From an uncultured Erysipelotrichaceae bacterium (lineage in GTDB: Bacteria > Bacillota_I > Bacilli_A > RFN20 > CAG-826), in NCBI GenBank assembly GCA_947166565.1, contig CAMVEL010000001.1:98823-162822 (forward strand): DNA of 64,000 nt, in the 5' to 3' direction. This document shows, one piece after another, positions 1 through 64,000 of the stretch. Below the pieces are notes generated by a model, which saw nothing but the letters and a program-made list of their open reading frames with translations, was not told where the DNA came from and ran no database searches. Position 1 is the first letter of the stretch; each line of letters begins with the position of its first letter. Both the position numbers and the translations under genes were made by a program.

Positions 1-278
1 ACGGCGAAAAGCATTTTGACCTTCATGAGGTCACTTCCGTTAGCAACGTCTTTCTTATCGCGGTCCGAACGCATGGAAGCGAAGAAATAAAGGCGCGATA
101 ATTCGACTTCGAGCTTCTTTTGCTCATCGAAGCATTTCTTCAAAGTCTCCTCATCGTTTAGTTTGCCTTTGAAGGAAGCGAGGGTTTCGGGGATTTTCTT
201 AAAATCCTCAAGGGCCTTGAGGAATGCTTCCTCATCCTTGAAGAAATAAGTCAGATCCCATTGTTTTTTATTGGACAT
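1..278 (-). CDS. pepF: Oligoendopeptidase F family peptidase, N-terminal part (runs off the window edge)
   Basis: Reverse-strand translation begins MSNKKQWDLTYFFKDEEAFLKALEDFKKIPETLASFKGKL, a typical PepF/M3 N-terminus; SD-like aaggag upstream. Confidence 0.75.
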   Translation of the reverse strand, partial: MSNKKQWDLTYFFKDEEAFLKALEDFKKIPETLASFKGKLNDEETLKKCFDEQKKLEVELSRLYFFASMRSDRDKKDVANGSDLMKVKMLFA

Positions 279-370
279 GGTTTTCTCCTTTTCTTAAACG
301 GGGATATCTTACAATAGAACGAAAAAATCACCACAAAAATGATTGGTTTATCAACGGACTAATTTAAGAT

Positions 371-823
371 TTAACCAAGAACTTTGGTTAGTATTGGAAG
401 AATGGCTTCCTTATCGCGGTTTCTCATCACGGCGTTAACGATGATTTCCGCGGATACGCTCAGGAGGAGTTCCTCTTTCTCCTTATATAAGGAACGAAGG
501 CCTTTGTTCAGGGCTTCGAGGACGTTATTATCCTCTTCGCCATATCCCAAAGCGGAAGCGGTCAAATCGTAGAGCTTTTCTAGAGGTTTTTCGGCTTTTC
601 CCTTAAAGGAGGCGATTTCCTTACAGATCGAAGCCCCTTGTTTCTTGTTGACCGCCTTAAGGAGTTCCTCTTTGTTTGGATAATAGTTATAAATGGTTCC
701 GACGGAGACCTTGGCTTTTTTGGCGACAAGCCGCATGGAGAAATCCTCTTCGCCGACTTTCTTGAGGACCTCGGCGGCGGAAGAGAGGATCTTGTTCGTG
801 GGATCGATAAGAATCTTTGGCAT
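371..823 (-). CDS. TetR family transcriptional regulator
   Basis: N-terminal HTH: FSMRLVAKKAKVSVGTIYNYYPNKEELLKAV. Confidence 0.85.
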   Translation of the reverse strand: MPKILIDPTNKILSSAAEVLKKVGEEDFSMRLVAKKAKVSVGTIYNYYPNKEELLKAVNKKQGASICKEIASFKGKAEKPLEKLYDLTASALGYGEEDNNVLEALNKGLRSLYKEKEELLLSVSAEIIVNAVMRNRDKEAILPILTKVLG

Positions 824-869
824 GGTTTGTCTCCTTTCGAAAAATGGATTTTAGGCGATGCGTGTAGTC

Positions 870-1505
870 TTATTTACGGAGTTTGTAATTAGCTATAAGG
901 ATGAGGATTATCTGGATTGGGGCCCCGACGGAGAGGATGAACCAAATCTGTTCGGGCTTTTCGTTAACAAAGCCGAATTGCACGCAGAAAGATATCAACA
1001 ATGACCAAACGAAGAGGGAGAGCAAGACGATGACCGCGACGCGGTTATGGAAGAATCTCCAAACCTCAAAGGCCGCGAGGAAGGCTCCCGCCGGGACCAT
1101 CCAAAGGAAAACGATGAGGTTCTTGATCCAATGCTCGCTTCCTTGGAAGATGTAATCGGAAAAATAGATGGAGAAGGCGACGAGGACCACGAAGGTCATA
1201 CTCATCGATAATATCAAGGCCTTATTTGTTTCTTGCCTTTTCCTTTCCTTCTTTTCCTCTTCGTTAACGGTGACCTCGTTGATGGATTCTTCGTTTTGCT
1301 CGGTCAATAGGTAATCGACGGTGACCCCAAAGAAACGGGCGATATCGATGAGGATATCGACGCTTGGGGCGGCATATCCGAGTTCCCATTTGGAAATGGA
1401 TTTGTCACTATAATGGATTTCCTCGGCGAGTTCTTGCTGGGTGAGCCCCCTGGCTTTGCGCAGGGCGACGACGTTTTTCCCGATGATTGAGGCTAGGTTG
1501 TTCAT
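870..1505 (-). CDS. XRE-family HTH regulator with C-terminal transmembrane segments
   Basis: HTH IGKNVVALRKARGLTQQELAEEIHYSDKSISKWELGYAAPSVDILIDIARFFGVTVDYLL followed by about four hydrophobic segments. Start taken as MNNLAS; a TTG start at 1523 is possible. Confidence 0.85.
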   Translation of the reverse strand: MNNLASIIGKNVVALRKARGLTQQELAEEIHYSDKSISKWELGYAAPSVDILIDIARFFGVTVDYLLTEQNEESINEVTVNEEEKKERKRQETNKALILSMSMTFVVLVAFSIYFSDYIFQGSEHWIKNLIVFLWMVPAGAFLAAFEVWRFFHNRVAVIVLLSLFVWSLLISFCVQFGFVNEKPEQIWFILSVGAPIQIILILIANYKLRK

Positions 1506-1568
1506 GTGACTATTGTGCCACAAAAGGAGGAAAAATCAAACTTTCCTTTGGAACTGCGTTCAAATAGA

Positions 1569-4500
1569 TTAGGGTTTAACCGTATATCCAAGCGAGGTTC
1601 TACTCGCGAATTTGCTATCGAAAACAGAGGAAGGAATCGAGGATTGGGTGGTAACCGTGTATCTTTTCCAAAGGGTTCCGGAGCTCTTCGTGCCGGTGAA
1701 CATCGTTAGCTTATGGGAAGAGGAATTCCAGGCGTTCTCGTATTTGCCGGTCGAGGTGATGTTCTTTATCGATAGGGAAAGGGTCGCGCTAGCCGCGGAG
1801 ATGCCGATTATCTTCAAGGCCAATGACCCGCTCGCGCTATATAAGGACTCCTTAGAATAATTCTTCCCATTGGATGAATAGGTGACGGTCTTGCCATTGA
1901 TCGTGAGGTTAAGATTCTCAAACATCGATACATGGGTCAACGCTTTCATGGAAATGGAGAGATTCCAAACGGGGTTATCGAATGTCCCGGAGGTGGAGAA
2001 GGACTGGATGAGGTCCTCACCATGGATCGATTGTTTGGAAGAAGAATCCCCCGATAGGTTATCGGTGATGATCGAACCCATGTTGAGGATGTATTTCAAA
2101 AGCCAGTCGAGGAGGTTATCCGAGAAATCGGAGCCTTTGACCCTGACCTTATCGCTGTAGGCCTTGTCGCTCGTAATGGTGTTCTTTTGGATGCGGATCC
2201 TTTCCATATAGAGCTCACCGCTTGAATCGTCCCCGCTGGTCTCATAATAGATGTTCGTGTAGGTGTTCTCGGAAACGACATCGACGATACCGACAGGTTT
2301 GATTTCGGGAATGGTGACATTCGCGGCCAATTTGATATGGGCCCCATCCAAATAGATGAAGGCGTCGATTTCGATGTCGTAGGTCTTCGTAAGGATCTTC
2401 AAGGGGATGCTCGCGTTCAGATGGTAGGTCGTTAGATACGATTCGTCCGTTACCCCAAGGGTGATGGTTCCTAAAAGGAAACTAACGAGATGGGATAACG
2501 AAGAGAAGGAAGTGAAATCGTTAAGGGAATAAGACGAACCAATCCAGTTATAATCCGGTGGGTTGACGGAGAAATCGGTGGAATCGAAATCGATTCTGAT
2601 GTAGATTTCGTTCCCATCGGATTTCACCGAATTCGCATAAACCTCGATGGTCTCGAGCTTGCCAACGCGGTCAATCCCTTCCGAATCGACGTAATTTTCC
2701 CCGAATTTCAATCTGAGATTAAGGGGATAATCGTCATGGATAACGCCTTGCTTGATGACGAAAGTATCGGTACGGGTCGCGTTATTGATATTCGCGGAAA
2801 GGAGAAACCCACTCGCGAGGACTTCGAGATAACGCCCGTCGATCAAAGCCCCCAAAACGGTTCTTGAGGTCAAGGAAGAGAAGGAATTCGTCAATCTTTT
2901 GAAACGGGGATCGGTCGAAGAGAGTAAACTCGCGACCGTATCGAGGACGTCGTTAAGGGAATTGATGGAGAACCTTCCCTTAAGGGGATTACCTTCTGGC
3001 TCGGTCCTTTTTTCCGCGGATTTGGAACTATTGTTCTTGGAGTTATACTCAACAAGCATATAGCCTGTCTCACCCTCGTTTCCTTGGTAATCCTTCAAGG
3101 CCGAATCCGTTTCGTTTGAAGGGCCCGTGACATCGACTTTGAGGTTATGGTCTTGGAAGAAATGTTCCTTATGGTCGGTGATGGTCGCTTTCCCGGTCCC
3201 TATCTTTTCGGCTAAATCAAAGCCCAAGGAACCGGAGAAGGAGAAACCTTGCTTATCAAGGGTTTTGTTCCCGTTATAGGAAGGGATGGTATAGGAGGTG
3301 ACGGCCGTCTCGCCTTTTTTGGCGAAATAACCGGATAAGGAGATGGAGAGCTGATCGTTTTTCGCGATATCGTTGATGGTGTCTTCCAATCCAGGGAGAT
3401 GTTCCAATTCCGTATAACCGTTTTTATCGAAAGCCGTCTCCTCATAATCCATGACCTCGAGGGTGCCATCGAGGATTAGGCTGAGTTTTGGGGAACTTGA
3501 GGAAACGATACCCGCCGATTCAAAGGTTACCGATAGAAGGTCGAGGTTATTGGAGGAAAGGGTGACATAGGCCTTTCCCCTGCCGTTGGCCTTGCTTAGA
3601 TCAAGGGTCGCGTAAACGGCGTTATTCGCATGGCTTAAGGAGGTAATCATCGAGAGAAGGCCTTCATAATGGCCTTCGTTTATATCGGTGTAGACGACGC
3701 TTTCCTTAATCGCGTCGATCGCTTCGCTTAACGAGCCTAATGATACAAGGAAGCCGGAAAGCACCTTCATGATGGTATCGTTTTGGATGCTTTCATCGCT
3801 TAATGCATCGCCCGTTGAGGAAGCGAAACTCGATAACGTTTTGATGTTTGTCTTGGCCTTAAGGATGTTGTTGAGATTGATGTAGGCCTTTCCTTCGCCT
3901 TCTTCTTCCTCAATATGGAGAGCAAGGTATTCATCGTTCCCGTTCGAGGAGAAATCCACCTCACCCGTGACATCGTTATAGGAAGTGGAGAGATCGACGT
4001 TCGCGGATAAATCGAGGTGGCCGTCCTCTTCGATTTCGTCGCGGGCGAAATGGGTGTCGTCGCCGATGACCTCCTCTTCGATATGGGTGATATCCAAATT
4101 CGCGGAGATCCCGAATTTCTTATGGGATATCTTATTCCCTATTTCCTTTACGAGGGCCAAGGAATCCCCGAGTACCAGGTAATCGTCTTCTTCATAAGGC
4201 AAGGTGAAAGAAGGGGATTCGCTAGGGTTGATATCCGCGGAAAGGGATATCTCAAACCCATCGTTAAAGGAGAAGGAGGAGAGACTGTTCTCGTTATCAA
4301 GAGGGAAATCGACATGGTTAAGGATTCCCTTCTCGTTGCTTCCTAAACCAAACGATAGGGTATCCTCGCCTAAAGGGAGATCCAAACGGAAATAGTGGTC
4401 GGAAAGGGAAACCATGTGGTTGGTGGCAACTCTAAATTCCTCGAAATCGAAGGCGAGTTTTTCGCCATCCGCGCCTTTAAGGCTAATTTCCTTGATGTCG

Positions 4501-5021
4501 AATGATTCGAGGACGGAATAGACGAAATAATCAAGGCTGCCGTATTCGTAATAGACGATGCCCCTCGTCAATTCGTCTTCCTCACTTTCGTCATAGGCGG
4601 TGACGCTCGTCTTGAATTTGATCCCGCCATCGTTAGGCCAGGAAAGGGAGAAGAAGAGGTTCTCGTCCTTCAAGGTCAAATTGGCCTCGCGTTTTAAGCC
4701 GTTGTAATCGAGCGGCAAATCGATTGAGGCGTTGATGCCATGGATCGAGGGCTCATCGATTCTGAGGTTGATGGAACCGTTTTCGATCAAGACGTTATTG
4801 TCCTTCCCCTCGATTTTCCCAGGGATCTTCAATAACAATTGGTCGATATCTAGGCTTAGCCCGCCATTTACGGCATCGCGAAGCTGATGACCGATTTCAA
4901 AAGGCTCAATATCCTCGTTTTCTTCAGGAAGGGCCCCGACTTTATTCGGGGTGCATGAAAGCAAAAAGGACCCCATGAGGAGAGCGGATAAGAAGAATTT
5001 TGTCTTATTTCCTTTTTGCAT
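1569..5021 (-). CDS. Giant surface lipoprotein (1150 aa), paralog of the neighbouring 1255-aa protein
   Basis: Signal peptide with lipobox (MQKGNKTKFFLSALLMGSFLLSC); long beta-strand-like body; collinear similarity to 5079..8846 (e.g. GSNEKGILNHVDFPL vs GGNENAVLNHVDLPA; YINLNNILKAKT vs YLNVNDVLKAKT). Confidence 0.8.
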   Translation of the reverse strand: MQKGNKTKFFLSALLMGSFLLSCTPNKVGALPEENEDIEPFEIGHQLRDAVNGGLSLDIDQLLLKIPGKIEGKDNNVLIENGSINLRIDEPSIHGINASIDLPLDYNGLKREANLTLKDENLFFSLSWPNDGGIKFKTSVTAYDESEEDELTRGIVYYEYGSLDYFVYSVLESFDIKEISLKGADGEKLAFDFEEFRVATNHMVSLSDHYFRLDLPLGEDTLSFGLGSNEKGILNHVDFPLDNENSLSSFSFNDGFEISLSADINPSESPSFTLPYEEDDYLVLGDSLALVKEIGNKISHKKFGISANLDITHIEEEVIGDDTHFARDEIEEDGHLDLSANVDLSTSYNDVTGEVDFSSNGNDEYLALHIEEEEGEGKAYINLNNILKAKTNIKTLSSFASSTGDALSDESIQNDTIMKVLSGFLVSLGSLSEAIDAIKESVVYTDINEGHYEGLLSMITSLSHANNAVYATLDLSKANGRGKAYVTLSSNNLDLLSVTFESAGIVSSSSPKLSLILDGTLEVMDYEETAFDKNGYTELEHLPGLEDTINDIAKNDQLSISLSGYFAKKGETAVTSYTIPSYNGNKTLDKQGFSFSGSLGFDLAEKIGTGKATITDHKEHFFQDHNLKVDVTGPSNETDSALKDYQGNEGETGYMLVEYNSKNNSSKSAEKRTEPEGNPLKGRFSINSLNDVLDTVASLLSSTDPRFKRLTNSFSSLTSRTVLGALIDGRYLEVLASGFLLSANINNATRTDTFVIKQGVIHDDYPLNLRLKFGENYVDSEGIDRVGKLETIEVYANSVKSDGNEIYIRIDFDSTDFSVNPPDYNWIGSSYSLNDFTSFSSLSHLVSFLLGTITLGVTDESYLTTYHLNASIPLKILTKTYDIEIDAFIYLDGAHIKLAANVTIPEIKPVGIVDVVSENTYTNIYYETSGDDSSGELYMERIRIQKNTITSDKAYSDKVRVKGSDFSDNLLDWLLKYILNMGSIITDNLSGDSSSKQSIHGEDLIQSFSTSGTFDNPVWNLSISMKALTHVSMFENLNLTINGKTVTYSSNGKNYSKESLYSASGSLALKIIGISAASATLSLSIKNITSTGKYENAWNSSSHKLTMFTGTKSSGTLWKRYTVTTQSSIPSSVFDSKFASRTSLGYTVKP

Positions 5022-5031
5022 AAATGGATTC

Positions 5032-5066
5032 GCCCCTCCCCTAGGAACTAAACAAAGGGGAGGGGC
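5032..5066. promoter_or_regulatory. GC-rich intercistronic hairpin (11-bp perfect stem GCCCCTCCCCT/AGGGGAGGGGC)
   Basis: Inverted repeat between the two giant paralogous genes; no T-tract on the transcribed (-) strand. Confidence 0.7.
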
Positions 5067-5078
5067 ATGTATTAGTTT

Positions 5079-8000
5079 TTAGGCAATCCCGAGGTAGAGG
5101 TTACGTCCAGCTGGGATTTCGTCTAGGCCGATGTAGTTATAGCCATAGAGCGAGTAGTAGGGGTTGTTCTTGTCATCGCTTTGGAAGCCGTTGACGAGGT
5201 CATAGAGATCGCCTTTGGCTTCTGCGTCGATGATGCCGTTATCGTTAACGTCTTTGACGAAGAGGCTTGCGTATTCGCTTCCGAGTCCATTGACTTCGGA
5301 AATGAGGCCATCCGCGTCGAAATTGGTGAGGCCGATGGTGACGTCAGCTTCCGCGAAACGGAGCTTGCTGCCATCGTTTTCGGCGGTAGCGTCAGCGTAG
5401 ACGTTGGCTTCGAGTCCGGTAAGGCAACGGGCATCGAATCCGGAAGCGCTATGGAGATCGGTGGAGGTGAAGGTCAAATCGGCATTGCCGATGACGCCAA
5501 TGCCAAGGAGAGCGCCCAAATCAAGGGAAATGGTGTAGCTCCTGCCGCTCGTAAGGTCTTTGGTGAAGAAACCGTTGAAGCAATCGGCGACGTGGATGCC
5601 CTTTTCGTCGAAGAGGCCTTTCTTTGGTTCGGCTTCTTCTTCGTTGTTGGCTTGTGGTTCCTCCGGTTCCTCGTTTTCATTCTTGGCGAAGAGGGATTCA
5701 TCAACGCCTAAGGTGTAGCCAAGGACCCAGTTAAGCAAGTCGGCATTATAGTCTTTGCCATCGATTCTGACCGCGTCCTTGACGTCTTTGATTCTTCCGT
5801 AGGAGGAATCGCGGGTGAGGAGTAGTTCGCCATCTGGATCGACTCCGTTAGCGTAGTAGTAGATTTTGGAATCGCGTTTGCCCTCTAGTTCGTTCGGACG
5901 GAAATAATGGGCATCGTCAGGAGCGTTAAGTCCCCTGATGACTGGGAGGTTGGAGAAATCGGCCATGAGTTTGGTCTCGGCCCCTTCAACGGAGGCGTCG
6001 AGGGTGAAGTCATAGACGTTAAGTCCATATCCCGCGACCATGAGATCGATGGAGCCTTCAAGCCCATAATAGGAGACGCCCGCGAGGTTGCCATCGTTAT
6101 TCTCGACCACGCCCATCGTAAGGGTGTTGAGAAGCTCATTGCCCATCGAGGCAAGGGGGGTGAAGTCGGTGAATCCTTCGAAGGAAGAGAAGGCTTCCGC
6201 GGAGGCTTCGCCTAAGGTATCGATGTCGGAGATCGTCAAATCGAATTTGTTGACGTTATCCTTCTTGACGAGGACCTTAAGGTCGGAAAGACCCTTTTCG
6301 GCCCCATTGCCTTCTTCGTCTCCGCCATAGGTTTGTTCGGAATCGTAGGAGAGGACGAGGTCGATCTTGATGCCATCAAGGCCAAGGGCGTCGCCACTGA
6401 TGGTGACTTTGGTCTGTTCGCCAAGGCTGACGTCTTCGAGGATTCCGCGATATGTGAGTAAGTCGAAGTAGCGGCCATCGAGGATATCGCTGAGCAAGGA
6501 GCTGCTCGCTTCGCCCATGATGGAGGCCCCAAGGCGGGAGAACCTATCGTCACCCCTGACGAAATCAAGGAGGAAATCAAGGCTGAAGCCATTGTCTTCA
6601 CTGAAAACTTCCTTAGCGGCGTTGAGGTCGATTAAACCCTCGATGCCCTTTTCGGATTTTTGGGAGACGGTCGCTTTGCCAGATTTGGATAAGGAATCGT
6701 AGGAGAAGCCGATCTTCTTCATATCATCCTGCAAGCCGAGCTTGATGTTATGGTCTTGGACATAGGTGTCCGCGAAATGGGTGAGGCTGAGATCGACCTT
6801 TCCTTCTTTGGTAGTGACTTCTCCTTCGCCTTCTTTGGCGAAATCGAAGGCGAGTCCGCCACCGATTTCAAGAGCGTGGTCAACGCCATTTTCCTTGTAG
6901 AGGTTGCCGTTAAGGGAAGCCTTGAATGACTTATCGTCCGCGATGGCTTTGATTTGACCACCCAAACCCTTGAGGTGGGAAAGGGATTCGTATTCTTTGT
7001 CGGAACCGTATTCGGGTTCTTTCGGGGTTTCGAATTCGCTGGTCTTGATCTCACCGTTAAGGGAGATGGAAGCGAGCTCGATATCCTTTAAGGTGATGCT
7101 AAGCAACGAGGAGTCGTTCCTTCCGGAAACCTTGAGGATAACGCTTCCGGATAGTCCCAAAGGAGACAAACCAAGTTCAATGGTGATGAGGTTATCCTCG
7201 CCCTTGATGAGGGAGATGAGGTCAAGGACGGAGACGAAGGTTCCGTCTTCGATTCCTTTGAGCAAAGAGGAATTCATGATCCTATCGATTTCATCGCCGA
7301 GGGTTCCAAGGAGTTTGGTGATGGAGGAAAGATCCATCTTCTCTTCGGAGGAACCACTGAAAGCGTCCTTCAAGACGTTGGTGTAGAACTCATCGAGATA
7401 GGTCTTGCTGGTTTTGGCTTTGAGGACGTCGTTGACGTTGAGGTATCCCTGGTAGCCGTTTTCCTCTTCAAGATATGCGACTCCGATGCGGTGTCCTTTG
7501 AATTCTTCGCCTTCCTCACGTTTCTTATCGATGGTGATGTTGGCGTCGATTCCCTCGAGGGCGCGTTTCTTGTTGCCTTCCTCATCGACTTTGAAAGCAT
7601 CGATGTTGGCGTCAAGGTGAAGGAGTGCCGCCTCATCGACGGAAGATTTCTTCATGACGGTGCGGGAGCCTTCCTTGGCTTCCTTGCGGTGACCGATTTC
7701 CAAATCGGCGGTTAAACCGATTTCTGGTTTGGCGATGACTTTGGCGATATTGCGGAACAAAGCGGCCGAATCGGCGAGATCGCGGTATTCTTCCGGATCG
7801 CCATAGATGGTGCTAGCCCAGTCGATGTCCTCTCCATTGTTGACGAGTTTTCCGCCGATATCCGCGGAAAGGGAGAGGTCCATGCCGTCTTGGATATGCC
7901 AAACGGGATTCTCAAGGGGATGTCCGTTCTCGTCGAACTTAGCTGGTAAATCGACATGGTTAAGGACGGCGTTTTCGTTACCGCCAAGACCGAGTTTGAT

Positions 8001-8846
8001 GGATTTGTCGCCAAGCTTAAGGTTCCAAATGAAGTAAGCTGTGTTATCCTCGCCACCGATATTGACCATCTCGTTAAGGGAAGTGAGAATCTCGTCGGTA
8101 TCGATGGAAGAAGAGGTTTCTTTTTCCTCCTCTTCCTCGACGGAGACGCTTCCGGTTAACTTATCTAGCCATCCCTCGAAGGAGACGGAGATGCCTCCAT
8201 CGGAAAGGATCTCGAGGATATCGGCGATAAGCCAGTCCAATTTACCGTATTCGTATTGATAGGTACCGCGGGTCGTGGGGTCTTCGCTGTTCCCGTCGAT
8301 CTCGGTTTCATAAGCGGCGGTCGAGATCTTGTATTTGAAGTCCCAGCTTCCGCCTTCGCTTCTTTCCCCGCCAACGCTATCCGCGTTACCCCTATCGGCA
8401 AGGTTGAGGTAGAGATTGTCGTTAACTAATGAAGCGTGGATATCGCGATACTTGGCATCGGTCCCGTTATTGGAATAGATGACGGGAGCGGTGAGGGCGA
8501 AGTTGACGCCGTGGAGGTTAAGCTCTTCGAGAGCGAAATCAAGGGTCGCCGGGTTTTCTGGATCGACCGTGATTGTGTTATGACCCTCTTTGGCGCTTTC
8601 ACCGGTGTAATAATGGTCGAATTTGAGGTCGTTGATCTCGACATGGAGACCCGCGGTCGCCCCTTCTGCGAGGTTGTTAACGAATCTCTCGCGGAAGGTA
8701 AGGGTTGGTTGGGACGGGGTCGAATGGTCGCGAAGGTCGATGACCGTGACGTTTTGGGGGATGACGAAGAAGGCCGTGGCCGCGGAGGCGGCGAAGACTA
8801 GGCCAAAGGCCCCAATCGTCGTAGCTGTCTTAAGTTTCTTATTCAT
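5079..8846 (-). CDS. Giant secreted/membrane-anchored surface protein (1255 aa), paralog of 1569..5021
   Basis: N-terminal hydrophobic segment (TTIGAFGLVFAASAATAFFVI), long extracytoplasmic region, EF-hand-like DVNDNGIID near the C-terminus. Confidence 0.8.
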   Translation of the reverse strand: MNKKLKTATTIGAFGLVFAASAATAFFVIPQNVTVIDLRDHSTPSQPTLTFRERFVNNLAEGATAGLHVEINDLKFDHYYTGESAKEGHNTITVDPENPATLDFALEELNLHGVNFALTAPVIYSNNGTDAKYRDIHASLVNDNLYLNLADRGNADSVGGERSEGGSWDFKYKISTAAYETEIDGNSEDPTTRGTYQYEYGKLDWLIADILEILSDGGISVSFEGWLDKLTGSVSVEEEEEKETSSSIDTDEILTSLNEMVNIGGEDNTAYFIWNLKLGDKSIKLGLGGNENAVLNHVDLPAKFDENGHPLENPVWHIQDGMDLSLSADIGGKLVNNGEDIDWASTIYGDPEEYRDLADSAALFRNIAKVIAKPEIGLTADLEIGHRKEAKEGSRTVMKKSSVDEAALLHLDANIDAFKVDEEGNKKRALEGIDANITIDKKREEGEEFKGHRIGVAYLEEENGYQGYLNVNDVLKAKTSKTYLDEFYTNVLKDAFSGSSEEKMDLSSITKLLGTLGDEIDRIMNSSLLKGIEDGTFVSVLDLISLIKGEDNLITIELGLSPLGLSGSVILKVSGRNDSSLLSITLKDIELASISLNGEIKTSEFETPKEPEYGSDKEYESLSHLKGLGGQIKAIADDKSFKASLNGNLYKENGVDHALEIGGGLAFDFAKEGEGEVTTKEGKVDLSLTHFADTYVQDHNIKLGLQDDMKKIGFSYDSLSKSGKATVSQKSEKGIEGLIDLNAAKEVFSEDNGFSLDFLLDFVRGDDRFSRLGASIMGEASSSLLSDILDGRYFDLLTYRGILEDVSLGEQTKVTISGDALGLDGIKIDLVLSYDSEQTYGGDEEGNGAEKGLSDLKVLVKKDNVNKFDLTISDIDTLGEASAEAFSSFEGFTDFTPLASMGNELLNTLTMGVVENNDGNLAGVSYYGLEGSIDLMVAGYGLNVYDFTLDASVEGAETKLMADFSNLPVIRGLNAPDDAHYFRPNELEGKRDSKIYYYANGVDPDGELLLTRDSSYGRIKDVKDAVRIDGKDYNADLLNWVLGYTLGVDESLFAKNENEEPEEPQANNEEEAEPKKGLFDEKGIHVADCFNGFFTKDLTSGRSYTISLDLGALLGIGVIGNADLTFTSTDLHSASGFDARCLTGLEANVYADATAENDGSKLRFAEADVTIGLTNFDADGLISEVNGLGSEYASLFVKDVNDNGIIDAEAKGDLYDLVNGFQSDDKNNPYYSLYGYNYIGLDEIPAGRNLYLGIA

Positions 8847-8868
8847 GGTTTTAACTCCTTAAGTCCTT

Positions 8869-9834
8869 TTATAGGGTTTCCGGATAGGCCGGGAGGGTCG
8901 AATCCGGAGAGGGGAACCCGTAATCTGGCGTTCCCAAGTGGTATTCGGTTACGAGGCTTTGGGTGGCCGGGCTTCCGAATCCCGCTCCTGTTGTGGCTGT
9001 ATATCTTTCGTGGGTCACGAATCGCTTCGGCAGCAATTCGTCATCCAGATAGAACGTTAGGTGACAATATTCGAATGGTGGTGGATATTTGAGACTCGAT
9101 ATCGTTTGCATCTGCTTTTGGTAATTGAGGACCCCTTTCCTTGGGTCTAACTCGATTTCCACCTTGTACCCCCCGCCTTCGTTTTTGGTGAAGGAGGTCG
9201 GCCCTTCCCCTGAAAGCGGGTCGCCTTCAAGAAGAGTTCCTGGGGCCACGATGTAGACGAGTCCATTGGAGACGTTTCTTCCCATCATCTCTTTGTATTC
9301 GGCGTTGGAATACGTTTTCTTTTCGTGAGATGCATAATTTGGGTTATCTCCCCAATAGGTGTCGGTTGTCTCGCCTTCTTGGAACATCCTATCGTAGAGG
9401 TTCACTAGCCCAAGGGAGTTGCTTTCCTCGAAGAAGCGGTCGCCCTCTTTGATGGTTCGCGATTCTATGCGTATCTTGACGTGTCCTAGGTCAGCAACCG
9501 ATCCGCCGATCCCTACCGTATAGGTGTTTTCCTGTTGCTCGAACAAGTAGTAAGCGGCATTGACTGCTTCGTCTGGCTTGAGGGAGAGGTAGTTCCCGCT
9601 GGCTTTCGCTTTGTTATAGGAAGCGATCACAGACTTCATATCGACTGTTACCTCATCGACAAGGTATTGGGTTTGGTCAGGCCTAACTACTTTGGCGAGG
9701 ACGATCCCGGTTATGACCCCGGCGAGGACAACGCCAAAACCGACGCCGCCGTAGATGCCGATTCTGCGGAGACGTTTGTTTGAATTGTTTTTCTCACTCA
9801 CTTCGTTTTTCATACTAGGTCCTTGACCGGCCAT
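8869..9834 (-). CDS. Membrane-anchored extracytoplasmic protein of unknown function (321 aa)
   Basis: N-terminal TM (IGIYGGVGFGVVLAGVITGIVLAKVV) then a soluble domain; 22 bp upstream of the giant-protein gene on the same strand. Confidence 0.7.
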   Translation of the reverse strand: MAGQGPSMKNEVSEKNNSNKRLRRIGIYGGVGFGVVLAGVITGIVLAKVVRPDQTQYLVDEVTVDMKSVIASYNKAKASGNYLSLKPDEAVNAAYYLFEQQENTYTVGIGGSVADLGHVKIRIESRTIKEGDRFFEESNSLGLVNLYDRMFQEGETTDTYWGDNPNYASHEKKTYSNAEYKEMMGRNVSNGLVYIVAPGTLLEGDPLSGEGPTSFTKNEGGGYKVEIELDPRKGVLNYQKQMQTISSLKYPPPFEYCHLTFYLDDELLPKRFVTHERYTATTGAGFGSPATQSLVTEYHLGTPDYGFPSPDSTLPAYPETL

Positions 9835-9886
9835 ATTAAGCGCCTTTATGCGCGGGAGGGCACTCTCTTGCGTGTTTCCAATATAA

Positions 9887-9974
9887 AGAATTGCAATTCT
9901 CCAAATCGTAGAATTGCCATTTCATTAGAAGCATTCGGGACTTTTCGTGATATGTTTTCTCAACAGTAGAATTG
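9887..9974. promoter_or_regulatory. Putative operator array (AGAATTGC half-sites)
   Basis: Perfect palindrome AGAATTGCAATTCT (9887-9900), further AGAATTGC at 9910-9917 and AGAATTG at 9968-9974, in the divergent intergenic region. Confidence 0.5.
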
Positions 9975-10098
9975 AGGAAAATAGGTTATAAACTGTATAG
10001 TCACTTTTAAAAACTCATGCATGCCCCTTTTATTTTCTTTTAAAGGAATGACGTCTATCTTTATGGTAAAATATGGTTAGATAGAAGAGGTTCGAAAA

Positions 10099-10773
10099 AT
10101 GGAAAGTAATATCCGCGTCATAAAAGTCAAACAAAGCGTTCTCGCCAATAACGACGCCCGTGCCGAGAAGGTTCGCACGAAATTAAAGGAGAATGGAGTC
10201 TTCCTCATCAATTTGATGTCCTCTCCAGGGGCTGGAAAAACCACGCTCTTGGTTTCTTTGATCAACGAACTTAAAAAGAACCTTCGGGTTGGCGTAATCG
10301 AAGCGGACATGGACGCCGTCGTCGATACTGAAACGATAAAAGAGAAGACAGGCGTCAAAGCGATGCAGTTGCATACCTCGGGCGAATGCCACCTCGATGC
10401 CAAGATGGTCGATGAGGCGATAACCGAATTTGGGCTTGGCGAACTTGACCTTGTGATTTTGGAAAATATCGGAAATCTTGTCTGCCCCGCGGAATTTGAT
10501 ACTGGCGCTAGCATGAACCTCGTCCTTCTCTCCGTCCCAGAAGGAGACGATAAACCTTTGAAATACCCTTTGATGTTCAAAGTCGGCGAAGTTTTTGTCT
10601 TTACTAAAATGGATGTTGCCCCCTACTTTGATTTTGACTTAGAAAAGGTCAAAGGCCACATCCTCAAGCTTAATAAAGAAGCTTCTTTCTATCCCGTTTC
10701 CGCGAAAACCGGAGAAGGAATGGAAGAACTGGAAAAAGCCATTCTTAACGCTGTTAGGGAATACAAAAAATAA
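10099..10773 (+). CDS. hypB: Hydrogenase/urease nickel incorporation GTPase HypB
   Basis: NLMSSPGAGKTTLLVSLINEL, EADMDAVVDTETI, HTSGECHLDAKMV, LVILENIGNLVCPAEFDTG. Confidence 0.9.
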   Translation: MESNIRVIKVKQSVLANNDARAEKVRTKLKENGVFLINLMSSPGAGKTTLLVSLINELKKNLRVGVIEADMDAVVDTETIKEKTGVKAMQLHTSGECHLDAKMVDEAITEFGLGELDLVILENIGNLVCPAEFDTGASMNLVLLSVPEGDDKPLKYPLMFKVGEVFVFTKMDVAPYFDFDLEKVKGHILKLNKEASFYPVSAKTGEGMEELEKAILNAVREYKK

Positions 10774-10931
10774 CCCCCGTTTCTTGTTTTTTCGATAAAC
10801 GGTATTGGTTTTACCGCATTTTGATTATACAAAAAACGCTACATTATCTTATTGATAATACACAATTATCTTGCGGTTAATTCGGAAAAACTTCATTTTC
10901 CATTGACAATAATTTAATGAAAACGACCCCG

Positions 10932-10960
10932 TTGATTCTGTTTTCAAAGGGGTGTAGAAT
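10932..10960 (+). promoter_or_regulatory. Putative sigma-A-type promoter TTGATT-17-TAGAAT
   Basis: Hexamers with a 17-nt spacer upstream of the CarD-like gene. Confidence 0.5.
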
Positions 10961-11002
10961 AATAAAGGTTAGGGAGTGTATCTTCCTACGAGGTCCATAT
11001 TA

Positions 11003-11494
11003 ATGATATTCAAAAAGGATTCCTATGTGTTTCACAAAAGGGTCGGTATTTGTCGCGTTGACGATATCGCTCCCTTCCCTGGAGATGACTCCGGGAATCT
11101 TTACTATGTCCTCGCCCCTTTATATGGCGATGATAAGGGGAATATCCTCCATGTCCCATTAGGCAACGCGATTAGCCTTTCCCTTCCTTTGACCAAGGAA
11201 GAAGCGGGGGCAATCGTCAGGGATTGGCCTAATCCCGATGAAAACCATTACGTGGTTGATTCCAAGAAAAGGAAAACCCTTTACGAGGAATCCTTGGGCT
11301 CAGGATCAATCGTCACCCTCGCCCCCTTGTTAGAAGGAGCCATGCAAAGAAAGAAAAGGGATGGACACCTCAATTCCATGGATGGCCAATTCGTCTCCCA
11401 TGCAGAGCCCTTAATCTATGGTTCTATCGCGCACGCATTAAATATGGATTACGCAAACGTCAGGGAATACATCATCAACAATCTCGGCAAATAG
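11003..11494 (+). CDS. CarD family transcriptional regulator
   Basis: MIFKKDSYVFHKRVGICRVDDIAPF...YYVLAPLYGDDKGNILHVPLGNA, CarD/RID-like N-terminal domain. Confidence 0.75.
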   Translation: MIFKKDSYVFHKRVGICRVDDIAPFPGDDSGNLYYVLAPLYGDDKGNILHVPLGNAISLSLPLTKEEAGAIVRDWPNPDENHYVVDSKKRKTLYEESLGSGSIVTLAPLLEGAMQRKKRDGHLNSMDGQFVSHAEPLIYGSIAHALNMDYANVREYIINNLGK

Positions 11495-11521
11495 GTCTTG
11501 GAAATAACCAAGGCCTTTTTT
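11494..11521 (+). terminator. Rho-independent terminator
   Basis: GGTCTTGG-aaataa-CCAAGGCC followed by TTTTTT. Confidence 0.75.
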
Positions 11522-11531
11522 ACAAAAAAGA

Positions 11532-11551
11532 AAAACCGCCGAAGCGGTTTT
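11532..11551. terminator. Rho-independent terminator (AAAACCGC-CGAA-GCGGTTTT)
   Basis: Perfect stem-loop just downstream of the 11569..12027 (-) stop. Confidence 0.75.
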
Positions 11552-11568
11552 GATTTCGATAAGGAATC

Positions 11569-12027
11569 TTATTCCTTCATGGCGTTACGGGCGCCGAGAA
11601 GTCCGAATAGGCCGCCGACGATTCCGAAGATAGCCGGGAGGATTAAGCCAACGCCAAGGGTTGGGTTCTCTTCAACAAGTGGAGCTCCGGCATTGGCAAC
11701 GCCAAGGAACATCTGAGGTCCGAAGAAGAGGAGAACGGCTCCGACGATTCCGACAACCGCGCCAAGTCCGAGACCGATCATTCCGGCTTTGGAAGGAAGG
11801 AATGTGCCAATTAGAAGAATAACCGCGGAAACAACAAGAAGGACGAAGGCCGCGATAAGTCCGGGAACCGCGTCGTAGCCTTGGTAGCCAAACATGACCT
11901 GGAAGGCTGAACCGCGGGAGGAAGGATAATCCTTGACTCCGCCGAAAGCAGATGCAAATAGGGTGAATATCGCTACGATCATCGCGACGGTCGCAACGAG
12001 TCCAATTAATGTTTTAGTTCTTTTCAT
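11569..12027 (-). CDS. Small integral membrane protein of unknown function (about four TM segments)
   Basis: Several hydrophobic stretches in a 152-aa ORF with its own terminator. Confidence 0.7.
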   Translation of the reverse strand: MKRTKTLIGLVATVAMIVAIFTLFASAFGGVKDYPSSRGSAFQVMFGYQGYDAVPGLIAAFVLLVVSAVILLIGTFLPSKAGMIGLGLGAVVGIVGAVLLFFGPQMFLGVANAGAPLVEENPTLGVGLILPAIFGIVGGLFGLLGARNAMKE

Positions 12028-12160
12028 TTAGGGTAATCTCCGTGTCCGAGAGAGAGTATACCCTTACAAAGGGTAATCGGCAATAATGGGATTTTTCTTA
12101 TAAAATAGCGAAAAACTTTCGATAACAAGCGAACTATTTTCAAAACAATAGCAATAAATG

Positions 12161-13546
12161 CTATTCTTCGGTATTTTCTTCGACGCTTTCAATAGGTTCT
12201 TTTTGACCCTTTTTCCTCATTTTGCGGATGATTAGGAAAATGGAGGGAATTAAGGATAAAGCGGCCGCGATTGAAGTGACTATGAACATGTTCCTATCCG
12301 GATAGAGGACACTGCCGGTTTCATCGACCCTTCTATCGGCGAAGACCGCTAAGGCGATGTTACTTCCGACTAGCATTGGGATGAGAACAGCGAAAACCAT
12401 CCTGACCCCTTGGGCGGAACCGACCTCGTTCTCCTTTGTCTCATCCCTAACCGTGGCTCCCAAAACCGCGGTTCCGATAAGATAACCACTCATCATGAGG
12501 GTCGCGCTTAAAACGGCCGGCCACCAGGCGGCACCCGAGAAGAAAAGCAACAAAGCTCCACTAGCCATCATAACGACCCCAGGAATCAGCAATTTCAACT
12601 TACCGATCTTATCCATGAAGGCTCCTAAGACTACGGTTACCAAGGAACTGACCCCTAGGATTATGGCCATGGCAGGATAGAAATTCCCAAGGGCAAGGGT
12701 ATTGGTGAAATAGACCAAATAATAGGGCATGAAGGCATCGACACCGATATTGAAGAAGAGGAAAGCGAGTAAGGCGATATAGAAATCTGGATTGCCTTTA
12801 ATTGAAGAAGGAAGGAACCCATGTATCAAAGTTTTGAAATAATTGCCGTTCCTATTGGGGACTATTTTGTCTTTTGGAAGGAAGATGAAGCAGACGATTC
12901 CGACAATGCTTGTGATGACCCCTACTATTAGGAAGAAAATGAGCCAGAGGTTTTGGACTTCTTTGGCGAAATCCGCATAGCTTTGTCCTTCCGCGGGGTT
13001 ACCACCTAGGGCTAGGCTTCCCCCGAGGACGACCATCAAGGCGGTCGCGATAAGAGGCAAAACCGAGAGGACGCTTTCCACGAGCGGCCTCGTGTGCTCA
13101 TCTGTGTTATCGGTTACCCAAGCGTTGAAACAGGCATCGTTCGCGCTAGATCCGAAGAAGGTCATTAGGCAATCGATGATGCAATTGAAGACCCCAACAA
13201 GAATCAAGGCCAAGGCCATGTCCCCGTTAGAGAGGGTCAACATATTGCTTAGACTCATTATGGCAAAGCCAAAGACGAAGACGCCCCAGACGGTATAACC
13301 TAGGGAAATGAAAATACGCCTTTTGCCTAATCTATCGGATAAGGCGCCGATAAGAAAAGTCGTAACGGTCGCAACGATTGAACTAGCCGCGGTCATCCAA
13401 GTGATATGCGCGGCGTTATGGGATTGGGAGAAGACCCAGAGGTTGATGTATTGGTTTTCTACGGCCCATGCTAATTGCCCCGCGAATCCAAGCAGGAGGA
13501 GCAATAGCCAAAAACGGGCTTTGGAAAGTGGTTTGTCTTTATTCAT
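12161..13546 (-). CDS. MFS transporter, SLC45/GPH-like sugar transporter type
   Basis: About 12 TM; LLGFAGQLAWAVENQYINLWVF, IGALSDRLGKRRIFI motif A. Confidence 0.8.
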   Translation of the reverse strand: MNKDKPLSKARFWLLLLLLGFAGQLAWAVENQYINLWVFSQSHNAAHITWMTAASSIVATVTTFLIGALSDRLGKRRIFISLGYTVWGVFVFGFAIMSLSNMLTLSNGDMALALILVGVFNCIIDCLMTFFGSSANDACFNAWVTDNTDEHTRPLVESVLSVLPLIATALMVVLGGSLALGGNPAEGQSYADFAKEVQNLWLIFFLIVGVITSIVGIVCFIFLPKDKIVPNRNGNYFKTLIHGFLPSSIKGNPDFYIALLAFLFFNIGVDAFMPYYLVYFTNTLALGNFYPAMAIILGVSSLVTVVLGAFMDKIGKLKLLIPGVVMMASGALLLFFSGAAWWPAVLSATLMMSGYLIGTAVLGATVRDETKENEVGSAQGVRMVFAVLIPMLVGSNIALAVFADRRVDETGSVLYPDRNMFIVTSIAAALSLIPSIFLIIRKMRKKGQKEPIESVEENTEE

Positions 13547-13567
13547 AAAGGTTTACCTCTAGGTAGA

Positions 13568-14152
13568 TTATAGACCCTTTGAAAGAAAGTCCAACAATTT
13601 GGCCGCCGCCTTACCCCTATGGGAATAACGGTTCTTGGTTTCCTCGTCCAAAGTTCCAAATGGCTTATTTAATTCTTTGCTAAAGAAGATGGGATCATAG
13701 CCAAATCCGTTCTCCCCGACCTCTTTATCCAAGATTAAACCCTCACATATGCCCTCAAAGAAATGAGCTTCCTCCGATTTTTCGGGGAGGCAAGCGATAT
13801 GACAAACGAATCTAGCGTCTTTTTTCTTTCCTTCTAGCCTTTTGTTTAGCTCGTCGAAGGCGTTTGGATATCCTCCAAGCGAACTGGCAAACCTCGCGGT
13901 GAATAATCCCGGGAAACCATCCAATTCCAAAACCTCAAGTCCGGAATCGTCCGCGACGATGGGTAAATCGGTGTATGGTCTCAACGCTTTTGCCTTAATG
14001 AAGGCATTCTCTTCGTATGTTTTCCCGTTTTCCTCAACATCGATTTTGATTCCTAAATCCTTCATGGTCAAAATCTCGATTCCCCTAGGGGAAAGGATAT
14101 CGAGATATTCCTTGACCTTCCCAAGATTATTGCTTGCCAAAAGGATTCTCAT
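13568..14152 (-). CDS. rdgB: XTP/dITP diphosphatase (RdgB/HAM1)
   Basis: ASNNLGKVKEY, PIVADDSGLEVLELDGFPGLFTARFA, GFGYDPIF. Confidence 0.92.
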   Translation of the reverse strand: MRILLASNNLGKVKEYLDILSPRGIEILTMKDLGIKIDVEENGKTYEENAFIKAKALRPYTDLPIVADDSGLEVLELDGFPGLFTARFASSLGGYPNAFDELNKRLEGKKKDARFVCHIACLPEKSEEAHFFEGICEGLILDKEVGENGFGYDPIFFSKELNKPFGTLDEETKNRYSHRGKAAAKLLDFLSKGL

Positions 14153-15291
14153 TGCTTCTTAACGGCCTTCTTGGGCTTATAACGAATCATGACGTCGAGA
14201 AGGATTCCGCTGACAATGCGGATGTTCTTCCTTTCGCTTGCGGAGAGCTTTCCGAATCTTGCCATGAAGGGGAAGAAGTTCTTCGGAGAGAAGGCGTCGG
14301 AAAGGGTCAAATTGTCATCGTCGCCTTTCAATAATTGATATATGGTGTTCAGATAATCCCTTAATTGGGCATCGGTTAAACGTGACATCATCTCGTTCAA
14401 ATGACCCTTGTCGAGCTCGGTTCCACTCGCATATTCCATGGTGTGGACCAAATGGTCGTATTCAATGTCCCAGGTGAAGTGGTAATGGGACAAGGGCCCT
14501 TTGCTTGAGGACGTAATGACCGTAATCGGCTGTTTCTTTCTGAATACCAAGCCGACGATGGAGTATTCGGGGATAAAGGTATGGACTTTAGGAAGGATGC
14601 GTTCATAACCTTCCATGCTTATCAACGAGCCCTTGAAGCCGGGGCAATCGCAATCCATGACATAACGGATCCGCTTTTGCTTTTCCTCACTTACGGAACT
14701 TGCGGCGAAAACCGCAAGGATGCCTCCTTTGGAATGGCCTCCCACATAAAAACTGTGTTGGGGATAATCGTCCATTAGTTTATCTAGGGTTTTAGCTGCG
14801 ATTTCCTCAGAAGGGACGACCTCGTTAGTGGCCATGTTCGCGTCTTCCTTCCACGATAGAAGCGTTTCATCGGTTCCCCTATAGGAAAGGAATAACCTTT
14901 TGCCAGGAAGATGAATCAATAGATTCGCATGGGTGATTTGGTTGGCTTCATCGAAAATGGAATTGAAGTGGCTGATTCTGATATTGGCAAAGCGGGGACT
15001 ATGTTCCAAGGTTGAGATAAAAGCCCTCTCCGCCTGCGAAAGCTCTTTCTTCGCGTCTTTATCCGATAAGAGGAAGGAACAGAGGGCGGATATGGTGGAT
15101 GAATTGACTTTGGCTTGGGCCATTTTCTCGAATCTGAGGTAGGAAAGAATGGAGAAAACGTAAAGATCGGCTTCGCTTGGTTCCACTATTCTCCCTAGGT
15201 CTTTTCGCCTTAAAAAGAAGAGGAGGCTTTCGGAAGGTTTTTCTCTAGTCAAAAAATTCGCCATTCTTTCTCCTTGAGGCAATTTTACCAT
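14149..15291 (-). CDS. Mbeg1-like (DUF2974) alpha/beta-hydrolase family protein
   Basis: LFLSYRGTDETLLSWKEDANMA, HSFYVGGHSKGGILAVFAA (GHSKGG nucleophile elbow). Confidence 0.75.
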   Translation of the reverse strand: MVKLPQGERMANFLTREKPSESLLFFLRRKDLGRIVEPSEADLYVFSILSYLRFEKMAQAKVNSSTISALCSFLLSDKDAKKELSQAERAFISTLEHSPRFANIRISHFNSIFDEANQITHANLLIHLPGKRLFLSYRGTDETLLSWKEDANMATNEVVPSEEIAAKTLDKLMDDYPQHSFYVGGHSKGGILAVFAASSVSEEKQKRIRYVMDCDCPGFKGSLISMEGYERILPKVHTFIPEYSIVGLVFRKKQPITVITSSSKGPLSHYHFTWDIEYDHLVHTMEYASGTELDKGHLNEMMSRLTDAQLRDYLNTIYQLLKGDDDNLTLSDAFSPKNFFPFMARFGKLSASERKNIRIVSGILLDVMIRYKPKKAVKKQ

Positions 15292-15490
15292 CGCGCTATG
15301 TATTTGCTATTACTAGGCAAACGAAAAAGAGTCGATTATTTTGCCCCTTTTGAAACAAAACTACCCGTGTCCCCTAAGAAATGAAAAAGCACACACAGAA
15401 AGTGAGTGCTTAGATGCTTTCGTTCCCAAATTGGCTTAAGAATCAGGAAGATGATCTTAATTGCCAATGACAATTAAGGGATAATATCGC

Positions 15491-15775
15491 TTAACGCTCG
15501 GTCCAATGATGGCCGCAATCTTTGCAATCGAGATCCCAATACTTCGATAACGATGTGGAAAGATGGGCGGCGCTGATATTGGTGGAAGAGCATTTTGGAC
15601 ATGTGAACGTCGGGGTGGAGCAGATCAATCCGCCTCCGCTAACTAGGGCTAGTTGCTCGCTAGTTAATTCAACGCCCTCTGCCTTCGCCAAAGAGAGGAT
15701 TTCCTCAGGATTCTTGCACGTCTTGACCTTGGCGATTTGTTCTTCCGTCAAACCTTCTAATAAGTCTTTTTTCAT
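15491..15775 (-). CDS. Nif11-like leader / C-terminal zinc-ribbon small protein, copy 1 (putative RiPP precursor-like)
   Basis: MKKDLLEGLTEEQIAKVKTCKNPEEILSLAKAEGVELTSEQLALVSGGG, then CPKC...CKDC. Confidence 0.75.
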   Translation of the reverse strand: MKKDLLEGLTEEQIAKVKTCKNPEEILSLAKAEGVELTSEQLALVSGGGLICSTPTFTCPKCSSTNISAAHLSTSLSKYWDLDCKDCGHHWTER

Positions 15776-15898
15776 TTCGAAGATCTCCTTACTATCTATA
15801 TATTACCGAAGTGTATTCACAAAAGTGCCACAAAAAGCCACTTCGCCATGAACCTTCTTCAAATTAGTAGAACCGTTTCCTTGTATGCGATTCTTTTG

Positions 15899-16159
15899 TT
15901 ATTTCGGAGTGCGGAATTTATCGCCGCAGCTTAGACATTTCCACTTGCCAGCCTCTTGTATAACCCAGACGCTATTGCATTCTGGGCAATGAGGTAAAGA
16001 AATGATGGTACAGCCACCGCCGCTGACGGCGGAAAGTTGTTCGCTGGTGAGTTCGATGCCTTCCTCTTTGGCCAATTTAAGCAATTCTTCTGGGCTTTGA
16101 CAGTTTTTTGCTTTGACAATTTGTTCTTCCGTCAAACCTTCTAATAAGTCTTTGTTCAT
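15899..16159 (-). CDS. Nif11-like leader / C-terminal zinc-ribbon small protein, copy 2
   Basis: MNKDLLEGLTEEQIVKAKNCQSPEELLKLAKEEGIELTSEQLSAVSGGG, then CPEC...CLSC. Confidence 0.75.
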   Translation of the reverse strand: MNKDLLEGLTEEQIVKAKNCQSPEELLKLAKEEGIELTSEQLSAVSGGGCTIISLPHCPECNSVWVIQEAGKWKCLSCGDKFRTPK

Positions 16160-16255
16160 TTCAAAGATCTCCTTGCTATCTATATATTACCGAAATCTAT
16201 TCACAAAAGTGCCACAAAAAAGCTCTGTGTATTAGTTAACCAATTTTAATACAGT

Positions 16256-16284
16256 CCGGACACTTGCTTTGAAAACCGGACACT
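16256..16284. repeat. Direct repeat CCGGACACT x2, 20 bp apart
   Basis: CCGGACACT at 16256-16264 and 16276-16284. Confidence 0.8.
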
Positions 16285-16286
16285 AT

Positions 16287-16460
16287 TTACTCTCCTGATT
16301 CGTCGATAAGAATAGATAGAGGATAAGCCTTATAAAACTCTTTTGATAGTTTTCTTAGTTCTACAATTTTGGCCATAAAGATAATAAAAGCTTGGAATAT
16401 CCAAGCAATTTCATTTGGGATTTCTTTTTAAGGTCTTACCCTCAGACCATATCTATCAAG
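16287..16460 (-). pseudogene. Decayed coding remnant, possibly the 3' end of a mobile-element gene
   Basis: Reading frame LDRYGLRVRP*KEIPNEIAWIFQAFIIFMAKIVELRKLSKEFYKAYPLSILIDESGE* with one in-frame stop, abutting duplicated AGTGTCCGG units. Confidence 0.35.
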
Positions 16461-16498
16461 AGGTTTCCCTTTTGACAACTTTATATAACAAAATAAAA

Positions 16499-16516
16499 CC
16501 CTATTTTTCAATAGGG
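16499..16516 (-). terminator. Rho-independent terminator of leader-peptide copy 3
   Basis: CCCTATT-gaaa-AATAGGG followed by TTTTATTTT on the (-) strand. Confidence 0.75.
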
Positions 16517-16564
16517 GATTAAGCTTATGAGCGTGCTATTACCATTAAAGGATTTTGAAAATAA

Positions 16565-16843
16565 TTATTTTTTGCTCCATTCATGACCGCATTTTGTGCA
16601 AGTGAGATCATAACCAACAAATGGGAACCAAACCCATTCAGTTTTATTTGATCCACATTTTGGACATTTTACGTCACTAGGAGGTTCAGATGTACATCCA
16701 CCACCGTTAACAGCCTCTAATTGTTCATCGGTAAGTTGAACGCCTTCTTCTTTGGCGAGTTTTAATAATTCATCTTTGCTTTTACAATTTTTAACTTTTT
16801 CGATTTGTTCTTCGCTTAAGCCTTTTAGTAATTCTTCTTTCAT
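16565..16843 (-). CDS. Nif11-like leader / C-terminal zinc-ribbon small protein, copy 3
   Basis: MKEELLKGLSEEQIEKVKNCKSKDELLKLAKEEGVQLTDEQLEAVNGGG, then CPKCGSN...CTKCGHEW. Confidence 0.78.
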   Translation of the reverse strand: MKEELLKGLSEEQIEKVKNCKSKDELLKLAKEEGVQLTDEQLEAVNGGGCTSEPPSDVKCPKCGSNKTEWVWFPFVGYDLTCTKCGHEWSKK

Positions 16844-16950
16844 ATACGAGGTTCTCCTTCGCTAAATAAATGTTATCAGACTGCTTGCCACAAATGTGTT
16901 GCATTTATTTATATTTTTACTAAATATCTTATACTTAGTATAAAAATAAA

Positions 16951-16967
16951 CCCTATTTTAAATAGGG
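16951..16967 (-). terminator. Terminator-like hairpin, near-identical to 16499-16516
   Basis: CCCTATT-TTA-AATAGGG stem with TTTATTTTT on the (-) strand. Confidence 0.65.
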
Positions 16968-17036
16968 ATTTATAAGATTGTGACCCCTAGCAAGGATGAG
17001 AACCCGGGTCGTCGTCCGCAGCTTCCAGATGCAAAA

Positions 17037-17070
17037 AACGGGGCTGCCTTCGCTTCCGGCAACCCCCGTT
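17037..17070 (-). terminator. GC-rich rho-independent terminator of 17105..17722
   Basis: (-) strand AACGGGGGTTGCCggaagcgaaGGCAGCCCCGTTTTTT. Confidence 0.8.
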
Positions 17071-17104
17071 ACTTGACCATGTGCGGTCCGCGCCGTGCGC
17101 GATG

Positions 17105-17722
17105 TCAGCAGTCCCAAGAAAGGCTCAGGCTGCTGACGTACAAATTGGCTTCATCCGAATCGTCCATGGAGTAGAGGTATACACAGACTTCAACCACGGT
17201 TCCGTCGGTACCCCCTTTGTCCCACACAAGGTGCGCAGTACCGTTCCCGTCCCCGTCGAGTTCGAAGGGGGTATTCCCCCATTCTTTGACGGCGGATTGG
17301 TATTGGTCGCGCAGCTCGACCGAGTACATGTCCACCGTGCCCGCGTCGTTTTCGACGCCCATGTAGATTTCGAAATGGGTGAGGTTGTTTATGCCGATCT
17401 GCAGGAAGTAGCCGCAATGATTGGACATCGGATGCGCCTCCACGAACCTTTCGCCCCCGAAGGTGAGCGGGCCCATGAACTCCGGCGCGACCGTCGTGTG
17501 GATGGGGTCGGATACGCCGGTTGTGACATTAACGTCTTGAGGACCCGGCGTGGACTCGAACTGGTCGGATCCGTGGTCGGCGTCGAAGGTGAAGCTTTTG
17601 CTCGTGGCCTTAGTCTCGAAGATGGTGTTTAGTTTCGGGCCTCCGCCAAAAGCTAAAGCGGTAACGGCAACTGTGCAAGCTAATACTCCCATTGAGGCTA
17701 ATAAGAATGTTATTTTCTTCAT
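17105..17722 (-). CDS. Secreted protein of unknown function (205 aa) with atypical GC-rich codon usage
   Basis: Signal peptide MKKITFLLASMGVLACTVAVTALAFG; own terminator; GC-rich in AT-rich surroundings. Confidence 0.7.
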   Translation of the reverse strand: MKKITFLLASMGVLACTVAVTALAFGGGPKLNTIFETKATSKSFTFDADHGSDQFESTPGPQDVNVTTGVSDPIHTTVAPEFMGPLTFGGERFVEAHPMSNHCGYFLQIGINNLTHFEIYMGVENDAGTVDMYSVELRDQYQSAVKEWGNTPFELDGDGNGTAHLVWDKGGTDGTVVEVCVYLYSMDDSDEANLYVSSLSLSWDC

Positions 17723-17968
17723 ATTTTCTTCAACCTCCTTTTAGAAAATAATAAATTTCTTTTATTTTATAGGGGGAAGGGGAGGAGAAACAAGCACTTT
17801 GTGCTAGAGAGTGCTATTCACGTCATTTGTTATTTATTTGTTTTTTTTGGGTGATAATTTTAGAAGGAAATGTCAAATAGTACTTAAAAAGAGAAAAGTC
17901 AACATTGTTTATAATCTAAAATCTATTCAAATTAAATATCAATAGAAAGCCAAATTCTGATATGGGGT

Positions 17969-18023
17969 ACCTATAGGTGTCAGGTGGAGTACCTCTAGGT
18001 ATATGAGGTTGTTCACCATAGGT
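17969..18023. promoter_or_regulatory. Three operator-like palindromes (ACCTATAGGT, ACCTCTAGGT, ACCATAGGT) with about two-helical-turn spacing
   Basis: At 17969-17978, 17991-18000 and 18015-18023; 22 and 24 bp start-to-start. Confidence 0.5.
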
Positions 18024-18164
18024 ATAAATGAAACCACTATTTTTTTCCTTCAGAACCGAACTAGCAAACCTGGAAACTACTCAAAATAAACAAAAAATGA
18101 GGATTTCTCCCCATTTCTCGTGCTTTTTATCGTAAACCTTTGTATCAAAGTATGTATACGATTA

Positions 18165-18240
18165 TGGCGCGCCCGAGGCGATTCGAACGCCTAGCACTCA
18201 GCTTCGAAGGCTGATGCTCTATCCGTTGAGCTACGGGCGC
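18165..18240 (-). tRNA. tRNA-Arg (anticodon TCG), CCA encoded
   Basis: GCGCCCG acceptor, CTTCGAA anticodon loop, GGCG-TTCGAAT-CGCC T-arm, GCCA 3' end. Confidence 0.93.
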
Positions 18241-18313
18241 GTAAAACAAGGATAAGGCAAAAAACGGGGAAACGGTATAAAAAAAGCAGTGCCCAGCACC
18301 GCGAAATGACTGA

Positions 18314-18387
18314 TGGAGCAGGTGACGGGAATCGGACCCGCGTGACCAGCTTGGAAGGCTGGTGTTCTACCATTGAACTACACCTGC
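18314..18387 (-). tRNA. tRNA-Gly (anticodon TCC), CCA encoded
   Basis: GCAGGTGTAGTTCAATGGTAGAACACCAGCCTTCCAAGCTGGTCACGCGGGTCCGATTCCCGTCACCTGCTCCA. Confidence 0.95.
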
Positions 18388-18489
18388 GTGGGCTTTCCTC
18401 TCGAAAAGCCCGATTATCTTATCATAGGCAAAAAGAAGAATAAAGCGATTTTTATAGCAGTTTTATAAATGATGCCTTGCAAAGAAAAA

Positions 18490-18506
18490 CCCCGAATCAA
18501 TCGGGG
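18490..18506 (-). terminator. Rho-independent terminator of trxA
   Basis: CCCCGA...TCGGGG stem with a T-run on the (-) strand. Confidence 0.75.
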
Positions 18507-18520
18507 TAATTCGCCAAGAT

Positions 18521-18826
18521 TTAACGACCGATGAAGGAGAGGATCTTCTTCTTTGGGGCGTAGCCGAGGTTCGTGCCGAGGAGTTTCCCGTCCACTAGAT
18601 GGATAAGGGTTGGGATGGCGCTTACGCCATATTCGGCCGCGGCTTCGGAAATCTCATCGACATCGACGGAGAGGACGGTTAAGTCGCTATTTTCCTCCGC
18701 GATTTCCTCGATGAAGGGGGCGATCATTTTGCATGGTCCGCACCAAGTGGCGTAGAAGTCCACGAGGACGTCGCCCTTCTGGCTTAATTCTTTGAATTGT
18801 TCGTAACTGCTGATTTCGACTTTCAT
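18521..18826 (-). CDS. trxA: Thioredoxin
   Basis: VLVDFYATWCGPCKMIAPFIEEIA; start taken at MKVEISSYEQF. Confidence 0.92.
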   Translation of the reverse strand: MKVEISSYEQFKELSQKGDVLVDFYATWCGPCKMIAPFIEEIAEENSDLTVLSVDVDEISEAAAEYGVSAIPTLIHLVDGKLLGTNLGYAPKKKILSFIGR

Positions 18827-18852
18827 GGGTTTTTCCTTTCGTCTTGATGCCA

Positions 18853-19749
18853 TTATAACCCGAATATCAGGAAGATGATAATCAAATGCACCGGGAAATA
18901 GGCATAGGAGAAAATACGGAACCAAAGACTGCTATATCCCTTCTGCCCGTTATAGAGGAGAAGAGGGATGCAGGCTAGCAAACACCATGCCTGGAATGAC
19001 ATGTTCATGGGGTCGATGCTGCGTTCGTTGATATAGCTGAGTCCCCATAATCCAAGGACGATCGACGCAAGGAAAAGCACCCTCACGATGTTGGCCGCGG
19101 CGATTCCGGAAGGCGATTCGCGGTAGAGATCATCGCTGATACCGAGGTATTGGTTGGTCTTATGGGAGAAGAAGGTGACGATGGAGGAGGAATAATAGAA
19201 AAGGACCCCGGCTCCTAACCCAAGTAAGGAATAGGCTGGACGGAAGGGGAAGGGCCACCAGGTGATGGTGATTTCCCCATTAAGCTCCAATACGCGCAAT
19301 AAAAATGAGGTTATCAATATACCCGCTGGAATCAATGCGATAAGTTTCTTCCACCATAGTTTTCCCGAGAGGAAATACAAAACCAAGGCCACGAGAATCA
19401 AATCGGCGAAGGGATTGGGCGCTTGGTTTAATTGATAGATACCCATCCCGTATATTCCGATAACCTGGGCGACCGTTAAAAGGACGTATATCCCGCCCAT
19501 CCTAAGAAGGTATTTCTCCTTGTTATGGGAATACCTCATGCCTTCTGCAAGAAGGAAGATGAACAAAGGAAAGGCGATTCTTCCGATAATGCGGAAAATA
19601 TCCCCAGCCTGAGCAATGTTACGGTCCGCATTACTTGCAAGGAAAACCCCAATATGGTCAAAGGTCATGGTGACTAGACCGATGATCCTTATCCAGAAAG
19701 AGGAGAGGATTAAATGCCTGTTGGGATTATACATTCGGGGTTCCACCAA
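18853..19749 (-). CDS. TraX family membrane protein
   Basis: LKLI-like TM start IIGLVTMTFDHIGVFL, RIIGRIAFPLFIFLLAEGMRYS, C-terminal YFPVHLIIIFLI. Confidence 0.8.
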   Translation of the reverse strand: MVEPRMYNPNRHLILSSFWIRIIGLVTMTFDHIGVFLASNADRNIAQAGDIFRIIGRIAFPLFIFLLAEGMRYSHNKEKYLLRMGGIYVLLTVAQVIGIYGMGIYQLNQAPNPFADLILVALVLYFLSGKLWWKKLIALIPAGILITSFLLRVLELNGEITITWWPFPFRPAYSLLGLGAGVLFYYSSSIVTFFSHKTNQYLGISDDLYRESPSGIAAANIVRVLFLASIVLGLWGLSYINERSIDPMNMSFQAWCLLACIPLLLYNGQKGYSSLWFRIFSYAYFPVHLIIIFLIFGL

Positions 19750-20641
19750 TATTCTTCATGATGAGATATTGCCCAATCGCAAAGACGTTATTCAAGGCGT
19801 GTGAGGTATAGGAACAAGCAAATCCCCACCTATCGTAAAGGTAAGCGAAGGCAAATCCCGAGAACATATAGATCGGGAGGTTCGTCCATTCTCTTATTGC
19901 CGCGGCATAGCCGTCTCGCGAGAAATTGAAGGCCCCGCCAAAATCGAAATGGATAAGGCCAAAGATAATCGCGGTGATGATAAATCCAAGGACTTTGCCT
20001 AATCTTGACGATAACCCATACAAGCCAACCCTATACGCGCATTCTTCGACGAAAGGACCGATAAGCCCGAAGAAGAGGATTGCGAGGAAGGGGTTGAAAT
20101 CGATGAGGACATAGAGGGTGCTTTGGTTCGCGTTGGCTCCATTATCGATCCCAACCGATCGTAGGATTATGCCGATGATGAGGTTATAGAAGAATTCGAT
20201 TCCGATGATTATCGCAAACCCGGCAAGGCCAAAGACATAGGGCTTCCAGCCTTTAAAGGATTTGAATAAGTCGGGGAATTTGCCGATGAAAAGGAGAGCC
20301 GCCCCAACAAAGGCGATTCCATAGATGGTATATTCGGTTGGCCCTAACCAAGGGGCACTCATCATGACGTTCTGGAGTTCCTCGGCGTTTGTTGCTAACC
20401 CTTGGGCGGTTATGACCATGCCGAAGATTAGTTGGACGACAAGCGCCAATAAACGCAATCCCAAAGGACCAAGAATTAGGAAAAAGAGCATTTCCCTAAT
20501 CCAGGAAATGGGGAGATGACCGGCGAAAAGCCCGCCATCCTCACGCGGGAATTCACGTTTGCAGCCTTTGCAGACCGTTTCCTTGGGATCACGGCTCGCG
20601 CCGCAGTCGGGACATTGAATTTTGGAGAAGTAGGTTTTCAT
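19727..20641 (-). CDS. CPBP family intramembrane glutamic endopeptidase with N-terminal zinc ribbon
   Basis: N-terminal CPDCGASRDPKETVCKGC; FVEECAYR (EExxxR) and FGLIHFDFGG motifs. Confidence 0.82.
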   Translation of the reverse strand: MKTYFSKIQCPDCGASRDPKETVCKGCKREFPREDGGLFAGHLPISWIREMLFFLILGPLGLRLLALVVQLIFGMVITAQGLATNAEELQNVMMSAPWLGPTEYTIYGIAFVGAALLFIGKFPDLFKSFKGWKPYVFGLAGFAIIIGIEFFYNLIIGIILRSVGIDNGANANQSTLYVLIDFNPFLAILFFGLIGPFVEECAYRVGLYGLSSRLGKVLGFIITAIIFGLIHFDFGGAFNFSRDGYAAAIREWTNLPIYMFSGFAFAYLYDRWGFACSYTSHALNNVFAIGQYLIMKNIGGTPNV

Positions 20642-20729
20642 ACGGAGAAAAGTATAAGAGCATTTCCCAAAAAGGGAAAACAAATCGTTCCCGTGGAAGG
20701 AAGGAGAGGAAAAGAGTATCATTTCCCCT

Positions 20730-21353
20730 GTGAGCAGCAAAGACGAAAAGAAGCTTATCCCCCTAAACGAATCCGAAGGCGAAGCCAAATGCCTCTGGAG
20801 CTCTTTTATCGCTAGATTGGTTCCGATTTCTTCATTGGAAGAATGGAAAGCAAAGGAAGAGTCCTTCAAGAAAGACCACCCAAAGGCTGATCATTATCCT
20901 TATGGCCTTATGGTCGAGGGAACTAGCAGGTCCAACGACGATGGGGAGCCTGGGGGTTCGGCCGGAAGGCCTTTGTTAGGCTTACTTGAAAACCGCCACC
21001 TCCATAACTGCGCGATTATCGTCGCTAGGTATTTTGGGGGTAGCAAGCTAGGAATACCGAGGTTAAGGAGATGCTTCCTCGAATCCGCGGAAAACGCGAT
21101 TTCGAATGCACGCCTTGGCCAAATCAAGAAAAAACTCTCCTATTCATTCGAGGTCGATTATCCGACTTATGACCGTCTCAATTCATTGAAGGACCGCCTT
21201 GGCTTTGAGATGAATGTCAGCGATTTCGGAGTAAAAATCTCCCTTACTATCTTGACAAGTGATAAAATCGACAGGCTCTTCGAAGGAAGAGGCATCGATA
21301 TCGATATTCCCACCCCGATAGAGGTGGAGGCAATTGAGGAGGAAAGGATATGA
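20730..21353 (+). CDS. YigZ/IMPACT family protein
   Basis: SNDDGEPGGSAGRPLLGLLENRHLHNCAIIVARYFGGSKLG. Confidence 0.9.
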   Translation: MSSKDEKKLIPLNESEGEAKCLWSSFIARLVPISSLEEWKAKEESFKKDHPKADHYPYGLMVEGTSRSNDDGEPGGSAGRPLLGLLENRHLHNCAIIVARYFGGSKLGIPRLRRCFLESAENAISNARLGQIKKKLSYSFEVDYPTYDRLNSLKDRLGFEMNVSDFGVKISLTILTSDKIDRLFEGRGIDIDIPTPIEVEAIEEERI

Positions 21354-22621
21354 TTTCCGTCAATGAATTAGCCACAAGACGCGCAAGGCTATTCGACCAT
21401 CTTGAGGATGGCTCGATCGCGATTATTTATTCCGGCGTAGCCAAGAAATGCTCCGCCGATGAGGATTACCCATTCGAGGTCAACCGAAATTTCTTTTATC
21501 TAACGGGAATCGAGCAAGAGAATTCTGTCTTGCTCCTTGTTTCTTCCGAAGGACAAAGAAGGGAATACCTTTTCATCCCTCCATTTGATCCAGTAAAAGA
21601 GAAATGGTATGGAAGACGCCTAACTCAGGAGGAAGCCAAAAATATCTCAGGTATTAGGAACGTTCTATATAACGGAGCCTTCCAGTCGAGAGTGGACTCC
21701 GCTCTCCGCGGCTCTTCCACCGATTTTGGTAACGCCTCAACCGTTTATTTGGACTTGGAGAAGGAACTAAAGATCGCCGAGGAGACCACCACCCAAGATT
21801 ACAAGAAGACCCTCGAAAGGGCGTATCCTGGCATAAACGTCAAGGACGTGTATCCGGTTTTGGTGAAGATGCGCCTTATCAAATCCCCCGCGGAAATCGA
21901 GGAATTCGAGAAGGCGGTCGAACATACGAGGTTAGGCATCCAAACCGTTATGAGCATGGCTAGGGCCGGGGTTTACGAATATGAACTCGCGGACGCCTTC
22001 CTCCGCGTCATCAACGATGATTCGGGATATCAAGGACTAGCCTTCAACACGATTATGGCTAGCGGAAGAAACGCCGCGATCCTCCATTACCCTCGCCCCC
22101 TCGCCCAAATCCAAAAAGGCGATTTGCTCCTTATGGATTTAGGCGCCAGACACAGCTATTACTGCGCGGATGTTTCTAGAACCATCCCCGTTTCCGGGAA
22201 ATTCGACGATTACCAGAAGATGCTTTATGAAATCGTCCTTGGTTGCAACAAGGCGGTCGCTGCCTTTGCTAAACCCGGACTTACCATCCACCAGCTTCAG
22301 GAATTCACCAAGGAATACCTAGCAAGGGAATGTATGGATAAAGGCATCATCGAGAAAAAGGAGGATCTCGACAAATACTATTTCCACGGGGTCTCCCATC
22401 ATATTGGCCTCGATACCCATGATCCAGGAGGAGACAAAGCGATTCCTCTTGCACCGGGTATGATAATCTCCGATGAACCTGGTTTATACATCGCCGAGAA
22501 GAATATCGGAATCCGCATCGAAGACGATCTTCTTATCACCGAAAACGGATGCAGGGTCCTCACGGAATCCATCATGAAGGAGGTTTCGGACATCGAAGCC
22601 TTCTACGCTCTCCGCAAGTAA
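21350..22621 (+). CDS. pepP: Xaa-Pro aminopeptidase (M24B)
   Basis: LLLMDLGARHSYYCADVSRTIPVSG, HGVSHHIGLDTHDPG, MIISDEPGLYI. Confidence 0.9.
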   Translation: MISVNELATRRARLFDHLEDGSIAIIYSGVAKKCSADEDYPFEVNRNFFYLTGIEQENSVLLLVSSEGQRREYLFIPPFDPVKEKWYGRRLTQEEAKNISGIRNVLYNGAFQSRVDSALRGSSTDFGNASTVYLDLEKELKIAEETTTQDYKKTLERAYPGINVKDVYPVLVKMRLIKSPAEIEEFEKAVEHTRLGIQTVMSMARAGVYEYELADAFLRVINDDSGYQGLAFNTIMASGRNAAILHYPRPLAQIQKGDLLLMDLGARHSYYCADVSRTIPVSGKFDDYQKMLYEIVLGCNKAVAAFAKPGLTIHQLQEFTKEYLARECMDKGIIEKKEDLDKYYFHGVSHHIGLDTHDPGGDKAIPLAPGMIISDEPGLYIAEKNIGIRIEDDLLITENGCRVLTESIMKEVSDIEAFYALRK

Positions 22622-22642
22622 AAACAAGTCATCGATTTGAAT

Positions 22643-22664
22643 GGTCCCCTTGAATTTGGGGACC
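22643..22664 (+). terminator. Rho-independent terminator
   Basis: GGTCCCC-ttgaattt-GGGGACC-TTTT. Confidence 0.8.
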
Positions 22665-22688
22665 TTTTCATTTGTAATATATGCACAT

Positions 22689-24176
22689 ATGAAAAAATAC
22701 GTACTCTCAATTGACCAGGGCACGACTTCGACTCGCGCCATTTTTATCGATAAGGAAGGAAATGCCATCTATTCGGCCCAAAGACCATTGGATCTCGTCT
22801 ACCCCAAACCAGGCTGGGTCGAGGTGGACGCCGATAGGATTTGGATTTCCGTCATCGATGTCGTCAACGAGCTTCTCGTCAAATCGGATGCGACCTTCGA
22901 TGATATCGCCGCGATCGGCATCACCAACCAACGCGAAACCGCGGTTGTTTGGGATAAATCGACCGGTAGAGCCGTAACTAATGCGATAGTTTGGCAATCA
23001 AAACAGACCCAAGAGCTTTGCGATGAACGCATGGATAAGATGGCATTCATCCATAAGAAGACGGGGTTGAGGATGAACCCTTATTTCTCCGCCTCCAAGA
23101 TTCGTTATATCCTCGACCATCTTGAAAACGGCCAAGAAAGAGCGGAACGCGGAGAATTGCTCTTCGGCACGGTCGATTCCTGGCTTATCTACAAAATGAC
23201 CAAGGGAAAGGTCCACGCGACCGATGTCTCCAATGCTTCGCGCACCCTTTTGTTCGATATCTTCAAAATGAAATACTGCCCTGAATTATGCGCGATTTGG
23301 AACATTCCGATGTGCATGCTTCCGGAAGTAAAAGATAACTCCGCCGATTATGGCGAAGCCACCTTCTTCAAAACCGACGTCCATATCATGGGGGTCGCAG
23401 GCGACCAACAAGCCGCTTTGTTCGGCCAATGCTGCTTCAAGAAGGGCGATAGCAAAAACACCTATGGAACGGGTTGCTTCATGTTGATGAACATCGGAGA
23501 AAAGCCGATTCTTTCCAAACGCGGCCTTCTTACAACCGTTGCCTGGAGGGAAAAAGGCGTTACGACCTATGCTCTCGAAGGCTCGGTTTTTATCGGAGGC
23601 GCAATCGTTCAATGGCTGCGCGATGAAACCCGTTGGTTCGAGGATTCATCGGATTCCGAGTATTATGCCTCCAAACGCAAAGACACGGCCGGCGTTTATT
23701 TCGTCCCCGCCTTTGTAGGTTTAGGAACCCCATGGTGGGACGATGAATGCCGCGGGGCCATATTCGGATTAACACGTGGGGCCGATAGGCATAACATCAC
23801 CCGCGCCGGTCTTTATTCCGTCGCTTACCAATCCAAAGACGTCATCGAGACCATGAAAGAGGAAGCGGGATTGGAGCTTTCCTCCCTCCGCGTCGATGGC
23901 GGGGCCAGCGCGAATAAGATGATGATGCAATTCCAATCGGATATCCTCCAAACCGAAGTGGCCTTGCCGAAATGTTTGGAAACTACGGCTTTGGGGGCTG
24001 GGTATTTCGCCGGCTTAGCAGTCGGTTTTTGGAAGGATAAGCAGGACATTTCCTCTTGTCATGAGATCTCCAAGACATATCATCCATCCATGAGCAAGGA
24101 AGAAGCCGATGAACTCTATGAAGGATGGCTCATGGCCGTAGCCGCCGCCAGAAGCTTCAAACCTAAGAAAAAATAG
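22689..24176 (+). CDS. glpK: Glycerol kinase
   Basis: MKKYVLSIDQGTTSTRAIFID, GITNQRETAVVWDKSTGRAVTNAIVWQ. Confidence 0.95.
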   Translation: MKKYVLSIDQGTTSTRAIFIDKEGNAIYSAQRPLDLVYPKPGWVEVDADRIWISVIDVVNELLVKSDATFDDIAAIGITNQRETAVVWDKSTGRAVTNAIVWQSKQTQELCDERMDKMAFIHKKTGLRMNPYFSASKIRYILDHLENGQERAERGELLFGTVDSWLIYKMTKGKVHATDVSNASRTLLFDIFKMKYCPELCAIWNIPMCMLPEVKDNSADYGEATFFKTDVHIMGVAGDQQAALFGQCCFKKGDSKNTYGTGCFMLMNIGEKPILSKRGLLTTVAWREKGVTTYALEGSVFIGGAIVQWLRDETRWFEDSSDSEYYASKRKDTAGVYFVPAFVGLGTPWWDDECRGAIFGLTRGADRHNITRAGLYSVAYQSKDVIETMKEEAGLELSSLRVDGGASANKMMMQFQSDILQTEVALPKCLETTALGAGYFAGLAVGFWKDKQDISSCHEISKTYHPSMSKEEADELYEGWLMAVAAARSFKPKKK

Positions 24177-24195
24177 GAAACGGTATCAATTTTTG

Positions 24196-24236
24196 GATGG
24201 GCTTAAATCGTGATAGGATAAGCCCATCTTTCTTTT
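24196..24236 (+). terminator. Rho-independent terminator of glpK
   Basis: GATGGGCTTA...TAAGCCCATC 10-bp stem followed by TTTCTTTTT. Confidence 0.85.
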
Positions 24237-24331
24237 TATCCGTTTCCTACATGAATTAACGACAAAAAATATTGCTAAAAGATGTTTTTTCCTCTTCACA
24301 AGACAACAACGGTTAAGCTATAGTTTAGTTG

Positions 24332-25801
24332 ATGTCTAATTATCTCGATAACCTCATGATCTTTGATCCGACGATCACCAAACGCGGGTATTCCTATTAT
24401 AAGGAAGGGCGCGTCGATCTTAAGGAAACTAGCCCTCAAAAAGTCAGGGCCATCGTTTATGGTTCCTCCCATTATGAGGTGAACCTCCAGTTTTCCGCGG
24501 ATAACGATCTGATCAACGCGACCTGCACCTGCCCCTTCCCTGGCTTTTGCAAACATATGGTCGCGACTTTATACGCGACAAGCGATCATTTCGCTTTGCA
24601 TAAGGAAGAAGGGAATGAAGCCGAATCGACCGACACGACAGCTTCCTTGAATAACGCTTTGGACGATATCAGCCGTTCCATTTACCGTTATAACTACAAA
24701 GGCTTATCGAAGGCTGTCGAAGGCTACATATCCGTCTTGCTTAAAGCCCCAGAATCCTCGAGGAAGAAATCCCTTAGCGATTTCCTTTTCCTCCTTTTCT
24801 CCAAACGCCATGGCAGCGTCGATTTGGATCGCCTTACCCCATATGTCAGGGAGGTCGTCAAGAAATCCGGTTTAGGAAAGGAGAACCTTTTCGAGATCAT
24901 CAAAAACGTTTTGCTTTCCCCTTTAACTAACGAATCCTTCCTAGCGACCATGCTTAGCGATCCGGAATTCAGCTTCCTTACCCAAGAAGTGGTCCTCAGC
25001 GCGATCAAAGAAGGATACAAGCTTCCTTTCTACCTAACTTCCTACGCGCCTGTCTCATCTTGGCCGAAGGTTTATCCCGAATTCCTCCAAAAGGCTTTGG
25101 AACTAATCCCCTATTTTGCAACTCCCGATGAGATGGTTCTTTCCATGAACCGCGCGAAGGCCCACAAGGAATACGAAATCCTCTTTAAACTGTTTGGCTT
25201 GACCATCGAGCATTTCCCGGGTGTTGACATCCCCATATCGATTAGGAACGCCCTCCTTGAAATCGATGAATACCGCGAGAGCATGGAGGCTATCCTTTTC
25301 TCCGCTCTTTGCAAGGACTTCACCCCGGAGAAATACTTATTATGGCGCTCCGTCGTCAAGGACTCCGCCTTCTCAAAAAGGTTAGACGAATTAATCTCCG
25401 CTCATCCAAAGGCCAAGATCGACTTTATCCTCCTTATCGAAGGAAGGGAAAAAGTCGGTAACCTCTATGATAGAATCGATGTTTTCTCGATTCCTTTCCC
25501 CGCCCTTAACGGAAAACTCGGAAGCGTGAAAGAGGAGAAAGTGATAGGTGACCTACTTGAATACGCGAAGAGAATCGAGAAGAAGTGCATGGGCAAATTT
25601 ACCCATAACGTGGATAACCTCTTATCCCTTCTTGATGTCTATCTCCATTTTGATCGTGAATCTTTGGCTAGACTTCTCCAAAACGAGGAATTCATTATGG
25701 CTTCCTTACGTATTGAACAATTAAGGGCCAAGGTTCTTTTATGCGCTTCTAAAGCGGATATGCTCCCTCTTCTAGGGGTCCATGAATATTGGAGGGATTG
25801 A
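24332..25801 (+). CDS. SWIM zinc-finger protein
   Basis: INATCTCPFPGFCKHMVATLYA (CxC...CxH SWIM motif). Confidence 0.8.
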   Translation: MSNYLDNLMIFDPTITKRGYSYYKEGRVDLKETSPQKVRAIVYGSSHYEVNLQFSADNDLINATCTCPFPGFCKHMVATLYATSDHFALHKEEGNEAESTDTTASLNNALDDISRSIYRYNYKGLSKAVEGYISVLLKAPESSRKKSLSDFLFLLFSKRHGSVDLDRLTPYVREVVKKSGLGKENLFEIIKNVLLSPLTNESFLATMLSDPEFSFLTQEVVLSAIKEGYKLPFYLTSYAPVSSWPKVYPEFLQKALELIPYFATPDEMVLSMNRAKAHKEYEILFKLFGLTIEHFPGVDIPISIRNALLEIDEYRESMEAILFSALCKDFTPEKYLLWRSVVKDSAFSKRLDELISAHPKAKIDFILLIEGREKVGNLYDRIDVFSIPFPALNGKLGSVKEEKVIGDLLEYAKRIEKKCMGKFTHNVDNLLSLLDVYLHFDRESLARLLQNEEFIMASLRIEQLRAKVLLCASKADMLPLLGVHEYWRD

Positions 25802-25803
25802 AG

Positions 25804-28800
25804 ATGTTCTTTACTCGTTCTTCCGCAAAAACCGAAACATGGATCGCTTCTTTTTCGGCTAGACCAACTTGTTTGGCGGCGAAAGAGGAAATCCAAAACG
25901 GCAATTACCGTATCTATTACCATTATGATTCCACCTCCGGAAACCTCATCTATGAACTAGTCGACGTCGATTCCGAAAACTATGTGAATATCGAAGTCAA
26001 TCCCAAGGGTGACCTCCTTATCCCTTCCGAATACCAGGGCTACCGCGAACCGCCGGCCTTATATGGCGGGGCCGTCCTCTACCTTTATGAAAAGGAAATG
26101 AAACTCCTTGAAGAAGGAAAGCTTGACGAAGTCTATGTTTCCGATTTGGAGGAACTCCATTACCTGATGGGTCTATCGCCTAGACAACTCGATAGGCGCG
26201 CTTCCATTAGAAACGAATTCGCCTCCATCTTTGATGGACGCGAGGCGATTGGGACTTCAAGCGAAGCCAATTATCAAGTCAACCATAGCCTCTCCGTCGC
26301 CTTCTCCTTCGAACAAGGTTATAACTACTATGGCGAAGAATCATATTTGGTGAAACTCGTCCTTTTCGATGGCAAGGAAAGACTCGGCATGGTTAGAAGC
26401 AACGCCTCCTTCCTTAGTCATTATGAAAAGGGCATGGTCTATTCCATTAGGAACGGTTTGAAGGTCAACGTCTCCCGCGATTTGTTCTCCAGCACCTATT
26501 CAAGGGCCCTCGATTTCTTCCTAGGAAGACTCCATTATAAGGAAGAAGCGGCGTCTTTGATGAAAAGCGATGTCGTGTCCTTGCTCTTTATCCTTAGGGG
26601 AGAAAGCGTCAATTTCGATGGCAAGGATTACGTAATCGAATCCGATGTCGGAAGGGCCGGTTATCGATTCGCCCCCGATGAATCCCTTTTGTTCACCCCC
26701 TCCCCATCATCAAACGCGACCATTCTCTCCTCGAATATCCAACTCGCGGTTTTCGATAAGGAGAAATTCATCTGCTCTTTATATAACTTCCGCAACAAAA
26801 CGGTTTCGGACCTATTCTTCTTCTATAGGACTCACGCCCCAAGCGAAACGGACCTCGTCAAGGACCTCGTCCGTCATTACGTGAAGGTTGAAGACGCCCT
26901 TCAAGATGACGAGCAACCGATTGAGGATAACCTTAACATCAGTCTTTATGTCGACCTTTCCGATAGGGGCCTGTTGCTGTTTTCGACCATTTGTACCCTC
27001 AACGGCCACGAGGAAACGATGGAGAAACTCCGCGATAACCTCTATTTCCGCGATAAGCTAAACCGTTACGCTTCGGCCTTGTCTCATCTTGGTGGAATCG
27101 TTAACGGAACCGTCAAGGAAGAGGAATCGATCCTCGCCTTCCTTTCCGGCGATTTAACGAACCTCAAACGCCTCGCTTCGGTCTTCCTTTCCGATGCAAT
27201 CGCGAGGCTAAGGGTAAAAAGGGGTTCTCAAATCAATATCGCGATCGCCAAAAGCGAATCCAATTGGCTTTCTCTCCGTATCGACTCGCCAGATTATGAC
27301 GACGAGACCCTTGAGAAGATCCTTTCCGCCTATAAGAAGAAACGTAAATACCTCCGTCTTGGGGATGATATCATCGTCCTCGATGACCCTGCTATCGTCG
27401 AGGCCACGAACGTCCAAAAGGAAGCCTCCCTCAAAGATGCCCTCTATACCGATCATCTTCCGTTCTATACGGCCTTTAAGCTGGCCTCTTCTTCCCATTC
27501 CGATGTCGGTTTCTCCATCACCGACTTCGTCAAGGAAGCAATCGGGTCAATCCGCGATTATGAGAAGAAACGCATTAATCTACCGGATAATATCGTTTCC
27601 AACCTCCGTCCTTACCAAAAATCGGCCGTCCAATGGATGGTCACCCTTTCCCATTACGGTTTAGCGGGCATCCTCGCGGACGATATGGGTTTAGGAAAGA
27701 CCTTGGAATCCATTTCCTTTCTTTCCCTCTATCCTTCTTCCCGCCCAACTCTTGTCATCTGTCCAAAATCGGTTGTCTATAACTGGGCGGCCGAGGTCAC
27801 CAAATGGAATTCGGAATTCGAAGTCAAGATAATCGCCGGAACCAAGGAACAACGTTCCGCGATCCTTTCCGAGATCAAGAGGAAGGAAAAGACCATCTAC
27901 GTAGTTAGCTACGACACCTTGCGTAACGATATCGATGATTTCGCGAAGGTTAAATTCGGCACGGTCCTCGCCGACGAAGCCCAATTCATCAAAAACGCCC
28001 TTTCCAAGAAAGCCAAGGCCGTCAAGAGCCTCCGTTCCGATATCCGTTTCGCCTTAACCGGCACCCCAATTGAGAACTCTTTAAGCGACCTATGGTCGAT
28101 ATTCGATTTCCTAATGCCAGGCTATCTCCTCGATTTCGAGGACTTCAAAACCCAATATATCGATAATGACAACGAAGAACAAAGGAGCAACCTCCTCCAC
28201 CGCATCACCCCATTCATCCTCCGCCGTTCCAAGACGCAGGTCCTCAAAGACCTCCCGAGCAAATCGGTGGAAGTCGTTACCCTTGCAATGAACGAGGAAC
28301 AAGAGAAGTTCTATGACGCTTCGTTAATTGAGGCTAGGAACGCCCTTGAGGAAAACGGAGCCGGTTTCTCAATGTTCCCAGTATTCACGCGTTTACGCGA
28401 AATCGCGGTCGACCCGCCATCCTTCTTCGAAGGGTTCAGCGAAAGAAGTGCGAAATTCGATTACGTCCTTTCGATGGTGGAGGAGGCGATTTCCTCCGGC
28501 CACAAACTCCTTATCTTCTCCGCCTTTACCCGTGTTTTGGGCAACATGAGAGAGGCCCTAACTTCAATTGGGGTCGAATCTAGAACGATTTCGGGGGAAA
28601 CCGAAGCGGAAGAACGCCTCCGCTTGGCGGAAGCCTTTAACGAAAGCGATGAATTCCCCGTCATGCTCGTTTCCCTTAAAGCCGGCGGAACCGGCCTTAA
28701 CCTTATCGGCGCGGATATCGTCATCCACCTCGATCCCTGGTGGAATCCAGCCGCGGAAGAACAGGCTACGGATAGAAGCTATCGCATCGGCCAAACCCGC

Positions 28801-28962
28801 CCCGTCTCCGTCTATAAGCTTGTATGCCACGGCTCCATCGAAGAGAAGGTCCTCGCCTTGCAAGAGAACAAACGTGGGCTTTCCGATTCGCTTATCAAAG
28901 AAGGCGATTCCCTCATCAAGAAACTTTCCGAAGACGATATCCGTTATCTTCTTAGCAAATAG
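25804..28962 (+). CDS. Snf2/Rad54-family helicase
   Basis: [88 protein letters not shown]. Confidence 0.95.
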   Translation: [1052 protein letters not shown]

Positions 28963-28976
28963 AAGGAGGCTTTTGG

Positions 28977-31376
28977 ATGGATTATCGAAGGCTTTATGAA
29001 AAAAGTCTCATCATCGCCCCTAGGGATAGGCAGGACGAATTTCTTTCCTTACGCAAAACCCATCCGACCCTCGATTTCAAACTTATCGATAGGGACTCTT
29101 TCGTTGATAGGGCCGCTTACCAATATGACGAACGGGCGCTTATCTATTTATTGAAGAAGGGCAAAGGCTATCATGAAGCCAAGGAACTTCTAAAGGCTTT
29201 CACTCATTTTAATGAAAATAAAGCATACACATCCCCCATTATTTTGGGATATCTTCCTTTATTCAAAGAGCTTCTAGAGCAGGGGCTGCTTTATAAAGAT
29301 CCCCTACCAGACGCGGATTTTGCGAAACGCCATATCGTAATCTCTGGCTACCATGAATCATCTTCCATCTCCAAATCACTTTCGGAAGCGAAGAACCTCG
29401 ACACCTGTTTCGATTTAATCAAAAAGAATGATGCCTTCCCGGTCGTTAACGTGTTCTCTTCGGCTTTCCTCGAGCTTCACGCGGTTTTTAACCGCATCGC
29501 CTCTCTCTTAGATAATGGAGTTGATATCTCCTCCATTTATTTAGCTAACGTCAACGAAAACCACGCCCCGATGATCGAGGTTCTTTCTAACCTTTATGGA
29601 TTCGCGGTTGATCTTCCTTCATATACCTCGCTTTACGCAACATCCTTAGGAAGGGATTTCCTTAGGTTATTCGATGAATCTGATGGCAAACTTGATGAAG
29701 TGATAGATAGATTAAAGGAGAGTTATTCCTCATCGGCAGACTTTCAAGCTCTTTACCTCAAGGTCAAATATTTCTTTATCCCTGAATTAGATAAGGAAAA
29801 GCAGAAGGAGGTTTATGTTTCTATCTTAAAGGAACTCAAAACGAAGAAGCCCTCAAAGAGCCCTGCCGTCAGAATCCTTAACGGGAATTACGCGAAGGAA
29901 GATAGCCATGTCTTCTATTTGGATTTTTCATTGGAAAGCACCCCAAAAACATATAATGGGTCCCCTATTTTTGATGAAGGGGCCTTAAAAGAATTAGGCA
30001 TTCCGACTAGTCTAGAAAGAAACATAGAGGAGAAAAAGGATTTCATCGATTTCCTTCGTTCGCCTAGCATTGAGATGGTGACCTTCCATGAGAAACATAT
30101 CGCGAATACCTCTCACCTTTCTTCTTTGGTTGGAGACCTCAAATTAAAAGTCAAAGAAGCCAAATTAAGCGATGATAAAAAACCAATCGAATATTCCAAA
30201 GACGTATCCAAGGCCATCGGGCAATCTCTCATCGATAAAAAGAAGACCTATGGGTTAGACGATGTTTTCCTGCCCCTTTATGGCGAAGACCCATTGACCC
30301 CTTATGATAATTCCTTTGATATTCCTCAAGGAGGGGTCAATATCAATCTTGGAACTAATTACGCCTATTCCTATTCCTCTATTGAACAATATTTCAATTG
30401 CCCTTTTAGTTTCTATGTTTCTCATGTTCTCCGTATCAAAGACATCAAAAAAAGGAAGAACACCGATTTAGGGACTCTTGCTCACGCGGCCTTCGATTCT
30501 TTCTTCAAAAAAGTGAGGGAGAATGCCATTTCCGATGAAGATGATCTTCGGGATCTTTTCGATAGGGTTTATGAGGAAGAAAAACTTCGACTCTACGATG
30601 GGGCTAACCTTAAACCTTCCGAGGTCTATCTTCTCAACCTTTCCAAAAAGGATTTATTCAAAGTTGCTATCTACATCTTCCATTCGGAAGAAAGAATAGA
30701 TAGACCCCATTTCTATTATGAAAAACCTATTTACACGAAAATTGGAAACATCAACCTTACGGGCAAAATAGATAAGATAATTACCTTTGCGGAAGAAAAC
30801 GTTGTCGTTATTGACTATAAGACTTATGGCGTTGACTTTTCCAAAGACAAACTCGAGTTCGGCCTGGGCATGCAACTTCCTATTTACTCCCTTCTTAGAA
30901 AAGGTGATAAGGAACTTGAATCATTCAAAACCGTTGGTTTGTTCATCTCCCCAATTGCCTTAGACAAAGATAAAGATACCGATAGCGAGGATATTTCCTC
31001 TTATGGGCCTTCTTTAAGACTACGAGGCATCTTTCTCGATGATAAGGACGCCTTGAAAAACTTCGGAATTACTTTCGGAGGGACCTCCGATTATATCTAT
31101 GGTACAACGCTTACCAAAAAAGGAACGTATTGGTATCCAGGAAGAGAGACCACCGAAGAAGAATTTGAAACCTATGAGGAGAAGGCCAAAACCAAAATCA
31201 TGGAAGCGGATAAGGCCATCTATGATGTCGTTTTCCCGATTTATCCTGCTACAAGAAAGAAACTTAAAGTCAATGGATGCGAATATTGCAATTTCCGGGC
31301 CATTTGCTATTTGAGAGCCTATCAAAAACACATTTTAGTCCCGGGGGAAATGGAGGAAAAAGATGAGCTTGAATAG
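28977..31376 (+). CDS. addB: AddB/RexB-like PD-(D/E)XK nuclease subunit
   Basis: YSYSSIEQYFNCPFSFYVSHVLRI, VVIDYKTYG, C-terminal CEYCNFRAIC (Fe-S nuclease Cys pattern); directly upstream of addA. Confidence 0.82.
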   Translation: MDYRRLYEKSLIIAPRDRQDEFLSLRKTHPTLDFKLIDRDSFVDRAAYQYDERALIYLLKKGKGYHEAKELLKAFTHFNENKAYTSPIILGYLPLFKELLEQGLLYKDPLPDADFAKRHIVISGYHESSSISKSLSEAKNLDTCFDLIKKNDAFPVVNVFSSAFLELHAVFNRIASLLDNGVDISSIYLANVNENHAPMIEVLSNLYGFAVDLPSYTSLYATSLGRDFLRLFDESDGKLDEVIDRLKESYSSSADFQALYLKVKYFFIPELDKEKQKEVYVSILKELKTKKPSKSPAVRILNGNYAKEDSHVFYLDFSLESTPKTYNGSPIFDEGALKELGIPTSLERNIEEKKDFIDFLRSPSIEMVTFHEKHIANTSHLSSLVGDLKLKVKEAKLSDDKKPIEYSKDVSKAIGQSLIDKKKTYGLDDVFLPLYGEDPLTPYDNSFDIPQGGVNINLGTNYAYSYSSIEQYFNCPFSFYVSHVLRIKDIKKRKNTDLGTLAHAAFDSFFKKVRENAISDEDDLRDLFDRVYEEEKLRLYDGANLKPSEVYLLNLSKKDLFKVAIYIFHSEERIDRPHFYYEKPIYTKIGNINLTGKIDKIITFAEENVVVIDYKTYGVDFSKDKLEFGLGMQLPIYSLLRKGDKELESFKTVGLFISPIALDKDKDTDSEDISSYGPSLRLRGIFLDDKDALKNFGITFGGTSDYIYGTTLTKKGTYWYPGRETTEEEFETYEEKAKTKIMEADKAIYDVVFPIYPATRKKLKVNGCEYCNFRAICYLRAYQKHILVPGEMEEKDELE

Positions 31377-34300
31377 TTTCACCTCACAGCAATTGGAAGC
31401 CATCCATTTCCAAGAGGGGCATTGCGTTGTTTCCGCTGGGGCTGGGAGTGGCAAGACAGCCGTTTTGACCGAAAGGGTCTATTGGCTTTTGGTTCCGCCT
31501 TTGGATGAGAGATTCGCCAAAGAATATAAAGAAAAGCATGGGGTTGATTGGAGCCCTGATGATGAAGAAACGCCTCCGGTATTCCAAAAAAACGTAGTCC
31601 CAAAGGCGACTCCGCGCGAGCTTGTGGTTTTGACTTTCACTAACGCCGCCGCATTTGAGATGAAGGAACGCGTTAGGGTAAAACTCGCTAATCATGAAGC
31701 CACCAAACATCTTTTGGCTTCTTTTGAAGAAAGTGACATCACCACATTCGATTCCTTTAACCTCCGACTTGTTAACCAAAACCATTTCGCTCTTGGACTA
31801 GATTCCGAGGTCGCCGTTTTGGACGAAGGCTTTGTCAAGGTCTATAAGCAAAGGCTGATTCGTGAGGTAACGGAACCTTATTTTGAAAGGGCGTTAATGG
31901 GCGAAGAACCATATTTTGCCAATTTCGTTGATAAAACATCGAAGAAAGACCTCAACAACCTATATTCTTTCGTTAGGCGCCTCTTAAGCGTTGCCGAACT
32001 TTCCGATGACCCAGTTGCTTTCCTTTCTGCTTATAAAGATAACTATGAAACCGACGAATGGCTCAATCATAGATTCAACGAATTTGAAGCTCATATCCGT
32101 AATCAATTACGCAAAGCCAGAAAATTCTTTGGAACTTACGAAAATGGAGTTTTATCAGATTTAGATTGCGCATTCGTTGATGCTTTGCTTGGTTGCGCCT
32201 CTTTTTCCGAGATGCATAACAAAATAACCGGTGGCCTTCAATTCCCCGATAAACCAGACGACCTTGGAAGCGATTCCGATGTTGCGATAAGGAATAATGT
32301 CAAAAATAAGATAATTCTCCCGATCATCAGTTATCTAAAGAAGGACAAAGAGACCTATATCCAAGAAGCAAAGGAAACCTATCCTTACCTTGATTTTGCC
32401 ATCAAGATGGCTTTAGATGTCGAAAAACGCCTCATGGATTTCATGAAATCTCACGCTTCATATTCTTTTCCGTTTATAGCTAGTTTAGCTTTAAAGGCAC
32501 TTAATATCGATTCGGTTCTGAAAAAGGTCAAAAACAGATATCGTTTCGTCATGGTTGATGAATATCAAGACACAAGCGATATCCAAGAAAGCCTCCTTAG
32601 AAAACTGGATAACGGCAACTTTTTCGCGGTTGGCGACATCAAACAATCCATATATAGGTTTAGGAACGCGAACCCCCGCATTTTCCTTAATAGGGTAAAC
32701 GAATGCAGAGAAGGCAAAGGAAAACTCATCACCCTTCCTGACAATTTCCGTTCCCGCAAGGAAGTAATCGATGATATCAACGATATCTTCCTGAAGATCA
32801 TGAAAAAAGACGCTGGAGGAGTTAATTATGAAGACAATCATGCCCTGGCCCCTTCAAATCGTAATTATGATTTGACCTCTTCACAGGAAGAATATGGTCT
32901 TTCCGTTATCGATTATGAACTAGACCCATCTGTTAAGGATCCTCAAAGCGTTGCAAGAGTTATTGCTAAAGACATTGCCGATAAGGTCGCCAAAGGCTTC
33001 CGAGTACATACCAAGGAAGGCGGGAGGCCTTGCCAATATGGGGACTTCGCCGTTTTGATTTCCCGCAAATCGGGTTTTTCCGAATATGTCCGCGCCTTTA
33101 AGGAAGCTGGTATCCCCCTCTCTCTAATGGACGCTTCAGACATTAGAAAAGATGATATCTACCTCCTAATAAAATCATTGATTTCCCTCGTCAATATGAT
33201 TGTGACCGAGGAAGTCGACTTAAACAAAACAAAGTATTTCATCGCTTCGATTGCAAGAAGTTTCCTCTTTGATTACGAGGACAAAGTCCTTTATGAAGCG
33301 ATTAAGAATAACACCTACGAGGATTTCCCCTTCTATAAGAAATTAATAGAAGACAAATACCTCCTTAAATCCAAAGGACCTCTAGGGGTCTTCGATTACC
33401 TTAGCGATTCCTTTAACTTCCTTGAAGGTCTAACAAGGCTTGGAGGCATCAAGGAAAACCTTTCCAAACTCCTTTCTATCCGCGATATGGCCAAAACCAT
33501 CGAAAACCTTGGCATGGGTCTATCGGATTATTTGGATTACCTCAGCGATTTCGATGAATTCGATTTCAAACTGGAGGTCTCTGTTGGAACGAGGGAGAAA
33601 TCCGCGGTCGCTTTGATGTCGATGCATAAATCCAAAGGCCTTCAGTTCAAGATTTGCTATTATCCCGAGCTTTACGCAAAACCCAATTCCGACAAAGACC
33701 CTGTCAAAGGCAACAAAGACCTAGGGATGGTGGCCCCATATTTTGATGGGGGCTCAAGAAAGAACACTTTCCTTTGCGAGCTTTATTCCGATAGGGACAA
33801 GGCCGAAGAAAGAAACGAGAAGATGAGGCTCTTCTATGTCGCTTTGACCCGCGCCGAAGAAAAAATGATTGTCCTTGTTCCTAAAGAAGATATCGATCCG
33901 AAAACCGGAGAACGGAAGGAAAGGAAACTTCCTCTTGATTCCTCTTTTGCTGACTTGATGCTTGATTTCTTCCTCCTTTCTGGGAAGACGTGCCCACATG
34001 TTGACGCTTCAGCGATAGATTCCGTTTCGGTTTCGTCTTCCTCGGAAGCGCCAACTGCAGAAGAAGAAATAGAATTCAAATCGGTTAGGGTCGCTTATCA
34101 AGAGAAGGAGTCGCATAGAGCCTCTAAGGAATTGAGCGAACCCCTTGACCCGGGAAAGCTGATTTTCGGTACACGCCTCCATCGTTTTATGGAATTCGCC
34201 TCATTTAAGGACAAGACTCTCCCCGAAGGGACTCCCGAAAAGGAGAGGAAGATTCTCCAGAAGGTTTTGGAACTGCCCTTATTCAAAGACGCGGATAAGG

Positions 34301-34542
34301 CAATAGAATTCCATGAATACGATTTCGATGATGAAGAATTTGGCAACGGCTCCATCGACTGCTTCCTTCTTTACGATGACCATATAGACCTCATCGATTT
34401 CAAGACGAGGTCGATAGACGAGAACGCCTATTCGAACCAGCTTTCCGTCTATGAAAAGGTCCTTTTGAAGGCTTTCCCCGATAAACGAATCGACAAATAC
34501 CTTCTTTCTCTCGCTTTATGCGAGGTAAAAAGAGTATCCTAA
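31363..34542 (+). CDS. addA: AddA-type UvrD/Rep helicase-nuclease
   Basis: CVVSAGAGSGKTAVLTERV, VMVDEYQDTSDIQESLL, MSMHKSKGLQFKICYYPEL, LRLFYVALTRAEEKM, LIDFKTRS. Confidence 0.93.
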   Translation: MSLNSFTSQQLEAIHFQEGHCVVSAGAGSGKTAVLTERVYWLLVPPLDERFAKEYKEKHGVDWSPDDEETPPVFQKNVVPKATPRELVVLTFTNAAAFEMKERVRVKLANHEATKHLLASFEESDITTFDSFNLRLVNQNHFALGLDSEVAVLDEGFVKVYKQRLIREVTEPYFERALMGEEPYFANFVDKTSKKDLNNLYSFVRRLLSVAELSDDPVAFLSAYKDNYETDEWLNHRFNEFEAHIRNQLRKARKFFGTYENGVLSDLDCAFVDALLGCASFSEMHNKITGGLQFPDKPDDLGSDSDVAIRNNVKNKIILPIISYLKKDKETYIQEAKETYPYLDFAIKMALDVEKRLMDFMKSHASYSFPFIASLALKALNIDSVLKKVKNRYRFVMVDEYQDTSDIQESLLRKLDNGNFFAVGDIKQSIYRFRNANPRIFLNRVNECREGKGKLITLPDNFRSRKEVIDDINDIFLKIMKKDAGGVNYEDNHALAPSNRNYDLTSSQEEYGLSVIDYELDPSVKDPQSVARVIAKDIADKVAKGFRVHTKEGGRPCQYGDFAVLISRKSGFSEYVRAFKEAGIPLSLMDASDIRKDDIYLLIKSLISLVNMIVTEEVDLNKTKYFIASIARSFLFDYEDKVLYEAIKNNTYEDFPFYKKLIEDKYLLKSKGPLGVFDYLSDSFNFLEGLTRLGGIKENLSKLLSIRDMAKTIENLGMGLSDYLDYLSDFDEFDFKLEVSVGTREKSAVALMSMHKSKGLQFKICYYPELYAKPNSDKDPVKGNKDLGMVAPYFDGGSRKNTFLCELYSDRDKAEERNEKMRLFYVALTRAEEKMIVLVPKEDIDPKTGERKERKLPLDSSFADLMLDFFLLSGKTCPHVDASAIDSVSVSSSSEAPTAEEEIEFKSVRVAYQEKESHRASKELSEPLDPGKLIFGTRLHRFMEFASFKDKTLPEGTPEKERKILQKVLELPLFKDADKAIEFHEYDFDDEEFGNGSIDCFLLYDDHIDLIDFKTRSIDENAYSNQLSVYEKVLLKAFPDKRIDKYLLSLALCEVKRVS

Positions 34543-34550
34543 TAAGGAAA

Positions 34551-35693
34551 ATGGAAGAAGAAAAGAAAAACACCCCTGTCGAAAACGGGGCTGAGAAAGC
34601 CCGTTTCCACGAACTCCTCAAGGCCATGAAGGTCCCTGAGTCCTTTGATTATGACTTCCTTTTCGAGACATACGAGACGATGATCGAAGGGGCTAACGAT
34701 ATCCAAACCGAGAACCCGATCATCCGCAATATGTCGCTTAATCCATTGGAATTGACCCTTTATATGGTTAACGAGCATGGTTTTTATCTAGCTTCCCATA
34801 AGGACAAGATGGAATCGAAATCCTTTAAGGACGACGAGGATTATATGGCTTATCTTGCTTCGGTCACCCTCGATAAATTCTTCACGAACGAACGCCTCGC
34901 TTACAAGATGGGGACCCTTACCTCCAGATTCTCCCCGAGCATGTCGACCCTTGACCTCTATTTGAATTTCATCCTCGGGATGCTTTCCCGTTATAAGCAA
35001 AACGAGCCTTCGAAAACCCTCGTTGTCGATATACTCAACAAAGGTTTCCAAATCGGAAAATGCGTTTCCTCCCTTCTTGAAGGCGGTTTTGAGACTGAGG
35101 CCTTTTCCTCTTGGAGGACCCTTCATGAGAATGAATGCATCCTCTCAATAATCGTAAAATACGGGACCCCCGTTATCGAAAAGTACCTCCGTCACATGGT
35201 TTACGGGACGGCTTTCCGCGGGGGAATCGCAAGCAAAGAGGAAACCGACGCGATCTTCGTCGAAATCAAAGAGAACATGCATGCGGTTGGCTTAAAGAGC
35301 AAAGACATGAAACGCTATATCGAATATGGCTGGATGCTAGGCGTGCCCAATGTCATGGAGATAGAGGGCTTCAAATTCAATTTCCGCGATGGCGTCCAAC
35401 GCGTCGCCGGGCTTTCCGCCTATTCGAAAGTCTACGAGATGAGTAGTGAAGTCGCCCATAGTTCCCCATTATTGATTTATTCCCGTAAACACTATTTCTT
35501 CTCGATGGCCCTGCTTAACCTTTACGAATCATTCTTTAGGTTAGAGAAAATATTCACGACCCTTTATATGTCCAGCGTCTCGGAAGAAGAGAGGAAACGT
35601 TACATCAACATGCGTAACCTCTATTACGGAGAGCTTCTCGGATGCTACGAGGTTGAGAAACGCCGCTTCGCTTCCTTAAGCAAACGAAAATAA
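34551..35693 (+). CDS. DUF5677-like protein
   Basis: LLEGGFETEAFSSWRTLHENECILSIIVKYG ... YEMSSEVAHSSPLLIY. Confidence 0.6.
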   Translation: MEEEKKNTPVENGAEKARFHELLKAMKVPESFDYDFLFETYETMIEGANDIQTENPIIRNMSLNPLELTLYMVNEHGFYLASHKDKMESKSFKDDEDYMAYLASVTLDKFFTNERLAYKMGTLTSRFSPSMSTLDLYLNFILGMLSRYKQNEPSKTLVVDILNKGFQIGKCVSSLLEGGFETEAFSSWRTLHENECILSIIVKYGTPVIEKYLRHMVYGTAFRGGIASKEETDAIFVEIKENMHAVGLKSKDMKRYIEYGWMLGVPNVMEIEGFKFNFRDGVQRVAGLSAYSKVYEMSSEVAHSSPLLIYSRKHYFFSMALLNLYESFFRLEKIFTTLYMSSVSEEERKRYINMRNLYYGELLGCYEVEKRRFASLSKRK

Positions 35694-35724
35694 GCGACCC
35701 ATTACCATAATTTCCAAGAAAAAA

Positions 35725-35757
35725 ACCTGCATCCCCATGGCGGAAGCAGGTCTTTTT
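35725..35757 (+). terminator. Rho-independent terminator
   Basis: ACCTGC...GCAGGT followed by CTTTTTG. Confidence 0.6.
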
Positions 35758-35769
35758 GTCTATCGCCGA

Positions 35770-37422
35770 TCAGACGTCCGCGTAACATGAGCCACCGATG
35801 AATTCCCTCATTAGGGAGTTCGATGGAACCCATTTTTCGTCAATCGGCGTGAAGAACTTAAGCATTGAGAGGAGTCGCGCGGCCGCTGGGTAATAAGGCG
35901 AATCCATGTCGATGGCCTTCAACAAGGGCATCGCGTATTTGCGAAGGACAGGGAGCTCATAGGAGAGCATGGAATTGAAGACGTAATCACTGCCTTCCTG
36001 ATTATCGTAGATCCAGCGGAATTCACCAGCCCTGACGCTTGGCCACATGCCAAGGGTCTCCTCAGCGGAAGAACCACGGAACTGGTTATCCCTGACGATG
36101 CGGCGGATAAGACGCAAGTCGGTGAGGGATAAGGGGTTATGGTTATCGAGGTTGATTTGGGCCTGCGGGGAGATGAAGATCTTGAATTTCTTGTTCTTTG
36201 GGATATCGCTAGTCATCCTCTCGTTAAGCGCGTGGATGCCTTCGATGATGATCGGCTCGTTCTTCCCTAAGCGAAGCGTCCTTCCAGGAACCTGTTTCCC
36301 AAGCTGGAAATCGTATTTTGGAAGTTGGACTTCCTCACCGTTGATGAGGTCAACCATGTTCTGGTTGAACAAGGCGATATCAAGGGCCTCAATCGATTCG
36401 TAATCGGGTTTGCCTTCATCGTTAAGGGGGTATTGGTCCTTTGGAAGGTAATAGTCATCTAGCGAGATACGGACCGGATGGATGCCCCTGCTAAGGAGTT
36501 CGATGCGGAGACGGTTCGCGAATGTCGTCTTGCCGGAAGAGGAAGGACCGGCCACGCAGATTAGGGCGATATCGTCGATATCGTCTTCGATGAGTTGGCC
36601 CAGTTCGCAAAGTTGACGGTTATGACGGGCTTCGCAGATGTTGATGAATTCGATGTCCCCACGGGTCTCGATGGTTTCGTTGATTCGGGCGACTTGGTCG
36701 CTTCCGATGATTTTGGCCCAGTCATGGCTTTCCTTTAAGGTCCTACCGAATGTTGGGGCATCCTTGAATTCTGGGATTTGCCCTTTGTTTTCGGCACGTG
36801 GATATTGGAGAAGAAGCCCTGGAGCATAAAGACGGAGCTTATAGGAAGTGATGTAACCGGTGGATGGAACCATATGGTGATACATATAGTTTAGATAACC
36901 ATCGCATTCATAAAGGTGGACGGTTTTCTCGGGACGGTATTTAAGAAGGGAGATCTTATCCTCGAATCCTCTTTCCCTGAAGATTTCCGCGGCCTCCTCA
37001 TTAGGAACGACCTTGCGGATAAGACGGTAATCGGCCTTGATGATTTCCTCGATTTCGTGGTTGATGCGGATGAGCATGTTCGTGTTGGCGGAAACCTCGG
37101 GGTTGAGGATATGAATGGACACGCAACGCGAAACGTTATACGCGAAACGGATTTTGAGGTTTGGATAAACCCTATCAAAAGCCATCGCGACGATATAGCG
37201 TAAGCAGGCTTCGTATAATTTCATGGCTTCTGGGTCGGAGACGGTGAGGAATTCGACCTCGCTATCGCCGCGAAGCTCATAGGTAAGTTCCCTTGTGCGG
37301 TTGTTGACCCTAGCCGCGATGATCTTTCTTTCGGGATCCCTATCGCCAATAAGATCGAGGAGGGTGGTATTGCTTTCAAGGAAGAGTTCGCCATGTCCCT
37401 TGATATTGACTCTATAACTCAT
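35770..37422 (-). CDS. Uridine kinase-like nucleoside kinase with TGS/ThrRS-like N-terminal region
   Basis: ICVAGPSSSGKTTFANRLRIELLSRGIHPVRISLDDYYLPKDQYP, IIIEGIHALNERMT; start taken at MSYRVNIKG. Confidence 0.88.
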   Translation of the reverse strand: MSYRVNIKGHGELFLESNTTLLDLIGDRDPERKIIAARVNNRTRELTYELRGDSEVEFLTVSDPEAMKLYEACLRYIVAMAFDRVYPNLKIRFAYNVSRCVSIHILNPEVSANTNMLIRINHEIEEIIKADYRLIRKVVPNEEAAEIFRERGFEDKISLLKYRPEKTVHLYECDGYLNYMYHHMVPSTGYITSYKLRLYAPGLLLQYPRAENKGQIPEFKDAPTFGRTLKESHDWAKIIGSDQVARINETIETRGDIEFINICEARHNRQLCELGQLIEDDIDDIALICVAGPSSSGKTTFANRLRIELLSRGIHPVRISLDDYYLPKDQYPLNDEGKPDYESIEALDIALFNQNMVDLINGEEVQLPKYDFQLGKQVPGRTLRLGKNEPIIIEGIHALNERMTSDIPKNKKFKIFISPQAQINLDNHNPLSLTDLRLIRRIVRDNQFRGSSAEETLGMWPSVRAGEFRWIYDNQEGSDYVFNSMLSYELPVLRKYAMPLLKAIDMDSPYYPAAARLLSMLKFFTPIDEKWVPSNSLMREFIGGSCYADV

Positions 37423-37459
37423 TTTTCTTTTACTACCTCCATTTCGTTCGTAGCGGCAT

Positions 37460-37488
37460 AGTTTAATTTGTAACCGCTTACAAATCAA
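37460..37488 (-). promoter_or_regulatory. Promoter TTGATT-17-TAAACT with a cre/LacI-family-like palindrome in the spacer
   Basis: ATTTGTAACCGCTTACAAAT at 37466-37485 matches the B. subtilis cre consensus TGWAANCGNTNWCA exactly. Confidence 0.6.
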
Positions 37489-37572
37489 GAGGCTAATAAA
37501 CGAGTTTCTCCGATGAAAGGAGAAGTGCGTTTGATAATGGTATGCTTTTTTACCACAAGTGTATGAAAAATC

Positions 37573-37603
37573 TTTACAAGATTTGCCTCCGTTGCTCTAT
37601 AAT
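37573..37603 (+). promoter_or_regulatory. Putative promoter (TTTACA-19-TATAAT) of the phosphofructokinase gene
   Basis: Perfect TATAAT about 40 bp upstream of the start. Confidence 0.5.
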
Positions 37604-37642
37604 GCTACACGTCAGAAATCGGGCGAAAGGAGTTTTTTATTT

Positions 37643-38848
37643 ATGAAAGGAAACCTAGTCTATGTACAAAGCGGAGGCCCGACCTCCGTTATCAATTCCT
37701 CCCTTTACGGAGCCATTTTAGAAGCCAAGAAACATCCGGAGATCGAACATGTGTTCGGATCCCTTAATGGAGTCGAGGGCTTAATCGAGGACAACCTCAT
37801 CGATATGTATGCCGAGGACGAAACCGAGCTTTCTTACCTTAAGCAAACCCCAGGGACCATCCTTGGGTCTGCTAGGCGCAAACTTCCGGAGGATTTGGAC
37901 GATCCGGTCTATGACAAGATCTTCGCGACCCTCCATAAGCACAACATCAAAGCCGTTCTCTTCAATGGTGGGAACGACTCCATGGATACCACTAACAAGA
38001 TTTCCCGCGTCGCGGCAAAACGCGGCGAGGATGTCCTCACCATTGGTATCCCCAAGACCATCGATAACGACCTTGCCAATACCGACCACTCCGTTGGTTT
38101 CCCCTCCGCGGCCCGTATGGTCATGAACCAAACCCTCGCCCTCTCGATTGATTCCTGTTGCTTCAAGAAAGGCAAGGTCTACCTCGTCGAAATCATGGGA
38201 CGCGATGCCGGATGGCTCACCGCCGCCGCAGGATTAGTCCCCGCCCCATATACCCCGGATGCCTTCATTCTCCCAGAGATGAAGCAGGATGTCCCAACCC
38301 TACTTGAAATTATCCGTAAGGCCTATGAAGAAAAAGGACACGCGGTCATCGCCATGAGCGAAGGCGTCCAATTCGATGTTGGCGTCGACGTTGAAGTCGA
38401 TTCCTTCGGCCATATCTGCCTCGATGGTGCGGCCCATGGTCTCGCCAAACTCATCAAGAAGGAACTTCGCCTCCCCGTCCGCGAAGTCATTTATAGCACC
38501 CTGGCTAGGGCTAACCCCGTCTACATCTCCAAAGTCGACTCCGAAGAGGCGATAGGCGTTGGAGGATTCGGCGTCAAGGCCGTCACCGAAGGCAAAACCG
38601 GTTATATGGTCGCCATCAAACGCGATTCCACCGTTCCTTATGCCTCCCATTTCGAGCTCCATCCAGTCTCCGAAATCGCTAATGCGGTCTCCCTTATCCC
38701 ACAGGATTGGTTAGAGGGATACACCAAAATCTCTGAGCCTCTAAAGGCTTATATCCTCTCCCTCATCAACGCCGGCATCGAAATTAAATACGACGAAAAC
38801 GGCTTGACCCATTACACCAAACTTCGCAAAGTCAAAGTCGTTGACTAA
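37643..38848 (+). CDS. pfp: Diphosphate (PPi)-type phosphofructokinase
   Basis: NGGNDSMDTTNKIS and GIPKTIDNDL (K in PKTIDND, PPi-type pattern), IMGRDAGWL. Confidence 0.88.
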   Translation: MKGNLVYVQSGGPTSVINSSLYGAILEAKKHPEIEHVFGSLNGVEGLIEDNLIDMYAEDETELSYLKQTPGTILGSARRKLPEDLDDPVYDKIFATLHKHNIKAVLFNGGNDSMDTTNKISRVAAKRGEDVLTIGIPKTIDNDLANTDHSVGFPSAARMVMNQTLALSIDSCCFKKGKVYLVEIMGRDAGWLTAAAGLVPAPYTPDAFILPEMKQDVPTLLEIIRKAYEEKGHAVIAMSEGVQFDVGVDVEVDSFGHICLDGAAHGLAKLIKKELRLPVREVIYSTLARANPVYISKVDSEEAIGVGGFGVKAVTEGKTGYMVAIKRDSTVPYASHFELHPVSEIANAVSLIPQDWLEGYTKISEPLKAYILSLINAGIEIKYDENGLTHYTKLRKVKVVD

Positions 38849-39564
38849 GCTTCCCTAGGCTTCGCGATCTTCCTATAAAAGAATAATAATAGGAAGGACA
38901 GCAAAGCCATTAAGCCAGCCATAACGATAACTGCAATAACACCTAACCAAAGTCCCCCTTGCATGAAGCCATACCAGTCATAGGCAAAGGGGACTTTTCC
39001 ATTCGCGTCCATATGGCTTATGGCCGTACTTGCATAGAAGATTTCATAGGCAATCGCGGGGATTAACGCTACAAGGATAAGTTTGTAATCGAGCCTCTTG
39101 TCCGCGTTAAGCAAAAAAACCGCGATTGAGGCAACCGGGGTAAGGAGATGGAAGAAGAGGTTATGGTTACGGTATAGATTGAAGAAACTATCGATATTCC
39201 CCTCTTTTATGGCAACGCCTGGGCCTAAGATTAGGAGGATGGTCACCATCGTCAAGGCCAAACAAGAGGCTCCGACGAATTCGGTTATGTCCAACCATTT
39301 CGGTCTTTTCTCAATTTTCTTAAGAAGACGCAACAGATCGTAGACGATGCAAATGATGGAAATGAAACCGATTAGGATATTGCTTTCGACGGTGAAATAC
39401 CGAAGGGCCGTATAATCGGAAGCGGCCGCGGTAGGTTTGAAAAAGCGAAGACCCGCAAACCTCATGATGACCGCTAAGATGGTCATTAGAAGGACAAGAA
39501 TATGCAAAACAAGGGACGCGATATCCTTCCTTTTTTGTCTTTTTTCATCCGTTAATTGATGCAT
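38845..39564 (-). CDS. Pr6Pr-like integral membrane protein
   Basis: About six TM; DYTALRYFTVESNILIGFISIICIVYDLL. Confidence 0.6.
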   Translation of the reverse strand: MHQLTDEKRQKRKDIASLVLHILVLLMTILAVIMRFAGLRFFKPTAAASDYTALRYFTVESNILIGFISIICIVYDLLRLLKKIEKRPKWLDITEFVGASCLALTMVTILLILGPGVAIKEGNIDSFFNLYRNHNLFFHLLTPVASIAVFLLNADKRLDYKLILVALIPAIAYEIFYASTAISHMDANGKVPFAYDWYGFMQGGLWLGVIAVIVMAGLMALLSFLLLFFYRKIAKPREA

Positions 39565-39702
39565 GTCCCCATTATATTAGCATTTCGAATCGATTTATCC
39601 CTATCGTTTTCTCTTATAAACAATCGTTGATGAAAGTGGTTTCCTCTCCCTTCCTAAAGGGAAGAGGAACGATTATAATTCTGCAAGACAAAAGGAAAAA
39701 CG

Positions 39703-40197
39703 ATGAAACTTGCCGAACGTTATGTGAAATGGGAAGAGGAAAAGAGATTACTCTTTTGGCTCATCGTCGTCGATGTCTTCGGACTTGCGGTTTTCGTGCC
39801 GTTTTTCCTCCTTTCGAACCCCGGTTTGTTCTTTGGCTGGTTACTTGGCAGCGCCGTCGAGATCATCTGCTATTTGACGATGGTCTATGGTTCTTCCTTG
39901 GTTTTGGATTATTCCTCCAAGCGCGGCGGAAGGGAAAGAGGAATAGCGGTCACTTTGGCTTTTGCGGCCTTACGCTTCCTCCTTGCCGTTGGTTCCCTCG
40001 TCCTCGCCGCTTTCCTCACCTTCAAAACGGAAGGTAAGGCCATCAATTTCTTCACCACCGCGGGAGCCTACCTCCCATTAGTCATCGTTTCGATCGTCTT
40101 CACCCTTATCCATAACCGCGAAAAGAAGAAGGGCAATAAGGATGTGAAGAAAGAAGAGAAGCCTTTGGAAAAGGGTGAGGAGGCTATCGATGAATAA
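39703..40197 (+). CDS. AtpI-like membrane protein upstream of the ATP synthase operon
   Basis: Four TM segments, position directly upstream of atpB. Confidence 0.6.
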   Translation: MKLAERYVKWEEEKRLLFWLIVVDVFGLAVFVPFFLLSNPGLFFGWLLGSAVEIICYLTMVYGSSLVLDYSSKRGGRERGIAVTLAFAALRFLLAVGSLVLAAFLTFKTEGKAINFFTTAGAYLPLVIVSIVFTLIHNREKKKGNKDVKKEEKPLEKGEEAIDE

Positions 40198-41005
40198 CCT
40201 CACCCTTTTCAACGCGATTTCCGATTTGGTCGATACCTTCACCAACAAATGGGGCCAGTTCCGCCTTTCGGGCGGAGTCCTTTCCTCCCTTATCATCATG
40301 ACCATCATCGCCATCCTCGCGATCATCATCGGCATCCAAGCCAAAGTCACAGACCCCTTGAAGAAGCCGAAGGGATTATTGAAACTCGCCGAAATCTTCG
40401 TCGAATGGTTGGAGAACTGGACCGCCGATACGATGGGCATAACCAAAGGCAGCATGTGGCCTGGCTATTTCATGGGCCTATTCACCTATTTGTTCGTTTC
40501 CTTCATCTGGGGCATAACGGGCATGCATACCGTCATCGACGTTTTGCTAATACCGTTGAGTTTGGCAATCGTCATGTTCATCCTCATCCAAGTTACGGGC
40601 CTTCGTTATCAAAAGGGCCGTTATTTCCATCGTTATATCGAGCCCCTTATCCCTTGGCTTCCAATCAACCTCATCACAATGTGGACCCCGATCATCTCGA
40701 CTTCCCTTCGTATGTTCGGTAACGCCATCGCCGGTTCGATCATCCTTGCTATCGTCGATTGGGCGTTACAAGGCCTTTCGGTAACCATTTTCTCCGGCAT
40801 GGGCGATTGGGGACGCGTATTCTTAAGCCCCGTCGTCCTCGCCGTCTTGAATCTATATTTCTCTTTATTCTCAGGGTATGTGCAGACCCTTGTATTCTGC
40901 TCCCTTAACGCCGTCTGGATTGGACAGGAGATCCCTGCCATTGAGACGATGAATGAGGAACAACAGGTCGTTCGCTCCCCTAAGAATGAGGCATTGACCC
41001 AATAA
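40190..41005 (+). CDS. atpB: ATP synthase F0 subunit a
   Basis: STSLRMFGNAIAGSII (conserved Arg) and operon context. Confidence 0.93.
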   Translation: MNNLTLFNAISDLVDTFTNKWGQFRLSGGVLSSLIIMTIIAILAIIIGIQAKVTDPLKKPKGLLKLAEIFVEWLENWTADTMGITKGSMWPGYFMGLFTYLFVSFIWGITGMHTVIDVLLIPLSLAIVMFILIQVTGLRYQKGRYFHRYIEPLIPWLPINLITMWTPIISTSLRMFGNAIAGSIILAIVDWALQGLSVTIFSGMGDWGRVFLSPVVLAVLNLYFSLFSGYVQTLVFCSLNAVWIGQEIPAIETMNEEQQVVRSPKNEALTQ

Positions 41006-41030
41006 AAACCATTAATTAGGAGGTAATTTT

Positions 41031-41297
41031 ATGGGATTTCTAGCTAATATGGCCCAGATCTTCTTGGCCGCCGACCAAGCCGGACTCGCCGCTATCGGCG
41101 CCGGTCTCGCCGTCTGCATGGGCACCTTCTCCTCAATCGGAGAATCGAGGATCGCCTGCCACGCAATCGACGGTATGGTCCGCAACCCCGAGATGGCCAA
41201 GAACCTTCGCTCGACGATGATCCTTGCGATCGCGCTTGACGAATCAACCGCGATTTACGCATTCGTCATCGCAATTCTCATCCTCTTCGTCTTATAA
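41031..41297 (+). CDS. atpE: ATP synthase F0 subunit c
   Basis: GAGLAVCMGTFSSIGE...MVRNPEMAKNLRSTMILAIALDESTAIYAFVIAILILF. Confidence 0.95.
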   Translation: MGFLANMAQIFLAADQAGLAAIGAGLAVCMGTFSSIGESRIACHAIDGMVRNPEMAKNLRSTMILAIALDESTAIYAFVIAILILFVL

Positions 41298-41311
41298 GGA
41301 CATTACGGACG

Positions 41312-41893
41312 ATGATCCCCAACCTGACAAAAAGTCTATTCGCGATTTTCGCGAGTTCGGGGGAAGGCGCGGTCGACAAGGACGATTTGGTAAGCAAACT
41401 CTTCCCAACCAACCCTTGGGACGTGGTCATCCAAATCTCGGCCTTCGTCATCTTGCTCCTCATCGTTTTCTTTATCGCGTATAAGCCCGTAAGAAAGCTT
41501 TTGCAACAAAGAAGCGAATACGTTGAGGGACAGATAACTTCCGCGGAAGAGGCCAATAAAGTGGCCCAAGCCGCCGCTTCCAAAAAAGAAGAAACGATAG
41601 AGGAAGGCAAAAAGGAAGCCGCCCGTATCGTTAAGGAAGCCAAGGAAGAAGCCTCGAAGGAGGCAACGCGCATCATCGCCGAAGCCAAGGATGAAGCGAC
41701 GAAACGCAGGATTCGCGCGGACGAAGAAATCGAAGAGGCCAAGGAAGCCTCTTTGCAGGAGGTCAAGGAGAACATTGTCGATGTTGCTCTCGCCGCTTCC
41801 AGCAAAGTCCTCGAAAGAGAGGTCTCCAAGGAAGATAACGAACGCCTCATATCCGATTTCGTCGATTCCGTTTATCGCGGTGAGGAGGAGTAA
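41312..41893 (+). CDS. atpF: ATP synthase F0 subunit b
   Basis: N-terminal TM followed by a charged helix; operon context. Confidence 0.92.
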   Translation: MIPNLTKSLFAIFASSGEGAVDKDDLVSKLFPTNPWDVVIQISAFVILLLIVFFIAYKPVRKLLQQRSEYVEGQITSAEEANKVAQAAASKKEETIEEGKKEAARIVKEAKEEASKEATRIIAEAKDEATKRRIRADEEIEEAKEASLQEVKENIVDVALAASSKVLEREVSKEDNERLISDFVDSVYRGEEE

Positions 41894-41896
41894 AAG

Positions 41897-42421
41897 ATGG
41901 ATGAGCTTTCCTCCAATTACGCAACCGCGTTATTCTCTCTAGTCGGCAAGGAAGAGGCCCCGCGCTATCTTCCCAAACTCGAGGAATTCGCCTCGCTTCT
42001 CCATGAGAACGACCTTTTGAATCGCGCCCTATGCTCCTATTCGCTAGGCAAAAAGGAAAAGGAAGGACTCTTGGAATCCGCCCTTGGTAAGGAAAGACTC
42101 CCCCATTTGCTCGACTTCCTAAAAGTCGTGCTCTCCCATCATCGTATGCGCCACCTAGACGCGATCATCGCTTCCTACCGAAGCCTTGTGAACGAGTCGA
42201 TCGGCGTGAAGGAAGGGATATGCTACACGCCCTTCCCCTTAGAGAAAGCCAAACTCCAGCAAATCGAAAAGGCCTTCGAGAAACGTTTGAACTCAAAGGT
42301 CCATCTCATCAACCGCGTCGATGAAAACCTCCTTGGAGGGGTAAAGGTCGCCCTTGATGGCAAAGTCTATGACGGAAGCCTTCGTTCGAGACTGCAGGAA
42401 CTTGGCAAAAACCTGAAATAA
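41897..42421 (+). CDS. atpH: ATP synthase F1 subunit delta
   Basis: YATALFSLVGKEE..., C-terminal LLGGVKVALDGKVYDGSLRSRLQEL. Confidence 0.92.
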   Translation: MDELSSNYATALFSLVGKEEAPRYLPKLEEFASLLHENDLLNRALCSYSLGKKEKEGLLESALGKERLPHLLDFLKVVLSHHRMRHLDAIIASYRSLVNESIGVKEGICYTPFPLEKAKLQQIEKAFEKRLNSKVHLINRVDENLLGGVKVALDGKVYDGSLRSRLQELGKNLK

Positions 42422-42433
42422 GGAGGGAATATT

Positions 42434-43939
42434 ATGAAGATAGATTCCAGCGAGATCACCTCATTGCTCAAAGCCCAAATCGCTGGGTATGAAGGCAAAT
42501 TGGAAACGGATGACGTCGGTACGGTCATATCCGTAGGCGACGGCATTGCCCTTTGCTATGGCCTTGATAAGGCGATGCTCGGCGAATTGCTCGTTTTCCC
42601 TCACGATGTCTATGGCATGGTCATGAACCTTGATTCGGATGATGTCGGAGCCGTCCTCCTAGGTTCCGATAGGCTCATTTCCGAAGGCGATACGGTCAAA
42701 CGCACCCACCGTGTTGTTGAGGTCCCCGTCGGTGACGCTCTCCTTGGAAGAGTAGTCAATTCCTTGGGCCAGCCAATTGATAACAATACCCCAATAAAGA
42801 CTACACGTACCCGCCCAATTGAACGTATTGCCCCTGGGGTCATGACTAGGAAATCCGTCGATACCCCTCTTGAAACCGGCATTAAGGCAATCGACGCCAT
42901 GATTCCTATTGGAAGAGGTCAACGCGAACTTATCATCGGCGATAGGCAAACCGGGAAAACCGCGATTGCCCTAGATACCATCATCAACCAAAAGGATAAG
43001 AACGTTAAATGCGTCTATGTCGCGATCGGTCAGAAGAATTCCTCCGTCGCTTCCTTGGTCGATAAATTGAAGAACATGGGCTGCATGGATTATGTGACCG
43101 TCGTCAGCGCCTCCGCTTCCGAATCCGCCCCGCTTCAATATATCGCCCCCTTCGCTGGTATGGCAATCGCCGAGGAATGGATGGAAAAAGGCGAGGACGT
43201 CCTCATCGTTTTCGACGATTTATCAAAGCACGCCGTCGCTTATCGTACCCTTGCCTTGCTACTAAAAAGGGCCCCAGGACGCGAAGCCTATCCCGGCGAT
43301 ATCTTCTATCTCCATTCGCGCCTTCTTGAGAGGGCATGCCGTTTATCCAAGGATTTCGGTGGAGGCTCAATCACCGCCTTGCCGATTATCGAAACCCAGG
43401 CTGGCGATATCTCCGCCTATATTCCAACTAACGTCATTTCCATCACGGACGGTCAGATATTCCTCCTCGTCGATTATTTCAACGAAGGCCAAAGGCCCGC
43501 CATCGATTCCGGCTTCTCCGTTAGCCGTGTCGGTGGAGCGGCCCAAACCAAGGCCATGAAGGCGGTCGCCCGTTCATTGAAGATCGAATTAGCCAATTAC
43601 CGCGAGATGCTTTCCTTCTCACAGTTTGGCAGCGATCTTGATCCCGCAACCAAAAAGATCCTCACCCACGGGGCCATCTTGATGGAAACGCTCAAGCAAA
43701 AGCAATATAACCCCTATCCGTTATGGAAACAGGTTTTCGAGCTCTTCGCCGTTCAGCAGAATTACCTCGATAACCTCCAGAAGAAGGAGGTCCGCCCCTT
43801 CTTGGACGAACTCAACGAATACGCTTACGCCCGCAGGAAAGAGGTCTTTGATGAAATCCAAGCCTCCGGGCAACTTAGCGATGACCAGAAGGAGATTCTC
43901 CGCGGAGTGATCGAATCCTTCATCGCCGAAAGGAAATAA
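42434..43939 (+). CDS. atpA: ATP synthase F1 subunit alpha
   Basis: [19 protein letters not shown]. Confidence 0.97.
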
Positions 43940-43953
43940 GTTAAGGAGAAAGA

Positions 43954-46666
<2,713 letters not shown>

Positions 46667-46667
46667 A

Positions 46668-47891
46668 ATGAATTTCGTCTTCATCTCGCCGAACTTCCCG
46701 GTTCGTTATTTCAAGTGGGTGGAAGCCCTCAAAAACCATGGAGTCAACGTCCTCGGAATCGGGGACACCCCATATTACAACTGCCACGAGAGGCTGAAGA
46801 AGGCCTTGAAGGAATATTATTATGTTCCGGACATGAGCGATTTCGAGGCCATGAAAGCCGCGGTTTCCTATTATGTCTCCAAATACGGGAAGATCGACTT
46901 TATCGAAAGCGACAACGAGTGGTGGCTGACCCTCGATGCTAGATTACGTCAAGAATTCGGGGTCAACACCGGTTTCCTTCCTTGTCAGATGGATGCCATC
47001 AAAGCCAAATCCGCGATGAAGGAATATTTCGTTAAAGGCGGCGCCAAAGTCAGCCGTTATATCCTTGTCGATGGCCCGGCGGATTTGGAGAAAGCCAAGG
47101 AATTTATCAGGTCTGTCGGCTATCCTGTCTTCGTTAAGCCCAATGTTGGTGTCGGGGCCTCCGATAGCTTCAAAATCAAAGATGAGGATGCCCTTAACGC
47201 CTTCCTTTCCAAGCAGCTTATCGAAACCTATATCATGGAGGAATTCATCGAAGGCTTCATCGTCTCTTACGATGGCGTCTGCGATATCGATTCCAACGTG
47301 GTGTTTGCTACAAGCGACCATTTCCCAACGCCAATCGACCAAATCGTCAACGGGGCGATGGATATCATTTATTACAATAACCCATTCTCCTTGCCTTTCC
47401 ATGATATCGACGGTGAGGCCTTCGAAAAACTCGGTAGGTCCGTCGTTAAGGCCTTCGGTATCAGCAAGAGGTTCTTCCATATCGAATTCTTCGTCCTTAC
47501 CAAAGACAAAGAAGGACTAGGAAAGAAGGGCCAATTCATCGGCCTTGAATGCAACATGAGACCTCCAGGAGGCTATACCCCTGACCTTATCGACTACGCG
47601 AATTCCATTTCCTGTTACGAGCTGTACGCGGACGTCATCTGCTATAACGAGTCGAGGCAGGACCTGAACAAAGAGAAATTCTATGCCTTCGCGGTCAGCC
47701 GCAGGAACGGAGTCGATTACGTCCATTCCGAAAAGGAAATCGATGAAAAATACGGATCGGTTATCTGCATGAAGGGTAGATATCCCGCCCATATCGCCGT
47801 AGCGATGGGCGATAATTATTTCTACGCAAGATTCAAAGACTTCAAAGAAGGCGAGGAATTCGCCTCCTTCCTCTCCGCAAGGAAAGCCTAA
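46668..47891 (+). CDS. ATP-grasp domain protein of unknown substrate
   Basis: VGYPVFVKPNVGVGASDSFKI, YIMEEFIEG, GLECNMRPPGGYTPDLIDYA. Confidence 0.8.
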   Translation: MNFVFISPNFPVRYFKWVEALKNHGVNVLGIGDTPYYNCHERLKKALKEYYYVPDMSDFEAMKAAVSYYVSKYGKIDFIESDNEWWLTLDARLRQEFGVNTGFLPCQMDAIKAKSAMKEYFVKGGAKVSRYILVDGPADLEKAKEFIRSVGYPVFVKPNVGVGASDSFKIKDEDALNAFLSKQLIETYIMEEFIEGFIVSYDGVCDIDSNVVFATSDHFPTPIDQIVNGAMDIIYYNNPFSLPFHDIDGEAFEKLGRSVVKAFGISKRFFHIEFFVLTKDKEGLGKKGQFIGLECNMRPPGGYTPDLIDYANSISCYELYADVICYNESRQDLNKEKFYAFAVSRRNGVDYVHSEKEIDEKYGSVICMKGRYPAHIAVAMGDNYFYARFKDFKEGEEFASFLSARKA

Positions 47892-47900
47892 TAGGATTTA

Positions 47901-47922
47901 AGGGGCCTATGAAGCCCCTTTT
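47901..47922 (+). terminator. Rho-independent terminator downstream of the ATP-grasp gene
   Basis: AGGGGC-ctatgaa-GCCCCT-TTTC. Confidence 0.75.
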
Positions 47923-47923
47923 C

Positions 47924-48649
47924 TTATGCGTTTTCGCTCACTTTGATTAGGGCTCCGTCCTTATTCTCATAGAAGCCTTCTTCAAGGTCATAATTTTCGA
48001 GAAGGGCGAATTCCCCTTTGATGTTATCGCGATATTTATCGTTAAAAGTTTTTAGGGAATTCGAATACACGTATCCCTTATTTTTCTTTTCTCCCAAATA
48101 AGAAGTGAACTTCGAGGAATCATGAAACCTCACTAAATCCCCGTGGTGCATGTTCTCGTTTATATAGGAAACGACCGCGGAAGAAGTAGCGGAATGCCCC
48201 GTAAAAGGCATTATCTGGAAACTCTCTTTGCTGATACGGAAAGAATAGGGGAATTTTGTGGTGAAGACCCCTTTTAGGGAAGGGAATTCCATTTCGATTT
48301 TGTTTAGGGCTTCCGTGACAAAGGAAGAAGTAGACAAAGTCTCCGCGTGGATCATGTAAGCCTCGATTTTGGTTTCCATGATCGCTTTAGCGAATTTTGG
48401 CTCTAATTCTTGGCAATGGCCGCAATCTCCGGCGGCTATAACTAGATATACGGTCTCACCATCCCTTAATCGTTCGATTACCCTATCCCCGTTATCGTAG
48501 ATGCAAGTGGAGGAATAGGTGTATTCGCTTACCCCAATTAAATCGCCATTGCGGAAGACGACGGGGCTGTTTGGATTGATGGGAGAACTTCCACAGGAAA
48601 AAAGAATTGGGACAAGGACTAGTAGTTTTCTGACCGCGGTTTTCTTCAT
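47924..48649 (-). CDS. Thioredoxin-fold lipoprotein with CGHC motif
   Basis: Lipobox-like LVPILFSC; VYLVIAAGDCGHCQELEPKFAKAI. Confidence 0.65.
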   Translation of the reverse strand: MKKTAVRKLLVLVPILFSCGSSPINPNSPVVFRNGDLIGVSEYTYSSTCIYDNGDRVIERLRDGETVYLVIAAGDCGHCQELEPKFAKAIMETKIEAYMIHAETLSTSSFVTEALNKIEMEFPSLKGVFTTKFPYSFRISKESFQIMPFTGHSATSSAVVSYINENMHHGDLVRFHDSSKFTSYLGEKKNKGYVYSNSLKTFNDKYRDNIKGEFALLENYDLEEGFYENKDGALIKVSENA

Positions 48650-48765
48650 CGGCAAGATTATACATTTTTCCAAATAAGGAAAAAACTAGCCTAATTTACG
48701 CGAATTGCCTTCCCCGAAACCCTTGGTTTATAGGATAATTACATCAACAAGGAGATGAACCGATT

Positions 48766-49302
48766 ATGAATATCCTACACACCGTCAACGAAAACGAAAT
48801 CACCCCTGAGCATTTTCTAGCCTGCATCGAAATCCCCGCTGGCTCATCCTGCAAATACGAAATGGACGAGCATTCCGGTGCTTTAAAGCTTGATAGGATC
48901 CTTTATACCGCTACCCACTATCCTCAGAATTACGGATTCATCCCCAAAACCTGGGGACTTGACGATGACCCCCTCGATGTTTTGGTTATCACCTCTTGCC
49001 CGGTTGTTCCTTTAGCGCTTGTCCGCGCTTATCCAATTGGTATCCTCTCGATGATCGATTCAGGCAAAGTCGATGAGAAGATCATCGCCATTTGCCAAGA
49101 CGATCCCTTCTATAACGAATTCAAGGATATCAAGGATCTCCCACAGCATATCCTCCAGGAAATCCGCCATTTCTTCACCGTCTACAAACAGCTTGAACAC
49201 GGCAAAGAAACCGTAATCGAAGGCATCCATGGCGCCGAAAAAGCCAAGGACACCATCCTAAAAGGTAAGAAACGTTACCATGAGAAATTCCCAGAAAGGT
49301 AA
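48766..49302 (+). CDS. ppa: Inorganic pyrophosphatase (family I)
   Basis: EIPAGSSCKYEMDEHSGALKLDRILYTATHYPQNYGFIPKTWGLDDDPLDVLVI. Confidence 0.95.
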   Translation: MNILHTVNENEITPEHFLACIEIPAGSSCKYEMDEHSGALKLDRILYTATHYPQNYGFIPKTWGLDDDPLDVLVITSCPVVPLALVRAYPIGILSMIDSGKVDEKIIAICQDDPFYNEFKDIKDLPQHILQEIRHFFTVYKQLEHGKETVIEGIHGAEKAKDTILKGKKRYHEKFPER

Positions 49303-51115
49303 AGGTAAAAGACTCAAATTATTCCCCTTGATTCTTTACGTCCTTTTTGGTGCGCTCTCAAGTTTGACTATCGCGGAAAGCGCGGTTCCTTCAGGGGCTT
49401 CTGGCGATCAGTCTTGGTCGCTTGCCAAACTCATGAACGATTTACTAACCGCTATCCTCCCTCCTAAGGAACTGATAACGGTTAGCCCTTCCAAACTCGA
49501 TATCCTCTCTTCCGCCCCTAGCGCGAAATTCGGGGAGGAGACAAAAAGGATCTTCGCTGACGATGAAGCCATCATCGGCACGACGAAGATGTATACCTAC
49601 ACCTTGACTTACGATACATCCTCCGCGGATATCTATAATTCCAACGTCGAATTCAAACCCCTGATCACCCCAGGGGATAATTCCTATACCTTGACGATGA
49701 GCCCATCCACAAAAGGAGGGGTCATCCGCATCATCCCCCTTCTTGAAGGGGATTATTCCTTTTCGTTAAAGGATGCTTCAGGACATGAGAAACATATCGA
49801 TTTTCGTTCAGAACAAAGGAAAGCCCCAATAGATATCGAGACCAATGTCGATTCCTTCCAAGTCGCGATTGGGCAAAAGAAGCGTTTCCCCTTCGCCCTT
49901 GCCTTTGGCGATATGGGCGATGATTTCTTCAAGACGGGCCGCGACGATCTTTCTTTGGACCGCTATTTGGCTAGATATTATTCCCACGAGAAAGCCGTTT
50001 TCTCTTCAAGTGACCCCTCCATCTTCGAAGTGGGAGAAGGAGGCATTGTTGAAGGGAAGGCTAGCGGAAACGCCAATCTTTTGTTTAACGGAGAGATTAT
50101 TTCTAACATTGAGGTAAATGGAACCTATGTTAACGAGATTGCTTCCATCTCTTTATCGGCCTCCACGAATAAACTAGGGGTCCTCGATTACGATTATTTC
50201 TATGGCCCAGAGTTAGAGGTCCATTATTTCGATGCCATGAATAACGAAATCCACCCAACTGATCCGCAGCTTAATTTCGTTTCCTCCGACGAGTTAATCG
50301 CCAAAGTCTCCAACGGTCATTTGGAAGTAGATAAGGAAGGCCTGTATCAAGCTTTCCCTGCAGGCAAGGTTTCCGGGTATCGGAAAAAGGGCAACGTCTC
50401 CATCAAGGCCAGCCTTCTCGATAATCCAGAGATCAAGGCGAGCTTCGAGATGGTTTCGACCGATGTCTTGCCAACCGATGCCGTCTTCAATGCGACTTGC
50501 AATGGGAAACAAATCGTTGAGGGTTTTACCGCGAAAGTCGGCGATCTAATCAATGTCTCCGGTTCCTTTAACCCAAAGAACGCGAACGATAAACGAATCC
50601 ATGTTGAGGCTGATGCCACTGCCTTCAAGGTAATGAATCAAGACACTTCCTCGCCTTCTTTGCAAATCTTAAAAGACGGGAACCTCTCCTTCGATGTCTA
50701 TTCGCCGGTTTTAGGAGAAGTTAGCAAAAAGGTTTTCTCCTTAAAAGCGGAACCTCGTCCCATCGTTCCAGATAGCAAGATGAACGATTTCCATCAAATC
50801 GTCAGAAAAGGAATGGGGCACTTCACCCTCTTTGCGATCAACGGATTATTCGCGACCCTCGCCTTTATCTTGACCCTATTCGAGGATAAAAAAGGCGGAA
50901 TCGCCATTTGCTTTGGCATCTCCGCTGGCTCTGGTTTCGTTCTTGCTGGATTATCCGAACTAATCCAGGCGATTCCGGCCTTAAAGAGAGGTTCTACTTG
51001 GACCGATGTCTTCATCGATTTCTCGGGCTTTCTCTTCGCGGCTATCGTCGTTTGCCTCATCGCTTTGTTAGTCAAAACGATTGTTTGGCTAGCTAAAAGG
51101 AAGAAAGCATCCTAA
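49280..51115 (+). CDS. VanZ-like membrane protein with a large extracytoplasmic Ig-like insertion
   Basis: N-terminal TM with ESAVPSGASGDQS; C-terminal IVRKGMGHFTLFAINGLFA...LAGLSELIQAIPALKRGSTWTDVFIDFSGFLFAAIV; about 430-aa beta-rich middle. Confidence 0.65.
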   Translation: MRNSQKGKGKRLKLFPLILYVLFGALSSLTIAESAVPSGASGDQSWSLAKLMNDLLTAILPPKELITVSPSKLDILSSAPSAKFGEETKRIFADDEAIIGTTKMYTYTLTYDTSSADIYNSNVEFKPLITPGDNSYTLTMSPSTKGGVIRIIPLLEGDYSFSLKDASGHEKHIDFRSEQRKAPIDIETNVDSFQVAIGQKKRFPFALAFGDMGDDFFKTGRDDLSLDRYLARYYSHEKAVFSSSDPSIFEVGEGGIVEGKASGNANLLFNGEIISNIEVNGTYVNEIASISLSASTNKLGVLDYDYFYGPELEVHYFDAMNNEIHPTDPQLNFVSSDELIAKVSNGHLEVDKEGLYQAFPAGKVSGYRKKGNVSIKASLLDNPEIKASFEMVSTDVLPTDAVFNATCNGKQIVEGFTAKVGDLINVSGSFNPKNANDKRIHVEADATAFKVMNQDTSSPSLQILKDGNLSFDVYSPVLGEVSKKVFSLKAEPRPIVPDSKMNDFHQIVRKGMGHFTLFAINGLFATLAFILTLFEDKKGGIAICFGISAGSGFVLAGLSELIQAIPALKRGSTWTDVFIDFSGFLFAAIVVCLIALLVKTIVWLAKRKKAS

Positions 51116-51993
51116 CGGGGATTCCCGTATTTCTTTCTGATGTTGCTTCTGATTCTCGCCATTTTCGTTTTGGCGATATCGAGGAAGGATTGTTGCATGG
51201 TTTCTAGATATCTAGCCTTGGCCCAGTAATACCAAAGGATGTCGTGAAAGGCCATGACGTCACGGACCATCTCGACTGTTTTGCAGGTCACTTTATCAAT
51301 TCCATAGTAGGCGTGTATCAATCTTTCGCATAATCCATCATCTAATTCGTTCTCTTCTAATAAGGAAGCGACATCGAAAATCTCATAATTCATCCCGGCC
51401 ATTTCGAGGTCGAGGAATTTCATACGTTTCTCTTCTTTGTCGTAAACGAGGTTTAGATTATGAAGGTCATTATGGCAGAAAACTACAGGAGAAGAGTCAA
51501 AAGCAATCTTGGCTTTGCGGATTACTTCCTCTTCATAATCCTCCCTGATGTTTTCTTGCGATAATTCACGGTAACGGAAAAGTCTTTCCACGGGGAAAAA
51601 CGGGGCGAAGTTCCCGCTTATGCGGTGGAAGCATTTAAGGGATTCGATCGCGGAAAGGTAATAACGATAGGAAGCGTCTTTCTCATCCTTAAAGACATAG
51701 GGAGGGATGTAGCGTTCGATCTTATCGCCTTTTTCGGTATCGAAGGCAAGGATTTGAGGGATAACCGATGTTTCCTTTTTCCTTAACAAAGCAATGGAAG
51801 CTTCGTATTCCCGCTTCGCGGAATAATAGGGAGAATCGACTTTGTTTGGTTTATTTAGCCTAATGACATCTTCGAGGTTAATAAGGAAAACATCGTTCGC
51901 GGTTCCTCCGCCTAAGGGCTTAATCGAAAAGACCTTCTTACGGTTAACACCCTCATAAATGAGGATTGCCCTTTCGACCGGATTCTCACTCAT
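51112..51993 (-). CDS. Aminoglycoside phosphotransferase/choline kinase-fold protein
   Basis: VVFCHNDLHNLNLVYDKEEKRMKFLDLEMAGMNYEIFDVASLLEE. Confidence 0.8.
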   Translation of the reverse strand: MSENPVERAILIYEGVNRKKVFSIKPLGGGTANDVFLINLEDVIRLNKPNKVDSPYYSAKREYEASIALLRKKETSVIPQILAFDTEKGDKIERYIPPYVFKDEKDASYRYYLSAIESLKCFHRISGNFAPFFPVERLFRYRELSQENIREDYEEEVIRKAKIAFDSSPVVFCHNDLHNLNLVYDKEEKRMKFLDLEMAGMNYEIFDVASLLEENELDDGLCERLIHAYYGIDKVTCKTVEMVRDVMAFHDILWYYWAKARYLETMQQSFLDIAKTKMARIRSNIRKKYGNPR

Positions 51994-53380
51994 GGGCGAT
52001 TTTCCTCCCGGAAGAGACGGCTTCCTCTATATAAGGGGCTATATCCCTGATGAAGTAGCTGACGTAATGATTCAAGATGGCTTGTCCGATGTTCTTTCCC
52101 TTACGGATTTCCTTCATTTTCGCGACCATCACCTCGCCTATATCAAGATGGCTTAAGGCCAAACAAAGCATACATGCATCGTTTATTTCCTTGTTTGAGG
52201 GGTTGACCTTATCGATAACGACATGGGCTCCTGAACCTTGTTTTGGATGAATCCAGAGGCATTCGCCTTTATGGGAGAAATAGGACATCAGGAAATCGTT
52301 TTGTCTGGAATTCTTTCCATATACAAACCTAACTCCATCGATAAAGCATTCAAAAGGCATATAAGCGGAGCCTTTGACTCCTTCGTTTCTTTTCCTTGGG
52401 CCGTTTTCCTTTTCATAACGGGCAAGGTCCTCTTCCGAGGAATATTCAAGGAGTAGGAGGAAGTCATTGGCTTCCTTCAATTCTTCAATAGTCTTGTTTC
52501 TTCTATCCTCGCTATATTCTAGGGCGAGTTTGGCCTTCTTGGCTCTTTTGAAGAAATTTTCCGCGTTTTTACTTAAGGACAAGGTCTTGTTCAAAGCCAC
52601 CTTTTCTCCGTAATAATCCATGAAGCCTGATTCCAAATCGATATCATCGATATTCATGAAAATGAAATTTCCGTAATCGCCATCATTAAGGTGGTTTTTG
52701 GCCTCCGCCTCATCTTTATCGATCATCTTTAGACGGTTATTGAGGTTCTTGATCGTCCTTTTGGCTTTGTCATAAAGGGGCTTGAACTGGTTTTTCTTCC
52801 TTTTTTCGAATAAATCATCTTCCTCTTCGATATAGTGGTTGAGGAAAGCCTCATAATCAAAATCTTTGGCCTCTTTGTTTTTGGCTTCGCCTTTTTCGGG
52901 AGGAGCGTACTTTAATCCCCTAAATAAGGGTCTTGGCGATTCCAAGGAGAGAGTGAAAAGGCTGGAAAGGACGTTATCATCTTCATCAAGAAGGATGAGA
53001 TTTCCCTTAAAGGGGATCAATTCGGCAACAAGACTATATTTCCTCTCTTGATACAAATCGTCGATTGAGGAGAACCTTATCGCCAAAATGGAATCGTCGT
53101 TGATGGTTTCGATTTTATTGATTTTGCCGCCGGAAGCGACTTTCCTAAGTTGGGTGGAAAGGGTGGAACTTAAACTTGGGAAGGCAAAGGAAGTGGGGGA
53201 AATGTAAACCCGAGGCTCGTTCCCGTTAAGGACGAAGACCAAACTCTGCTTATTGGAAATCGCGAAAGCAAAGACGCCATTATCAAAATGGACGCATTTG
53301 CTGAGCCTTTTGCCGCTTAATTCCTTATCGAGAATCAAGGCATAGGCGTTAATTTCCGCGGAGTTCATTCGCATGGTCAT
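51986..53380 (-). CDS. rqcH: NFACT-family ribosome quality-control protein RqcH
   Basis: N-terminal NFACT-N, LYFRGLKYAPPEKGE-like segment, C-terminal GECLWIHPKQGSGAHVVIDK. Confidence 0.85.
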   Translation of the reverse strand: MTMRMNSAEINAYALILDKELSGKRLSKCVHFDNGVFAFAISNKQSLVFVLNGNEPRVYISPTSFAFPSLSSTLSTQLRKVASGGKINKIETINDDSILAIRFSSIDDLYQERKYSLVAELIPFKGNLILLDEDDNVLSSLFTLSLESPRPLFRGLKYAPPEKGEAKNKEAKDFDYEAFLNHYIEEEDDLFEKRKKNQFKPLYDKAKRTIKNLNNRLKMIDKDEAEAKNHLNDGDYGNFIFMNIDDIDLESGFMDYYGEKVALNKTLSLSKNAENFFKRAKKAKLALEYSEDRRNKTIEELKEANDFLLLLEYSSEEDLARYEKENGPRKRNEGVKGSAYMPFECFIDGVRFVYGKNSRQNDFLMSYFSHKGECLWIHPKQGSGAHVVIDKVNPSNKEINDACMLCLALSHLDIGEVMVAKMKEIRKGKNIGQAILNHYVSYFIRDIAPYIEEAVSSGRKIAHE

Positions 53381-53418
53381 ATTATCCTCGCCCTTTTCTT
53401 TTAAAAGAAGGGGGTCGA

Positions 53419-53838
53419 TTAGGACCTCCTCATCTTAGATATCTTTTTGTCGAAATAGGCCTTGATGTCATCTATCAAAGAAATGTCTGCGGGAAGGAAA
53501 TCCACCTCTCCAAGTTCATCGATATCGACGAACTTTCCGTCTTCGTGTTCGAGCAAGGCTAAATGGGATCCTTCCTCAACCTTGCAGACGAAACAATGCA
53601 TTTTCAAATGGAAGGAGGGGTAATCGTAATCGATGGTCTTCAAGAAAGATTCGATGAAGATGTTCGCGTCCAATTCTTCCTTTATTTCCCTTAAGAGGCA
53701 TTCTTCGGGGGATTCTCCTTGTTCAAGTTTTCCTCCAGGAAATTCCCAGCCTCCTTTGAATTCGCCATATCCGCGTTTCGTCACGAAGACCTTATGGCCC
53801 GAAGTGATGATCGCCGCGCTTACTTCGATAATCTTCAT
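53419..53838 (-). CDS. NUDIX hydrolase (MutT/8-oxo-dGTP diphosphatase-like)
   Basis: GGWEFPGGKLEQGESPEECLLREIKEELDA Nudix box. Confidence 0.9.
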   Translation of the reverse strand: MKIIEVSAAIITSGHKVFVTKRGYGEFKGGWEFPGGKLEQGESPEECLLREIKEELDANIFIESFLKTIDYDYPSFHLKMHCFVCKVEEGSHLALLEHEDGKFVDIDELGEVDFLPADISLIDDIKAYFDKKISKMRRS

Positions 53839-53975
53839 TTAATCGACCCCTGTATCAATTATCCACCAAAAAAGAGGGAGGAACATAACCATTTTTCATC
53901 CCTTATTCTATAACTATGCAAAATCTTAAAGCCTTTTTCCCTCTATGGTCTTATACTTTCTCCGTTAGGAACGAA

Positions 53976-54785
53976 CCAATGAACATCTTTGAAGTAGTCA
54001 ATCATTCGATGACCCCTATGGTGGTCCTATGTCTTTTTATCCCTTTATTGGGCACGACCTTAGGCTCGGCTATGGTTTTCTTTCTCAGAAAGGAAATCAA
54101 TCCGCGCGTTCAGAAATTCCTCCTAGGGTTTGCATCGGGCGTCATGATCGCCGCTTCGATCTGGAGTTTGCTCCAACCAGCCATCTCTTCCTACCAAAAA
54201 GACGATTTCAGGATGTGGCTCATCCCTTCCCTTGGCTTCTTGGTTGGCATCGGCTTCCTCCTGTTGCTTGATTTCCTCGTCCCCCATATTCATATCAACA
54301 AAGAGGAAGAAGGCGTAAAGAAAAGCAGGCTTAGCCGCACCTCGAAGATGATGTTCGCGGTCACCCTCCACAACATTCCCGAAGGACTCGCCTTTGGCGT
54401 AGCTGCCGCCGGTGTGCTTTCCGGGACCATAACCGAACAGGCATTGCTTGTGTTATCAATTGGCATCGCTATCCAAAATTTCCCTGAAGGGGCGATCGTC
54501 TCAATGCCTTTAAGGGAGGAAGGCTTCCCAAAATGGAAGGCTTTCCTATATGGCTTCATCTCTGGGGTGGTGGAACCTATCGCCGCGGGCTTAGCGCTTC
54601 TTGTCACCTATTTCGTCAGCACCATCCTTCCGTTTACCCTTGCTTTTGCCGCCGGAGCGATGATCTATGTCGTCGCCGAAGAGCTTATTCCGGAAGCCAA
54701 CGAAGGCAGCCATTCAAATTTGGCGACCATCGGACTAGCCATAGGCTTCGTGCTCATGATGGTCCTTGACATCGCGCTAGGTTAA
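53976..54785 (+). CDS. ZIP family divalent metal transporter
   Basis: HNIPEGLAFGVAAAG, ...IQNFPEGAIVSMPLR; start within the 53916 ORF uncertain. Confidence 0.88.
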   Translation, partial: PMNIFEVVNHSMTPMVVLCLFIPLLGTTLGSAMVFFLRKEINPRVQKFLLGFASGVMIAASIWSLLQPAISSYQKDDFRMWLIPSLGFLVGIGFLLLLDFLVPHIHINKEEEGVKKSRLSRTSKMMFAVTLHNIPEGLAFGVAAAGVLSGTITEQALLVLSIGIAIQNFPEGAIVSMPLREEGFPKWKAFLYGFISGVVEPIAAGLALLVTYFVSTILPFTLAFAAGAMIYVVAEELIPEANEGSHSNLATIGLAIGFVLMMVLDIALG

Positions 54786-54861
54786 GGTCAAAAAAGCATT
54801 GACCTAAACGCGCGCGAGTATAAAATTTCACGTGTTTTGAGCAGAAAGGCAGGATAAAGGC

Positions 54862-56202
54862 ATGAATGAATATCTAGCAGGTATATACGCTAATCTCGAA
54901 AAGACCTATCCGGAACAAAAAGAATACCTCCAAGCGGCGAAAGAGATCCTTTCGACCCTCTCTATCGTCGCTGACGCCCATCCAGAATACGTAAAGGAAC
55001 GTGTTTTTGAACGCTTCGTCGAGCCCGAACGCATTATTTGCTTCAGGGTCTCTTGGCTTAACGATAAGGGAGAGGTCATGATCAATCATGGCTACCGCGT
55101 GCAGTTCTCTTCTGCTATCGGCCCTTATAAAGGCGGACTCCGTTTCCATCCTTCGGTCAATCTCAGTATTTTGAAATTCCTTGGCCTTGAACAGGTTTTG
55201 AAGAATTCGCTCACCGGACTCCCTTTAGGCGGAGGAAAAGGTGGCTCGGATTTCGATCCCAAGGGTAAAAGCGACCATGAAATCATGTCGTTTTGCCAGG
55301 CCTTCATGGATGAGCTCTACCGCCATATCGGCGAATTCACCGATGTCCCCGCGGGCGATATCGGAGTAGGCGGCAGGGAAATCGGCTATCTCTACGGCGA
55401 ATATAAGAAACTAGTTAACCGCGCGGATGGCGTCTTAACCGGGAAGCCTTTGACTTTAGGTGGATCATTGGCTAGGACCGAAGCGACCGGTTTTGGCCTT
55501 TGCTATTTTGCTAACGCCGCCCTTAAAAAGATGCGCAACGATTCGTTTGAGGGGAAGCGTGTCACGATTTCCGGCTCTGGAAACGTTGCGATCTACGCTT
55601 GCAAGAAAGCCACCGAACTCGGTGGGAAAGTCATCGCCATGAGCGATTCCTCCGGCTTTATCTATGATGAGGACGGCATCGATTTGGCTTCCATCAAGGA
55701 AATCAAGGAAGTCCGTCGCGGCAGAATCAAGGAATACCTAGATACCCATCCTTCCGCCGAATACCATGAAGGAAGCAAGGGAATCTGGTCGCTTCCAACC
55801 GACATCGCCTTACCTTGCGCCACCCAAAACGAGATCGGCCTAGAAGAAGCGAAGGCCCTCGTCAAAAACGGGCTTATCGGTATTTTCGAAGGGGCCAACA
55901 TGCCTTGCTTGCTTGAGGCTTCCCGCTATTTCATCGATAACAAGATCCTATATGGCCCAGCGAAGGCCTCCAATGCGGGAGGAGTCGCAACCTCTGGATT
56001 CGAGATGAGTCAGAATTCCATGAGGCTGTCCTGGAGTTTCGAGGAAGTCGACGCCAAATTGAAGGAAACCATGGAAGGAATCTTCCTTACCGTCTATGAA
56101 ACCGCGAAGAAATATGGCGATGAATACGATTTGCTCCTAGGGGCCAACGTCGCCGGATTCGAAAAGGTGGCAGATGCCATCTACCGTCAAGGCATAATTT
56201 GA
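54862..56202 (+). CDS. gdhA: NADP-type glutamate dehydrogenase
   Basis: YKGGLRFHPSVNLSILKFLGLEQVLKNSLTGLPLGGGKGGSDFDPKGKSD. Confidence 0.95.
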   Translation: MNEYLAGIYANLEKTYPEQKEYLQAAKEILSTLSIVADAHPEYVKERVFERFVEPERIICFRVSWLNDKGEVMINHGYRVQFSSAIGPYKGGLRFHPSVNLSILKFLGLEQVLKNSLTGLPLGGGKGGSDFDPKGKSDHEIMSFCQAFMDELYRHIGEFTDVPAGDIGVGGREIGYLYGEYKKLVNRADGVLTGKPLTLGGSLARTEATGFGLCYFANAALKKMRNDSFEGKRVTISGSGNVAIYACKKATELGGKVIAMSDSSGFIYDEDGIDLASIKEIKEVRRGRIKEYLDTHPSAEYHEGSKGIWSLPTDIALPCATQNEIGLEEAKALVKNGLIGIFEGANMPCLLEASRYFIDNKILYGPAKASNAGGVATSGFEMSQNSMRLSWSFEEVDAKLKETMEGIFLTVYETAKKYGDEYDLLLGANVAGFEKVADAIYRQGII

Positions 56203-56262
56203 TATACGTTTAGGCATATTTAAGGAAACGGTATCTATTTTTGAGTTTTATCACGACCATTT

Positions 56263-57267
56263 ATGATTCAAGATCTCACCTCCATCGATTACAAATCCTC
56301 GCTTGATTTGCTCCAAACCCAAAAGGCGATCAAATTCATCAAGGACACATTCGAAAGCCATCTCGCGGAATCCTTGGGTTTAACCCGTGTTTCCGCCCCT
56401 TTGTTCGTCCTCTCTTCCTCCGGCCTTAACGATGGCTTATCCGGAAAGGAGAAGGCGATTTCCTTCCTTTCTAAGGAAATAGAAGGCGATATCGAAATCG
56501 TCCATTCCCTTGCCAAATGGAAAAGGTATGCCCTTCATCGTTATAACATCCCCGTCCACGAAGGCATCTATACCGATATGAACGCGATTAGGAAGGATGA
56601 AAGGCTCGATCCCCTCCATTCCATCTACGTCGACCAATGGGATTACGAACTCTGCATCGAGGAGAAGGACCGTAATTTGGAATATCTCAAAGAGACGGTT
56701 AGGAAAATCTACAAAGTCCTATTGGAAGTCAGCGATCTTGTTTCGGTTCGTTATGGCATAAGCCACGACCTACCTAAGGATATATTCTTCATCACTTCCG
56801 AAGAATTGCTCTCGCTTTATCCAACTTTTTCGCCTAAGGAAAGGGAAGAGGCGATATGCAAGGATAAAGGAGCGGTTTTCCTTATTGGCATAGGCCATAA
56901 ACTTAGCAACGGCCTCCCCCATGATTCAAGAGCTCCCGATTACGATGATTGGAATCTTAATGGGGACATCCTTCTATATTACCCTCTCCTCGATACTGCG
57001 TTTGAGATATCCTCGATGGGCATTAGGGTTAGCCCCTCTTCCCTTAAGGAACAGCTTTCTTTAAGTGGAAGGAGCAAGGAACTTGATAACCCCTATTGCA
57101 AGGCGATAATCGATGGACGCCTGCCCTATTCTTTGGGTGGCGGCATTGGTCAATCCCGCCTATGCATGTATTTTTTGAACAAGGCCCATATCGGGGAAGT
57201 CCAAGCTTCCTTATGGAACAAAGATGAGGAGCAACGCCTTTCCGAATCTGGCATCACCCTCCTTTAA
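56263..57267 (+). CDS. asnA: Aspartate-ammonia ligase
   Basis: VSAPLFVLSSSGLNDGLSG, IYTDMNAIRKDE, GGGIGQSRLCMYFLNKAHIGEVQASLW. Confidence 0.94.
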   Translation: MIQDLTSIDYKSSLDLLQTQKAIKFIKDTFESHLAESLGLTRVSAPLFVLSSSGLNDGLSGKEKAISFLSKEIEGDIEIVHSLAKWKRYALHRYNIPVHEGIYTDMNAIRKDERLDPLHSIYVDQWDYELCIEEKDRNLEYLKETVRKIYKVLLEVSDLVSVRYGISHDLPKDIFFITSEELLSLYPTFSPKEREEAICKDKGAVFLIGIGHKLSNGLPHDSRAPDYDDWNLNGDILLYYPLLDTAFEISSMGIRVSPSSLKEQLSLSGRSKELDNPYCKAIIDGRLPYSLGGGIGQSRLCMYFLNKAHIGEVQASLWNKDEEQRLSESGITLL

Positions 57268-57271
57268 GAAG

Positions 57272-57844
57272 ATGGAAAAACGAGAAACCAACAACGTCGA
57301 ACTGGTTAAACGCATCACCCGTGACGGATTGCTTCTAGCAAGTCTATGCGTCTTGGGGATGTTTTCCATTCCGATGGGGGATAACGTCAAGGTTTCCCTT
57401 CAGCTCTTCGTGGTTTTCCTCATTTCCTTTCTCGCGAATTCCTGGTTCGACTGCATTCTCATAACCGCGGCCTATTTGGGGTTAGGGATGTTCATGCCGA
57501 TATATGCGGGATTCTCTTCCAACATCAGCCCAACGTTTGGGTTCGTCATCTCCTTCGTTATCGCTTCCCCCGTAATGAACCTTTTCAATAAGATCAAGGG
57601 GATTCCAGAGATATTGAGGTTAATCATATCTTGCCTTTTGGGAACCCTAATCGTCTATGCGATCGGTTCGGTTTTCCTAATGGCCTATCTAAGCCTCGAT
57701 TATCCCCGTGCCCTGATGGTCGCGGTCATCCCATATCTGCCATTCGATGCGATTAAAATCGCCTTGGCGATATTGATTTTCAAATTGCTTCCGAAGACCT
57801 TGAAGGAAGAAAGAAAAATAGATAAAGACGCGGAAGGCGAATGA
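57272..57844 (+). CDS. bioY: BioY biotin transporter S component
   Basis: VSLQLFVVFLISFLANSWFDCILITAAYLGLGMFMPIYAG...PTFGFVISFVIAS. Confidence 0.8.
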   Translation: MEKRETNNVELVKRITRDGLLLASLCVLGMFSIPMGDNVKVSLQLFVVFLISFLANSWFDCILITAAYLGLGMFMPIYAGFSSNISPTFGFVISFVIASPVMNLFNKIKGIPEILRLIISCLLGTLIVYAIGSVFLMAYLSLDYPRALMVAVIPYLPFDAIKIALAILIFKLLPKTLKEERKIDKDAEGE

Positions 57845-57991
57845 CTATCTTATTCTCCGTCCTATTTTTTATTTTAAAGCCATCGATGAGGATTCTTTCA
57901 TCGCTTTCCTTAAGAAAAACAACAAAAGGCAATAATCAATACCGTTTTCCATTCCTTTGCGTATTTTTGCTTTTTTTGCGCACATTTTTAA

Positions 57992-58009
57992 GCGCATACG
58001 CGTATTCGC
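57992..58009. promoter_or_regulatory. Near-perfect palindrome GCGcATACGCGTATtCGC upstream of the pckA promoter
   Basis: Core ATACGCGTAT with symmetric GCG/CGC arms, immediately upstream of TTGAGC-18-TATGAT (58012-58041). Confidence 0.55.
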
Positions 58010-58011
58010 GC

Positions 58012-58041
58012 TTGAGCAGCGCGATAATTTTGGAGTATGAT
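58012..58041 (+). promoter_or_regulatory. Putative promoter TTGAGC-18-TATGAT of the pckA-oad operon
   Basis: Hexamers with an 18-nt spacer, about 70 bp upstream of pckA. Confidence 0.5.
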
Positions 58042-58110
58042 AAGATGCCGAAAAGGTTGGACTAAAAACCAAAACAACAACGAAAAAAGAAAAGAAAGGT
58101 AAGGGTATTT

Positions 58111-59799
58111 ATGTCAACAAAAGCATTTTACAAAACCGAGGAAATCGGAAAGGGCAAGCCAGGGTTTGCGAAGACCCGTTCGATCATCGAGGCCGCCTTC
58201 TATGGGAATAACGTCGTCAAGATCAATTCCCTCAAGGAAGCCTATGAATTAGCGAAGAACTCCCCGGGCACCATCGTCACCGATATGCCGGTTTTCGAAG
58301 CCGAGAAGATCGGCCTCGACCGCGACGCGAAGGTTCTTCTCTTCAACGACGGCGCGATCACCGGACGTTATGCGGCCGCTAGGCGCATCCAGGGCGAGCC
58401 AGGAGTCAACGCCACCGAACTCGATAAACTTCTTATGGAAGCCGTCTATGACACCCGCTTCAAGAAGATGTACCACGCGGAAGCCTATATCGGACTTGAC
58501 CCAGAATTCATGGTCAAAGCCCACCTCCTTATCCCAGAAGGATTTGAGATGCTCGTCTATAACTGGCTCCTCAACTTCCAGTGGATCAACGACGAATACC
58601 TAAAGATGTATGCCGCCTCCAAACCAGTTGGCGATGGAAAAGAACCTGATATCTATATCTTCTCCGACCCAGCTTGGAAAGGCGCCCCAGACCGCACCGA
58701 TATCTGCGAAGGCAAGTGCCTTGCCTATTTCTCAACCAACACCAACTGCGCCGCGATCCTTGGCATGCGCTATTTCGGTGAGCATAAGAAAGGTACGCTC
58801 ACCATCGCCTGGGCCATCGCTAACCGCAACGGCTATGCTTCCTGCCACGGCGGACAGAAGGAATTCACCCTCAAAGACGGCAGCAAGTTCGTCGCTTCCG
58901 TCTATGGCCTTTCCGGCTCTGGCAAATCCACCATCACCCATGCCAAGCACGGTGGCAAATACGGCGTCAAGGTCCTCCATGACGACGCTTTCATCATCAA
59001 TGACGAGACCTGTGCCTCCATCGCCCTCGAGCCTTCCTATTTCGATAAGACCAACGATTACCCGACCGGGTGCCCAGATAACAAATATCTTATCACCGTC
59101 CAAAACTGCTCCGCGACCCGCGATGCCGATGGAAAAGTCGTCCTCGTCACCGAGGATATCCGTAACGGTAATGGCCGCGCCATCAAGTCCAAACTTTGGT
59201 CGCCAAACCGCGTCGACAAAATCGATTCCCCAGTCAACGCCATCTTCTGGATCATGAAGGATCCGACCCTTCCTCCAATCGTCAAATTGAAAGGCGCCGC
59301 CCTCGCTTCCGTCATGGGCGCGACCCTCGCCACCAAGAGAAGCTCCGCCGAGCGTCTTGCCCCTGGCGTCGATCCTAACGCCCTCGTCGTCGAGCCATAC
59401 GCGAACCCATTCCGTACCTATCCGCTCGTCAACGACTACGTCAAATTCAAACACCTCGTCGAGGAGAAGAACGTTGATTGCTACATCATCAACACCGGCG
59501 AGTTCATGGGCAAGAAAGTCCAGAAGGAAGATACCTTCGGAGTCATCGAAGCCGTCGTCGACAAAACCGCCAAATTCGAGAAATGGGGACCATTCTCCGA
59601 TATCGAGATCTACAATTGGCCGGGATTCATCCCCGATCTAAAAGACGAAGCCTACGTCGAGCAACTAATCGCCCGTATGCAGGACCGCGTCGCCTTCGTT
59701 GAAAGCCGCAAGACCGTCAAAGGCGGTTTCGACGAACTACCAGAAGACGCTCTTGAAGCCATCAAGAAGGTCGTTGAGGAAGCCAAGACGCTCAAGTAA
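58111..59799 (+). CDS. pckA: Phosphoenolpyruvate carboxykinase (ATP)
   Basis: YGLSGSGKSTITHAKHGGKYGVKVLHDDAFII. Confidence 0.93.
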   Translation: MSTKAFYKTEEIGKGKPGFAKTRSIIEAAFYGNNVVKINSLKEAYELAKNSPGTIVTDMPVFEAEKIGLDRDAKVLLFNDGAITGRYAAARRIQGEPGVNATELDKLLMEAVYDTRFKKMYHAEAYIGLDPEFMVKAHLLIPEGFEMLVYNWLLNFQWINDEYLKMYAASKPVGDGKEPDIYIFSDPAWKGAPDRTDICEGKCLAYFSTNTNCAAILGMRYFGEHKKGTLTIAWAIANRNGYASCHGGQKEFTLKDGSKFVASVYGLSGSGKSTITHAKHGGKYGVKVLHDDAFIINDETCASIALEPSYFDKTNDYPTGCPDNKYLITVQNCSATRDADGKVVLVTEDIRNGNGRAIKSKLWSPNRVDKIDSPVNAIFWIMKDPTLPPIVKLKGAALASVMGATLATKRSSAERLAPGVDPNALVVEPYANPFRTYPLVNDYVKFKHLVEEKNVDCYIINTGEFMGKKVQKEDTFGVIEAVVDKTAKFEKWGPFSDIEIYNWPGFIPDLKDEAYVEQLIARMQDRVAFVESRKTVKGGFDELPEDALEAIKKVVEEAKTLK

Positions 59800-59801
59800 T
59801 T

Positions 59802-61172
59802 ATGGGAGTCAAGGTTGTCGAAACTTGCCTTCGCGACGGACACCAATCCCTTTTCGCCACGAGGATGACCACCCCGGAAGTCCTCTTGGCGCTAGAAGAG
59901 CTTGATAAAGTCGGTTACCACGCCATTGAGATTTGGGGTGGGGCCACCTTCGATAGCTGTCTCCGTTTCCTCCACGAGGATCCATGGGAGAGGCTACGTC
60001 AAGCGAAGAAGATCTGCAAGAACACCAAATTGCAGATGCTATTCCGCGGACAAAACATCCTCGGATACCGTCATTATGCCGATGACGTCGTCGAGAAATT
60101 CGTCGAGAAATCACTTAAAAACGGCATCGATATCATCCGTATCTTCGATGCCTTGAACGATATTAGGAATCTCGAAGCGGCCGTCAAAGCCACCAAGAAA
60201 TACGGTGGCGAATGCCAAATCGCCCTTTCCTATACGACTTCCCCGGTCCATACGGTCGAATATTATGTCGAGCTCGCAAAGCGCGTCGAATCCCTTGGGG
60301 CCGATAGCCTTTGCATCAAGGATATGGCTGGTGTCTTGCTTCCAAAAGACGCCTATGAGCTTATCAGCGCCTTGAAGAAGAACACCAAGCTCCCAATCGA
60401 GCTCCATAGCCATTGCACCGGTGGACTCTGCGAGATGACTTACCTCAAAGCCATCGAAGCCGGGGTAGATATCGTCGACTGCGCCCTTTCCCCTCTTTCC
60501 GGCGGAACGAGCCAGCCCTGCACCGAGTCGCTTAATTTCGCCTTGCAAGGCACCGAATACGATCCCCATCTTAACGTCGATATGCTCAATGCGGCGGCCT
60601 CCAAGATGCAAAGCGTCCGCGCCAAATATTTAGCTAATGGGTTGCTTAATCCGAAGGTTCTTTCGGTTAACGCGAACATTATCAAATACCAGGTTCCCGG
60701 CGGCATGCTCTCCAACCTCATCAACCAGTTGAAGGCCCAAGGCGCCGAACAACGCCTCGACGAGGTTCTTTCCGAAGTTCCCCTCGTCCGTAAGGATATG
60801 GGCTACCCACCTCTTGTCACCCCGCTTTCCCAGATGGTTGGCACCCAAGCGGTCCTCAACGTCATCTCCGGCGAACGTTACAAGATTGTTCCAAAGGAAA
60901 TCAACGAATACCTCCATGGCCGTTATGGGGCCTCCCCCGCGCCGGTAAATGAGGAAATCAGGAAGAAGATTATCGGGGATGATCCAGTCATCACCTATCG
61001 TCCCGCCGATGACCTCAAGCCGGAATTCGCCGAACTCAAAAAACAATACAAGGGCATCGCCAAATCCGATGAAGACGTCCTCTCGATTGCCCTCTTTGGC
61101 GATGTTGCCATCAAATACATCAACGAACGCAACGAGGAAGATGCGGTGACCACCATCCGCGTGGAGGCCTAA
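59802..61172 (+). CDS. oadA: Oxaloacetate decarboxylase alpha / carboxyltransferase subunit (no biotinyl domain)
   Basis: VVETCLRDGHQSLFATRMTT, LSYTTSPVHTVEYYVELAKRVESLGADSLCIKDMAGVLLP. Confidence 0.93.
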   Translation: MGVKVVETCLRDGHQSLFATRMTTPEVLLALEELDKVGYHAIEIWGGATFDSCLRFLHEDPWERLRQAKKICKNTKLQMLFRGQNILGYRHYADDVVEKFVEKSLKNGIDIIRIFDALNDIRNLEAAVKATKKYGGECQIALSYTTSPVHTVEYYVELAKRVESLGADSLCIKDMAGVLLPKDAYELISALKKNTKLPIELHSHCTGGLCEMTYLKAIEAGVDIVDCALSPLSGGTSQPCTESLNFALQGTEYDPHLNVDMLNAAASKMQSVRAKYLANGLLNPKVLSVNANIIKYQVPGGMLSNLINQLKAQGAEQRLDEVLSEVPLVRKDMGYPPLVTPLSQMVGTQAVLNVISGERYKIVPKEINEYLHGRYGASPAPVNEEIRKKIIGDDPVITYRPADDLKPEFAELKKQYKGIAKSDEDVLSIALFGDVAIKYINERNEEDAVTTIRVEA

Positions 61173-61173
61173 T

Positions 61174-61476
61174 ATGGCGATCTTCGGAGTTTACGAAAAC
61201 CCAGAGAACATCCGCGTCCCGGATGCCCTCCTCATCGCCCTTATCGCTATCCTTATCGTTTTCTTCGCCTTAGGAGTGGTCATCTTCATCACCTATCTCG
61301 CCCAAAAGGGCACCGATACGATTGAGAAGAAGATGAACATCCTCCCCCGTAAGGAGAATGCGATTCTAGCAAGCGATGAAGACGCGGTCGTCGCCGCTTT
61401 GACGGCCGTCATCGATTTCCACAAAGAGACGAAAAAGGATGCACGTATCGTCTCGATTACCAGAATTGAGGAGTAA
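61174..61476 (+). CDS. OadG-like gamma subunit
   Basis: Single TM (ALIAILIVFFALGVVIFITYLAQ), small size, position in the operon. Confidence 0.65.
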   Translation: MAIFGVYENPENIRVPDALLIALIAILIVFFALGVVIFITYLAQKGTDTIEKKMNILPRKENAILASDEDAVVAALTAVIDFHKETKKDARIVSITRIEE

Positions 61477-61481
61477 CTGCT

Positions 61482-61844
61482 ATGAAAGTCTACAAAATCA
61501 AAGTCAACGGAAAAGCCTACCGCGTCGAGCTCGAGGCGGTCGAGGAGAATAACGCCGCGGCGCCAGCTGCCCCTAAGGCCGAATCCCCAAAGGAAGCCCA
61601 ACCGAAAGTCGTGGCCGCTGGACCGGTCCAAGGTCAGGAAGTCCTTTCCCCAATCCAAGGGCAGGTCACCAAAGTCTTGGTCAAGCCTGGCGATAAGGTC
61701 ACCAAAGGCACCGTTTTATGCGTTATCGAGGCGATGAAACTCGAAAACGACGTCGTCTCCCCATATGATGGCGAGGTCGCCGAGGTTCTTGTTTCCAAGG
61801 GAAGCAACGTGGCTTCCAAAGAAAGGATCGCGGTCATTCGTTAA
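61482..61844 (+). CDS. Biotin carboxyl carrier protein of the decarboxylase
   Basis: VLSPIQGQVTKVLVKPGDKVTKGTVLCVIEAMKLENDVVSPYDGEV. Confidence 0.93.
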   Translation: MKVYKIKVNGKAYRVELEAVEENNAAAPAAPKAESPKEAQPKVVAAGPVQGQEVLSPIQGQVTKVLVKPGDKVTKGTVLCVIEAMKLENDVVSPYDGEVAEVLVSKGSNVASKERIAVIR

Positions 61845-61856
61845 GAAAGGGTGTTT

Positions 61857-63230
61857 ATGGAGAATTTTATAAAAACCATAAGTGCCTTCTTCGAGAGTAC
61901 GGGAGTCGCCGGGTTTTTCCGGAATGGCGGTTACCTCAACCTCATCATGATTCTCGTGGCTCTGCTTTTGCTTTTCCTCGCGATTCGCAAAAAGTTTGAG
62001 CCCTACCTCCTTTTGCCAATCGCCTTTGGGATGTTGCTAGTTAACCTCCCTGGCGTCGGCAAGGAAATATTCGCGAAGGGGGCCTCGACCTATGATGCGG
62101 TCTCCCTTTCCGCCAAAGCGGGTATCGACCTCGCCTCGGCTACCACCCTCCTTGGCCCTGATGGGATGAACCTCCAAGCGGGCCAAATGGTGAGCCTTGC
62201 GGAGATTCATACCTTCCTAGGCGACAATCCAAACATCATCGACGCGGTTTCAATCGCCCGTATCAACGATGCCTATAACGCCGATTACACCGGAATGTTT
62301 GGCTTCCTCTACTATGGGGTCAAATGGGGAATATATCCCTGCTTGATATTCCTTTGCATTGGTGCCACGACCGATTTCGGACCGCTTATTGCCAATAAGA
62401 AGACCATGCTTCTTGGCGCTGCGGCCCAACTTGGCATCTTCATCACCTTCATTGGCGCTATCGCGATTGGCAAAAACGGTCTTAGATGGACCGATTTCGA
62501 CGCCAATATCGCTTCCTCCATCGGTATCATCGGTGGAGCCGATGGCCCAACCGCGATTCTCGTCACGAGCAAACTCGCGCCCGATTACCTTTCTTCCATC
62601 GCTATCGTAGCCTATTCCTACATGGCCTTGGTCCCCGTCATCCAGCCTCCGATAATCCGCCTTCTCACCACGAAGAAGGAGAGGGCCATCAAGATGGAGA
62701 CCCCAAGGGATGTCAGCAAGCTTGAACGTATCCTCTTCCCGATCATCGTTACGATCGTCACCACCTTGATCGTTCCTTCCGCCGGACCTCTCATCGGCTG
62801 CTTGATGTTAGGTAACCTCATCAAGGAATCGGGTGTCGTTCCAAAGATTACCGAAACCCTCGCCAACAGTTTGATGTATATCGTCACCATCCTCCTTGGC
62901 GTCTGCGTTGGCTGCACGGCCGACGCCGCGACCTTCCTTAGGGTCGATACCCTCCTTATCTTCGTTCTCGGCATCATCGCCTTCGCCTTCGCGACCGCCT
63001 TTGGTGTGTTAGGAGGCAAGCTGATGTGCGTATTGACGAAGGGCAAGGTCAACCCGATGATCGGCGCAGCCGGCGTCTCCGCCGTTCCTATGGCCGCTAG
63101 GGTCGTCCATAAAGAAGGACTCAAGGAAGATCCGACGAATTTCCTCCTAATGCACGCGATGGGACCAAACGTCGCCGGGGTCATTGGCTCCGCGGTTGCC
63201 GCCGGTGTATTGCTGTTATTGTTCCTCTAA
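61857..63230 (+). CDS. oadB: Na+-translocating decarboxylase beta subunit
   Basis: GIGATTDFGPLIANKKTMLLGAAAQ-type motif, SIGIIGGADGPTAILVTSKLAP, NPMIGAAGVSAVPMAARVV. Confidence 0.94.
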   Translation: MENFIKTISAFFESTGVAGFFRNGGYLNLIMILVALLLLFLAIRKKFEPYLLLPIAFGMLLVNLPGVGKEIFAKGASTYDAVSLSAKAGIDLASATTLLGPDGMNLQAGQMVSLAEIHTFLGDNPNIIDAVSIARINDAYNADYTGMFGFLYYGVKWGIYPCLIFLCIGATTDFGPLIANKKTMLLGAAAQLGIFITFIGAIAIGKNGLRWTDFDANIASSIGIIGGADGPTAILVTSKLAPDYLSSIAIVAYSYMALVPVIQPPIIRLLTTKKERAIKMETPRDVSKLERILFPIIVTIVTTLIVPSAGPLIGCLMLGNLIKESGVVPKITETLANSLMYIVTILLGVCVGCTADAATFLRVDTLLIFVLGIIAFAFATAFGVLGGKLMCVLTKGKVNPMIGAAGVSAVPMAARVVHKEGLKEDPTNFLLMHAMGPNVAGVIGSAVAAGVLLLLFL

Positions 63231-63243
63231 GCGATAAAACACA

Positions 63244-63954
63244 ATGGAAATCAAAGAGCTCCATTTCGAGGAAATCGATAGCACGTCCTCCTTCATTAAG
63301 AGGAATTGGACCTCGCTACCACCGTTTGCCTTCGTCTCCTCTTCCTTCCAAAAAGAAGGTAGGGGAAGAAACGATAGGAAATGGCTTTCCGAGAAAGGGA
63401 GCTCTTTATTATTCTCGCTTCTTATCAAGGACCATCCACTTTTGAACTATGGCCCTTTTCTTTCTCTTCCTTCCGCTGTATCCATATCGAAATTCCTAGA
63501 AAAAGAAGGAGTTGAAGGGGTCTCCATCAAATGGCCTAACGACATCTATATCCACGGTAAGAAAGTCGCGGGCATCCTCCTTGAAGGTTCATTGCCTGAT
63601 TATCTGATAATTGGAATCGGCATCAACCTTAATCAGCCTTCCTTCGAAGGCGAATACCGTAGACCCCCGACCTCTATTTTCCTAGAAACTGGAAAGAAGG
63701 TTGATGTTTCTTCCTTCAAAGATGGCCTTTTCCAAGCCATCATGGAGACTTTCCTTAAAGAGGACATGAAGGAATGTTGCCTCTCCTATTTTAAAACCCA
63801 TGATTTCCTTTTAGGAAAAAGGGGGTATCAAGGAAAAGACAAAAAGGAAGGGACCTTCCTAGGAGTGGATAAGGATTTCAATCTCCTTTTCAAGCTCGGC
63901 AACGAAATTCTCACCCTTTCTTCAGGCGAAGTATCCGCGATTGAAATCATTTAG
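63244..63954 (+). CDS. birA: Biotin-[acetyl-CoA-carboxylase] ligase (catalytic domain, no N-terminal HTH)
   Basis: EIDSTSSFIKRN, QKEGRGRNDRKWLSEKGSSLLFSLLI, IKWPNDIYIHGKKVAGILLEG. Confidence 0.9.
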   Translation: MEIKELHFEEIDSTSSFIKRNWTSLPPFAFVSSSFQKEGRGRNDRKWLSEKGSSLLFSLLIKDHPLLNYGPFLSLPSAVSISKFLEKEGVEGVSIKWPNDIYIHGKKVAGILLEGSLPDYLIIGIGINLNQPSFEGEYRRPPTSIFLETGKKVDVSSFKDGLFQAIMETFLKEDMKECCLSYFKTHDFLLGKRGYQGKDKKEGTFLGVDKDFNLLFKLGNEILTLSSGEVSAIEII

Positions 63955-64000
63955 CCCCATAACCCTTTTGATGCTTAATGCCCATAAGGATGCTATCCTT

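Follow-up and report, generated by a model that had tools for sequence, protein, structure and literature searches.

An operon of an uncultured gut bacterium, apparently a wall-less monoderm, is read here, at a probability of about 0.45, as encoding a membrane-tethered assembly of LolA/LppX-type domains that would bind extracellular lipids and pass them to the membrane under the control of an HTH regulator. The assembly would comprise nine such domains, one in a small protein (domain S) that would be the membrane-proximal first domain and four in each of two giant proteins (g1 and g2) that would be chains of further domains. Its extracellular ligands would be hydrophobic (fatty acids, phospholipids or glycolipids), and it would deliver these to the membrane of a host without de novo fatty acid synthesis; a membrane-embedded regulator would set expression through a conserved palindrome that precedes the small gene.

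The three open reading frames follow one another closely on the minus strand, as the preliminary description had it, with intergenic gaps of 22 and 57 bp among the small gene, g1 and g2 (Table 1; the window is the whole 64-kb stretch of DNA analysed). They are not chance reading frames, because 26 of 31 congeneric genomes have homologs and the small protein is present in 36 of 61 genomes spanning nine genera. The unit extends past the bounds 1569-9834 first assigned to it; an HTH gene on one side and an operator-like inverted repeat on the other also belong to it. Genes for a CarD-like protein, an MFS transporter, a dITPase, a patatin-like protein and PepF were rejected as parts of the system, their conserved neighbourhood being judged genus synteny.

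Table 1. Features of the operon (nucleotide positions in the window; units in residues of their protein).
Feature	Position	Strand	Evidence
Membrane-embedded regulator, 211 aa, XRE/HTH_3 plus C-terminal multi-TM domain (about 4 helices)	870..1505	-	HTH_3 match, family alignment, linkage
Giant 2 (g2), 1150-aa lipoprotein, g1 paralog, four tandem units U1-U4	1569..5021	-	ORF, lipobox, AF2, profile self-comparison
g2 U1	aa 43-281
g2 U2	aa 284-541
g2 U3	aa 542-841
g2 U4	aa 842-1115
Giant 1 (g1), 1255 aa, N-terminal TM anchor, four tandem units U1-U4	5079..8846	-	ORF, unit HMM
g1 U1	aa 54-356		unit HMM, E 5e-75
g1 U2	aa 357-624		unit HMM, E 2e-78
g1 U3	aa 625-896		unit HMM, E 2e-57
g1 U4	aa 898-1219		unit HMM, E 2e-80
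Small TM-anchored protein, 321 aa, ectodomain (domain S) a predicted LolA/LppX-type half-barrel	8869..9834	-	ORF, AF2, Foldseek
Operator-like inverted repeat TTCTACGATTTGGAGAA	9897..9913	-	sole YTCTM-N7-KAGAR match in the 64-kb window

As had been proposed, g1 and g2 are collinear paralogs (31% identity across about 970 aa, E 1.2e-41). Their different membrane anchors, a single N-terminal TM helix in g1 (as in the small protein) versus a lipobox (FLLSC, Cys23) in g2, hold for this host but are not universal: the second giant of the Ca. Alloenteromonas clade has no lipobox Cys. Searches of Pfam, NCBIfam and PDB return no sequence match of the operon proteins to a LolA or LppX family model, Pfam yields nothing usable for the small family with all its members, and Pfam and NCBIfam searches with single operon proteins yield nothing usable apart from the HTH_3 domain of the regulator. 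With no family in these databases for the small protein or the giants, the idea of an undescribed envelope system is supported, and the system is conserved as a module.

The structure predicted by AF2 for the small protein (mean pLDDT 88.8; ectodomain blocks mostly >90) has helices at residues 66-79 and 87-99, six strands within 103-176, further helices, and strands within 214-300, giving an 11-strand half-barrel with an N-terminal helix and a helical insertion after strand 6. The same order (N-terminal helix, 6 strands, helical insertion, 5 strands) characterizes the LolA/LolB/LppX/LprG/RseB(MucB) group, and it is from this group that the best Foldseek matches come (best LolA 2w7q, E 2.6e-6; other top matches 3mh8, 2byo and RseB), as do nearly all matches with E <1e-3. 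The likeness to solved members is at superfamily level (TM-score 0.31 by query and 0.48 by target, rmsd about 8 Å). The model clearly places the small protein in the LolA/LppX/RseB fold group, which is lipid-associated and lipid-binding (PMC7400510, PMC8496864), with GerS as a member that has a non-lipid role in amidase activation (PMC8496864).

Each giant consists of four domains in tandem, about 270 aa apiece, detected by sliced-profile self-comparison (best E 7e-10); the U2 and U3 profiles match each other (E 1.4e-11), and HHalign self-comparison of the whole, unsliced giant alignment gave no match. AF2 (pLDDT 80.5 and pTM 0.65 for g2) predicts a helix, six strands, helices and five strands in each of U2, U3 and U4, which is the LolA-type 11-strand layout for which the topology of GerS is the reference (PMC8496864); the first half of U1 has more short strands than that layout. 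These models support the view that the giants are tandem domains, at least three of the four in each sharing the strand topology of the small protein; these domains may likewise bind lipids. LolA (8v1k) and LprG (3mh8) are among the few high-probability local Foldseek matches of the whole giant (probability 0.98), but with TM 0.34-0.36 and E 0.003-0.01. LptD, ushers and porins, which fill the top rows of the whole-chain search, were rejected as homologs, their global alignments being meaningless (rmsd >25 Å), as were beta-amylase and Shiga toxin B, weak, chance-level PDB-profile matches of the giants (E 0.05 or higher). Common ancestry of S and the giant units is not claimed, because the comparison of their profiles was not significant.

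The preliminary hint of a lipid-transfer fold is upheld as LolA-like by AF2 and Foldseek, and is not supported as an AsmA/TamB beta-taco. The AsmA/TamB/VPS13 bridge-like proteins are likewise long, beta-rich and membrane-attached, and repeat number varies in the fused relatives of the operon proteins; however, the operon units are discrete 6+5-strand domains with helical insertions, not one continuous groove, and AsmA/TamB/VPS13 appear neither as a Pfam match nor among the Foldseek matches listed.

The small gene occurs with at least one giant in 27 of 31 congeneric genomes; of the other four, one has giants truncated where its contig ends, and three lack the small gene and the giants alike. 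Strict co-occurrence of all three genes, as the preliminary description had envisaged, is found within this genus only. Other genera of the same family mostly have the small gene and one giant, and the widespread core is the regulator, the small gene and one giant. Another family carries the small domain at the front of giants of 2100-2850 aa; across the fused single proteins, of 1700-2850 aa, the small domain is N-terminal, the number of repeats varies and U4 lies at or near the C-terminus. This fusion supports a heteromeric assembly, as the original proposal had it, and the three proteins of the operon may form one complex.

The regulator (HTH_3 match, E 2.8e-17; start taken as the ATG at 1505, picked from homologs) has conserved Trp and Pro residues in its TM region, and in most of the family's loci it adjoins the small and giant genes, a linkage that spans many genera. 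The inverted repeat sits 63-79 bp upstream of the start codon of the small gene, and its pattern YTCTM-N7-KAGAR is found upstream of the small gene in 28 of 34 non-redundant loci (0.33 expected by shuffling) and in 13 of 15 held-out loci (0.09 expected); a wide scan with a 20-row alignment gave no usable pattern. The regulator would bind this palindrome, and the operon is apparently self-regulated. Alternatively, S could be RseB/MucB-like, a sensor that detects mislocalised lipids or lipoproteins and alerts the regulator in an envelope-stress or lipid-sensing relay, with the giants as regulated effector or ligand collector. The presence of RseB among the best structural matches, the known sensing of lipid signals by MucB (PMC7400510), the co-inheritance of the membrane-embedded regulator and the conserved operator all suit such a relay, which is nevertheless unlikely: the linked regulator is an XRE HTH protein with a TM domain, neither an anti-sigma factor nor a sigma factor is among the linked genes, the family with fused proteins has no membrane HTH regulator nearby, and the eight giant domains, the bulk of the operon, go well beyond what a sensor requires.

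The physiology of the host is consistent with lipid acquisition. Its genome is without PBP, FtsW/RodA, sortase, Omp85 and FabF, and these bacteria seem, from gene content, unable to build fatty acids or lipids de novo: among 45 sampled genomes of the host family, only one has a strong FabF match, and that one is without the small gene, while all 45 match the DegV/FakB-type fatty-acid-binding family. Among 395 sampled Bacilli genomes the small domain is matched in 77, strongly in 70, and 68 of these 70 are without FabF (Fisher p 1.6e-9; p 0.018 when stratified by family), an association that is confounded by ancestry and weakens (p 0.08) once four atypical genomes containing ketosynthases are scored FabF-positive. 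Two FabF-positive genomes of another family have the small domain, some FASII-less relatives are without the system, and the association of the small domain with wall absence across the class is not significant after family stratification (p 0.54). Taken with the predicted folds, the operon is best read as a surface system that binds lipids and probably acquires them, in Bacilli that mostly lack FASII and often a wall, with uptake as the likely direction of lipid movement.

Trafficking or surface assembly of lipoproteins or glycolipids, in which the chain would move the cell's own lipidated molecules off the membrane or retain them at the surface, is less likely still than a sensing relay. LolA and LolB, the closest solved folds, carry lipoproteins, and one giant is itself a lipoprotein; yet no LolCDE-like transporter is seen in the operon, and such a route would have no second destination in a cell that has no outer membrane (Omp85 is missing) and apparently is not walled either. 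Comparably improbable is an adhesin or structural coat in which the repeats serve as spacers, presenting a binding face or giving a wall-less cell stability. The giants are long, repetitive, fast-evolving surface proteins, and P116 of Mycoplasma pneumoniae was initially reported as an adhesion protein (PMC10023570), but the adhesin part of the original proposal finds no known adhesin repeat fold or Pfam adhesin domain, no LPXTG-type anchor is seen, a genome with neither sortase nor PBP does not suit sortase-anchored adhesins, the units share a lipid-carrier topology, and U4 keeps its position at or near the end of the chain, in contrast to simple spacer arrays. A wall-spanning conduit was dropped because PBP and FtsW/RodA are missing from the genome.

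Compared with the LolA/LppX group, to which no sequence similarity was detected, the operon is distinguished by membrane anchoring, tandem chains of four or more units, an apparently wall-less monoderm host and a dedicated membrane HTH regulator. GerS of Clostridioides difficile is likewise a lipoprotein of LolA-type fold in a monoderm Firmicute, but it is a single, sporulation-specific domain that activates the amidase CwlD and has no tandem giants (PMC8496864). P116 (MPN_213), a lipid-extracting surface protein of possible domain-duplication origin (PMC10023570), resembles the operon proteins in its large membrane-anchored ectodomain and in belonging to a wall-less bacterium reliant on external lipids. 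It differs as a single protein without a described regulator partner; its fold was reported as new, and it appears neither as a PDB profile match nor among the Foldseek matches listed for the small protein or the giant; it is comparable by analogy only and unrelated to the operon proteins.

A fuller, more tentative version of the lipid-acquisition reading, which we hold as possible but doubtful, is an undescribed modular extracellular machine in which an anchored LolA-like entry domain and 4 to about 9 further LolA-like units, split or fused, would convey lipids from the environment to the membrane of FASII-less, often wall-less Bacilli, with the membrane XRE regulator reading membrane lipid status via the conserved operator. 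To our knowledge, membrane lipid acquisition by wall-less or lipid-auxotrophic bacteria outside Mycoplasma is poorly known. The operon offers a concrete and widespread candidate with a testable fold, regulator and operator. In these single-membrane bacteria a LolA-type fold would be repeated along extended chains and linked with a membrane-bound regulator of transcription, an arrangement outside the usual picture of outer-membrane lipoprotein carriers.

The three tightly spaced minus-strand genes lie where the preliminary description placed them (gaps of 22 and 57 bp) and encode a small protein and two giants, g1 and g2, for which Pfam and NCBIfam hold no match and PDB sequence comparison gives no meaningful one. 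The different membrane attachment described for the giants is borne out by a lipobox in g2 and one N-terminal transmembrane (TM) helix in g1, as is their collinear paralogy (31% identity across about 970 residues); the small protein has one N-terminal TM helix. Foldseek comparison of the small protein model (AlphaFold; mean pLDDT 88.8, most ectodomain blocks >90) with LolA-like folds, a check proposed earlier, matches LolA best (2w7q, E 2.6e-6), and nearly all PDB matches with E <1e-3 are LolA, LolB, LprG, RseB or LppX; because TM-scores of 0.31 (by query) and 0.48 (by target) are modest, the protein is regarded as a member of this fold group and not as close kin. Profile slices of the giant reveal tandem repeats spaced about 257 and about 293 residues apart (E as low as 7e-10), and the second and third of its four units (U1-U4) match each other with E 1.4e-11. 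Among the giants checked, the full-length ones with four units have them in the order U1-U2-U3-U4 according to unit HMMs, which count about five in a relative's locus (L102). In the AlphaFold model of g2 (46 sequences; mean pLDDT 80.5, pTM 0.65), U2, U3 and U4 each comprise a helix, six strands, a helical insertion and five strands, a general layout that the small protein model repeats, and U1 is less regular. Long alignments dominate whole-giant Foldseek output and were judged meaningless; LolA (8v1k) and LprG (3mh8) are among its few local matches of high probability (0.98). The LolA-like lipoprotein GerS has the same published layout, an N-terminal helix and an 11-strand half-barrel (PMC8496864). 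Judged by these matches and the GerS layout, the small protein is very probably LolA-type, and the giants are probably tandem LolA-type chains; sequence-profile comparison of the small protein with the units gives no link.

Loci of relatives indicate a unit larger than three genes, with a regulator gene and a candidate operator. Other genera usually have the regulator gene immediately upstream in divergent orientation; in the window's genus it runs in the same direction, downstream or between the giants. Of 34 non-redundant regulator-bearing loci, 28 have the inverted repeat YTCTM-N7-KAGAR (e.g. ATTCTCCAAAATGGAGAAT) ahead of the small gene, on its upstream side, versus 0.33 expected from dinucleotide shuffles; its density across whole loci, upstream sites included, is about 1 per 12.6 kb. 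Since it was first spotted by eye in that set, it was tested on 15 other genus loci (one of which, genome G003, had been seen as locus L140) and recurred in 13, versus 0.09 expected. We infer that the regulator binds this repeat.

Features of the window and of relatives' loci (L numbers)
Feature	Position	Strand	Remarks
TetR-family regulator	window 371-823	-	directly downstream of HTH-4TM gene, gap 46 bp; not conserved among relatives' loci listed
HTH-4TM regulator	window 870-1505	-	XRE-type HTH, C-terminal multi-TM domain; adjoins small/giant genes in most family loci
g2	window 1569-5021	-	1150-aa lipoprotein
g1	window 5079-8846	-	1255 aa, TM-anchored
Small protein (S)	window 8869-9834	-	321 aa, TM-anchored
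YTCTM-N7-KAGAR	window 9897-9913		single occurrence in 64 kb; 63-79 bp upstream of small gene
Fused giants, one family	L186:4333-10875; L182:4221-11597; L187:7104-13403		about 500 extra residues past U4; weak LRR_5 and Flg_new matches in L186
Small-domain protein, Clostridia contig	L150:849-2489		546 aa: N-terminal region of about 260 aa, TM, small domain
Giant, next gene	L150:2590-9747		2385 aa, U4 at its end
Small-domain proteins, 498-756 aa	L197:6108-7676; L200:2660-4156; L199:6768-9038		extra domain before or after; no adjoining giant gene
Cas9-like ORF, Ca. Alloenteromonas genome	L125:1324-5139		1271 aa, begins MPKTLGLDLGIASIGW; about 5 kb from operon

The expected co-occurrence of the three genes holds in part: the small gene accompanies at least one giant in 27 of 31 genomes of the genus, but the rest of the family typically carries a regulator, a small gene and a single giant of about 950-1220 aa. 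Genome G030 has giants, with the small gene beyond the contig end; G012, G023 and G027 have neither; and G006 and G022 have one divergent giant each, the G006 copy reaching the contig edge. In a tree of 46 giants, the 17 g1 proteins form one clade (support 99) nested with g2, whose monophyly the tree does not settle, and apart from the single giants, which places the duplication of the giant at about the base of the genus. One group of rumen genomes repeatedly has, 3-4 kb downstream of the giant, ORFs of about 1000 aa with an ABC ATPase-like start (MLELxNIKKDY...; L143, L146, L147, L149).

Of the 395 genomes of the class surveyed, 77 match the profile of the small domain (the ectodomain of S) at E 1e-3, and in 70 the match is strong. 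In another family (f27), single proteins measuring about 2100-2850 aa have this domain as their N-terminal part and U4-like units at or near the C-terminus (E down to 6.6e-34), and related 1700-1800-aa proteins of other families run likewise from small domain to U4; by keeping that order, the fusions support a predicted single assembly with S first and U4 last. Judged by the L150 contig, the module extends outside Bacilli, in a version that may include a cytoplasmic signalling domain. The small-domain proteins of L197, L200 and L199 are probably other uses of the domain.

The window's genome (92% complete) contains no PBP transpeptidase, Omp85, sortase or FtsW/RodA, by which the host looks wall-less and monoderm; the missing wall genes and sortase agree with published predictions for order RFN20, where peptidoglycan would be deficient in some families and sortases absent (PMC10868615); the Ca. 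Alloenteromonas relatives would place this genome in that order. FabF was not found in this genome; among 45 sampled family genomes, a strong FabF match occurs in one, which lacks the small gene, and a DegV/FakB-type match in all. Across the class, typical FabF is present in 2 of 70 strong small-domain carriers versus 115 of 325 non-carriers (p 1.6e-9). Shared ancestry accounts for most of this association, which weakens on stratification by family (p 0.018, or 0.08 with four atypical ketosynthase genomes counted). That with PBP absence is gone after stratification (p 0.54). Four f27 carriers (G139, G267, G367, G431) encode ORFs of about 800 aa with two ketosynthase-like matches each, which are atypical and perhaps not FabF.

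The most likely reading (probability roughly 0.45) is that S and the giants would work as one surface complex, binding lipids from the environment and handing them on to the membrane in cells unable to make fatty acids, with feedback from the membrane-embedded, putatively DNA-binding regulator. In function it comes closest to Mycoplasma P116, the surface protein with which a lipid-dependent cell lacking a wall extracts lipids (PMC10023570); P116 has no homology to this system by any comparison made. One rival is a sensor of lipids or stress resembling RseB/MucB, which is lipid-responsive (PMC7400510); RseB is among the structural matches. Another is machinery that traffics lipidated molecules of the cell itself. 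A third is an adhesin, a role raised in the preliminary description, or a surface coat.

The fold of the system is already known. In the families and literature searched, literature coverage being partial, we found no long membrane-tethered LolA-type chains, split and fused forms of the system, linked membrane HTH regulator with an operator, or spread of the system in wall-less Bacilli.
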